Assembly (NCBI GenBank): GCA_937921595.1
Contig: CAKZTD010000077.1
Span: 1-37,906 of the forward strand
Direction of reading: 5' to 3'
From: an uncultured Saprospiraceae bacterium
Lineage (GTDB): Bacteria > Bacteroidota > Bacteroidia > Chitinophagales > Saprospiraceae
DNA: 37,906 bases
Shown piece after piece: positions 1-37,906 of the stretch (position 1 is the stretch's first letter; each line of letters begins with the position of its first letter). The notes beneath the pieces were generated by a model that made no database searches, was not told the DNA's origin, and saw nothing but the letters and a program-made list of their open reading frames with translations. The position numbers and the translations under genes are program-made.

Positions 1-1
1 T

Positions 2-586
2 TTTAATTATGTTCACTTTTGGGGGGATTATAATCATTATCAAAATGGACATGGTTGGTATAAAAACGAAATTAGAATCGTCAGAAACCGGAAAGATATT
101 CACTCCTGGGAATCGGCACAATCATTCCGACGCATTCCAAACTTTGATGGCAAAAACTATCGTCAACAAGAAGGAACTCATAAACTCAAAGTAGTAAAAA
201 TTCCAGCTTTTGTTTATCATTACGGCTGGGTTCGTCCTCCGCATTTTATGCAAAACAAAAAGAAGGCCTTAGACACGATTCATAAAGGGAAAGAAAAGGT
301 TGCTGACTTATATAAAAATCAAAAAGATTATTTCGATTACGGCCCACTTGGAAACTGCGCAACTTTCAAAGGAACGCATCCTGAGGTGATGAAAGATTTC
401 ATTGAAAAATTTGACTGGCAATCCGAGCTTAATTATTCTAAAAAAGAACTACACCCGAATCGTAAGAAACAGAAGCATGAGAAATTAAAATATCGAATTT
501 TGTCTTTTTTTGAACAAACATTCTTTGATGGCCAGGAGATCGGTGGTTTTAAAAATTATGTTTTATTAAAAAGAAAAAATCATTGA
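2..586 (+). CDS. Probable glycosyltransferase, C-terminal part (5' end outside window)
   Basis: The frame is open from position 2 without a stop, so the gene begins before the window; the ATG at 248 is internal. The visible 194 residues read FWGDYNHYQNGHGWYKNE early on, then IRIVRNRKDIHSWES, then AFVYHYGWVRPPHFM, then a Lys-rich helical tail containing YFDYGPLGN and FKGTHPEVMKDFI. This resembles the C-terminal half of Bacteroidota family-2-like glycosyltransferases, where the YHYGWVRPP region is typical. No nucleotide-sugar-binding half is visible, so donor and acceptor cannot be named. The stop overlaps the 3' end of the convergent lipoprotein gene by 7 bp. The family call rests on recognition of the tail only. 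Confidence 0.65.
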   Translation, partial: FNYVHFWGDYNHYQNGHGWYKNEIRIVRNRKDIHSWESAQSFRRIPNFDGKNYRQQEGTHKLKVVKIPAFVYHYGWVRPPHFMQNKKKALDTIHKGKEKVADLYKNQKDYFDYGPLGNCATFKGTHPEVMKDFIEKFDWQSELNYSKKELHPNRKKQKHEKLKYRILSFFEQTFFDGQEIGGFKNYVLLKRKNH

Positions 587-1152
587 CAATCCTCAAAATT
601 CGGTAGTGCCGGATCGAATCCTCCATTGCCATCATGCTGACTACTATATGCACAATTCTTTTCTAAATCGACGCATGGAAAATCATTAGGTCCATCTATT
701 CGACAACATACTGTTCCTTCAAAATCATAAACCTGGTTTCCAATATTTTCAATAGACAGACTATAAGAATAAATTGCTTGCTCCAAAGTCCCATCAGGAA
801 ATGCACCATTCCAACCAAAACTTGGATCATTTAATGGAAAATCAGATGCCTCATACACCATCGTTCCGTCAGCTTTAAAAACTTTAAAGGAAACTACCTT
901 TGAGATTCCTTCATTTCCTTCAACTAAAAAAAGATCATTAATCCCATCCCCGTTTGGAGTGAATGCATTGGGAACATAAACTTTGACTCCACCAACACAG
1001 GCTTCCAAATGAGGCTCTTTGCAACATGTATTGTCGAAGGTCTCGACCATATTTTCATTATTCATTCCACTGCCTTCATCGTCAGATTTACAAGCTTGAG
1101 CCAATGAAAGTAGTAGTACTAAACATAAAAGGAAGTAAGTATTATTTTTCAT
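580..1152 (-). CDS. Surface lipoprotein with CHU_C / gliding-motility-type C-terminal domain
   Basis: 190 aa. A hydrophobic signal ends in LSLAQAC, a lipobox-like site, so Cys21 is the likely lipidated residue. The following KSDDE matches the acidic lipoprotein-export signal that sends Bacteroidota lipoproteins to the cell surface. The segment from about residue 54, VPNAFTPNGDGINDLF, is the hallmark start of the CHU_C (gliding-motility-associated C-terminal) domain, normally found at the end of giant T9SS type-B cargo. Here it is almost the whole mature protein. Six or more Cys residues, including two CC pairs, suggest disulfides. It lies 7 bp downstream of the next gene upstream (1160-1798), probably in one operon. 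Function is unknown. Confidence 0.75.
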   Translation of the reverse strand: MKNNTYFLLCLVLLLSLAQACKSDDEGSGMNNENMVETFDNTCCKEPHLEACVGGVKVYVPNAFTPNGDGINDLFLVEGNEGISKVVSFKVFKADGTMVYEASDFPLNDPSFGWNGAFPDGTLEQAIYSYSLSIENIGNQVYDFEGTVCCRIDGPNDFPCVDLEKNCAYSSQHDGNGGFDPALPNFEDCQ

Positions 1153-1159
1153 CGGTCTT

Positions 1160-1798
1160 TTATATTTTTTCTATGTTAATGGATATATTTTCAGGATATA
1201 GTCTTGCTCTCAATTCATGAGAACCTGTAGGAATTGCAGAAAAATCTAAGTCAACATTTCTAAGGCCCGCATCTAACCACCCTTCCCAGACTTCATACAA
1301 AACTTCATCGTCTTCTACTATTTCAAACCGAACGAACTGAGTTCTTGCAATCTCCAATTCGATTTCTGCTTGAGCACTTATTTGAGTTGGTGAAATACTG
1401 TTGATACTATTTTCCGAGTATTCAGCCTCACAGGAATTAAGTGTAAAACATATTTCATCGGAAGTTACACAACCATCCGTCCAGGTAATTGAAAGGGTGT
1501 AACAGTTATCTGCTAAAGGCATTACCGTCAATAATGTACAATCGATAAAAGGACAATCAATCGTTCCATTATTATCTTCCCATTGCGTACTTGCGATTTC
1601 GGATATTGGACAAGAGAGTTGAGCTTCTATTTCAAAAGAATCTCCTAATGAAATAGTAATGTCAGCACCAAGATTAACTTCACAATCACCAAAAGGCAAT
1701 TCAACTGATCGAAGCAGACCAGATTCATTAAAATTAAAATTAAAAAGGAACACAGATGCGAACATCGCACCCAGTAATAAGGAGGGGAAATATTTCAT
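1160..1798 (-). CDS. Hypothetical exported protein with a T9SS type-A-like C-terminus
   Basis: 212 aa with an N-terminal hydrophobic segment (about residues 4-23) that fits a signal peptide. The middle (about 35-125) is Cys-rich and Ig-like, with patterns such as NCYTLSITWTDGC. The last 75 residues (ISPTQISAQAEIELEI, then RFEIVEDDEVLYEVWEGWLDAG, then ELRARLYPENISI) follow the layout of a T9SS type-A sorting domain, but are degenerate: the usual NP start is TQ and the final KxxLxK strand is replaced by INIEKI. The product is therefore probably exported; use of T9SS is uncertain. It precedes the CHU_C lipoprotein gene by 7 bp and is likely cotranscribed with it. Confidence 0.6.
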   Translation of the reverse strand: MKYFPSLLLGAMFASVFLFNFNFNESGLLRSVELPFGDCEVNLGADITISLGDSFEIEAQLSCPISEIASTQWEDNNGTIDCPFIDCTLLTVMPLADNCYTLSITWTDGCVTSDEICFTLNSCEAEYSENSINSISPTQISAQAEIELEIARTQFVRFEIVEDDEVLYEVWEGWLDAGLRNVDLDFSAIPTGSHELRARLYPENISINIEKI

Positions 1799-2063
1799 AA
1801 CTTTTATCTTGTTTAGACTACAAGGTAATAAAAATTATAAAATTTAAAAGACAAGTATTTAAAAATTAAATACAAATCAGGTTTGAGAGATATTAAAATG
1901 ACATCATCACTTAATTTAATCTGAGCCTAAACGGTATTAGATATTCAGCATTAGAAGTGTCCGAAAACAAATACAAAATATTGTTTTTCCTTGGCTAAGA
2001 ATTAATTCAAAACTAAGAACATTTTAAGCCCTGATTGGCATTACCATTATTTTATTTTTTTAC

Positions 2064-2792
2064 CTACCCATTCACTTCAATCACCGACAAATAATACTTC
2101 ACCAATCCAGCAGTATTTTTTACATTTAATTTTTGAAGGAGATTACGACGATGCGTATCAACAGTCCTTGGACTTATAAAAAGCGCATCCGCAATTTCTT
2201 TATTGGTTAATTCCTCAGCGATAAATTTTAGTATTTCAAATTCACGATCAGTGATCGGTAAAGAAAGATCAGAAATCCGGTGTGAAACCCCTCTTGCTTT
2301 TTTATTTACAGTCGCCAATTTTTTAATATCTACTTCACTAGAAAAATAAACATTGCCATGATAAACCACCATGATACTATTGGCCAATTCCTGAATGGAA
2401 GTATTTTTCATCACATAACCTGTCACTCCTGCTTCAACCATTTTAGATACACAATCTATATCCGCTTTATCAGAAAGACATAAGACTTTCGCATCTGGAT
2501 CATGAGCCTTAATCTGCTGAGTCGCCTCTGCTCCAGACATATCAGATAAGCTGCAATTCACCAAAATAATATCAAATTTTTCTTTTTGAGAAAGTTCAAC
2601 TAAGTCTTTTCCTGTTTCAACATCCTGAACAATATCTATAAAATCAAAAGCTTGAAGTAATTGAACTACACCTTTCCGAAAGAGTCGGTTGTGATCCGCC
2701 ATTGCTACTTTAATTTTCGCAGATGCTGGTTTATCCATAATATTATTCATGCCGGTTTGAAATGATTTGTTTATAAAAATTAAAGGGATCAT
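2064..2792 (-). CDS. LuxR/NarL-type transcriptional regulator with degenerate receiver domain (curli locus)
   Basis: 242 aa. Residues about 26-145 form a response-regulator receiver domain; about 175-238 form a LuxR-type helix-turn-helix (LPITDREFEILKFIAEEL, then TNKEIADALFISPRTVDTH). The expected phosphoacceptor Asp is Asn79 (LVNCSLSDMSG, codon AAT read directly), and the usual acidic pair DD is D33-H34; the conserved Lys (GYVMKN) remains. This predicts a receiver that is not phosphorylated in the normal way, as in atypical receivers of the LuxR class that includes CsgD. The gene begins 30 bp after the PD40 lipoprotein gene and closes the csgF-csgG-lipoprotein run, so it is the obvious candidate for curli control. 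Start uncertain: Met15 or Met19 would also leave the receiver intact. No Shine-Dalgarno sequence decides it. Confidence 0.85.
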   Translation of the reverse strand: MIPLIFINKSFQTGMNNIMDKPASAKIKVAMADHNRLFRKGVVQLLQAFDFIDIVQDVETGKDLVELSQKEKFDIILVNCSLSDMSGAEATQQIKAHDPDAKVLCLSDKADIDCVSKMVEAGVTGYVMKNTSIQELANSIMVVYHGNVYFSSEVDIKKLATVNKKARGVSHRISDLSLPITDREFEILKFIAEELTNKEIADALFISPRTVDTHRRNLLQKLNVKNTAGLVKYYLSVIEVNG

Positions 2793-2822
2793 AGTTATGT
2801 ATTTTTAAGGTTAAAAACCTCT

Positions 2823-4346
2823 CTAAGGATTTCGCCAATCTGGCATTAAAGCATTTTCAAAAAACATGGTTCTATTCTCAGGTTCAGAAATATTGACCCG
2901 GTACACTTTTGGTTCTACTAAACCATCAATATCATGGTTAGAAAAAATTATAAAAGCACCGCTAGGAGAAAATCTCGGATTAATATCATTTGTCCCTGCT
3001 GGTTTATTCACAAGAGAAACTGAAAAAGGCTCAAAAGGAACATTCAGGTTTGGCAAATAAAATATTTGAGCATCACCTTGTTCTCCTCCTTGAAGCGTCG
3101 GAGGTGATGGATGTTCGTCATGCGTAAAAACAATACTGCTTCCATTTTTTGCAAAATAAGGTCCGCCTGTTCGACCTTGAGGATAGTAAGCAATTTCATC
3201 AAGCAAGGTCCAAGTTTCAGCATCGTATAAATAAAAATGCGATTCAAACCCATTACTATTGGTGGTTCTTACAAGCACCTGACCATCTTTCCAATCACAA
3301 GAAGCGAAAGCATTTCCATCAGGTGTGGTGAGGACTTGAGTTGCAGGTCCGCCAGAAGTGCTTATTTCCTGAAGGTATAATTTATCAAAATTCATATAGA
3401 GTACTTTAGTCCCATCCGGTGACCAACAATAATCCATTTCAAATTGATCATAGTAATCGATTGGGATTCCTGAAGTAATTCTTCTGGCATTATTCCCATC
3501 TAGGTCTGATACGTAAATGTGATTTTGATTATTAAATAAAGAAATGTAAGAAATCAAACTCCCATCAGGACTAAACTGTGGACACCAATTATTAGTATTA
3601 TTATTCGTAAGAGCTATGGTATTCAGTCCATCTTGATCAGAAGAATAAATTTGATATAATCCATTATCTGGTCGAACGAAGAGAAAAAGATTTTCGGTCA
3701 ATTCTCTCGTTTTAAAAGAAAAAACTTCGCTATTTGAATTTTGATTAACTCCATCTTTTGCAACAACATACCAAAAGTAAGTCGTGTTATATTTTAAATT
3801 TTCCAAAAGAAAAGAAGTCTCCGGAGTATCTTCAACCACTTTAACTTCTAAAGCATCATCATCAATCAAGACGACATCATAAAGTAGATCATCTTCATCA
3901 TATTCTGGGTTTGCACTCCAAGTCAATTCGACATCTTCTAGTTGTTCTGCTAATCCATTTCCAGGACTAAGCAATACTGGAGGAAGCGGTGCAAGATCGT
4001 CTGTTGTGCCTTCTTCTATATTTATATTTATAACAACGATTCTATCTTTAATCACAGATACCGGAGCGAATTCAATTCGGTAATCTTCTTTTTCAATTTT
4101 TATATTATACTCTCCAACAGGAATAAATGCTAGTTCAAAAAATCCTAGAGAATCAGTAAGGACAGTCGTTGTTGTAGGACTCGTGCTAACTGAGGCACTT
4201 TGTATTGGAAGAAAAGTTTGACTATCAAATATTTGTCCATTGACTGTACCAAACTCTTCAAGTAAAATAGCATCTTCTCTACATCCTGTATTCACTAGGA
4301 CGAACAATAACAAAAGAAGAGACCATCGTTTGATATTATTATTCAT
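2823..4346 (-). CDS. Lipoprotein with CarboxypepD_reg-like, Fn3-like and PD40/TolB-like propeller domains
   Basis: 507 aa. Signal peptide with lipobox VNTGC (Cys22). Residues about 34-110 are a carboxypeptidase-regulatory-like beta sandwich (GTVNGQIFDSQT...PIQSASVS, then GFFELAFIPVGEYNIKIEKE). About 120-215 is fibronectin-III-like (PVLLSPGNG to TTYFWYVVAKDG). About 220-505 is a propeller with PD40 motifs: PQFSPDGSLISYI, YCWSPDGTKVLYM, FAKNGSSIVFTHDE and PRFSPSGAFIIF. No catalytic residues can be assigned. It sits 35 bp after csgG and 30 bp before the LuxR-type gene, so cotranscription is likely. A role at the outer membrane in curli anchoring or sensing is inference. The closing GTPs of the domain architecture are seen in many Bacteroidota proteins of unrelated function. 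Confidence 0.8.
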   Translation of the reverse strand: MNNNIKRWSLLLLLFVLVNTGCREDAILLEEFGTVNGQIFDSQTFLPIQSASVSTSPTTTTVLTDSLGFFELAFIPVGEYNIKIEKEDYRIEFAPVSVIKDRIVVININIEEGTTDDLAPLPPVLLSPGNGLAEQLEDVELTWSANPEYDEDDLLYDVVLIDDDALEVKVVEDTPETSFLLENLKYNTTYFWYVVAKDGVNQNSNSEVFSFKTRELTENLFLFVRPDNGLYQIYSSDQDGLNTIALTNNNTNNWCPQFSPDGSLISYISLFNNQNHIYVSDLDGNNARRITSGIPIDYYDQFEMDYCWSPDGTKVLYMNFDKLYLQEISTSGGPATQVLTTPDGNAFASCDWKDGQVLVRTTNSNGFESHFYLYDAETWTLLDEIAYYPQGRTGGPYFAKNGSSIVFTHDEHPSPPTLQGGEQGDAQIFYLPNLNVPFEPFSVSLVNKPAGTNDINPRFSPSGAFIIFSNHDIDGLVEPKVYRVNISEPENRTMFFENALMPDWRNP

Positions 4347-4381
4347 GTTTTTGTTTTTTGTTTTCTTTATTCTTTTTAAAC

Positions 4382-5770
4382 TTATTTTTTACCAAAATGA
4401 ATACGCAATCCCAAACGCGATCGCCAAATTTGGTCTCCGTATTTACCTTGTTCCAACACATCAAAATCATCTTTAAAAAAGTAAACCTGCTCTCCTGAAA
4501 ATTGAAGTTCAATTTTATCGTTTAGCATAACCTGAAACCCTACACCCAAATCGGCGAAAAAATGATTATCCTCTCGAAAGGCATACGGAAGTGTACTTAC
4601 ATTGGAAAGCAATCCGCCACCAGCATAAACAATTGGACTCATTTTTTTATTGGGAATAAAAGTCCATTGAAGGTGAGTGTTCAGATAGAGAATATCCCAT
4701 GAAAAAATTTCTTTGCTAGCTACTGTATTGTATCCAAAGTTGGTACTCAAAGACAATGAAGGACTTAAATGTTGGTTGAGACCTATTTCAGCTCCAGGCT
4801 TTATCATGGAGTTGGGATAATCTCCATTTAAAAAAGATCCAGTTAATGCTATTTGAATAGAAGACTTCATTCTTTGGTCTATGCTTTTGGTTCCAAAAAC
4901 ATCAATTTGCGCCATTTCCTGAGTTTCTTTTTTAAATTCCTGAATCGCCAACTTCGCTGTTTTATCTTCCGGATCCGCTTGCCATAATCCATCCATCAAT
5001 CCTTCCATCACTAAAGAATAAACGGCTTTTTCAATAGCTTCCGTAACTGCCAAATCAGCTGGTTCATTATATGTGATTCCTGTTTCAAATTCCAAGAGTC
5101 TTTTAAAACTCACGTACCGAAAAATTCCAACATCTAATTTTTGAGAAAGCAAAGTCTTAGATACATAAACACTTTTAAGAATTTTTCCACTTTGAGTAGA
5201 GATCGCTCTTAGGCAAACCGTTACCCGATCTTGACGATATTGTCCTGATCCACCAGCGCCAAAATACCTAACACCTGCCCCACCAGATATTACATTTGCA
5301 TCATAAGAAACGATTCCTCCTTCAAGGATAATTCCAGCAAATAATAAAGGGCGAATTAAAGGTTTATTTTTTTCATCATCTTTTGAATACTGAATTTTAC
5401 TGGACCGAATAATCTTACGCTCGTTTAATAAATTTCCAATATTTTCACGTTCAATTGGAACGAACCATCCAGAATCTTCCAATGCTTCAATGAGCAAACT
5501 TGTTGCACCTTGAGTTACTGCTGTAGACCAACTTGCTCCATTCTCTGTAGGTTTATATTGTCCCGTTTGATCTCTGAATTTATAGACTCCGACAACCATC
5601 GGTTCTTTAGTTTTAGGCAATCTTTTTAGTGCTCTGTTAAAAGACGTTTTTTCAGCAATCCGAGCAGGAGTTGTTTTCATCGGTTGATTCAAATACGCGT
5701 TGCAGCTGCTCAATAAGAACAGAATTGCTATCGGCAAGGCATAACGACTTATAGCTTTAAGTAAGGTCAT
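4382..5770 (-). CDS. csgG: CsgG, curli secretion channel lipoprotein, with C-terminal barrel-like extension
   Basis: 462 aa; E. coli CsgG is about 277. Lipobox LLSSC gives Cys23. Residues about 52-266 match CsgG throughout: VVGVYKFRDQTGQYKP, ALEDSGWFVPIEREN, IGNLLNERKIIR, GGAGVRYFG, RLLEFETGITYNEP and the closing GLW. CsgG forms the nonameric outer-membrane pore that exports curlins. In E. coli the pore is narrowed by Tyr51, Asn55 and Phe56; the equivalent stretch here is KPTENGASWSTAV, so the Phe becomes Trp81 and the Tyr is not kept (alignment by eye). After a charged linker (about 267-300), residues 303-462 form about eight alternating amphipathic strands ending LRIHFGKK, like a small outer-membrane barrel. 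Downstream of csgF by 142 bp and 35 bp upstream of the PD40 lipoprotein gene. Confidence 0.95.
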   Translation of the reverse strand: MTLLKAISRYALPIAILFLLSSCNAYLNQPMKTTPARIAEKTSFNRALKRLPKTKEPMVVGVYKFRDQTGQYKPTENGASWSTAVTQGATSLLIEALEDSGWFVPIERENIGNLLNERKIIRSSKIQYSKDDEKNKPLIRPLLFAGIILEGGIVSYDANVISGGAGVRYFGAGGSGQYRQDRVTVCLRAISTQSGKILKSVYVSKTLLSQKLDVGIFRYVSFKRLLEFETGITYNEPADLAVTEAIEKAVYSLVMEGLMDGLWQADPEDKTAKLAIQEFKKETQEMAQIDVFGTKSIDQRMKSSIQIALTGSFLNGDYPNSMIKPGAEIGLNQHLSPSLSLSTNFGYNTVASKEIFSWDILYLNTHLQWTFIPNKKMSPIVYAGGGLLSNVSTLPYAFREDNHFFADLGVGFQVMLNDKIELQFSGEQVYFFKDDFDVLEQGKYGDQIWRSRLGLRIHFGKK

Positions 5771-5912
5771 TTACCAAAGTTTAATTTTGATTAATAAGAT
5801 GGTTTACCGAATCTCATTCAGAAGAATTACGAACGGCAAAACTAGTTAAACGGGGGAATTTCCCAAATTTCAAGTTGTATCACAAGAGCCATACAAGTAT
5901 GCACTTATATTG

Positions 5913-6347
5913 TTACAAATAGGGCACAACGACAAGTGTTTGGTCACCAGTGGAAGTATCTAATATTGAAATAGATAATCCCTCAACGGTAGGCGTTACA
6001 TCAATTTGAAAGTCGCCAATCACATAGTTACCTTCACTGAGTCCTCCTTCACCAAATTGGTCTCCAACTAATTCTCTAGAGATTTGATTTAAGATTTGTC
6101 GGTTTAGATTATCTGCAAAATCATCAATAGGATTACGACTAAAACGATCAAAGCGATCTTCGTCTTCGTCTTCCTCAATCGTGTTTTGAGAATTAGCAGA
6201 ATTAAGTAACCATTGGTAATTGAAAACTTCCCCACCGAAGGCGGGATTCTTGGGTTTGTAGACAAAGTCTTGAGCAAACAAGAAAGAGTTACAAAAGAGA
6301 GTTAAGGCAATGCACAGAGCAATGCGAATGAAATGTAATGATTTCAT
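5913..6347 (-). CDS. csgF: CsgF, curli assembly factor
   Basis: 144 aa with a signal peptide ending near FLFAQ. The mature N-terminus FVYKPKNPAFGGEVFNYQWLL matches CsgF, whose N-terminal segment with the NPxFGG motif inserts in the CsgG pore and whose C-terminal part sits at the cell surface and couples secretion to nucleation. LLNSANSQN follows, as in E. coli CsgF. An Asp/Glu-rich stretch (EEDEDEDRFDRF, about residues 58-69) is an acidic insertion not seen in E. coli. The rest, with RQILNQIS and ISILDTSTGDQTLVV, fits the C-terminal beta part. csgG follows 142 bp later in the same direction. The 5' side (234 bp to csgE) has an inverted repeat at 6454-6476 and lacks the curlin promoter element. 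Confidence 0.92.
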   Translation of the reverse strand: MKSLHFIRIALCIALTLFCNSFLFAQDFVYKPKNPAFGGEVFNYQWLLNSANSQNTIEEDEDEDRFDRFSRNPIDDFADNLNRQILNQISRELVGDQFGEGGLSEGNYVIGDFQIDVTPTVEGLSISILDTSTGDQTLVVVPYL

Positions 6348-6453
6348 GGTTGTTTTTATTAGGGGTTATATATAAATATATATTGTCGAAGTGTTACCTC
6401 CGAAAATTGATATTTTAAAACTTTAATACTCTCCTCTCTTATTTAGATTTTTT

Positions 6454-6476
6454 CAAAAACACGGATGGTGTTTTTG
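6454..6476. repeat. Inverted repeat between csgE and csgF
   Basis: Perfect 9-bp arms CAAAAACAC / GTGTTTTTG around a GGATG loop. T-rich sequence follows on the plus strand (TTTTTTGA) and A-rich on the minus, so it is not a clean terminator for the minus-strand csgE transcript. It could be a weak terminator, an attenuator limiting csgF-csgG expression, or a protein site. Confidence 0.45.
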
Positions 6477-6580
6477 TTTTTTGAGAATAAAGAAATGCAA
6501 CTATTCTCTACATCAAATTTACTAAAAAGTCATCTTCTATTTTATTTTTACTAAAAATAATGTGACATCCATTATCGTCT

Positions 6581-7396
6581 TTAAAAAATTCCATCTCCAA
6601 TTTGATCACCTTCTTCTATCTGATTTTTAGTGTCCGTCAATTTTTTAATTCTATGAGCAGTTACACCAATAGCACTCTCTGACAACTCTTCGATCACATC
6701 ATATCGAGCTTGTAAAAAACGCTTGAAGACTATTTGATCATTCACCATAATGCGAATAATTGTTGATCGTCCACGTCCAGGATCTTCTGCGATATTGATT
6801 GTAAAATCAGTAGCACCTCGAGGTGGAATCCAATTATTATAAAACAGTTCGTAAAAGTCTCGACCTGCTTTGGTTTTAGTCTGATCTATTATGAGACCAT
6901 CAATTTCAACTACTGAAGGAGAATCTCTTTTCTCTTTTCTTTTTTCTTTTTCGTCCAAGACAATCGGGACTGCTTCTCTTTGCGTCCAAGTATCTTTCTG
7001 TTGATCAATAATTACTTTTCCAGATTTTATTTTTACTTCAACAGATAGTGTATCTCGTTGATCAATTTTTATAGTAAATAAAGTTTTTGGGACGTTGCCT
7101 TCTAGGACAAAATCATTTCGTTTTGTTTTAAAGACATAAGGCTTTTCCGGGATTCCAGATTTACCTTCAACGAGGACATAATAGGATAGATTATCTGGAA
7201 TATTTCTTACACTATCACTTACGGTATAAGTACCTGTCACAGTATAGTGGTTCTCACTTTCTTCAACCTCTAAGCCAATACTACCTTGGTTAATTTGTGC
7301 CTGTAAAGTACTAATTATCAACAAGATACAACAGCATACAAGAAAACATTTTCCTTTCAGGTAGTAATACCTTGTACTTTTTGGATTAGATTTCAT
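6581..7396 (-). CDS. csgE: CsgE with an N-terminal CsgC/CsgH-like domain
   Basis: 271 aa from the ATG at 7396; a TTG at 7435 would add 13 residues and overlap the upstream stop (TTGA), but the ATG puts the signal peptide (KGKCFLVCCCILLIISTLQAQ region) at the N-terminus. About residues 160-271 are CsgE: VVEIDGLIIDQTKTKAGRDFYELF, then NNWI, then IMVNDQIVFKRFLQARYD; E. coli CsgE is only 129 aa. CsgE is the periplasmic adaptor that caps CsgG and delivers CsgA. About residues 37-137 are an extra beta-rich domain (NHYTVTGTYTV, LSYYVLVEGKSG, TLFTIKIDQRDTLSVEVKI) that by eye follows the strand order of CsgC/CsgH, the periplasmic amyloid inhibitors. A charged linker DEKEKRKEKRD joins them. The CsgE call is firm; the CsgC/H call is inference. 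Confidence 0.9.
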   Translation of the reverse strand: MKSNPKSTRYYYLKGKCFLVCCCILLIISTLQAQINQGSIGLEVEESENHYTVTGTYTVSDSVRNIPDNLSYYVLVEGKSGIPEKPYVFKTKRNDFVLEGNVPKTLFTIKIDQRDTLSVEVKIKSGKVIIDQQKDTWTQREAVPIVLDEKEKRKEKRDSPSVVEIDGLIIDQTKTKAGRDFYELFYNNWIPPRGATDFTINIAEDPGRGRSTIIRIMVNDQIVFKRFLQARYDVIEELSESAIGVTAHRIKKLTDTKNQIEEGDQIGDGIF

Positions 7397-7431
7397 ACCC
7401 TTATCACTCGTTAAAAAATTGTAAACCTTTA

Positions 7432-8001
7432 TCAAAGTTTAATAACGGTCATTCTCATGTTCGAACCACGTTGGAAAATCATTACATCCATATTATTTTG
7501 GTTCGACTCAATCAAATCCATATTGTTTAAATCACCTTCCTGATATAATAAAATATCACTCTGATTAATATTTTCGAATTCCGCATGAATGGTATTCATA
7601 TCGCCGTCCTGAATAATTGCAAGATTGTTTTGTACACCATTAGAAACTCCGTCAATCAAATTAAGATTTCCTTTTTGTATCAGTACCGCATTTTGCTGAT
7701 CTCCATCCTGATGAAACATTAATTGATTGCCTTCACCATTTTGAGTAGCAATGACTTTATTGGCGTCTCCCTTTTGAAAAACATCACTTGTATTATCGTC
7801 TCCGACTTGAGAAAGTTTGGTGAGATTGTTATTTAAATTAAGATACAAATAGTCTCTTTCTTCGTCTAATAAATCAGAAGTGGTTAGATCTATTTCTGTA
7901 TCGAAAGTAACATCCCCTTGAGCAGAAAGAAAAATTGCTGAGGACAACAATATGGATAGAACCATGCACAAAGTGCAGAGAGGTTTGTAAGATGTCAACA
8001 T
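7432..8001 (-). CDS. CsgB-like minor curlin
   Basis: 189 aa with signal peptide ending IFLSAQ. From about residue 55 it shows curlin half-repeats of about 11 residues with QxGxxN turns: LSQVGDDNTSDVFQKGDANKV, ATQNGEGNQLMFHQDGDQQN, VLIQKGNLN, IIQDGDMNT, LLYQEGDLNN and IFQRGSNMR. Residues between the Q and N positions are more hydrophobic (ILLY, MDVMIF) than in the CsgA-like proteins, and repeat register is looser. It ends 4 bp inside the longest csgE frame and 35 bp before the preferred csgE ATG, so the two are surely cotranscribed. The pairing with csgE and its distinct repeats suggest the nucleator role of CsgB, but sequence alone does not prove it. A conserved promoter element lies at 8066-8140. 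Confidence 0.8.
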   Translation of the reverse strand: MLTSYKPLCTLCMVLSILLSSAIFLSAQGDVTFDTEIDLTTSDLLDEERDYLYLNLNNNLTKLSQVGDDNTSDVFQKGDANKVIATQNGEGNQLMFHQDGDQQNAVLIQKGNLNLIDGVSNGVQNNLAIIQDGDMNTIHAEFENINQSDILLYQEGDLNNMDLIESNQNNMDVMIFQRGSNMRMTVIKL

Positions 8002-8065
8002 TTTTTGTTTTTTAAGGGGTTAAACATCCGAAGCTAAATATTGCTTATTAAGCTCCTGAACATTT

Positions 8066-8140
8066 CAAAGGTAAGCATAAGTGTCCTAATATTATATAGG
8101 TAAAAAAGCGTATTTTCAAAAGGAAATTTTAACATTTAAA
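8066..8140 (-). promoter_or_regulatory. Curlin promoter element A (csgB-like/csgE unit)
   Basis: The minus strand has the -7 element TACCTTTG (8073-8066), an exact TAnnTTTG match. On the plus strand TAAAAAAGCGTATTTT begins at 8101, 28 bp away from the -7 element. This core is shared with elements B-E. The leader to the ATG at 8001 is about 60 nt. The rest of the 8002-8477 gap is AT-rich and holds only a hairpin (8344-8369) and a perfect 18-bp palindrome (8393-8410). Confidence 0.65.
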
Positions 8141-8343
8141 GTCTGCTAGCACTTTGTTATTTTTATGCTAGAAATATTGAATTACAATATTTTTAAATTG
8201 ATTTGCTTAAGAATATCCTAAGTTTAATAATTATTGTGTTAGCTTTTTTTAAAAGAATCTGATTGATTCAAATTTCAACTTCTCAAAAGATTTAAAATTA
8301 ATAACAAAGTCTCTCGGAAAAAAAGTTTTCAAAATAAAAAATC

Positions 8344-8369
8344 CTGCCCACTTCTCTCCAAGCAGGCAG
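8344..8369 (-). terminator. Hairpin terminator of the small basic curlin gene
   Basis: Arms CTGCC / GGCAG and CTT / AAG, split by a CA/CA mismatch, with a CTCTCC loop; on the minus strand it is followed by ATTTTTTATTTT. It lies about 110 bp after the stop at 8478. The lower stem is the same as in the 10548 terminator. Confidence 0.65.
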
Positions 8370-8392
8370 AAAATAATTACAACCCCTATAGT

Positions 8393-8410
8393 CTATAATT
8401 TCAATTATAG
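8393..8410. repeat. Short perfect palindrome CTATAATT-TC-AATTATAG
   Basis: Perfect 8-bp arms with a 2-bp spacer in the 3' region of the small basic curlin gene, between its stop and its terminator hairpin. It may be an RNA stem-loop or a protein-binding site; no known motif recognised. Confidence 0.4.
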
Positions 8411-8477
8411 ATTTTAGTTTTTAAATTATCGTTTTTTTACAGATTATAATATGGAATCTGCTTGCTTTGTCTTTAGA

Positions 8478-8912
8478 CTAATTACCTTTCGATTGGTTCA
8501 GGATGATCGTACTCCCTTTTCCTTTTTGTGTAACCTTGCTTGTATTTCCCTTCCCTTTCTGATTTACAACAATCGTATTTCTATCACCTGATTGCATATT
8601 TTTACTATTGTTATTTTTGCCTTCTTGTGACGTTACTATAGTGTTTTTATTCCCAGCCTGATCATGAACAGTTTGATGACCTGAGCCTTTTTGAATTATT
8701 GTACTGGAGTATCCCTTTCCGGATTGAATGTTTACCGCAATGTTTGGCGCATTAGTTTTCGCTGGAATCGTATCTTTCCCCATTACATTTTTTTTCTTTT
8801 TTTCTATTGAAACTCTTTTTTCAGAGACTCCAGATACCGTCGTATCAGATTGCGCATGAGCAAAACATACCGTTCCTAAGAAAATGATAAAAAGCATTAA
8901 ATTATTTCTCAT
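8478..8912 (-). CDS. Small basic curlin-repeat protein
   Basis: 144 aa with signal peptide ending CFAHAQ. Residues about 22-55 are a Lys-rich, probably disordered segment (EKKKKN). From about 57 there are curlin half-repeats: NIQSGKGYSSTIIQKGSGHQT, HDQAGNKNTIVTSQEGKNNN, MQSGDRNTIVVNQKGKGNT and VTQKGKGSTIILNQ. I count about 20 Lys/Arg and 7 Asp/Glu in the mature protein, the reverse of the CsgA-like neighbours. It has its own conserved promoter element (9089-9175) and a hairpin terminator (8344-8369), so it is a single-gene unit. It may be a second nucleator or a charge partner of the major curlins; that is inference. Confidence 0.75.
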   Translation of the reverse strand: MRNNLMLFIIFLGTVCFAHAQSDTTVSGVSEKRVSIEKKKKNVMGKDTIPAKTNAPNIAVNIQSGKGYSSTIIQKGSGHQTVHDQAGNKNTIVTSQEGKNNNSKNMQSGDRNTIVVNQKGKGNTSKVTQKGKGSTIILNQSKGN

Positions 8913-9088
8913 GAAAATTGATTTTAATTCTTTAACAATCTACTAATAAAACATTACTCTAAAAGGCATGCTTTTTAGTAAAATTAGTTTCAGCTTATTT
9001 AAAGGATGGTAAAAGAACGGGAGATAAAATGAATTCAGCTTTAGTAAATGTTTCCTCCTTGCAAGTAAGTATGTTTATAAGTCTTTCT

Positions 9089-9200
9089 CCAATTTACTGC
9101 ATTTTCATTATATTCCCTAGTTAGAAAAAGCGTATATTTTCAAAATACTTTTTTAACAGTAGAGCCGTGTAAAACACTTAGTTTTGTAAAAAATGGTACG
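9089..9200 (-). promoter_or_regulatory. Curlin promoter element B (small basic curlin)
   Basis: The core TAGAAAAAGCGTATAT begins at 9122 on the plus strand. 26 bp away is a -7-like TAAATTGG (minus strand, 9096-9089), one mismatch from TAnnTTTG. Farther out, GTAAAAAATGGTACGC (from 9186) resembles the second motif of elements D and E. The -7 neighbourhood (CAATTTACYGCATTTT) is shared with element C. The rest of the 8913-9396 gap shows only the stem at 9287-9356. Confidence 0.6.
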
Positions 9201-9286
9201 CTAAAAAACTTAGAACTTGTTAAGTTAGCATACACTTTTCTGATAAAATTTTTATTTTTAATGATTTACTCCATGTAACTGAAAAG

Positions 9287-9356
9287 AATGAGCAAATACT
9301 AAGGAAGCCTATTCCTAAGCTTGCTTCTATTACATTTTGGAGGGTATTCACTCATT
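9287..9356 (-). repeat. Imperfect long stem downstream of CsgA-like copy 3
   Basis: Outer arms AATGAG-ca-AATAC (9287-9299) and GTATT-ca-CTCATT (9344-9356) pair, with an inner AGGAA/TTCCT stem at about 9302-9315. It lies 40 bp after the stop at 9397. On the minus strand it is followed by CTTTTC, a weak T-tract, so it could be the terminator of this gene. Confidence 0.4.
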
Positions 9357-9396
9357 TATGAATTCACTCATTCTCTCATTTTCAAACTAACCTAAA

Positions 9397-10245
9397 TTAT
9401 AAATCCGATTGATTTACCGTATTTGAATTACCATTTCCGATTTGATTGGTATCATTATAATGATTAGTTCCATCTTGCTTAATCGTCGCGATATTCAGAT
9501 CTCCTTCCTGACAGTTATGACTTCTATGCTCAACTCCTTCCTGCAATGTTGAAGCTACATTATAATTTCCATCTTGGATATCCTTTGCCCAATTCATATC
9601 TCCAACCTGATCAATATCACTATTATTTCCATTCCCTGGCATAGAATAAATGCCTTGCCAAGTCACCGCCAAATTACCATCACCGGTCTGATCTTGAGTG
9701 GTCACGTTGTCGCTATTATAAGCACCAAATGAATCATAGCCTTGAAAATTATAAGCACTATTTTCTACACCATTTTGATTTTGAGTGTTCTTATTATTAT
9801 CCCCAAATTGATCATTCCGAGCATAGTTACCAGGGCCATTTTGTTGACTACGCTGCAATTGTTTATTAATATTACCATTTCCTTCTTGAGTATTCTCCTG
9901 AGTGTTGTGATCGAAGAACTGACGTTGACGATTCACATTTCCATCACCAGTTTGGATACTCATTTGAGAATTATATTCAGCGTTGCCAGCTCCTTGTTTT
10001 TGAAAATTTGAATTATCCATTCCATCTTGAATATTCGACTGGTCATTGTAATCTCCATTTTGGATTTGAACTGAATTATTCCAATCACCCAACTGATCAG
10101 AATCTGCAAGATTTGAATTTCCAATTTGATCCACCGTTACAACATTATTATTACCAGTCGATGTTACATTGCTTTCATTCTTTTGAGCAGTTGCTAAAAA
10201 AACTACTAAGAAGAGAGAGCAGTTTAGAATTAATATTTTTTTCAT
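9397..10245 (-). CDS. CsgA-like major curlin, copy 3 (282 aa)
   Basis: Signal peptide MKKILILNCSLFLVVFLATAQ. The mature protein is nearly all curlin half-repeats with period 11 and a QxGxxN turn: VDQIGNSNLADSDQLGDWNN, IQNGDYNDQSNIQDGMDN and so on, about 22-23 half-repeats against 10 in E. coli CsgA. The repeat run is broken near the middle by NGPGNYARNDQFG and again by an insertion YDSFGAYNSDNV. The C-terminus NQIGNGNSNTVNQSDL is shared with the other two CsgA-like copies. It lacks the DNGAGSG segment of the other two and has one Cys (HNCQEG). Expected to be exported by CsgG and to form beta-solenoid amyloid at the surface. Own promoter element at 10371-10450. Confidence 0.88.
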   Translation of the reverse strand: MKKILILNCSLFLVVFLATAQKNESNVTSTGNNNVVTVDQIGNSNLADSDQLGDWNNSVQIQNGDYNDQSNIQDGMDNSNFQKQGAGNAEYNSQMSIQTGDGNVNRQRQFFDHNTQENTQEGNGNINKQLQRSQQNGPGNYARNDQFGDNNKNTQNQNGVENSAYNFQGYDSFGAYNSDNVTTQDQTGDGNLAVTWQGIYSMPGNGNNSDIDQVGDMNWAKDIQDGNYNVASTLQEGVEHRSHNCQEGDLNIATIKQDGTNHYNDTNQIGNGNSNTVNQSDL

Positions 10246-10370
10246 GAGTAAATGTTTTTACTGGGGTTGAAGAGAAAATAAAAAGCATCCTGAGTTTAGG
10301 GACTCAGTAAAATGGATTACAGTTTTGGGAGGTAAACAAAATCAATAGATAAAAAAACTTTGTTCGTCTT

Positions 10371-10450
10371 TCAATTTACCGCATTTTAAAAATACATCCT
10401 ATTTCAAAAAGCACATTTTTTTAAAATACTGTTTTTAGAGTAGGACTAAG
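10371..10450 (-). promoter_or_regulatory. Curlin promoter element C (CsgA-like copy 3)
   Basis: Most diverged copy: TTTCAAAAAGCACATTTT (plus strand, from 10402) replaces the AAAAAGCGTATT core. The -7-like TAAATTGA (minus strand, 10378-10371) lies 25 bp away, and the flank CAATTTACCGCATTTT matches element B. The rest of the 10246-10658 gap holds only the hairpin at 10548-10585. Confidence 0.5.
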
Positions 10451-10547
10451 CAAATTACTTAGATCTAATAAAAAAGTAAGTATAAAAACTTAGGAAGATT
10501 AAAACCTAGGATCTAGACATCAACTATACTAGTAGTACCAAAAACAA

Positions 10548-10585
10548 TTCTGCCCACTTTTGTTTTACAACAAAAGCAGGCAGAA
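10548..10585 (-). terminator. Strong hairpin terminator of CsgA-like copy 2
   Basis: Arms TTCTGCC / GGCAGAA (7 bp), a CA/CA mismatch, then CTTTTGTT / AACAAAAG (8 bp) with a TTAC loop. On the minus strand TTGTTTTTGG follows. It lies about 75 bp past the stop at 10659. Confidence 0.75.
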
Positions 10586-10658
10586 TAATTAATGGTATTT
10601 AGTAGCTCTGTTTTTAATATCTCTTGAAAGAAGAAACATTAAATAAAACTAATCTCAA

Positions 10659-11528
10659 TTATAGATCTGATTGATTTACAGTATTTGTATTTCCGTTTCC
10701 AATTTGATCAGAAGTACTAAAGTGATCCGTACCATCTTGAGTAATCGTAGCTGTGTTCATATCACCTGATTGGTAATTATAACTATTGTGATCATTACCT
10801 ACCTGAGAAGTAGTAGCAGTGTTCATATCACCATACTGATTATCATGTGCATCATTAGTATCTCCATCCTGATAAATATCACTCATATTAGCATCACCAG
10901 ATTGGTAAGTATATGCATGATCTCCAACACCATTCTGAACTTGAGTAGTAGTATTACCGTCACCATAAGAGTAGTTTTCAGCCCAACTTCCTCCAGCACC
11001 ATCAGGTCCACTACTTGTCCACTGGTAAGTAGTATTACCAACTCCATGTTGATCATTAAATTGGTAATTATTATCAAATCGTTGTTGCTGCTCACTAGTA
11101 TTACCATCACCTAACTGATGATTCCCTTGATAGTTATACTCAGCATATCCAACTCCTTGTTGTTGAATATTCGTATTACCATTACCTTCTTGACCACTCC
11201 ATTGGTTGTTATAATCTCCATTTTGTAATTGAGAAGAATTATTACCGTCACCATCTTGATAATTTGTAGCATAGTTACCAAGACCAGAACCTGCACCATT
11301 ATCACCCATTTGATCAATAGTTGCGATATTAGTTGATCCCATTTGATCAGAATCAGCTGTGTTAGAATCACCAATTTGATTAACGTCAGTGTCGTTATCA
11401 GATCCAATTTGATCTACAGTTACTCCATTGTAATTACCAGTTGAATTTACATCACTGTTGTTTTTTTGCGCAGTTGCCATAAATGCAACGAATACAAATG
11501 CGAAAGATAGAATTAATACTTTTTTCAT
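10659..11528 (-). CDS. CsgA-like major curlin, copy 2 (289 aa)
   Basis: Signal peptide MKKVLILSFAFVFVAFMATAQ, then 11-residue curlin half-repeats through the whole length (VDQIGSDNDTDVNQIGDSNT, YQSGDMNTATITQDGTDH). A Gly-rich break DNGAGSGLGN lies near residue 75 and a second break SSGPDGAGGSWAENY near residue 170, both at the same place as in the 302-aa copy. The conserved QRFDNNYQ sits before the second break. By eye count the mature chain has about 36 acidic and 2 basic residues, so it is strongly anionic. The C-terminus QIGNGNTNTVNQSDL is shared with copies 1 and 3. Single-gene unit: promoter element at 11671-11800 and strong hairpin at 10548-10585. Confidence 0.9.
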   Translation of the reverse strand: MKKVLILSFAFVFVAFMATAQKNNSDVNSTGNYNGVTVDQIGSDNDTDVNQIGDSNTADSDQMGSTNIATIDQMGDNGAGSGLGNYATNYQDGDGNNSSQLQNGDYNNQWSGQEGNGNTNIQQQGVGYAEYNYQGNHQLGDGNTSEQQQRFDNNYQFNDQHGVGNTTYQWTSSGPDGAGGSWAENYSYGDGNTTTQVQNGVGDHAYTYQSGDANMSDIYQDGDTNDAHDNQYGDMNTATTSQVGNDHNSYNYQSGDMNTATITQDGTDHFSTSDQIGNGNTNTVNQSDL

Positions 11529-11670
11529 TATAAATGTTTTTTAGAGGTTAAAAAGAAAATTCGAAATTTATTCTACTATAGTTATATAGAATAATTTAAA
11601 AAACGATTTGAGGGTTTTAGATTTTGAAAATCTAATAGGTTAATAGCAGAGTACTCAATTACCACGATAG

Positions 11671-11800
11671 CAAATATAGATAGTATGGTTCCTTTATCCT
11701 AGGTAGAAAAAGCGTATTCTGGAATTATACATTTTTACTCGTAGGCTTATGTAATTATGCGTAGATGGAAATTTAATATTCGGTAAAAATGCGTAGAGTG
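11671..11800 (-). promoter_or_regulatory. Curlin promoter element D (CsgA-like copy 2)
   Basis: Best copy. Exact -7 TATATTTG on the minus strand (11678-11671). The core TAGAAAAAGCGTATTC begins at 11704, 26 bp away, followed by AATTATACATTTTTA, nearly identical to element E. Two further GCGTAG motifs occur at 11759 and 11791, the latter in GTAAAAATGCGTAG. No -33 TTG is evident, as expected for an activator-dependent promoter. The rest of the 11529-11887 gap holds the terminator at 11815-11848. Confidence 0.7.
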
Positions 11801-11814
11801 CTTTAAGAATAATC

Positions 11815-11848
11815 AAAAAAACCTGCTCTGTCTTTCAACAAAGCAGGT
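11815..11848 (-). terminator. Rho-independent terminator of CsgA-like copy 1
   Basis: ACCTGCT / AGCAGGT arms plus a TGT / ACA inner stem; on the minus strand a run of T (complement of 11815-11820) follows directly. It lies 40 bp after the stop at 11888. Confidence 0.85.
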
Positions 11849-11887
11849 ACATTTCAGCAGTTTTTATTTATTACTTTTCTTAATTAT

Positions 11888-12796
11888 TTAGAATCCACCA
11901 GATTGGTTTACAGTGTTAGAATTTCCATTACCAATTTGATTAGTATTACTATTATGCTCCGCTCCATACTGGTTAACTGTAGTTATATTTGAATCACCAC
12001 TTTGATAAGTATCAATAGAATGATTATTGCCATCTTGGTAATTATAACTTTGGTTTGCATTACCATCTTGATGAGTTTTGGCAACATTAAGATCACCCAT
12101 TTGAACATCATAAGCCATGTTACCATCTCCACCTTCTTGTCTCATATCACTGTCATTCTCATTACCTACTTGATAAGTATCAGCTATATCATTCTCACCA
12201 TCTTGCCATTGCTTGGTCTTATTTCTATTACCAATAGTAACATTAGAAGCACTACTACCTGGAGGGCCATTCGGTCCACTTCTCGTGAATTGATCGGTAG
12301 AATTTCTATTCCCTTCTTGATAATTGTATTGGTAATTTTGGTCGAAACGCTGATCCTGAACATTCTTATTTCTGTTTCCAATTTGAGTATTGTGCTGATA
12401 ATTATCTTCCGCATAACCAACACCTTGGTTTTGAGTATTCTTGTTTCTATTTCCATCTTGGAAACTTTCTTGCCAGTTGCGATCTCCATTTTGAGTTTGA
12501 CCAGATTGGTTTTTATTTCCATCCTGCCAGTTTTGAGCAAAGTTGTCAATACCGCTTCCGGCACCATTGTCTCCCATTTGATCTATAGTAGAAGTATTCT
12601 CTCCTCCATATTGATCGGAGTCGGCAGTGTTCGCAGTTCCAACTTGTTCAACATCAGTTGAATTTTCTAAACCTGCTTGGTCGACAGTTACCGTATTACC
12701 GTTTCCTGTAGATTGAACTAAACTTGTGTTTTTCTGAGCACTTGCAAAAAAAGCAAGCAGTGAAAAAGTGCATAAAAAGAGAAATGTTTTTTTCAT
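11888..12796 (-). CDS. CsgA-like major curlin, copy 1 (302 aa)
   Basis: Signal peptide MKKTFLFLCTFSLLAFFASAQ. About 24-25 curlin half-repeats of 11 residues follow (VDQAGLENSTDVEQVGTANT, SDQYGGENTSTIDQMGDN and so on), the longest of the three CsgA-like copies. Breaks at DNGAGSGIDN (about residue 75) and RSGPNGPPGSSASN (about residue 170) match those of the 289-aa copy. It carries more Arg/Lys at turn positions (GNRNKN) than copy 2. The C-terminus NQIGNGNSNTVNQSGGF is the shared cap with a two-residue change. Single-gene unit with promoter element at 12883-13000 and a textbook terminator at 11815-11848. The regular 33-nt period in the DNA comes from these repeats. Confidence 0.9.
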   Translation of the reverse strand: MKKTFLFLCTFSLLAFFASAQKNTSLVQSTGNGNTVTVDQAGLENSTDVEQVGTANTADSDQYGGENTSTIDQMGDNGAGSGIDNFAQNWQDGNKNQSGQTQNGDRNWQESFQDGNRNKNTQNQGVGYAEDNYQHNTQIGNRNKNVQDQRFDQNYQYNYQEGNRNSTDQFTRSGPNGPPGSSASNVTIGNRNKTKQWQDGENDIADTYQVGNENDSDMRQEGGDGNMAYDVQMGDLNVAKTHQDGNANQSYNYQDGNNHSIDTYQSGDSNITTVNQYGAEHNSNTNQIGNGNSNTVNQSGGF

Positions 12797-12882
12797 GTGA
12801 TTTTTATTAAAGGGGTTAAAAATTTAAATTCGCGTAGACTTGTTTATCCTAAGTACAATGCGATCCATATAGTTTTAAAAAT

Positions 12883-13000
12883 TAAATATAAAAAGTAAAA
12901 CCCTATTCACTCTTTCTAAAAAAGCGTATTCTTGAATTATACATTTTTAGTAGTAGAGCTATGTATTTTCTCGCAAACCATAAGTAAAAACGCGTAGTTC
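12883..13000 (-). promoter_or_regulatory. Curlin promoter element E (CsgA-like copy 1)
   Basis: The core TAAAAAAGCGTATTCT begins at 12917 on the plus strand, followed by GAATTATACATTTTTAG as in element D. A -7-like TATATTTA (minus strand, 12890-12883) is one mismatch from TAnnTTTG at 26 bp. A second motif GTAAAAACGCGTAG starts at 12983. The outer part approaches the divergent thioredoxin promoter at 13024. Confidence 0.65.
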
Positions 13001-13023
13001 ACCTCATTATGTTCTAAAATCGA

Positions 13024-13031
13024 TATCTTTG
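13024..13031 (+). promoter_or_regulatory. -7 promoter element TATCTTTG for the thioredoxin pair
   Basis: Exact match to the Bacteroidota TAnnTTTG consensus, 28 bp before the ATG at 13060, which supports that start. No clear -33 element. Confidence 0.65.
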
Positions 13032-13059
13032 TTGGAACACAACATCAATTCAATTTGCA

Positions 13060-13587
13060 ATGAAAAACTATTTTCCGATTATTTTATTTTTCTTGTTTGT
13101 CGCTTGTGCTCCGCAACAAACGCCTACTCAAACCCAGCAAGAGCCATCTGCACCAAAGCTCATCACTTTTGAATCCTTTGAGCAAATGGAACCGCTTTTG
13201 TCTTTGGAAAACGATACAACCTATGTGATCAACTTTTGGGCGACCTGGTGCAAGCCATGTGTTAAAGAATTACCTTATTTTGAACAATTACACAATACTT
13301 ATAAGGAAAAAAAAGTTAATGTAATGCTAGTCAGCCTTGACTTTCCAGACCAAATCGAAAAAAAACTAATTCCATTCATACAAGATAAGCAGCTGAAATC
13401 TACACTCTTCGTCCTCACTGATGGCGATATGAATAGCTGGATTCCCAAAATTGCAGAAGAATGGTCAGGGGCGATCCCCGCGACCTTAATTTATAAAAAC
13501 TCTAAGCGCGCTTTTTATGAACAATCTTTTGATTCTTTTGAAGAATTAAATAACATTCTTAAACCATTTACAAAATTAGAACAATGA
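13060..13587 (+). CDS. TlpA-like thioredoxin-fold lipoprotein
   Basis: 175 aa. Signal with lipobox-like FVAC (Cys16), then a Pro/Gln/Thr-rich linker. The thioredoxin fold starts near residue 36 with active site FWATWCKPCVKELPYF (Cys64, Cys67) and a cis-Pro region GAIPATLIY near 144-152. Such proteins act as membrane-anchored thiol-disulfide reductases facing the periplasm. The stop overlaps the next start (ATGA at 13584), so the two thiol proteins are translationally coupled. It is divergent from the curli locus; a direct link to curli is not supported, since curlins here have almost no Cys. Confidence 0.88.
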   Translation: MKNYFPIILFFLFVACAPQQTPTQTQQEPSAPKLITFESFEQMEPLLSLENDTTYVINFWATWCKPCVKELPYFEQLHNTYKEKKVNVMLVSLDFPDQIEKKLIPFIQDKQLKSTLFVLTDGDMNSWIPKIAEEWSGAIPATLIYKNSKRAFYEQSFDSFEELNNILKPFTKLEQ

Positions 13588-14279
13588 AAAAAGTAAGCCT
13601 ATTTCTTTCACTTTTTGCAGTATGTCTTTTTACTGCTTGCCAAACAGATTCGGTAAATACCGAAACAGCTCAAGCTGCTGTAAATATTTCTCCTGATAAA
13701 AATTCAGATGAACAACCAGAAGCGACGACAGTGGCTGTCAAAACTCCTGGATATAAAGTCGGTGATGTTGCTGAAGATTTTAGTTTAAAAGGTATCGATG
13801 GCAAAATGGTATCGATGAGTAGTTTTCCTGATGCAAAAGGATTCGTCATTGTCTTCACGTGTAACTCTTGCCCTGTCGCTGTAAAATATGAAGATCGTGT
13901 TATTGAATTGCATGAAAAATTTGCAGCGAAAGGTTACCCTTTAATTGCGATCAATCCAAATGATCCTGATGTAAAACCTGGTGACAGTTTTGATGGTATG
14001 ATCGTTCGAGCAAAGGAAAAAGGATTTGAATTTCCTTATGTTTTTGATGAAGGACAAAAAGTTTTTCCAAAATTTGGAGCAACTAAAACGCCACATATTT
14101 TTATCCTCAATAAAGATCGTGTAGTCGAGTACATTGGTTCTATTGACAACAACCCAAATGATGCTGCAAATGCTTCTGAGAAGTATGTTGAAAAAGCAAT
14201 CGCTGCTTTGGAGAAAGGTGAAAAACCAGATCCGAATTTTACAAAAGCAATTGGTTGTAGTATAAAATCAAAGAAATAG
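13584..14279 (+). CDS. Redoxin (AhpC/TSA-like) lipoprotein with CNSCP motif
   Basis: 231 aa. Lipobox LFTAC (Cys19) and a disordered linker to about residue 55. The redoxin domain begins GYKVGDVAEDFSLKG, with IVFTCNSCPVAVKYEDR giving Cys93 and Cys96 in place of the usual WCxxC; this TCNxCP form is typical of a thioredoxin-family group common in Bacteroidota and Planctomycetes. GATKTPHIFILNKD carries the cis-Pro loop. A late Cys (AIGCSIKSKK) may form a further disulfide. Coupled to the upstream TlpA-like gene by a 4-bp overlap; probable role in envelope thiol redox or peroxide handling. Confidence 0.85.
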   Translation: MKKVSLFLSLFAVCLFTACQTDSVNTETAQAAVNISPDKNSDEQPEATTVAVKTPGYKVGDVAEDFSLKGIDGKMVSMSSFPDAKGFVIVFTCNSCPVAVKYEDRVIELHEKFAAKGYPLIAINPNDPDVKPGDSFDGMIVRAKEKGFEFPYVFDEGQKVFPKFGATKTPHIFILNKDRVVEYIGSIDNNPNDAANASEKYVEKAIAALEKGEKPDPNFTKAIGCSIKSKK

Positions 14280-14290
14280 AAATCGAAAAT

Positions 14291-14390
14291 TGATTTTAGA
14301 ACAAGGATTAATGAGTTTAGATTTCAGAGGTAGTCAAAAGCAAAAACTTCCATCAAAAATCGCTATTCGTTAATCCTTGTTCGTAAATCA
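14291..14390. repeat. 100-bp palindromic repeat, copy 1
   Basis: Terminal inverted repeats of about 21 bp (TGATTTTAGAACAAGGATTA..., and its near-complement ending GTTCGTAAATCA; about 19 of 21 pair). The right 40 bp match copy 2 (18448-18547) at 37 of 40 positions, and both copies are exactly 100 bp. No coding content. It fills the gap between two convergent genes and may act as a bidirectional terminator or be a MITE/REP-like element. Confidence 0.75.
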
Positions 14391-14412
14391 ACATTTTACA
14401 AACAAGAACAAA

Positions 14413-15138
14413 TCAATCCAATCCCATCTCTCGTTTCATCTCCAATATTTTATCTTTATTGGTTTGATAAAAATCTAAATCGAATAGTTTCTCTCGTTCA
14501 CTTTCAAAAGGACTTCTTACCAAATCCTTAGCAGAGAAATGAATATCTTTCGCTCCCGTGTAATCGAGTAAAGCTTTGACATTATTTTTATTCACTCCCG
14601 AACCAGGCATGATCCTAATTCTATCGCCAGATAATTCAATTAGTTTTTTCAAATGCTCCTTCCCTTCCATCGCCGTTGGCATCAAACCGGAAGTTAAAAT
14701 TCGTTCAAATCCCATATCGATAATTTGCTCTAAAGCATCGTAAGGCTTTTTCAGCAAATCAAAAGCTCGGTGAAAAGTCAGACCCATTCCGTCTGCTACG
14801 TCGATTAATTTTTGCATCCCTTCCATGTCGATTTCTCCTGAAGGTGTAATTCCTCCAAGCACCACTCCGTCGACTCCATTTTCTTTACAAAAAATAACAT
14901 CTTGTTTCATGACTTCATAAGCTTCTTCAGAAAAACAAAAATCTCCTCCTCTCGCTCGAATAAGCACGTAAACTTTAAAATCAAATTCTTTTTTCAAAGC
15001 AACTGAAAGCCGTATATCTCCAGCCGATGGAGTAATCCCACCAGATTCTAAACTCTGGCAAAGTTCAATTCGATCAATACCGCTAGCTGCAGCTATTTTA
15101 GCAGAACGAAAAGAATTTGTACATATCTCTATTTCCAT
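14413..15138 (-). CDS. cutC: CutC family protein
   Basis: 241 aa, the usual length. It opens MEIEICTNSFRSAKIAAASG and IDRIELCQSLESGGITPS, the hallmark of CutC, with VLIRARGGDFCFSEEAYEVM, GVVLGGITPSGEIDM, TFHRAFDLLKKP, ILTSGLMPTAMEG and RIMPGSGVN following in the TIM-barrel order. No signal peptide, so cytoplasmic. CutC is historically called a copper-homeostasis protein, but its biochemical role is not settled. Convergent with the redoxin gene across the palindromic repeat. Confidence 0.93.
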   Translation of the reverse strand: MEIEICTNSFRSAKIAAASGIDRIELCQSLESGGITPSAGDIRLSVALKKEFDFKVYVLIRARGGDFCFSEEAYEVMKQDVIFCKENGVDGVVLGGITPSGEIDMEGMQKLIDVADGMGLTFHRAFDLLKKPYDALEQIIDMGFERILTSGLMPTAMEGKEHLKKLIELSGDRIRIMPGSGVNKNNVKALLDYTGAKDIHFSAKDLVRSPFESEREKLFDLDFYQTNKDKILEMKREMGLD

Positions 15139-15256
15139 GTCAATATTTCTTTTAATTTTGTCTTTATACTAAACACTACTTTTTGACTTTTAAAAAAAGC
15201 CAAATTAAAAACCTTAAAGTAGTACTAATTCATCGAAAGTAATAAAAAATCTATTT

Positions 15257-15742
15257 ATGAGATTATTGAGTTTTATCATTATCACCTGTTTAATTTTTAC
15301 AGCTTGCAAAAGTGATCCTACAGCGGCATATACTGAACTCAACCTATTAAGTTATGGAGTGCCCATTTCGATTATGGCGCCTGACAGTGCTATTGTAAAA
15401 AAAGAAGATTGGTTTTCTCAGCAAGGCATAACAGTTGAAAAGGGAGACGATTATGATTTACAAATTTGGGCAGGCGTAGCCTCTTCTCCGGATGTTTCAA
15501 CAGTCAAAGCAGCTAAACTCGCTGAGGTGAAAAGCAATAGGTTATATTCTAAAATAATAAAAGAAGAAACGGATGGTTTTATTTTTGAAACAAAACCTGA
15601 TTCCTCTACTCTTTATTATGGTTTTTATCATATCATCATCCAAGGAGATAATCAATATACTTTCCAAAATGGACTCCGAGGAAATTTCACATTAGAGCAA
15701 GCTGAAATGATGTATAATTCTGTGAAGCCAGTAAAAAAGTAA
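15257..15742 (+). CDS. Small lipoprotein of unknown function
   Basis: 161 aa. Signal with lipobox IFTAC (Cys17), followed by KSDPT. The mature part has an alpha/beta pattern (LLSYGVPISIMAPDSA, DDYDLQIWAG, FIFETKPDSSTLYYGFYH, FTLEQAEMMYNSVKPVKK) seen in small Bacteroidota lipoproteins, with no catalytic motif. A hairpin terminator lies 28 bp after the stop. Confidence 0.75.
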   Translation: MRLLSFIIITCLIFTACKSDPTAAYTELNLLSYGVPISIMAPDSAIVKKEDWFSQQGITVEKGDDYDLQIWAGVASSPDVSTVKAAKLAEVKSNRLYSKIIKEETDGFIFETKPDSSTLYYGFYHIIIQGDNQYTFQNGLRGNFTLEQAEMMYNSVKPVKK

Positions 15743-15770
15743 AAATTACTAGCGACCTGAAATGAAAAAA

Positions 15771-15799
15771 GCCCCAGCAATTCCTGCTGAGGCTTTTTT
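15771..15799. terminator. Bidirectional hairpin terminator
   Basis: GCCCCAGCA / TGCTGAGGC arms (one mismatch) around ATTCC, flanked by AAAAAA on the left and TTTTTT on the right, so it can end transcription both ways: the lipoprotein gene (+) and the small ORF at 15818-15886 (-). Confidence 0.85.
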
Positions 15800-15817
15800 G
15801 TCTTTTAGGGTGTTTGT

Positions 15818-15886
15818 TTAAACCTCGTGTACGATTTCATAACTGAAAAAAGCGAGGATTAACAATAGGATTGTTAAAATGATCAT
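15818..15886 (-). CDS. Possible 22-aa single-span membrane peptide
   Basis: ATG at 15886 to TAA at 15818. The peptide starts MIILTILLLILAFF and ends SYEIVHEV: one hydrophobic span of about 14 residues followed by a short polar tail. No Shine-Dalgarno sequence. A bidirectional terminator lies just past its stop, which favours a real minus-strand transcript. Too short for codon statistics; it may also be chance. Confidence 0.3.
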   Translation of the reverse strand: MIILTILLLILAFFSYEIVHEV

Positions 15887-16204
15887 GGGGATAAGGGATT
15901 TATTTATGAAAAACGGTTATTGAATTCAGTGTAATTTATAGATAAAACGAATTTTTAATCATTTTGGTTCGTTCAAACCAACTTTTATATTAAAAACAAT
16001 CATTATGTCAAAATTTACGCACCAAAACCAAAACGCTTTAACAATGTCATAAATATTAAAAAACTGCGCATTGTTAGGATGTTTTTAATTATTTTCCCAC
16101 AATAAAAACCTTCTATTAGTTAATCGTCAAAGTCTGACAAAAAATTATTTCTTTGATAATTTCCGCAGAAAAGATTCACCTATTTTTCCACAGGATTTAT
16201 CAAA
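15887..16204. other. Intergenic stretch without recognised gene
   Basis: AT-rich. One short palindrome TTGGTT-CGTTCA-AACCAA near 15964-15981; no exact TAnnTTTG match oriented toward the small ORF and no longer ORF were seen. Confidence 0.5.
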
Positions 16205-16208
16205 AAAA

Positions 16209-16230
16209 GCCTTATCCAAAAGGATAAGGC
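16209..16230. terminator. Terminator of the superoxide dismutase gene
   Basis: Perfect GCCTTATCC / GGATAAGGC arms with an AAAA loop, with A-run and T-run flanks on both sides; 32 bp after the sod stop on the minus strand. Confidence 0.88.
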
Positions 16231-16262
16231 TTTTTAAATTGAAGTTCTTTTTAACAAAAGAA

Positions 16263-16880
16263 TTACTTAGTTGCTTTATTATATCTCTTTGAAACTTCAT
16301 CCCAGTTGATCACATTGAAAAATGCTGCAACATAATCAGGACGTCTGTTTTGATAATTCAAATAGTAAGCATGTTCCCAAACATCAAGACCTAGAATTGG
16401 CGTACCTTTTTTCTCAGCACAATCCATCAAAGGGTTATCTTGATTTGGTGTAGAAGTAATAAAAAGACCACCGCTTTTACGAGCACAAAGCCAAGCCCAA
16501 CCTGACCCAAATCGAGTTCCTGCTGCTGCTGAAAATTCTGCTTTAAAAGCATCATAACTTTTGAAAGATTTTGCCATTGCTTTACCCAATTTAGTAGTTG
16601 CTTTTGGCTCACCTCCACCATTCGGAGACATCACACTCCAGAACAAAGAGTGATTATAAAATCCACCACCGTTATTTCTAACTCCTGCACCATGTTTAGA
16701 TGCTTTCTTTAAAATATCTTCAATTTTCTTTTTTGCAAGCGGCGTATCTTTGATCGCTGCATTCAATTTTGCAGTATACCCTGCATGGTGTTTTCCGTAA
16801 TGAATTTCCATTGTTTTTGCATCGACGTGTGGTTCTAATGCTTTATAATCATACGGTAACTTAGGAAGTTTAAATGCCAT
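16263..16880 (-). CDS. sodA: Superoxide dismutase, Fe/Mn family
   Basis: 205 aa, normal length, no signal peptide, so cytoplasmic. Metal ligands are His27 (MEIHYGKHH), His77 (FYNHSLFW), Asp166 and His170 ([10 protein letters not shown]). GSGWAW and [10 protein letters not shown] are the usual signatures. Gln in PNQDNPLM and the GGG stretch after the second ligand favour a manganese or cambialistic enzyme, but the metal cannot be settled from sequence. Expressed alone: a -7 element lies at 16935-16942 and a strong terminator at 16209. Confidence 0.96.
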
Positions 16881-16934
16881 TTTGATTCTGATTTTTAGTT
16901 ATTCAATTATAATAGTTCTATAGTTAATCTCCCG

Positions 16935-16942
16935 CAAAGATA
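16935..16942 (-). promoter_or_regulatory. -7 promoter element TATCTTTG of sodA
   Basis: CAAAGATA on the plus strand, i.e. TATCTTTG reading toward sodA, 55 bp before the ATG. Exact consensus match; -33 not clear. Confidence 0.6.
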
Positions 16943-17005
16943 ATAAAAGTTGAACAAGTATAATGACTAGTTTGTTTTTTCGAAAAAGCAATCACAATTT
17001 CTTCT

Positions 17006-17013
17006 TACCTTTG
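17006..17013 (+). promoter_or_regulatory. -7 promoter element TACCTTTG of fumC
   Basis: Exact TAnnTTTG match followed by GC, 40 bp before the fumC ATG. Confidence 0.65.
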
Positions 17014-17053
17014 CGCAAAATTTAAACGTAATAAATTCACATAAGTTCAAAAT

Positions 17054-18436
17054 ATGAAATACCGTAAAGAAAAAGATAGCATCGGATATGTAAAAGTACC
17101 AGCAGATAAATACTGGGCTGCACAGACTCAACGATCAAAAGAAAATTTCCTGATTGGCGGTCAAACTATGCCGATGGAAGTCATTCATGCTTATGCTATT
17201 TTGAAAAAAGCTGCTGCACAAACAAATGCAGAACTTGGTGCTTTATCAAAATCAAAATCAAGCTTGATTGGAAAAGTTTGTAATGAAATCCTTGACGGAA
17301 AATTAGACGATCAATTCCCTTTGGTCGTTTGGCAAACGGGATCTGGTACACAAACCAATATGAATGTCAATGAGGTAATTGCCAACCGAGGCCATGTTAT
17401 CAAAGGTGGAAAATTAGATGATGATAAAAAGGTTTTGCATCCAAATGACGATGTCAATAAATCTCAATCTTCTAATGACACCTTCCCTACTGCGATGCAT
17501 ATTGCAGCTTATAAAACGTTGGTTGAATCTACTATTCCTGGAATCGAAGCATTGCGTAATACTTTAGCTGCTAAGTCTAAAGCTTATAAAAATGTGGTAA
17601 AAATTGGCCGAACGCACTTTATGGATGCTACGCCGGTTACTGTTGGTCAGGAACTTTCAGGATATGTTTCTCAACTAGATCACGGTATCGCAGCCATTAA
17701 AAACACCTTGAAACACCTTAGTGAATTAGCACTTGGTGGAACTGCGGTTGGTACAGGATTGAACACACCTAAAGGTTATTCAAAATTAGTAGCGAAAAAT
17801 ATCGCAAAGCTTTCTGGCCTTCCTTTTGTTACCGCAAAAAATAAATTCGAAGCTTTAGCTGCACATGATGCGATCGTTGAATCTCATGGTGCATTAAAAA
17901 CGGTTGCAGTTTCTTTAATGAAAATTGGAAACGATATCCGAATGTTAGCTTCTGGTCCTCGATGTGGAATTGGTGAATTGATCATCCCTGCAAACGAACC
18001 AGGTTCTTCGATCATGCCTGGCAAAGTTAATCCAACTCAATCGGAAGCATTGACGATGGCGATGGCTCAGGTGATGGGGAATGATGTAGCAATCAATATT
18101 GGTGGAATGAATGGTCATTTTGAATTGAACGTTTTCAAACCGATGATGATTTTCAATTTCCTTTTTTCTGCTCAACTAATTGGAGATGCTTGTCGAAGTT
18201 TCAATACGAATTGTGCAATGGGTATCGAACCAAATCACAAAGTGATCGAAGAGAAATTACAGAACTCATTGATGTTGGTAACTGCTTTGAATACAAAAAT
18301 CGGTTACGATAAAGCAGCAACGATTGCGAAGAAAGCTTACAAAGAAAATAAAACATTGAAAGCTACAGCAGTGGAACTTGGATATTTAACTGCGGAAGAA
18401 TTTGATGCTTGGGTACGTCCTGAGAAAATGATTTAA
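17054..18436 (+). CDS. fumC: Class II fumarate hydratase
   Basis: 460 aa. It converts fumarate to malate in the TCA cycle as a cytoplasmic homotetramer without an iron-sulfur cluster. Seen: [17 protein letters not shown], the [21 protein letters not shown] block, [28 protein letters not shown] and the superfamily signature [13 protein letters not shown], whose loop carries the catalytic Ser. These blocks and the length separate it from aspartase and argininosuccinate lyase. Own promoter at 17006; the 100-bp palindromic repeat follows the stop. Confidence 0.97.
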
Positions 18437-18447
18437 TATTCTTAAAA

Positions 18448-18547
18448 TGATTTAAGAGCAGGGATCAACAGTATTTAGATTTAAGGTAAAGTTTAAGTTA
18501 AGACTAACATCAAAAATCGATATTCGTTAATCCTTGTTCTGAAATCA
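18448..18547. repeat. 100-bp palindromic repeat, copy 2
   Basis: Same element as 14291-14390: same length, right arm nearly identical (CATCAAAAATCGATATTCGT...), left arm degraded (AAGAGCAGGGATCAAC for TAGAACAAGGATTAAT). Again between convergent genes (fumC and the aminotransferase). Confidence 0.75.
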
Positions 18548-18588
18548 AAAGTTCCATTTTGAAATACACATAGAAAAGATATTTCATG

Positions 18589-19419
18589 TTATCCTTGAGA
18601 TGCTTTTTCTCGTAAAATTGCTCCTAGTTTCTTAGTCATCTCCCCCGGTTCCCCATTTCCAATTATTTGATTTCCTACTTTTACTATCGGAAGAATTCCT
18701 TTGGTCGTACTCGTAATAAAAGCTTCCTTCGCTGTTTCCAATTCTGAAATATTAAGGTCTCGCTCTTCAATTGCTATGACACCTTCCGCAACTTGAAGTG
18801 TATGCATCCTGGTAATTCCTTTTAGAATGTTTTTATTCGCCGTTATTAATTTTTCATCTTTCGATATTATAAAAAAGTTACTTCTTGAGGTTTCAGAAAT
18901 CCATCCTGCCGCATCGTGATACAACACATCCGTAGCACCTAGTTCTTTCATCTTTTTGTTTAATAAAATAGAAACGAAATAACTTGTCGTTTTCACCTCA
19001 GGCATGGTACGTACATGCTCATGAGTAATCAAAAGACTACCTTCTTCATACATTTTGGGATCCCAGTTTTTAAATGGATGTTGAAGAATGAGAAGGTTAG
19101 ATTCTGTTGGTGTAAAACCGTCGAGAGAATATCCTCCAGTCAGGATTAGTCTGACCCCTGAGTTTTCTAAACCATTCGTTTTGACCAATTCTTGAATTTG
19201 CTGTTTCAATGCTTTTTTACTAGTCGTAATTTCCAATTGCATTAATCCAGCTGATCGGTAAAATCTATCTATATGGTCATCGATATAAATAGGGTTTCCA
19301 TTTTTGATTTGAAAATAATCGAAGATTCCATAACCACGAAGTAGGCCAAGGTCAGTGATTTTGATTTGTGCTTGTTCAACAGGACATATGACACCGTTTA
19401 CGGAATGGTATTTTATCAT
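18589..19419 (-). CDS. PLP-dependent class IV aminotransferase
   Basis: 276 aa. Fold-type IV signatures: DLGLLRGYGIFDYF near the N-terminus, DDHIDRFYRSAGLM, the PLP lysine in MPEVKTTSYF (Lys143), and the E-x3-S-N motif WISETSRSNFF (Glu176), then STTKGILPIVKVG. The family includes branched-chain and D-amino-acid aminotransferases and aminodeoxychorismate lyase. The length fits any of these; the substrate is not determined. No amino-acid biosynthesis genes flank it. Confidence 0.85.
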   Translation of the reverse strand: MIKYHSVNGVICPVEQAQIKITDLGLLRGYGIFDYFQIKNGNPIYIDDHIDRFYRSAGLMQLEITTSKKALKQQIQELVKTNGLENSGVRLILTGGYSLDGFTPTESNLLILQHPFKNWDPKMYEEGSLLITHEHVRTMPEVKTTSYFVSILLNKKMKELGATDVLYHDAAGWISETSRSNFFIISKDEKLITANKNILKGITRMHTLQVAEGVIAIEERDLNISELETAKEAFITSTTKGILPIVKVGNQIIGNGEPGEMTKKLGAILREKASQG

Positions 19420-19789
19420 GTTTAGCTTTTTATATTATTTTAGAAATCCTGACTTCGATATTTCTATAGTTGCTAAATAATCATCAATATATGTTTTGGC
19501 TCCATCTGAGCCATGTATGAAATATTTTAACTTCCGATTTCCGAAATTAGCGTATTAAATCCTATTTGTATGGAACGAATTTTATAAAAATAAGTGTTCC
19601 TTTGAATAGAAACTTAGGTGGCAAAGACCAATTAAACTACTAGTTTCTAATTATCTAAGTGCTTATAATCTCAAATTTTAGAAAAAGTTACCTTTTCTAG
19701 TGATATTTATGCCTTATTTAATTAAAAAACTATCATTATCTCTAAAAAAGACTTATCTTTGCCCCGCAAATTTAGAAAGTTCTTTAATT
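19420..19789. other. Intergenic stretch upstream of the YceD gene
   Basis: No confident gene. On the minus strand 19435-19554 is open for 39 codons without a start codon and reads like a protein tail (GSDGAKTYIDDYLATIEI), possibly a gene remnant. The YceD promoter lies at 19754. Confidence 0.4.
19754..19761 (+). promoter_or_regulatory. -7 promoter element TATCTTTG of the YceD-rpmF unit
   Basis: Exact TAnnTTTG match followed by GC. Transcription would start near 19768, which is why the ATG at 19790 is preferred over one at 19700. Confidence 0.7.
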
Positions 19790-20314
19790 ATGGAAGCGCT
19801 GAATGAATTTACAATCCCAATAGAGGGATTGGCCGAAGGGATGCATCACTTTGATTTTCAAATAAATAAGCGATTTTTTGATCAGTTCGAAAACTCGCCT
19901 ATTAAAGATGGAAATTTTGATATGAAGCTCCACTTCGATAAACGCCCCGATATGCTGGTTTTGACTTTTGAATTCTCTGGAACCTATAAAACCGATTGCG
20001 ACAGATGTCTTGAGGTAATAGATCTTCCAGTTAATAATAGTCAGCAATTAATTGTCAAATATAGTGATGAGCCTAAAGAAGACGAAATCATCTATATATC
20101 TTATGATGCACAATTGCTTAATGTTGCTAAATACGCATACGAAAGTATCTGCTTAGCAATTCCGATTATCAAAGTCTGCGACGAAATGGAAGATCCACCA
20201 TGTAATGATAAAATGTTGGATTACCTAGACGGAGATGATGATGATGGTGACGGAGGAGGAGATGAACCAAGTAGCCCTATCTGGGAGGCGTTAAAAGATT
20301 TTAAAAAGAAATAA
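19790..20314 (+). CDS. YceD family (DUF177) protein
   Basis: 174 aa from the ATG at 19790; an ATG at 19700 would place translation before the promoter and add an unrelated N-terminus. The protein has the DUF177 core with YKTDCDRCLEVIDLP and a second Cys region AIPIIKVCDEMEDPPCN; the Cys pairs may bind metal. A run of Asp/Gly (DGDDDDGDGGGDE) near the C-terminus precedes PIWEALKDFKKK, the family's usual end. YceD is commonly encoded next to rpmF and linked to 23S rRNA synthesis or ribosome biogenesis. rpmF begins 52 bp downstream. Confidence 0.88.
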   Translation: MEALNEFTIPIEGLAEGMHHFDFQINKRFFDQFENSPIKDGNFDMKLHFDKRPDMLVLTFEFSGTYKTDCDRCLEVIDLPVNNSQQLIVKYSDEPKEDEIIYISYDAQLLNVAKYAYESICLAIPIIKVCDEMEDPPCNDKMLDYLDGDDDDGDGGGDEPSSPIWEALKDFKKK

Positions 20315-20366
20315 TTAACTAGTGTCGATACTATAATGGTATCCAAACATTTTAAAACGAATAAAA

Positions 20367-20564
20367 ATGGCACATCCGAAGAGTAAAATCTCGAAGCAAA
20401 GAAAAAGAAAGAGAAGAACGCACTACAAAGCTGCTGTTCCTACGATTGCAACTTGTCCAACTACAGGTGAGCCGCACCTTTACCACCGAGCTTATTGGCT
20501 TGAGGGTAATATGTACTATAAGGGGCAAATCGTTATACAAGCTGTAGAAGAAGACGCAGAATAG
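20367..20564 (+). CDS. rpmF: 50S ribosomal protein L32
   Basis: 65 aa. It starts [20 protein letters not shown], the basic N-terminal tail of L32, with [14 protein letters not shown] following. The bacterial Cys-pair zinc ribbon is reduced to one Cys, as in zinc-free L32. The yceD-rpmF order is conserved in many bacteria. A hairpin terminator follows at 20595. Confidence 0.96.
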
Positions 20565-20594
20565 TTGTAGCCATCTTTCAAAAGATAATGATAA

Positions 20595-20625
20595 AGCTCC
20601 CATAAATTTTATGAGGGGCTTTTTC
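20595..20625 (+). terminator. Terminator after rpmF
   Basis: Stem AGCTCCCATAA / TTATGAGGGGCT (one bulge, one G-T pair) followed by TTTTT; 30 bp after the rpmF stop. Confidence 0.75.
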
Positions 20626-20664
20626 TGTTTATACCAAATTGTAAAGATTTTCTAAATTACACAC

Positions 20665-21048
20665 ATGAAAAAGATAGTAAATACCACCAATGCTCCGGCA
20701 CCAGTCGGTCCATACAATCAAGCAACTGCTCATAACGGTACTTTATTCGTAAGTGGACAAATCGCACTTGATCCTGCATCTGGAGAATTAATCAACGACA
20801 ATATCGAAGTAGAGACACACCAAGTGATGAAAAATCTACAAGCTATTCTCACTGAAGCAGGTATCACTTTTGAAAATATCCTCAAAGCTTCAGTATTCGT
20901 TGCAGATATGAACAACTATAGTCGGATCAATGCCGTATATGCAGAATACTTTAATGAAGATACTGCTCCAGCTCGTGAGTTAGTTGAAGTAGCGAATCTT
21001 CCTAAGTTTGTAAATATTGAGATTTCAGTAATTGCAGCTTTAGACTAA
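20665..21048 (+). CDS. ridA: RidA, enamine/imine deaminase
   Basis: 127 aa, the normal length. It hydrolyses reactive enamine/imine intermediates made by PLP enzymes. Seen: PVGPYNQA, LFVSGQIALDP and the substrate-binding Arg104 in APARELVEVANLPK, followed by EISVIA (Glu119). These residues mark the true RidA subgroup. Cytoplasmic trimer in the family. The trpS gene follows 32 bp later, so cotranscription is likely. Confidence 0.94.
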   Translation: MKKIVNTTNAPAPVGPYNQATAHNGTLFVSGQIALDPASGELINDNIEVETHQVMKNLQAILTEAGITFENILKASVFVADMNNYSRINAVYAEYFNEDTAPARELVEVANLPKFVNIEISVIAALD

Positions 21049-21080
21049 AAAACTAATTATAAATCCATAAGCTTTTAATC

Positions 21081-22094
21081 ATGGAAAATAAAAAACGCGT
21101 TCTATCCTGTATCCAGCCAACTGGAGAAATGCATTTCGGAAACTATTTCGGTGCTGTAAAAAACTGGGTAGATTTGCAAAAGGAATATGAGTGTTTATAT
21201 GGAGTAGTAGATTATCATGCGATGACCATGCCCTACTCTCCTAAAAAGCTTAGAGAAAATGTTTGGGATTTGTTGATCAACTTGATGGCCACAGGTGTAA
21301 AACCTGAACATCTTTTTATTCAGTCATTGGTTCCTGAACATGCAGAACTTAACTGGATTTTCAACTGCTTCTGTTCTTATGGTCGCTTGCAGCGTATGAC
21401 TCAATTCAAGGATAAGAGCAAGCAAAGTTCAGAGAAGAACGAGGATGATTTTATTTCTGCGGGTTTATTGACTTATCCAGTTTTACAAGCAGCAGACATT
21501 CTAATTTATCATGCGGATTATGTTCCAGTTGGAAAAGATCAAGATCAGCACTTAGAATTATCTCGTTCTATCGCTTCAAGATTCAACTCTCAGGTAGGTA
21601 AAGAATATTTTGTTTTACCAGAAACACTTCACACAGAAGTACCTAAAGTAATGTCTACCGCAGACCCAACTCGTAAAATGAGCAAGAGTGCTGGTGAAAA
21701 ACATTACATCAACCTGTTTGCTGATGAAGCTCGAATTCGTAAGCAAGTTCGATCTGCAGTAACTGATGCCGGTGATACACCAGAAGGAGAAATGAGTGCT
21801 GGCGTTGCAAATCTATTTAGCTTAATAAAAGCGAGCGACAAACATGAAGCTTATAACAGCCTCATGGATGATTACAAAAGCGGTAATTTAAAATACGTAG
21901 ATTTAAAAGATGCAACGGCAAATGCCTTGGTTGAAATTTCTGCTGAATTTAAAGATCGTAAAGCTGAATTATTAGCAGATAGAAAAGCTGTCAAAAATCA
22001 GATCAAAGCTTCCTCTTTTGAAATTCGAAAAAGAGCGCAACAAACGGTAAGAGATGTCAAAGAAATGACTGGACTTCAGAATGTAAAATATTAA
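21081..22094 (+). CDS. trpS: Tryptophanyl-tRNA synthetase
   Basis: 337 aa class I aminoacyl-tRNA synthetase. The N-terminal SCIQPTGEMHFGNYFGAV carries the HIGH-type motif (MHFGN) and PTRKMSKSAGE the KMSKS loop; PVGKDQDQHLELSR is typical of TrpS. It charges tRNA-Trp in the cytoplasm. An inverted repeat (GGACTTAAGAGGTG / CACCTCTTAGTCC, about 22109-22157) follows the stop. Confidence 0.97.
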   Translation: MENKKRVLSCIQPTGEMHFGNYFGAVKNWVDLQKEYECLYGVVDYHAMTMPYSPKKLRENVWDLLINLMATGVKPEHLFIQSLVPEHAELNWIFNCFCSYGRLQRMTQFKDKSKQSSEKNEDDFISAGLLTYPVLQAADILIYHADYVPVGKDQDQHLELSRSIASRFNSQVGKEYFVLPETLHTEVPKVMSTADPTRKMSKSAGEKHYINLFADEARIRKQVRSAVTDAGDTPEGEMSAGVANLFSLIKASDKHEAYNSLMDDYKSGNLKYVDLKDATANALVEISAEFKDRKAELLADRKAVKNQIKASSFEIRKRAQQTVRDVKEMTGLQNVKY

Positions 22095-22108
22095 TTTATC
22101 TAGCAAGG

Positions 22109-22157
22109 ACTTAAGAGGTGGTTTGTTGAATACTTCACTTCTCACCTCTTAGTCCTC
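22109..22157. repeat. Inverted repeat between trpS and the FAH-family gene
   Basis: Arms GGACTTAAGAGGTG and CACCTCTTAGTCC pair with one bulge across about 20 bp. No T-run follows, so it is a palindromic spacer rather than a clear terminator. Confidence 0.45.
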
Positions 22158-22176
22158 ACCCCTAACCTGATCTTCG

Positions 22177-22800
22177 ATGAAAATCATCTGTATCGGTCGA
22201 AATTATGTCGATCACGCTAAAGAGTTAAAAAATCCAGTACCAAAAAAGCCATTGGTTTTCATGAAACCACCTTCCGCTTTACTGGTCAACAATAAACCTT
22301 TATATTATCCGGAATTTACTAAGGACTTACACTACGAAGCAGAGATCGTTTTGAAAATCAGTAAAAACGGTAGACACGTCCAACCGGAGTTCGCTTCTAA
22401 ATATTATTCTAAGATTGGTTTTGGAATTGACTTCACAGCAAGAGATGTACAAAGCAAATTAAAAGAAAAAGGTCACCCTTGGGAAATCGCAAAAGGCTTT
22501 GATGGTTCTGCTGGCCTTAGTGAATTTATTCCTATCAAAGACTTAAACGATCCCAATGCAGTAGAATTTCGTTTGACTCAAAACGGAGAGAATGTACAAA
22601 TAGGGAATACAAAAGACTTAATTTTTTCTTTTGACTATCTAATTACCTATGTTTCGCAGTTTTTCAAATTGCAACAAGGCGACCTTATTTATACCGGTAC
22701 ACCAGCTGGAGTAGGTCCTGTGGCGATTGGAGACAAACTTGAAGGCTTCATTTCTACCAAAAAAGGAGAAATCAAGATGTTGAAATGTAATATCAAATAG
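22177..22800 (+). CDS. Fumarylacetoacetate hydrolase (FAH) family protein
   Basis: 207 aa, the short FAHD1-like form. MKIICIGRNYVDHAKE, then KPLVFMKPPSALL, the metal-binding pattern HYEAEIVLKI, GFGIDFTARDVQ, KGFDGSAG, and YTGTPAGVGPV near the end are the family blocks. Members hydrolyse or decarboxylate acylpyruvates and oxaloacetate with Mg2+. The exact substrate is unknown here. Confidence 0.9.
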   Translation: MKIICIGRNYVDHAKELKNPVPKKPLVFMKPPSALLVNNKPLYYPEFTKDLHYEAEIVLKISKNGRHVQPEFASKYYSKIGFGIDFTARDVQSKLKEKGHPWEIAKGFDGSAGLSEFIPIKDLNDPNAVEFRLTQNGENVQIGNTKDLIFSFDYLITYVSQFFKLQQGDLIYTGTPAGVGPVAIGDKLEGFISTKKGEIKMLKCNIK

Positions 22801-22826
22801 TACTTTATAATACCATAAAGATTTTC

Positions 22827-22834
22827 TATTTTTG
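22827..22834 (+). promoter_or_regulatory. -7 promoter element TATTTTTG of metK
   Basis: Exact TAnnTTTG match; about 40 nt of leader before the metK ATG, too short for a SAM-I riboswitch. Confidence 0.6.
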
Positions 22835-22880
22835 CACACATTATTAACAATACATTGTAAATCACCTTTAAAATAAATAA

Positions 22881-24137
22881 ATGGCATATTTATTCACATC
22901 AGAATCTGTTTCTGAAGGACATCCAGATAAAGTAGCTGATCAAATCTCCGATGCGATTCTTGACGCATTCCTTTCTCAGGACCCTAATTCAAAAGTAGCT
23001 TGCGAAACATTAGTGACTACAGGCCTTGCTGTTGTATCCGGCGAAGTTCGTTCGAATGCTTACGTTGACGTTCAGTCCACTGTAAGAAAAGTAATTAAGA
23101 AAATTGGCTACACTAAATCAGAGTATCAGTTTGATGCTGATTCTTGTGGTGTCATTTCTGCTATTCACGAGCAATCTGCAGATATCGCTCAAGGTGTGGA
23201 TGTTGGTAAAAAAGAAGAAGACCAAGGAGCAGGCGACCAAGGAATGATGTTTGGTTATGCAAATAACGAAACGAATAACTATATGCCACTTCCATTACAA
23301 ATTTCTCATCTCTTATTGGAAGAACTAGCTGCTCTTCGAAAAGGAGGCCGCCAAATGAAATACCTTCGTCCTGATTCTAAATCTCAGGTAACGATCGAAT
23401 ATAGTGATGATCATCAACCACTAAGAGTGGAAACAATTGTTGTTTCCACTCAGCATGATGATTTTGATAGTGAGAAAAAGATGTTGGCAAAAATCAAGAA
23501 AGATGTCCAAGAGATTTTAATTCCTCGTGTCATCAAGAAATTGCCTGCCAAAGCAAAAAAACTTTTTAAAACAAAATATATTCTTCACGTAAATCCAACT
23601 GGTAAATTCGTAATCGGTGGACCTCATGGTGACACTGGATTGACGGGTCGTAAAATTATCGTTGATACTTATGGTGGAAAAGGTGCACACGGTGGTGGAG
23701 CATTTTCTGGAAAAGATTCTTCTAAAGTGGATCGTTCGGCAGCTTATGCAACTCGTCACATGGCGAAGAATATTGTTGCTGCCGGATTAGCTGACCAATG
23801 TTTGGTTCAGGTTGCTTATGCAATCGGTGTTGCAAAACCTGTTGGCCTCTATGTCGACACTTATGGTACTGCAAAAGTAGACATGAAGGATGGTGAAATC
23901 GCTAAGAAATTAGATACACTTTTTGACCTTCGCCCAGCAGCTATCGTTAAACGTTTTGGTTTGAAAAACCCTATATTTTCTGAGACTGCTGCTTATGGTC
24001 ACATGGGACGTAAGCCTGGAAAGAAAACGGTAGTGATCGGATTGAATGGTAAGTCTAAAAAGAAAGTTGTTGAAACTTTTACTTGGGAAAAACTAGATAT
24101 GGTTGATCAGGTTAAAAAAGCTTTCAAATTAAAATAA
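22881..24137 (+). CDS. metK: S-adenosylmethionine synthetase
   Basis: 418 aa, standard length. It makes SAM from methionine and ATP. Seen: [20 protein letters not shown] (substrate His and metal-binding region), [32 protein letters not shown], and [19 protein letters not shown], the two PROSITE-type blocks. Cytoplasmic. Own promoter at 22827 and terminator at 24248. Confidence 0.97.
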
Positions 24138-24247
24138 GTGATGGGGCAAAATTATGTTGATAATATTTCGAAATCTTAAGAAAAGATAAATTAATATAAT
24201 TCCATCAAACTACTTAAGTAAGTTTAAATAAATCTCTAAATACTAAA

Positions 24248-24278
24248 AGGTCGCTCGTTTGAGTGACCTTTTTTTTTA
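24248..24278 (+). terminator. Terminator of metK
   Basis: AGGTCGCTC / GAGTGACCT arms (one mismatch) with a GTTT loop, followed by about 9 T; 110 bp after the metK stop. Confidence 0.85.
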
Positions 24279-24307
24279 TTAAAAATAAAAAAAATCGATA
24301 ATGAATA

Positions 24308-24376
24308 TTTGCTACAAAGACATAAAATCACGAAAGGTTTATTTAGTTCGTTGTGTCTTTGTGTCTTCGTAGCAAA
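24308..24376. repeat. Palindromic spacer element (TTTGCTACAAAGACA type)
   Basis: TTTGCTACAAAGACAT at the left and GTGTCTTCGTAGCAAA at the right are near-complements (14 of 16), with partly pairing sequence inside. Such elements built on CACAAAGACAC-like units are common between convergent Bacteroidota genes; here it lies between metK and the minus-strand T9SS gene. Confidence 0.55.
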
Positions 24377-24416
24377 TTAAAATCAGGATTTTTCTTGAGT
24401 CATATTAATGCAGCCT

Positions 24417-26741
24417 CTACCGCATCACCGCTACCCTTTTCACCATCACTCCTAAGTCAGTTCTGACTTTTAATAAATACATCCCCGGATTTAAATGGCT
24501 CGTATTTATTTCATTAATCAAATTTCTGGCAGTAGATTCCATAAGCAATTCACCACTTATTGAAAATAGTTTTAGCGTTTCAATTTCTATATTTTTTGTT
24601 GTCAGATATAAAACATCATCAACAGGGTTTGGAGCAAGCTGAATATATTCATCCCAGTTTATATCATTGGTTCTAACAGGACTTTCTACGATCGTCGTTG
24701 TTTCCATTGGAACTATTGGAACCTCTTGACCATTACTATCAATGATTCGGACGTTAGTAATATTAAAAGCAACTTCAAGTCCATTTTCCCGACTATCATT
24801 ATCAGCTCTGAGTAAAACATCATCCTCAATAGTAATATATAAAACCCCTATTTGCCCAAAACCATTCATGGATATTTTATCTACTCTTGTCATTCCTATA
24901 TCAATTCTCCCAGGACTCACAAATGTTTTTTGAATCGCAAGCAAATCTTCATTTACGGTCCCTAACCAACCATCATAACCAACAGAAGCACTTCCTACTA
25001 CTATTATCGAAGAATCATATTCTAAAGTAAATCCAATTCCATAGACATTTTCTGCTTCACTCCCTTCTTCACCAAGAATAATAGGCAAAGCATAGGACTC
25101 ATTCTCAATTAAAGTATCTGGTTGAACATAGAAAGGAGCCATTAAGGTGATCCCATCTTGAGGGTTATCCGGATTACTAAATTGTACATCATCCGCTCCA
25201 GTAAACTCATGCATCTCTCCCCAGTTCAAGGTTATGGCAAGCGTATCATCATTAGTTATAAATCCATCTCCGTCACAATCTACATGTTTTCTATTCACAT
25301 TTGTCCCTCCAACATTCCCTCCCCAATTATAATTCGCTTGAGCTACCCAATCTAAACTAGCATTCGGTCGTTCTGGAGACAAGGAGTCAAACACCAAACC
25401 TATATTCAACAAATCTAAATTATTGACAACCTTATTGGTATCCGTGTCCCCCGGCCACATACAATCCAGATCAAGAGTTACTTGAATACCGTTGCTATTT
25501 ACACTACAGCCATTTAGATCAGTAACAACTACTTCAAACCATGTTGTAGCTACAATTGTCGCTTCAGGGTTTGCAATTGTAGGATCATTGAGCAAGGCAG
25601 ATGGAGACCATTCATAAGTATAATCTCCAGGATCACCAAGGGTAACCACTTCTAATTGAACGACTTCATCTTCGCAAACAATAGGTACTTCTGCACCTGC
25701 TGATACGATTATATCTTCTACAGTTGTAATAGAAATCTCTTGAGACAAGAGATAATCACATCCATTATCATCTGTGATTACCACACTATAAACACCTTCC
25801 ATTGAAGCATACAAGGAATCAAATGAAAGACATTGTTCTGTACTTACAAATCCCAAAGGTCCGGTCCAAAGATAACTATAGATATCACCAGGTTCAGCAT
25901 TCGTTACTTCAGCACACACCGCCGATATGGCATCATGCAGACAGTAATCAAATGGCCCCTGAATCTCTGCTTCTATGGTTCCTTCAGAAAGATCAATCTC
26001 TTCACTAACCGTACATCCATTTGCATCTGTTACTGTTATTCCAAAAACACCCGCAAAAAGATTTTCATTTGTAGGAGCTGTAATACCATTGGTCCATTCA
26101 TAAGCATAAGGTGCTACTCCTCCAGAAACAGTGGCCGTTACTGTTCCATTATTCTCTCCATTAGTTGCACAAGTAGCAAAAAGATCTAATAACAATAGAT
26201 TCGGTTGAGCAACAGTATAAATTCCGGTAAAACTACATCCATTATCATCCGTTACGGTAATATGATAATCTCCTGATGACAACCCTGTAATATCTTCTGT
26301 TGCAGCACCATTGGCCCATAAAAAAGTATAAGGCGCTACTCCTCCAAAAACAGTAATATCTATAGCTCCAGAATTATCTCCAAAGCAACTCAAATTTGTT
26401 ATTACTGCATTGTTAATGGATAGTGAATCAGAAATGATTAACGGCTCACAGGTTTGATCCATTTGATTAAGAGCATCCGTAACATCGAGACAAATGGTAT
26501 AAGTTCCAGCTTCAGCATAAGCATGCTCAGGGTTTTGGACAGTTGAAGTAGAGCCATCCCCAAAATCCCAAAGCCAACTGACTATATTTTCTGTTGAAGT
26601 AGATTGATCTATAAAAGAAATATTAGTGGAGTCGCATTCTATTCCTTCTACCATTTCAAAAATAGCAGTAGGCTGTCCTTGTGTTATGCTCAATACAGCG
26701 ATGAGTAACACAATTAAAATTGTTAGTTTTTTCATAAACAT
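24417..26741 (-). CDS. T9SS cell-surface protein, PKD + SprB-like repeats + type A sorting domain (774 aa)
   Basis: A signal peptide ends near SITQGQ. About 25-105 is a PKD domain (WLWDFGDGSTSTVQNPEHAY, then GTYTICLDV). About 112-260 holds two SprB-like repeats (CFGDNSGAIDITVFGGVAPY with DYHITVTDDNGC; GVFGITVTDANGC). Ig-like segments follow. About 432-510 has dockerin-like acidic loops (WPGDTDTNKVVNNLDLL; DCDGDGFITNDDTLAI) that may bind calcium. The C-terminus NPVDDVLYLTTKN...MYLLKV...VKRVAVMR is a T9SS type-A sorting domain. Secreted and attached to the surface; likely adhesin-like, ligand unknown. The last 255 bp are about 96% identical to the neighbour's. Confidence 0.9.
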   Translation of the reverse strand: MFMKKLTILIVLLIAVLSITQGQPTAIFEMVEGIECDSTNISFIDQSTSTENIVSWLWDFGDGSTSTVQNPEHAYAEAGTYTICLDVTDALNQMDQTCEPLIISDSLSINNAVITNLSCFGDNSGAIDITVFGGVAPYTFLWANGAATEDITGLSSGDYHITVTDDNGCSFTGIYTVAQPNLLLLDLFATCATNGENNGTVTATVSGGVAPYAYEWTNGITAPTNENLFAGVFGITVTDANGCTVSEEIDLSEGTIEAEIQGPFDYCLHDAISAVCAEVTNAEPGDIYSYLWTGPLGFVSTEQCLSFDSLYASMEGVYSVVITDDNGCDYLLSQEISITTVEDIIVSAGAEVPIVCEDEVVQLEVVTLGDPGDYTYEWSPSALLNDPTIANPEATIVATTWFEVVVTDLNGCSVNSNGIQVTLDLDCMWPGDTDTNKVVNNLDLLNIGLVFDSLSPERPNASLDWVAQANYNWGGNVGGTNVNRKHVDCDGDGFITNDDTLAITLNWGEMHEFTGADDVQFSNPDNPQDGITLMAPFYVQPDTLIENESYALPIILGEEGSEAENVYGIGFTLEYDSSIIVVGSASVGYDGWLGTVNEDLLAIQKTFVSPGRIDIGMTRVDKISMNGFGQIGVLYITIEDDVLLRADNDSRENGLEVAFNITNVRIIDSNGQEVPIVPMETTTIVESPVRTNDINWDEYIQLAPNPVDDVLYLTTKNIEIETLKLFSISGELLMESTARNLINEINTSHLNPGMYLLKVRTDLGVMVKRVAVMR

Positions 26742-26863
26742 AGCTTTAAAATTTTAAGACAAGGTTATTATTTAATAACCCTTTGAATTACAAAAATGCG
26801 GCTAAACATTATCTGATATTTCGAGAATAATTATCCTAAAAAAATGATATCATTTTTATTTCT

Positions 26864-26893
26864 AAACCCACAAAGGTTCACCCTTGTGGGTTT
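26864..26893 (-). terminator. Hairpin after the 1236-aa T9SS gene
   Basis: AAACCCACAA / TTGTGGGTTT perfect 10-bp arms, 28 bp after the stop at 26921. No strong T-run follows on the minus strand, so terminator function is likely but not certain. Confidence 0.6.
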
Positions 26894-26920
26894 AAGTTTA
26901 GAGTGGATGCAATCTGTAAT

Positions 26921-29900
26921 CTACCGCATCACCACTACCCTTTTCACCATCACTCCTAAGTCTGTACTGACTTCTAATAAATACATTCCCGGATTTAAAT
27001 GGCTCGTATTTATTTCATTAGTCAAATTTCTGGCAGTAGATTCCATAAGCAATTCACCACTTATTGAAAATAGTTTTAGCGTTTCAATTTCTATATTTTT
27101 TGTTGTCAGATATAAAATATCATCAACAGGATTTGGAGCAACTTGAATATATTCATCCCAGTTTATATCATTGGTCGCCACCGTCTCTTCCAGTATCATG
27201 GAAGTCTCCATCGGCACCACAGGGATTTCTTCTCCGAGATTATTAATCATCAAAACATTTGTGATATTAAAATTAATTTCGACCGCATCATCATCCCGGT
27301 TATCATTTTCTAACCGCAATAAAACATCATCCTCTATCGTGATGTACAGTATTCCTAATTGTCCAAAACCATTCATTGCTGTTCCATCGATTCTTGTAAT
27401 TCCAACATCGATTACTCCAGGGCTAATGAATGTTTTTTGAATCGAAATCATATCATTATTCAAAGTTCCTAACCAACCGTCAACACCAATGGAAGCACTT
27501 CCAGGAACAATCACTGTAGAATCGTATTCCAAAGTAAAAGCCAAACCATAAACATTCTCTGCTTCGTTTCCTGATTCACCTAAGATAATTGGTAAAGCAT
27601 AACTTTCATTTTCAATCAAAGTATCCGGCTCCACATAAAAAGGTACCGTAACTGTCACCCCACTTTGTGGGTAATTGGGTCCGAATAATTGCGTATCATC
27701 ATCGCCAGTAAAATTGTGCATATCTCCCCAATTCTGAGTAATCCCTAAAGTATCATCTGAATTAATAATTCCATTTCCATCACAGTCAATGAATTTATAG
27801 TTCACACCATCAGGTGTACTTTGAGACCAATTATCAGCAGACTGTCCTATCCAATTCAAACTAGCATTCGACCTTACAGGACCTACAGAATCAAAGGCTA
27901 AACCAATGTTCAACAGATCAAGGTTATTTACTACATAACTCGAATCTGTATCTCCCGGCCAAACACAACCTTGATCTACGACGACTTCAAATGTTGCTTC
28001 ATCTGTACATCCATTTACTTCTGTTACCGTAACTGAAAAAACAGTAGTTTCTAAAACAGATGCTATTGGGTTTTCACAGTTAGTGCAGTCTAAAAAATCA
28101 GCCGGAGCCCATTCATAACTAATTCCCGAAGGGTTTGGTAAATCAAGGGAAAGTTCAATAGCTCCATCTCTGCAAATCGTATCAGAATAAGAGTCAGTTA
28201 TTAAAATTTCAGGAATCACATCAAGACAAATTTCATCTTCAAAAGCACAACCATCAGGAGCAGTATAATTCAAAGTAAAACATTCGCCTGGTAATGGAAT
28301 AACATCAAAACAACTTTCCGTTGTGGTTCCTGAAGGCCAGGTCCAAAGATATGCTCCAGGAAGGTTAAAAGGATCTGCACAAAGTAAAACTGATTCTCCT
28401 TCGCAAACAGTTATTGGTCCGAGATCTACTAAGACTGGAAATTCAGTAACTTCTATTTGCACAGAAGCTGACTCTGAAAAACCATTTATATCTTCAACAG
28501 TCACTGTATAGATCGCAGTGAAATTTGGCATTGCAAATGGGGTAGTACTATTTGGATCGTCCAAAGAAATTGAAGGTGACCAGCTAACACTTACCGCATT
28601 GGGAGCAATGACTTCTAACTGGACACTATCCCCTTGGCAAATCATTGTATCATTTGAAATAAATTCTATGATATCATATACGACCACATCAGTACTTGAG
28701 TTTGCAGCACATCCATATTGATCAATAATATCTAAAGTATATTGACCTTCAAGTCCTGAATTTGCATTCGGGATTACCGCATTACAATCTGAAGATTGAA
28801 AGCCATTGGGTCCAGTCCAACTTACTGAACTTGCATTGGGTACATTACAATAAAAAACAATATCCTGTCCAGCATAAACAGGACTATTTGAAAATTCTAA
28901 TAAATTAAAATCCAGATAAGATTGAACATTAAAATCAAGGTATCCTATATCAATACAGCCATCGGCTTCGGTAACAGTGACCGAATAAAAAGTCTCTTCT
29001 CCAAGACCAACCGTTGCTATTGGATTTGGGCAATCATAACAAGAAAGATTTCCAGTAGACCATTCATAAGTCACCGCATTTGGAGCAACCACTTCCAATT
29101 GAGCTTGACTATTATCGCAGTAGGTTGTATCTCCTCCGATCAATTGTTCGATCGTTGTTCCTAATTCAACTTCTCCTTCTACTGTACATCCATTGGTATC
29201 AGTAACCGTGATACTATAAATTCCGGTTGCCAAATCATTAAGATCTTCTATTTGAAAACCAGTCGACCATTCATACAAATATGGAGGTGTACCTCCTGTA
29301 ACAGTCATATCTATTGAACCATTCTCAGTCTCTGTTGAGCATTGGACGTTAAAATCTAGGATTAATAGTGCTGGTTCATCGACTGTATAAAAATATTCTG
29401 ATGAACAATTATTACTATCCGTTACGATTACATTATAAACACCCGCAGTTATATTTATTCGATTTTGAGGATCACTTGTTCCAGGCAAATCCGCCCAATC
29501 ATAAGTATAAGGAGCCGTTCCACCATTTACAAAAAGATCAATTACTCCATTCGCTTCGCCAAAGCAAAGTACGTTCGCTACACTAGAATTAACAATTACC
29601 TGTGAAGATTCGTCCACTATAAAAAAATCTGTAGTAGAACAATCTGAAGCATCAGTAACCGTAACAGAATAAGTTCCAGCTTCAATATTATCTATGTCTT
29701 CAGTTGCCGAAGCCGTAGCATCTGACCATATAAAAGTATACGGAGGTTGTCCTCCAATAACCGTAAGGTCAATCGCTCCATCATTCCCAAAAGCACAACT
29801 TATATTTTGCACAACACCATCTAGGGCCAAAGTATTAACATCAAGATTAGTTACTTCAATCTCGTCCAAGGAGTAACAACCATTTACCACATTCGTTATG

Positions 29901-30631
29901 ATTAAGGTGTAAAACCCAAGATCTGTAATGACCAATTCCGTATCAGTGCCTATACTTGTACTATTCTCATCAGTCCATTCGTAACTAAATTCCGGGCCAC
30001 TGCTTGAGCCTGTACTCGTCAAGGTATATGGTGAGATACATGGAGAGCCATAATTAATAATAACAATAGGAGGAAGGATGTCAGAAACAACATCAACCAT
30101 ATCAGTTGAAGTGCATATACCTAAGTCTGTAACGATCAGTGTATATGTACCTGGTATAAATACATTAACGGTAGGATCAACTCCAATGATGTCTCCATTT
30201 GGATCAAGCCATGTGTAAGCAATATTAGGCCCGGAGGAAGAACCAGATCCAATTAATGTTGCTGAAGAATTTAGACAATCTAATACAATATCTGAGCCTG
30301 CATCAGCAACCGGCGTTTCAACTATAGTAATAAAATCCGTTTCGCAATGGGTATTCATCTCACCGAGATTGTTTGTCACAGTCAGACAAATTTCATAAGC
30401 CCCAGGTACGTTATAGATGTGTTCTGGGTTTTGAATGCTTGAAGTATTTCCATCACCTAGATCCCAAACCCAGGTTACAATTTCTCCTGCCGGTGTTGAC
30501 TCATCCGTGAATTGTACCGTCAATTCATCACAACCTTGTGTTACATCTGCACTAAATACAGCAAGTACTTGAGCACTTAAATTCAGATAAATAAAGGCCA
30601 TAAAAACACCAAGGGATAAAATCTTTTTCAT
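26921..30631 (-). CDS. T9SS cell-surface protein, PKD + SprB-like repeats + type A sorting domain (1236 aa)
   Basis: Larger paralogue of the 774-aa protein. Signal peptide to about residue 21; PKD domain (WVWDLGDGNTSSIQNPEHIY); two Ig-like units with SSGPNIAYTWLDPNG and SSGPEFSYEWTDENS; three SprB-like repeats (CAFGNDGAIDLTVIGGQPPY; CFGEANGVIDLFVNGGTAPY; ENGSIDMTVTGGTPPY), each ending near VTVTDxxxC; more Ig-like repeats; the same dockerin-like region (WPGDTDSSYVVNNLDLL; DCDGNGIINSDDTLGI); and the same type-A sorting domain. SprB repeats occur in T9SS gliding adhesins. The extra length is mainly added Ig and SprB-like units. A -7 element lies at 30728-30735. Confidence 0.9.
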   Translation of the reverse strand: MKKILSLGVFMAFIYLNLSAQVLAVFSADVTQGCDELTVQFTDESTPAGEIVTWVWDLGDGNTSSIQNPEHIYNVPGAYEICLTVTNNLGEMNTHCETDFITIVETPVADAGSDIVLDCLNSSATLIGSGSSSGPNIAYTWLDPNGDIIGVDPTVNVFIPGTYTLIVTDLGICTSTDMVDVVSDILPPIVIINYGSPCISPYTLTSTGSSSGPEFSYEWTDENSTSIGTDTELVITDLGFYTLIITNVVNGCYSLDEIEVTNLDVNTLALDGVVQNISCAFGNDGAIDLTVIGGQPPYTFIWSDATASATEDIDNIEAGTYSVTVTDASDCSTTDFFIVDESSQVIVNSSVANVLCFGEANGVIDLFVNGGTAPYTYDWADLPGTSDPQNRINITAGVYNVIVTDSNNCSSEYFYTVDEPALLILDFNVQCSTETENGSIDMTVTGGTPPYLYEWSTGFQIEDLNDLATGIYSITVTDTNGCTVEGEVELGTTIEQLIGGDTTYCDNSQAQLEVVAPNAVTYEWSTGNLSCYDCPNPIATVGLGEETFYSVTVTEADGCIDIGYLDFNVQSYLDFNLLEFSNSPVYAGQDIVFYCNVPNASSVSWTGPNGFQSSDCNAVIPNANSGLEGQYTLDIIDQYGCAANSSTDVVVYDIIEFISNDTMICQGDSVQLEVIAPNAVSVSWSPSISLDDPNSTTPFAMPNFTAIYTVTVEDINGFSESASVQIEVTEFPVLVDLGPITVCEGESVLLCADPFNLPGAYLWTWPSGTTTESCFDVIPLPGECFTLNYTAPDGCAFEDEICLDVIPEILITDSYSDTICRDGAIELSLDLPNPSGISYEWAPADFLDCTNCENPIASVLETTVFSVTVTEVNGCTDEATFEVVVDQGCVWPGDTDSSYVVNNLDLLNIGLAFDSVGPVRSNASLNWIGQSADNWSQSTPDGVNYKFIDCDGNGIINSDDTLGITQNWGDMHNFTGDDDTQLFGPNYPQSGVTVTVPFYVEPDTLIENESYALPIILGESGNEAENVYGLAFTLEYDSTVIVPGSASIGVDGWLGTLNNDMISIQKTFISPGVIDVGITRIDGTAMNGFGQLGILYITIEDDVLLRLENDNRDDDAVEINFNITNVLMINNLGEEIPVVPMETSMILEETVATNDINWDEYIQVAPNPVDDILYLTTKNIEIETLKLFSISGELLMESTARNLTNEINTSHLNPGMYLLEVSTDLGVMVKRVVVMR

Positions 30632-30727
30632 ATTACTAGCTTTAAAAAGTAAAATTTGTTTTCCGTGTTCGTGACAACACTAAATTGGTTCTTAGAACTA
30701 AATTAATCATCACACTTCTTCACATTA

Positions 30728-30735
30728 CAAATGTA
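30728..30735 (-). promoter_or_regulatory. -7 promoter element TACATTTG of the 1236-aa T9SS gene
   Basis: CAAATGTA on the plus strand, i.e. TACATTTG toward the gene, 97 bp before the ATG. Exact consensus, but -33 is unclear. Confidence 0.4.
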
Positions 30736-30851
30736 CATTCAAAACCAATCAAAAAAAAGTACAAATTTTAGCTTTTATAGATTTAAATATCTATATTATA
30801 CTTCTTAAAACAACATATCAGTTGATTTACACTGAAAAATATAGAATTTAA

Positions 30852-32297
30852 ATGCTCAACACTAAGTTGATTGGTTTATTAAAAACGCTCTCAAATAAGG
30901 AGTTTTCGAAATTTCGGGAGTTTATTTATTCTCCATTCTTCAATAAGAATGAAAAAATCAGGCAATTAGGCGATTATATTTTGGAATATGCCCCAGATTT
31001 TGAGAGTCCTTTGCTTAAAAAGCAGTTAGTTTTCCCTAGTCTTTTTGGAAGTATTTCATATAATGAACTTCAAATTAATAATATTATCTCGGACCTCCTG
31101 CAACTGCTTTATGATTTTATGGCTCAGATTCAGTTGCAACAACGTTCACCTCTTCAAAAATATCTTCTTCTTGAAGAATTGCTCAATCGTGATACGCCCA
31201 TCCATATCGATCGCAATGCTAAGCGTTTTAAAAATATTCTTTCAAAATCTAAAGTCAGAAACTATGAGTATTTCCATCATGAATATTTATTGTATGAAAA
31301 ACTAGATCAATCTGTCATTAGTCATGCGAAGCGGAGTTTCGATAAAAATCTTCAATTGCAAAGTGATAACCTCGATCTATATTTCTTCAGCAACAAACTC
31401 CGAATGGCTTGCGATATGACGAGTCGAAATATAGTTATCCAAGCAGGTTACCGATGTGATTTCCTAGATGACATTTTAAATTATTATGAAAAAAACCATA
31501 GAGGTTTCCAAGACTATCCAGCACTGAGTATTTATCATACCGTTTTAAAGATCATTCAAAATAGTGAGGACGAAGTTTCTTATCAAAAATTAAAAGGCGA
31601 CCTCATTCAACATCAGGATTTATTTCCAAAACTTGAACTTTGGAACCTCTACAAATACGCCATCAATTTTTGTATTAAAAAAATAAACTCAGGTAAAAGC
31701 ACTTATTATCAGGAGCTACTCGATCTTTATAAAATCCTTTTAGACAATAAGATTATTTTTCCAAATGGCTACCTTTCTCAATGGACTTTTAAAAACATCA
31801 TCACCGTCAGTTCTCACCTCGAAGCTTTTGATTGGACAGAAAAATTTATTGAACAATATGAGAGCTACCTTATTCCAGAAGAACGATTCAATGCCATCAC
31901 CTATAATCGAGCGACGCTTTTCAATGCTCAAAAAAATTATGCCGGAGCATTACAGACTTTACATAATGTAGAATTCACAGATTCTTCCTATCACTTAGGC
32001 GCCAAAATCATTCAACTAAAATCTTATTACGAATTAGAAGAAACAGAAGCATTATATGCCTTGATCGAAGCATTCCGAAAATATATCCTACGAAATAAAG
32101 ACATTTCCGATTATCGAAAAAAAGCCAACAATAATCTCCTCAAAATCACAAAAGGCATCTACCAATTAAAAGTCAACGGTCCAGCAATGACCACCTCTGC
32201 GTACAATCAAAAACGTCGAAATATAGATACCAAACTAAAAACATTAAATCCTATTGCTAACAAAGATTGGCTGGAAGAGATTTTTGAAAAAGTATAA
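30852..32297 (+). CDS. Conserved hypothetical helical protein
   Basis: 481 aa, no signal peptide or membrane segment, so cytoplasmic. All-helical, with repeated helix pairs that look TPR-like (FNAITYNRATLFNAQKNYAGALQTLHNVE; SSYHLGAKIIQLKSYYELEETEALYALIEAF). The N-terminus LIGLLKTLSNKEFSKFREFIYSPFFNKNEKI resembles uncharacterised proteins of Bacteroidota, especially Saprospiria-like genomes. No catalytic residues seen. Function unknown; it is followed 102 bp later by the DUF5686 gene. Confidence 0.8.
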   Translation: MLNTKLIGLLKTLSNKEFSKFREFIYSPFFNKNEKIRQLGDYILEYAPDFESPLLKKQLVFPSLFGSISYNELQINNIISDLLQLLYDFMAQIQLQQRSPLQKYLLLEELLNRDTPIHIDRNAKRFKNILSKSKVRNYEYFHHEYLLYEKLDQSVISHAKRSFDKNLQLQSDNLDLYFFSNKLRMACDMTSRNIVIQAGYRCDFLDDILNYYEKNHRGFQDYPALSIYHTVLKIIQNSEDEVSYQKLKGDLIQHQDLFPKLELWNLYKYAINFCIKKINSGKSTYYQELLDLYKILLDNKIIFPNGYLSQWTFKNIITVSSHLEAFDWTEKFIEQYESYLIPEERFNAITYNRATLFNAQKNYAGALQTLHNVEFTDSSYHLGAKIIQLKSYYELEETEALYALIEAFRKYILRNKDISDYRKKANNNLLKITKGIYQLKVNGPAMTTSAYNQKRRNIDTKLKTLNPIANKDWLEEIFEKV

Positions 32298-32399
32298 ACC
32301 ATTTTCAAGATGTTAAAGCAAAATAATTCAATTATACTTTAGTTTTATTGAAGTGCATTATTCTTCCCAATTCACAAATCAACAGCAAAGCTCACATTT

Positions 32400-34898
32400 A
32401 TGAAATGGTACAATCCAATCTCTTCAATTTTTATTTCGTTAATTATTGCATGCACTGTTTCAGGCCTATCTGCACAAAGCATCAGCGGTTATATTCAAAA
32501 CGAAGATAATGAGCCTATTCCTTACGTCAATGTTTTCATACAAGAACTTGGCAGTGGTACATCAAGCGACGAAAAAGGTTATTATTTTCTAACACTCGAA
32601 CCAGGAGAATATAAAGTAATCTTCTCTGCCCTTGGTTATACCACAAAAACCATCCTGCTTATAGTAGAAACAAAACCGCTACAAAAAGATGTCTGGATGA
32701 TTTCTTCAGGAGTTGATTTGGAGCAAGTTTTTGTAAAAGCATCAAAAAGAGATTCAGCTTATGCGATCATTCAAAAAGCAATAGAAGTAAAAAAGGATTT
32801 CCTAAATCAGGTACAAAGCTACCGGACCAATGTTTACATCAAAGCAACGGAAACAGTTGATAAAAAAGAAAAAGCCAAACGTAAACAAAAAAAAGAGGTC
32901 GTATCTTTAGAAGGCCGGCCAATCAATCCTTTTGAAGAACAAGAGAAAAAAAAGTTAGCTGCCATCTCAGGAATAAGTCTGATTGAATCTGAATTAATTT
33001 TAAATTATCAACATCCAAAAAAATATAAAGAAGAACGAATTGCTTATGAAGCTTATGGAGATAAGGGAGGTTTATTTATTCCACGTTTTGGAGAAAGTGA
33101 GTTTAATTTTTATCGCAATCTCGTTTTCGTAAGAGCGGTATCAGAAGTGCCACTTATTTCACCGCTTAGTAAAACAGCCATACTTTCTTACAAATACAAA
33201 TTAATCGAAAGCAAAATAGAAAACGGCAGATTAGTTTATAAAATCAAAGTGATCCCAAGAAAAAAAGGCAACGCAACTTGCAGCGGTTACATCTATATCA
33301 ACGAAGGCCTCTGGAATATTAATCGCCTAGAACTTTCCTATAGCAAAACAGCACTCAAATTTTTTGATGCTTTTCAAATAAAGCAAAATTATCAACAATT
33401 AGACGATGGCTCTTGGCTCCCTTATCGAGTCGAATTCATCTACGAAACAAAACAAGGAAAACGCAAAACATTTAAAGGCAAAACCATCTTGTATTATACT
33501 AATTATGAGAATGATTATCCCTTCCCAGCAAAGTTTTTCGGAAATGAAGTATCCGTCACCACCTCAGAAGCTTATGAAAGAGACAGCTCCTACTGGGATC
33601 ACGCCAGACCAGAACCTTTGACTATAAAACAACAACAATTAATCGCTTATAAAGACAGCGTCGAAGCAGTTCTAAATAGTGTAGAATATAAAGATTCCAT
33701 GCAAGTGCTTTATAATAAAGTAACTCTTCTAGATATTGTTTGGGATGGTGTCGGATTTAGGAATCATTTCAAAAGACAAGAAATCTATTTTGGCTCAATT
33801 CCAGAATTTATTGACTTCGAAGTGGTCGGAGGCTTTCGACTAGGTCCTTATATAAGTTACTACAAACAGTGGAAAAATGGAAAATGGCTAAGCATAGGTG
33901 GCAACATCAGCCTTGGTTTAAAAAACCTTGATCCACAAGGAAATGCAGGTATTCACTATCAGTACGATGCAAATCGATTGGCGCAATTTTATGTCTCTGG
34001 TGGTCGCTCTTTCCAATCCCTCAACCCCTTCGATGCTATTCTCAATCAACTACGTACTTCCAATTATTTCTTACATGACAATATGCGTATTGGGCATCAA
34101 TTCGAATTATTCAATGGCCTTTACTTACAAACCGACTTTTCAATAAACGATCGCAAATCAGTGGAAGATTATGAACCTGGAACCCTTCTCGGAGAAATCA
34201 TTGAAGATGAAATCCCTGTTGCTTTTGCACCGTATCAAGCTTTCGTCAGTGATATTAGTTTGAGATATACTCCTGGACAAAAATTCATGACCGAGCCCAG
34301 AGGAAAGATAATACTCGGTAGTAAGTGGCCTACCTTCCGACTTCGACATCAAAAAGGATGGAATAATATACTCTCTTCTGATGTTGATTTTGACTTCATT
34401 GAATTTAGTATAGAACAAGATTTGATTCTTGGAATTTTTGGAAATACTAAATATACCATCCAAGCTGGAGATTTTCTAAATACCAAAGAGTTAAGGTTTG
34501 TAGATCTAAAAAGGTTTAATGAGTCCAATCCAATTCTATACTCTGATCCATTACATAATTTCCAATTACTAGATACGGCCCTCACCGGCACTAATTTTTA
34601 TGTTGAACTACATCAGATACATCACTTCAATGGAGCACTTATAAATAACGTTCCTTTGATTCGGCAACTCCGGCTTCATGTTGTCGCAGGAGCTAATTTC
34701 CTATGGGTTCAGGAAAATAACTTTCGTCACGAAGAACTTTTCACTGGTTTAGAGAGAGTTTTCAAGCTCGGCCCACGAAGAAGATTACGCTTAGGAGCTT
34801 ACGGCGTCTTGGCAAACTCTAACGTTGACAAACCCAAAACTGCATTTAAAATATCACTGGATATTATTGATACCTGGAAACGAAATTGGAGCTTTTAG
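32400..34898 (+). CDS. DUF5686 outer-membrane protein with CarboxypepD_reg-like domain
   Basis: 832 aa. A signal peptide ends SGLSAQ. About 27-112 is a carboxypeptidase-regulatory-like domain (ISGYIQNEDNEPIPYVNVFI, DEKGYYFLTLEPGEYKVIFSALGY), as at the start of SusC-like receptors, but no TonB plug follows. About 120-420 is the DUF5686 region (DSAYAIIQKAIEVKKDFLNQVQ, then ERIAYEAYGDKGGLFIPRFGE). About 470-832 is a run of amphipathic beta strands ending in aromatic WSF, typical of an outer-membrane barrel. Role unknown. Confidence 0.85.
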   Translation: MKWYNPISSIFISLIIACTVSGLSAQSISGYIQNEDNEPIPYVNVFIQELGSGTSSDEKGYYFLTLEPGEYKVIFSALGYTTKTILLIVETKPLQKDVWMISSGVDLEQVFVKASKRDSAYAIIQKAIEVKKDFLNQVQSYRTNVYIKATETVDKKEKAKRKQKKEVVSLEGRPINPFEEQEKKKLAAISGISLIESELILNYQHPKKYKEERIAYEAYGDKGGLFIPRFGESEFNFYRNLVFVRAVSEVPLISPLSKTAILSYKYKLIESKIENGRLVYKIKVIPRKKGNATCSGYIYINEGLWNINRLELSYSKTALKFFDAFQIKQNYQQLDDGSWLPYRVEFIYETKQGKRKTFKGKTILYYTNYENDYPFPAKFFGNEVSVTTSEAYERDSSYWDHARPEPLTIKQQQLIAYKDSVEAVLNSVEYKDSMQVLYNKVTLLDIVWDGVGFRNHFKRQEIYFGSIPEFIDFEVVGGFRLGPYISYYKQWKNGKWLSIGGNISLGLKNLDPQGNAGIHYQYDANRLAQFYVSGGRSFQSLNPFDAILNQLRTSNYFLHDNMRIGHQFELFNGLYLQTDFSINDRKSVEDYEPGTLLGEIIEDEIPVAFAPYQAFVSDISLRYTPGQKFMTEPRGKIILGSKWPTFRLRHQKGWNNILSSDVDFDFIEFSIEQDLILGIFGNTKYTIQAGDFLNTKELRFVDLKRFNESNPILYSDPLHNFQLLDTALTGTNFYVELHQIHHFNGALINNVPLIRQLRLHVVAGANFLWVQENNFRHEELFTGLERVFKLGPRRRLRLGAYGVLANSNVDKPKTAFKISLDIIDTWKRNWSF

Positions 34899-34960
34899 CA
34901 CTTCGCCAGTTATTGACAACTCTTTGACCAATTCGTTGTTAAAGTTTCAGACAAATATCT

Positions 34961-34968
34961 TAACTTTA
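34961..34968 (+). promoter_or_regulatory. -7-like promoter element TAACTTTA of gcvP
   Basis: One mismatch from TAnnTTTG; a TTG at 34936-34938 lies 22 bp upstream. Transcription would start near 34975, so a TTG start at 34976 is unlikely and the ATG at 35006 is chosen. Confidence 0.45.
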
Positions 34969-35005
34969 CAACCTATTGATCAACCAAATTAATCTTAAGA
35001 AAACT

Positions 35006-37903
35006 ATGGGTAAAATCACTGCCTCCGACCGGTTTGTGAATCGACATATCGGCATCAATGAAGAAGAGTTGAACGACATGCTCAAAGCTGTAAAAGCCAA
35101 ATCACTTGACCAGTTAATCGACCAGACCATTCCCAGTAATATCCGATCTAAAAAAGCACTAAATATTCCTGAAGCAATGACGGAATTTGAGTACCTCCGA
35201 GAACTCAAGCAAACTGCTGAAATGAACAAAGTTTTCCGGTCATATATCGGAATGGGATATCATGGTACTATCACGCCTTCTGTTATCTCGAGAAATGTTT
35301 TTCAAAATCCAGGTTGGTATACTCAGTACACCCCTTACCAGGCAGAGATCGCTCAAGGTAGACTAGAAGCCTTGCTCAACTTCCAGACTTTGGTAAGTGA
35401 CTTGACTGCGCTTCCAATTGCAAATGCTAGTTTGCTAGATGAAGCAACTGCAGCTGCAGAAGCCATGGCTATGTTTTATGGTCAAAAAAATAAAAGAAAT
35501 AAAGAAGAGAAACAAAACGAATTTTTCGTTTCTCATAAAGTTTACGAACACACCATTGATGTTTTGGTCACTCGAGCGAAACCACTTAACATCAATATCG
35601 TGATTGGCGATGTTAAAAAATATAAATTCAACGATAAAACTTTCGGAGCACTTCTACAATATCCAGCTAAAGATGGAGCTGTTGAAGATTACCGAAGCTT
35701 TACACAAAAAGCAAATGCAAAAGGAATTTATGTAACTGTTGCCGCTGATATTCTTAGTCTTGCATTGTTGACTCCTCCAGGAGAATGGGGTGCTGATGCA
35801 GTCGTTGGGAATACGCAACGCCTTGGTGTTCCGATGGGATACGGCGGACCTCATGCTGCATACTTTGCTTGTAAAGAAGATTTCAAAAGAGTCATCCCAG
35901 GTCGAATTATCGGTGTATCTCAAGATGCTCAAGAAAATCGAGCATTGCGAATGGCTTTGCAAACCAGAGAGCAACACATCCGTCGAGAAAAGGCAACTTC
36001 AAATATCTGTACCGCTCAAGCTTTGCTTGCGATCATGGCTGGGATGTATGGCGTTTATCATGGACCAAAAGGCGTCAAAGCGATTGCAAATCGGATTCAT
36101 GTAACGGCTCAGATTTTAAATAATAATTTAAAAACCTTAGGTTATAAACAAACGAATTCTGGTTTCTTTGATACGCTTTCTATTGAAGCGACAACTAAGA
36201 AAATTGCAGCCATCAAAAAGCTAGCAATCTCTGCAAAGATCAATTTTCATTATACTAAAAATTCGGTTCAGGTTACGATTGACGAAACAGTCCTAGATCA
36301 AGATGTTCTAGATATTATCAATGTTTTTGCAAAAGCGAATCGTAAAAAAGCAGTAAGTGATTTTAAAGTACCTAAAGCTTTAAAGGTTCCTGCAAAACTA
36401 CGTCGTGAAAGTAAATACTTAACACATCCAGTTTTCAATAGTCATCATACCGAGACGAAGATGATGCGTTATATCAAGCAATTGGAAAACAAAGATTTAT
36501 CATTGACTCACTCGATGATTCCTCTTGGTTCTTGTACCATGAAGCTAAACGCAGCAACTCAATTGATCCCAGTTAGCTGGGAAGAGTTTGCAAACATTCA
36601 TCCTTTCGCCCCAGTTAATCAGGCTAAAGGTTATAAAAAAATCTTTGATGAGTTGGAAGCTTACTTAAGTGAAATCACTGGATTTACGGCTTGCTCTTTA
36701 CAACCTAACAGTGGTGCTCAAGGTGAGTATACTGGTTTATTGACCATCAAAGCATATCATGAAGCCAATGGTAATTATAATAGAAACATCGCATTAATTC
36801 CATCTTCTGCTCATGGCACCAATCCTGCATCTGCAGTGATGGCAGGTATGAAAGTGGTGGTAGTAAAATGTGATGACAAAGGAAATATTGACGTCGCTGA
36901 TTTAAAAGCGAAAGCGATCGAGCATAAAGAAAATCTTTCTTGCTTGATGGTGACTTATCCTTCAACTCATGGTGTGTTTGAAACAGCAATCAAAGAAATT
37001 TGCAACATCATCCACAAATATGGAGGTCGAGTGTATATGGATGGAGCAAACATGAATGCTCAAGTAGGACTGACTAGTCCAGGTGCGATTCATGCGGATG
37101 TTTGTCACCTTAATCTTCATAAAACTTTCAGTATTCCTCATGGTGGTGGTGGGCCTGGAATGGGCCCAATTTGTGTAAACGATAGCTTGGCTCCGTTTTT
37201 ACCAAAACATGTCTTTGTGAAAACTGGTGGAAAGAAAGGAATCCCTGCGGTTTCAGCAGCTCCTTATGGCAGTGCAAGTATCCTTTTGATTTCCTATGCT
37301 TATATCAAAATGCTAGGAAGAAAAGGGGTAACGGATTCTACAAAATATGCGATTTTAAATTCTAACTATATCAAAGCTAGATTAGAAAATGATTTCCCAG
37401 TTTTATACACAGGAGAAAAAGGACGGTCTGCTCATGAATTGATTATTGACCTTCGACAATTCAAAGCGCTTCATGTAAGTGCTGAAGATGTAGCGAAGCG
37501 ATTAATCGATTATGGATTCCATGCTCCGACACTTTCTTTCCCTGTTGCGGGAACGATCATGATCGAACCAACGGAGAGTGAGAGCAAAGATGAAATAGAT
37601 CGTTTTTGTGATGCTATGTTAGCGATCAGAAAAGAGATTGATGAAATCGCAACAGGTGAAGCGGATGCTACCTCGAATGTACTTGCGAATGCTCCTCATA
37701 CTATGAAACTAGTTACTTCAGATAATTGGCCTTATTCGTATTCTCGAGAGAAGGCTGCTTACCCGCTAAGTTATTTGCGTAGCGGATTTAAATTCTGGGC
37801 ATCAGTAGCTAGAGTAAATAATGCATTTGGTGATAGAAACCTAATTTGTACTTGTCCTCCGATCGAGAGTTACGAGGAAGGAGTTTTAGAAGAAGTCGAG
37901 TAG
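35006..37903 (+). CDS. gcvP: Glycine dehydrogenase (decarboxylating), P-protein
   Basis: 965 aa from the ATG at 35006 ([16 protein letters not shown]); the TTG at 34976 would add 10 residues. It is the single-chain (fused) form of the glycine cleavage P-protein, which decarboxylates glycine with PLP and transfers the aminomethyl group to lipoyl-GcvH. Seen: [34 protein letters not shown], the PLP lysine in [20 protein letters not shown] (about Lys706), and [12 protein letters not shown]. Stop TAG at 37901-37903, so the gene is complete. gcvH/gcvT are not in the window. Confidence 0.97.
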
Positions 37904-37906
37904 ACA

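Follow-up and report, generated by a model that had tools for sequence, protein, structure and literature searches.

Five curlin promoters of an uncultured Saprospiraceae bacterium share a fixed-spacing element that probably serves a NarL/FixJ-type regulator of the csg locus

Introduction

In the csgBAC system of Enterobacteriales, curlin promoters are acted on by CsgD, a protein with a receiver and a LuxR-type HTH domain that is encoded in the csg region, and the accessible part of the survey describing this reports csgD to be absent from all Bacteroidetes genera it covered, with the exception of Spirosoma (PMC3521004). NarL sites of the 7-2-7 type, such as TACCCCTAAAGGGGTA, consist of inverted heptamers giving TAC-N10-GTA, as described in the accessible text of a study on this regulator (PMC4549865).

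The DNA analyzed here, called the window in the following, comprises positions 1 to 37,906 (37.9 kb) of CAKZTD010000077.1 from assembly GCA_937921595.1 of an uncultured Saprospiraceae bacterium with a genome of 8 Mb. It contains a csg locus with five curlin-type genes, A to E, which code for subunits of amyloid (curli) fibres and are all found on the minus strand together with their promoters:

7432..8001, minus strand, curlin-type gene A (PF07012)
6581..7435, minus strand, csgE (PF10627); the listed ORF shares four bases with curlin A
8478..8912, minus strand, curlin-type gene B (Pfam)
9397..10245, minus strand, curlin-type gene C (Pfam score 18.7, below the cut-off of 20.7)
10659..11528, minus strand, curlin-type gene D (Pfam)
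11888..12796, minus strand, curlin-type gene E (Pfam)
4382..6347, minus strand, csgF and csgG, without the element in the 233 nt preceding csgF
2064..2792, minus strand, NarL/FixJ-type response regulator, the proposed shared regulator (Pfam domains; Asn replaces the phosphorylated Asp)

The regulator gene belongs to the same locus as csgE, csgF, and csgG and comes after csgG and a PD40-type gene.

Results and Discussion

The shared element at the five promoters

An element had been described in an earlier note in front of each of the five curlin units; it was recovered at all five places and is confirmed as real, the copies being exact in four promoters and diverged in promoter C. Read on the gene strand, its 10-base core is TACGCTTTTT in promoters A, B, D, and E, 38-39 bp ahead of a -7-like box, and TGTGCTTTTT in promoter C at a spacing of 37, the spacing being the distance between the T of TAC and the base with which the -7-like box starts:

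8066..8139, minus strand, promoter A (curlin A, then csgE): core TACGCTTTTT at 8112-8103, -7-like box TACCTTTG at 8073-8066, spacing 39
9089..9161, minus strand, promoter B: dyad TAC-N10-GTA at 9161-9146, core TACGCTTTTT at 9134-9125, -7-like box TAAATTGG at 9096-9089, spacing 38
10371..10442, minus strand, promoter C: dyad TAC-N10-GTA at 10442-10427, core TGTGCTTTTT at 10415-10406, -7-like box TAAATTGA at 10378-10371, spacing 37
11671..11795, minus strand, promoter D: dyad at 11743-11728, core TACGCTTTTT at 11716-11707, -7-like box TATATTTG at 11678-11671, spacing 38
12883..12996, minus strand, promoter E: far half-site from 12996, dyad at 12955-12940, core TACGCTTTTT at 12928-12919, -7-like box TATATTTA at 12890-12883, spacing 38

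The gap between the 10-base core and the box amounts to 27-29 bp (25-28 bp in the earlier note), and the fixed distance proposed earlier is supported. Promoters used by the sigma-A of Bacteroidota carry the -7 box TAnnTTTG, which is matched exactly in A and D, with one mismatch in B and E and with two in C. In agreement with the earlier reading, no -33 TTG was found in the stretch searched at any of the five promoters.

Promoters B to E each have a TAC-N10-GTA dyad beginning 27 bp upstream of the core; it is absent in A, where the outer dyad position (8139-8124) is degenerate. The half-site following the dyad is TACGC in B, D, and E and TGTGC in C, and the arrangement of dyad and TACGC half-site also forms an inverted AAAAA / TTTTT pair. 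The second motif farther out that had been ascribed to D and E is indeed present in both as CTACGC[AG]TTTTTAC (TAC at 11795 and 12996, respectively); promoter D has, besides this far half-site, an additional TACGCAT from 11763. The proposed direct repeat AAAAA(N)GCGTA describes the operator poorly, as B to E show the dyad plus a half-site and the direct copies are extras of D and E only. The putative operator is better read as a set of NarL-type half-sites than as a direct repeat.

Chance expectation and specificity

The best 12-mer common to the five upstream regions had 3 mismatches, compared with 5 in the best of 120 shuffles, and the best common 14-mer had 5 as opposed to 8 in shuffles; the 10-mer alone was weaker, being equalled by 3 of 120 shuffles. 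Exact copies of TACGCNTTTTT occur four times in the window (0.12 expected); when one mismatch was allowed, seven were counted vs. 4.56 expected, a number reached by 16 of 100 shuffles. In four of the five promoters, TACGC lies 38-39 bp ahead of a -7 box that has at most one mismatch, with none of 300 shuffles being as good, and the combination of TACGC, this spacing, and a -7 box is found in the window at A, B, D, and E only.

A genome-wide motif search, as suggested in the earlier note, showed the element to be specific to the locus: GTAT-N9-ATACGCTTTTT has exactly three exact matches in the 8-Mb genome, all at the curlin locus, and among 395 genomes of the class it is present more than once in this genome only. 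Exact ATACGCTTTTT occurs 25 times in the genome. Four of these are the curlin copies, each intergenic and with a -7-like box at 38-39; 17 of the other 21 lie within ORFs (called by a simple script) and 4 outside. The sole non-curlin ATACGCTTTTT with a -7-like box at 38 (on C324) was ruled out because it is located inside a 606-aa ORF. Likewise, a near-match to the long element on C395 was discarded for lying inside a gene and a pair on C362 for being a terminator-like hairpin. Of the looser patterns, neither TACGCNTTTTTNNA (7 vs. 9 for the backward control) nor TACGNNTTT-N28-32-TANNTTTG (6 vs. 13) was in excess in the genome.

Identity over all pairs of promoters forms an island of 0.55-0.71 from -30 to +15 about the core, compared with 0.26-0.39 in the other 13 bins. 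Beside the core, B/C and D/E are more alike than other pairs, as expected of sister copies, and the elements might accordingly be functionless leftovers of a promoter duplication that accompanied curlin gene duplication. We regard this as very unlikely: the flanks have drifted to background identity, whereas the core and the spacing that separates it from the -7 box have been kept, also between A, B/C, and D/E, and the same spacing recurs in other genomes.

Comparison with relatives

Among curlin promoters of relatives having a NarL/FixJ-type regulator related to that of the locus, a test set assembled after several of its promoters had been viewed, TACG is found at 38-39 bp in 9 of 17 (shuffles: mean 0.25, maximum 2; 0 of 300 as good), and 38-39 is the best two-offset class over the range from 20 to 110. 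Curlin promoters in loci without a related regulator show it in 1 of 99 cases, and a second control gave 3/112. The other 8 of the 17 fail this spacing test, and only 3 pass when TACGC is used in place of TACG. A canonical -7 box is present in six of the 11 csgA promoters that adjoin a regulator gene, and T[AG]CG lies at 37-40 in five of the six, compared with 13 of 490 intergenic boxes.

G632 is, among 399 genomes of the family, the sole one besides the genome studied here with a regulator match at E <= 1e-55 (48%); the gene adjoins a csgA, and in the promoter of this csgA TACG lies exactly 38 bp ahead of TACCTTTG. The layout recurs in the relative L124, which has three curlins and the regulator behind csgG and a lipoprotein gene: at two of the three curlin genes AAAAGGCGTA-N10-TACGCCTTTT and AAAAAGCGTA-N10-TACGCCTTTC are located 38 bp ahead of -7-like boxes. 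A matrix built from nine proximal boxes of relatives did not single out the window sites (ranks 5, 6, and 15 in the window); what the window and the relatives have in common is the half-site and the spacing, not a box sequence matrix. A pooled dyad search in 99 curlin upstream regions revealed a modest enrichment of TAC-N10-GTA (17 vs. 6.3) and GTA-N10-TAC (20 vs. 6.6). Ten chosen regions around regulator homologues from the first 148 relatives contained no curlin ORF as judged by repeat count.

The regulator encoded in the locus

The protein encoded at 2064-2792 matches PF00072 (Response_reg, 69.5 bits) and PF00196 (GerE, 69.8 bits), both above cut-off, and VraR, DevR, and NarL are among its PDB matches. 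It stays below the cut-off of the NCBIfam CsgD equivalog NF007505 (56.7 bits, cut-off 250) and far below those of the full-length NarL (98.4 of 250 bits) and FixJ (61.8 of 255 bits) models. Its receiver lacks the phosphorylation site, since Asn stands where Asp is expected and the second acidic residue is replaced by His; the Asp is kept in all 24 other regulators aligned. CsgD and VpsT are pseudo-receivers that are not controlled by phosphorylation.

In a first tree (25 rows), all members of the clade of the regulator were curli-linked, apart from one that comes from the curli-bearing genome G031. When seven regulators from g61, a single genus, were added, unlinked members appeared within the clade; in g61, the stretches examined around related regulators of this clade were without curlin at all 10 loci. 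Three of the eight paralogues found in this genome (L188, L191, and L194, all distinct from that of the second csg locus) had been missed by the ORF filter and do not appear in the trees.

The element could be a real operator with a different binder, for example the regulator of the second csg locus, which is the closest paralogue (40%), or another of the genome's NarL-type regulators; eight further related regulators are found in the genome at E <= 1e-12, and the recognition helices across the family are very similar. However, in the second locus csgA is preceded by TGCGT and TACGG-type boxes and not by TACGCTTTTT, and the helix of the window regulator, TVDTHRRNLLQKL, is shared by L124 and G031, relatives with TACGC-type curlin boxes, even though TVDTH is also present in unlinked regulators. 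On balance, a different binder appears unlikely. That the locus's own LuxR-type protein is the shared regulator, as suggested in the earlier note, is backed as to the link by the comparison of relatives (9/17 vs. 1/99), while its activating role is what we infer.

Proposed mechanism and reach of the regulon

The matching element at a fixed distance, and the spacing that is often retained where relatives have a related regulator gene, point to a curli regulator in a group that is reported to be mostly without CsgD. The element is probably the operator of activated promoters, with the regulator at 2064-2792 as the most likely shared activator in place of CsgD. As far as binding, activation, and start sites can be inferred, a dimeric NarL/FixJ-type regulator, most likely this protein, would bind at two places, namely the TACGC half-site, roughly at positions -50 to -41 relative to the transcription start, and the TAC-N10-GTA dyad starting 27 bp farther out. 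The bound regulator would replace the missing -33 contact, allowing RNA polymerase to use the weak -7 box. Since every curlin unit carries a copy of its own, all five curlins, and csgE along with curlin A, would be switched together by a single regulator.

A repressor could bind instead, or a mere modulator of promoters whose primary signal is a different one, for instance the E. coli-like TTGAAA-17-TATAAT in A, where 11 of 12 positions of the sigma-70 hexamers are matched at 8119-8091; NarL itself represses at some sites, according to the accessible text of PMC4549865. This reading seems very unlikely to us. An activator would fit the location of the element, which immediately precedes a promoter lacking a -33 TTG; no listed sigma-70 site lies at the cores of the other four promoters, and the site in A was set aside because the sigma-70 scan of the region yielded fewer sites (21) than shuffles did (33.7).

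As csgE directly follows curlin A with no gap, it should belong to the regulon of the proposed activator. The element is absent before csgF, csgG, and the regulator gene itself, and neither TACG nor GCGTA occurs in the 233 nt before csgF, which agrees with the earlier statement that csgF-csgG lack it. Nevertheless, the search for terminators on this strand gave none between csgE and csgF, so that transcription from promoter A may extend to csgF-csgG as well; csgF, csgG, and the regulator gene would depend either on a separate promoter or on such read-through.

More tentatively, and with more doubt than confidence, Saprospiraceae curli might in general be run by an own regulator lineage in place of CsgD, with the operator held at a constant distance from the -7 box and with half-sites that differ according to the recognition helix (TACGC for TVDTH, mostly TACGG for TVETH); here, the regulator might in addition be a pseudo-receiver beyond phosphorylation control that drives a five-curlin array. 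A fixed-spacing operator tied to a regulator in or beside csg loci is a direct candidate for the switching on of Bacteroidota curli, and the natural variation (TACGC vs. TACGG; Asp vs. Glu in the helix) could be used to read out DNA recognition in this regulator family.

Relation to known systems

Among the closest counterparts are csgA promoters in other Saprospiraceae that have a regulator next to csgA (L040, L041, L048, L100, and L186); these likewise have a T[AG]CG half-site 38-39 bp before TAnnTTTG. There, a TAC-N9/10-GTA dyad with TACGG or TACGT mostly forms the proximal box, and one csgA promoter is served, whereas the locus described here has TACGC half-sites serving five units. With NarL/FixJ response regulators, the window protein shares the receiver and the GerE/LuxR-type HTH domain, and the TAC-N10-GTA dyads of B to E have the 7-2-7 geometry described for NarL sites (PMC4549865); unlike operators of the NarL/NarP and FixJ family, the site nearest the promoter consists of one TACGCTTTTT half-site with no clear second half. 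Similar to CsgD and csgBAC, a receiver plus LuxR-type HTH protein is encoded in the csg region and proposed to act on curlin promoters. In contrast to that system, the regulator falls under the cut-off of the CsgD model, and the element is found at five separate promoters with a -7-like box of the Bacteroidota type.

Curlin transcription units and their promoters

The genome of this Saprospiraceae bacterium comprises 8.04 Mb in 465 contigs. On its contig C77, the window, the minus strand carries five curlin-type genes (A to E; the Pfam score of C lies slightly below the cut-off) as well as csgE, csgF, csgG, a PD40-type gene and a NarL/FixJ-type response regulator.

2064-2792, minus: response regulator, proposed shared activator of the curlin promoters
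8066-8139, minus: element of promoter A
8342-8371, gene strand: terminator-like hairpin 3′ of curlin gene B
9089-9161, minus: element of promoter B
10371-10442, minus: element of promoter C
10547-10586, gene strand: terminator-like hairpin 3′ of curlin gene D
11671-11795, minus: element of promoter D
11821-11848, gene strand: terminator-like hairpin 3′ of curlin gene E
12883-12996, minus: element of promoter E

Given the hairpins behind B, D and E, most curlins look like separate transcription units. The search for gene-strand terminator-like hairpins yielded none behind curlin C and none between csgE and csgF, so that read-through from promoter A, in addition to a promoter of their own, could serve csgF-csgG and the regulator. 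The hairpins behind B, D and E resemble each other in sequence, with CTGCTT / AGCAGG-like stems.

A core shared by all curlin-type genes, as claimed in the earlier note, was found upstream of all five, reading TACGCTTTTT along genes A, B, D and E and, in diverged form, TGTGCTTTTT along C. The claimed constancy of spacing also holds, the first base of the core lying 39, 38, 37, 38 and 38 bp from the -7-like box in A to E, and no TTG occurs in any of the five promoters where a -33 element was looked for, again as proposed. The exemption of csgF-csgG is borne out by the 233 nt upstream of csgF, which hold neither TACG nor GCGTA. Farther out, a dyad TAC-N10-GTA begins 27 bp upstream of the core in B, C, D and E, this position being degenerate in A, and far half-sites are located 79 bp (D) and 68 bp (E) upstream of the core, with another at 47 bp in D.

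When the five upstream regions were aligned at the core, all-pair identity was 0.55-0.71 from -30 to +15, compared to 0.26-0.39 in all remaining bins, which extend to 120 bp; as the core served as anchor, its bin is high partly by construction, while the bins from -30 to 0 are unaffected. The eight pairs across different sister groups had a mean identity of 0.72 over this core bin.

B and C have -7-like boxes (TAAATTGG at 9089-9096 and TAAATTGA at 10371-10378) in which TTG is closer by one base than TAnnTTTG would place it, and which are close to the SM5 motif TAnnTTGY (PMC9723704). Promoter A also contains, at 8119-8091, a sequence that agrees in 11 of 12 positions with the E. coli-type TTGAAA-17-TATAAT and overlaps the element.

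Specificity of the element

With both strands of the window searched, TACGC at 38-39 bp from a -7 box (at most one mismatch) occurs four times in all, namely in A, B, D and E; relaxing TACGC to TACG adds one match, at 27977. Exact ATACGCTTTTT is present 25 times in the genome, compared to six for the pattern read backward. The four curlin copies each have a box 38-39 bp away, and the other 21 lie within ORFs called by a simple script (17) or outside them (four), the sole one with a box at 38 being situated within a 606-aa ORF. All three exact genomic copies of GTAT-N9-ATACGCTTTTT belong to this locus, and the only match carrying one mismatch is intragenic; with two mismatches allowed, the genome has 53 matches (backward control 39). 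Across the class, the exact pattern was found in 5 of 395 genomes (three copies in this genome, one in each of four others), comparable to the backward control with its five matches. Looser patterns are uninformative: TACGCNTTTTTNNA was without genomic excess (7 versus 9), as was TACGNNTTT paired with TANNTTTG at this spacing (6 occurrences, including A and D, versus 13), and TACGCNTTTTT with one mismatch occurred 7 times in the window with 4.56 expected. At G000:C362:7953-7994 (L037), downstream of a gene, a AAAAAGCGTAT-N20-ATACGCTTTTT inverted repeat with a T tail is probably a terminator.

Regulator-linked curlin promoters in relatives

Among 399 family genomes (seven candidates scored per genome), matches to the regulator at E <= 1e-55 were restricted to its own genome and G632. 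The G632 regulator, 48% identical, adjoins a csgA in whose promoter TACG and TACCTTTG are separated by exactly 38 bp, while TACGTATTTTTAC, farther out, resembles the far half-sites of D and E. In a tree of 25 regulators, ten csg-linked ones and those of locus L124 and the curli-bearing genome G031, where the regulator is on a separate contig, form one clade (99/97). Seven added regulators of genus g61 also fall within it (99/99). Related regulators of this genus come from ten genomes (L202-L205, L207, L208, L211-L214), and none of these ten loci has a curlin ORF within up to 1.5 kb per side; the lineage is therefore not strictly curli-linked, as judged from the flanks examined.

L124 repeats the layout of the window: csgG and a lipoprotein gene precede the regulator, and of the three curlins present two have an inverted AAAAGGCGTA-N10-TACGCCTTTT or AAAAAGCGTA-N10-TACGCCTTTC 38 bp upstream of TAATTTTA or TATCTTTA. 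In G031, TACGCCTTTG and TACGTCAAAT lie 39 bp upstream of CATCTTTG before the first gene of two out of three curlin loci. The window's own genome has a second csg locus (L040, G000:C92:14000-33999) with a regulator immediately upstream of csgA, two curlin-type genes, csgE-like, csgF and csgG-like genes. Its csgA promoter shows TGCG 38 bp upstream of TATATTTG and a TACGGGATTCCCTTA dyad farther out; both TACGGGATTCCCTTA and ATGCGTGTTTTACGTAT are upstream of TATATTTG.

A canonical -7 box is present in 6 of 11 regulator-adjacent csgA promoters, five of these six having T[AG]CG at 37-40, against a background of 13/490 for TAnnTTTG sites between genes across the loci analysed, tested sites included. 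With one box mismatch allowed, TACG was recovered at 38-39 in 9 of 17 promoters (the regulator-adjacent csgA set plus three each from L124 and G031), the spacing having been taken from the window and several promoters inspected before the test was framed; requiring TACGC left 3/17. Shuffles gave a mean of 0.25 (maximum 2), and the best offset class not overlapping 38-39 reached 6/17, at 84-85. For the gene on contig C40 of G031, the start was placed nine codons later. The eight promoters lacking TACG at 38-39 are L040 (TGCG), L050, L051, L105, L110, L113, L124b and G031_C7; L155 and L172 (TACG at 39 and 40) were excluded, no regulator being visible on their pieces. In the controls, TACG at 38-39 occurred in 1/99 curlin promoters whose loci lack the regulator, 1.32 being the expectation over all offsets. 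At loci that have the regulator, it preceded 3/112 non-curlin genes, with 1.76 expected.

In Saprospiraceae csg loci L095-L099 and L101, no regulator of this type was found. Their csgA upstream regions have a common block CTACCANNTTTAGGGTA containing TAC-N10-GTA, located in L095 54 bp upstream of TACATTTG.

The recognition helix TVDTHRRNLLQKL is common to the regulators of the window, L124 and G031, and of the eight TACG cores located there at the spacing tested, seven are TACGC, the one on C40 of G031 being TACGT. TVETH regulators pair with TACGG in L041, L048, L151 and L186; for L100 the partner is TACGT and for L040 it is TGCGT. Since TVDTH also occurs in most unlinked regulators of the tree, its correspondence with TACGC is only a hint.

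Comparison with known systems

Among the papers listed by searches of the open-access literature on curli in Bacteroidetes/Bacteroidota, Saprospiraceae, Flavobacterium, LuxR/response regulators and csgD (20 of 108 and 10 of 30 in two of them), none presents such an operator in its title or abstract beginning, and there was no paper on curli and Saprospiraceae. In PMC3521004, csgD is described as absent from Bacteroidetes genera except Spirosoma, some genera as having up to six csgA/B homologues, and alternative regulation is suggested.

For Flavobacterium psychrophilum, the -7 box is placed at -12 to -5 (PMC9723704). If this applied here, the core would occupy roughly -50 to -41, with the outer dyad at roughly -77 to -62; such positions would suit an activator replacing a -33 contact. 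The dyad has the same geometry as the NarL 7-2-7 site (PMC4549865).

The receiver of the window regulator carries Asn instead of the phosphorylated Asp, and His at the position of the second acidic residue. The Asp is kept in 24/24 other aligned regulators, one of which, L048, is without the acidic pair. The protein is thus probably a pseudo-receiver, comparable to CsgD and VpsT, which are so classed in a review (PMC12632262), and by this analogy it may work without phosphorylation.
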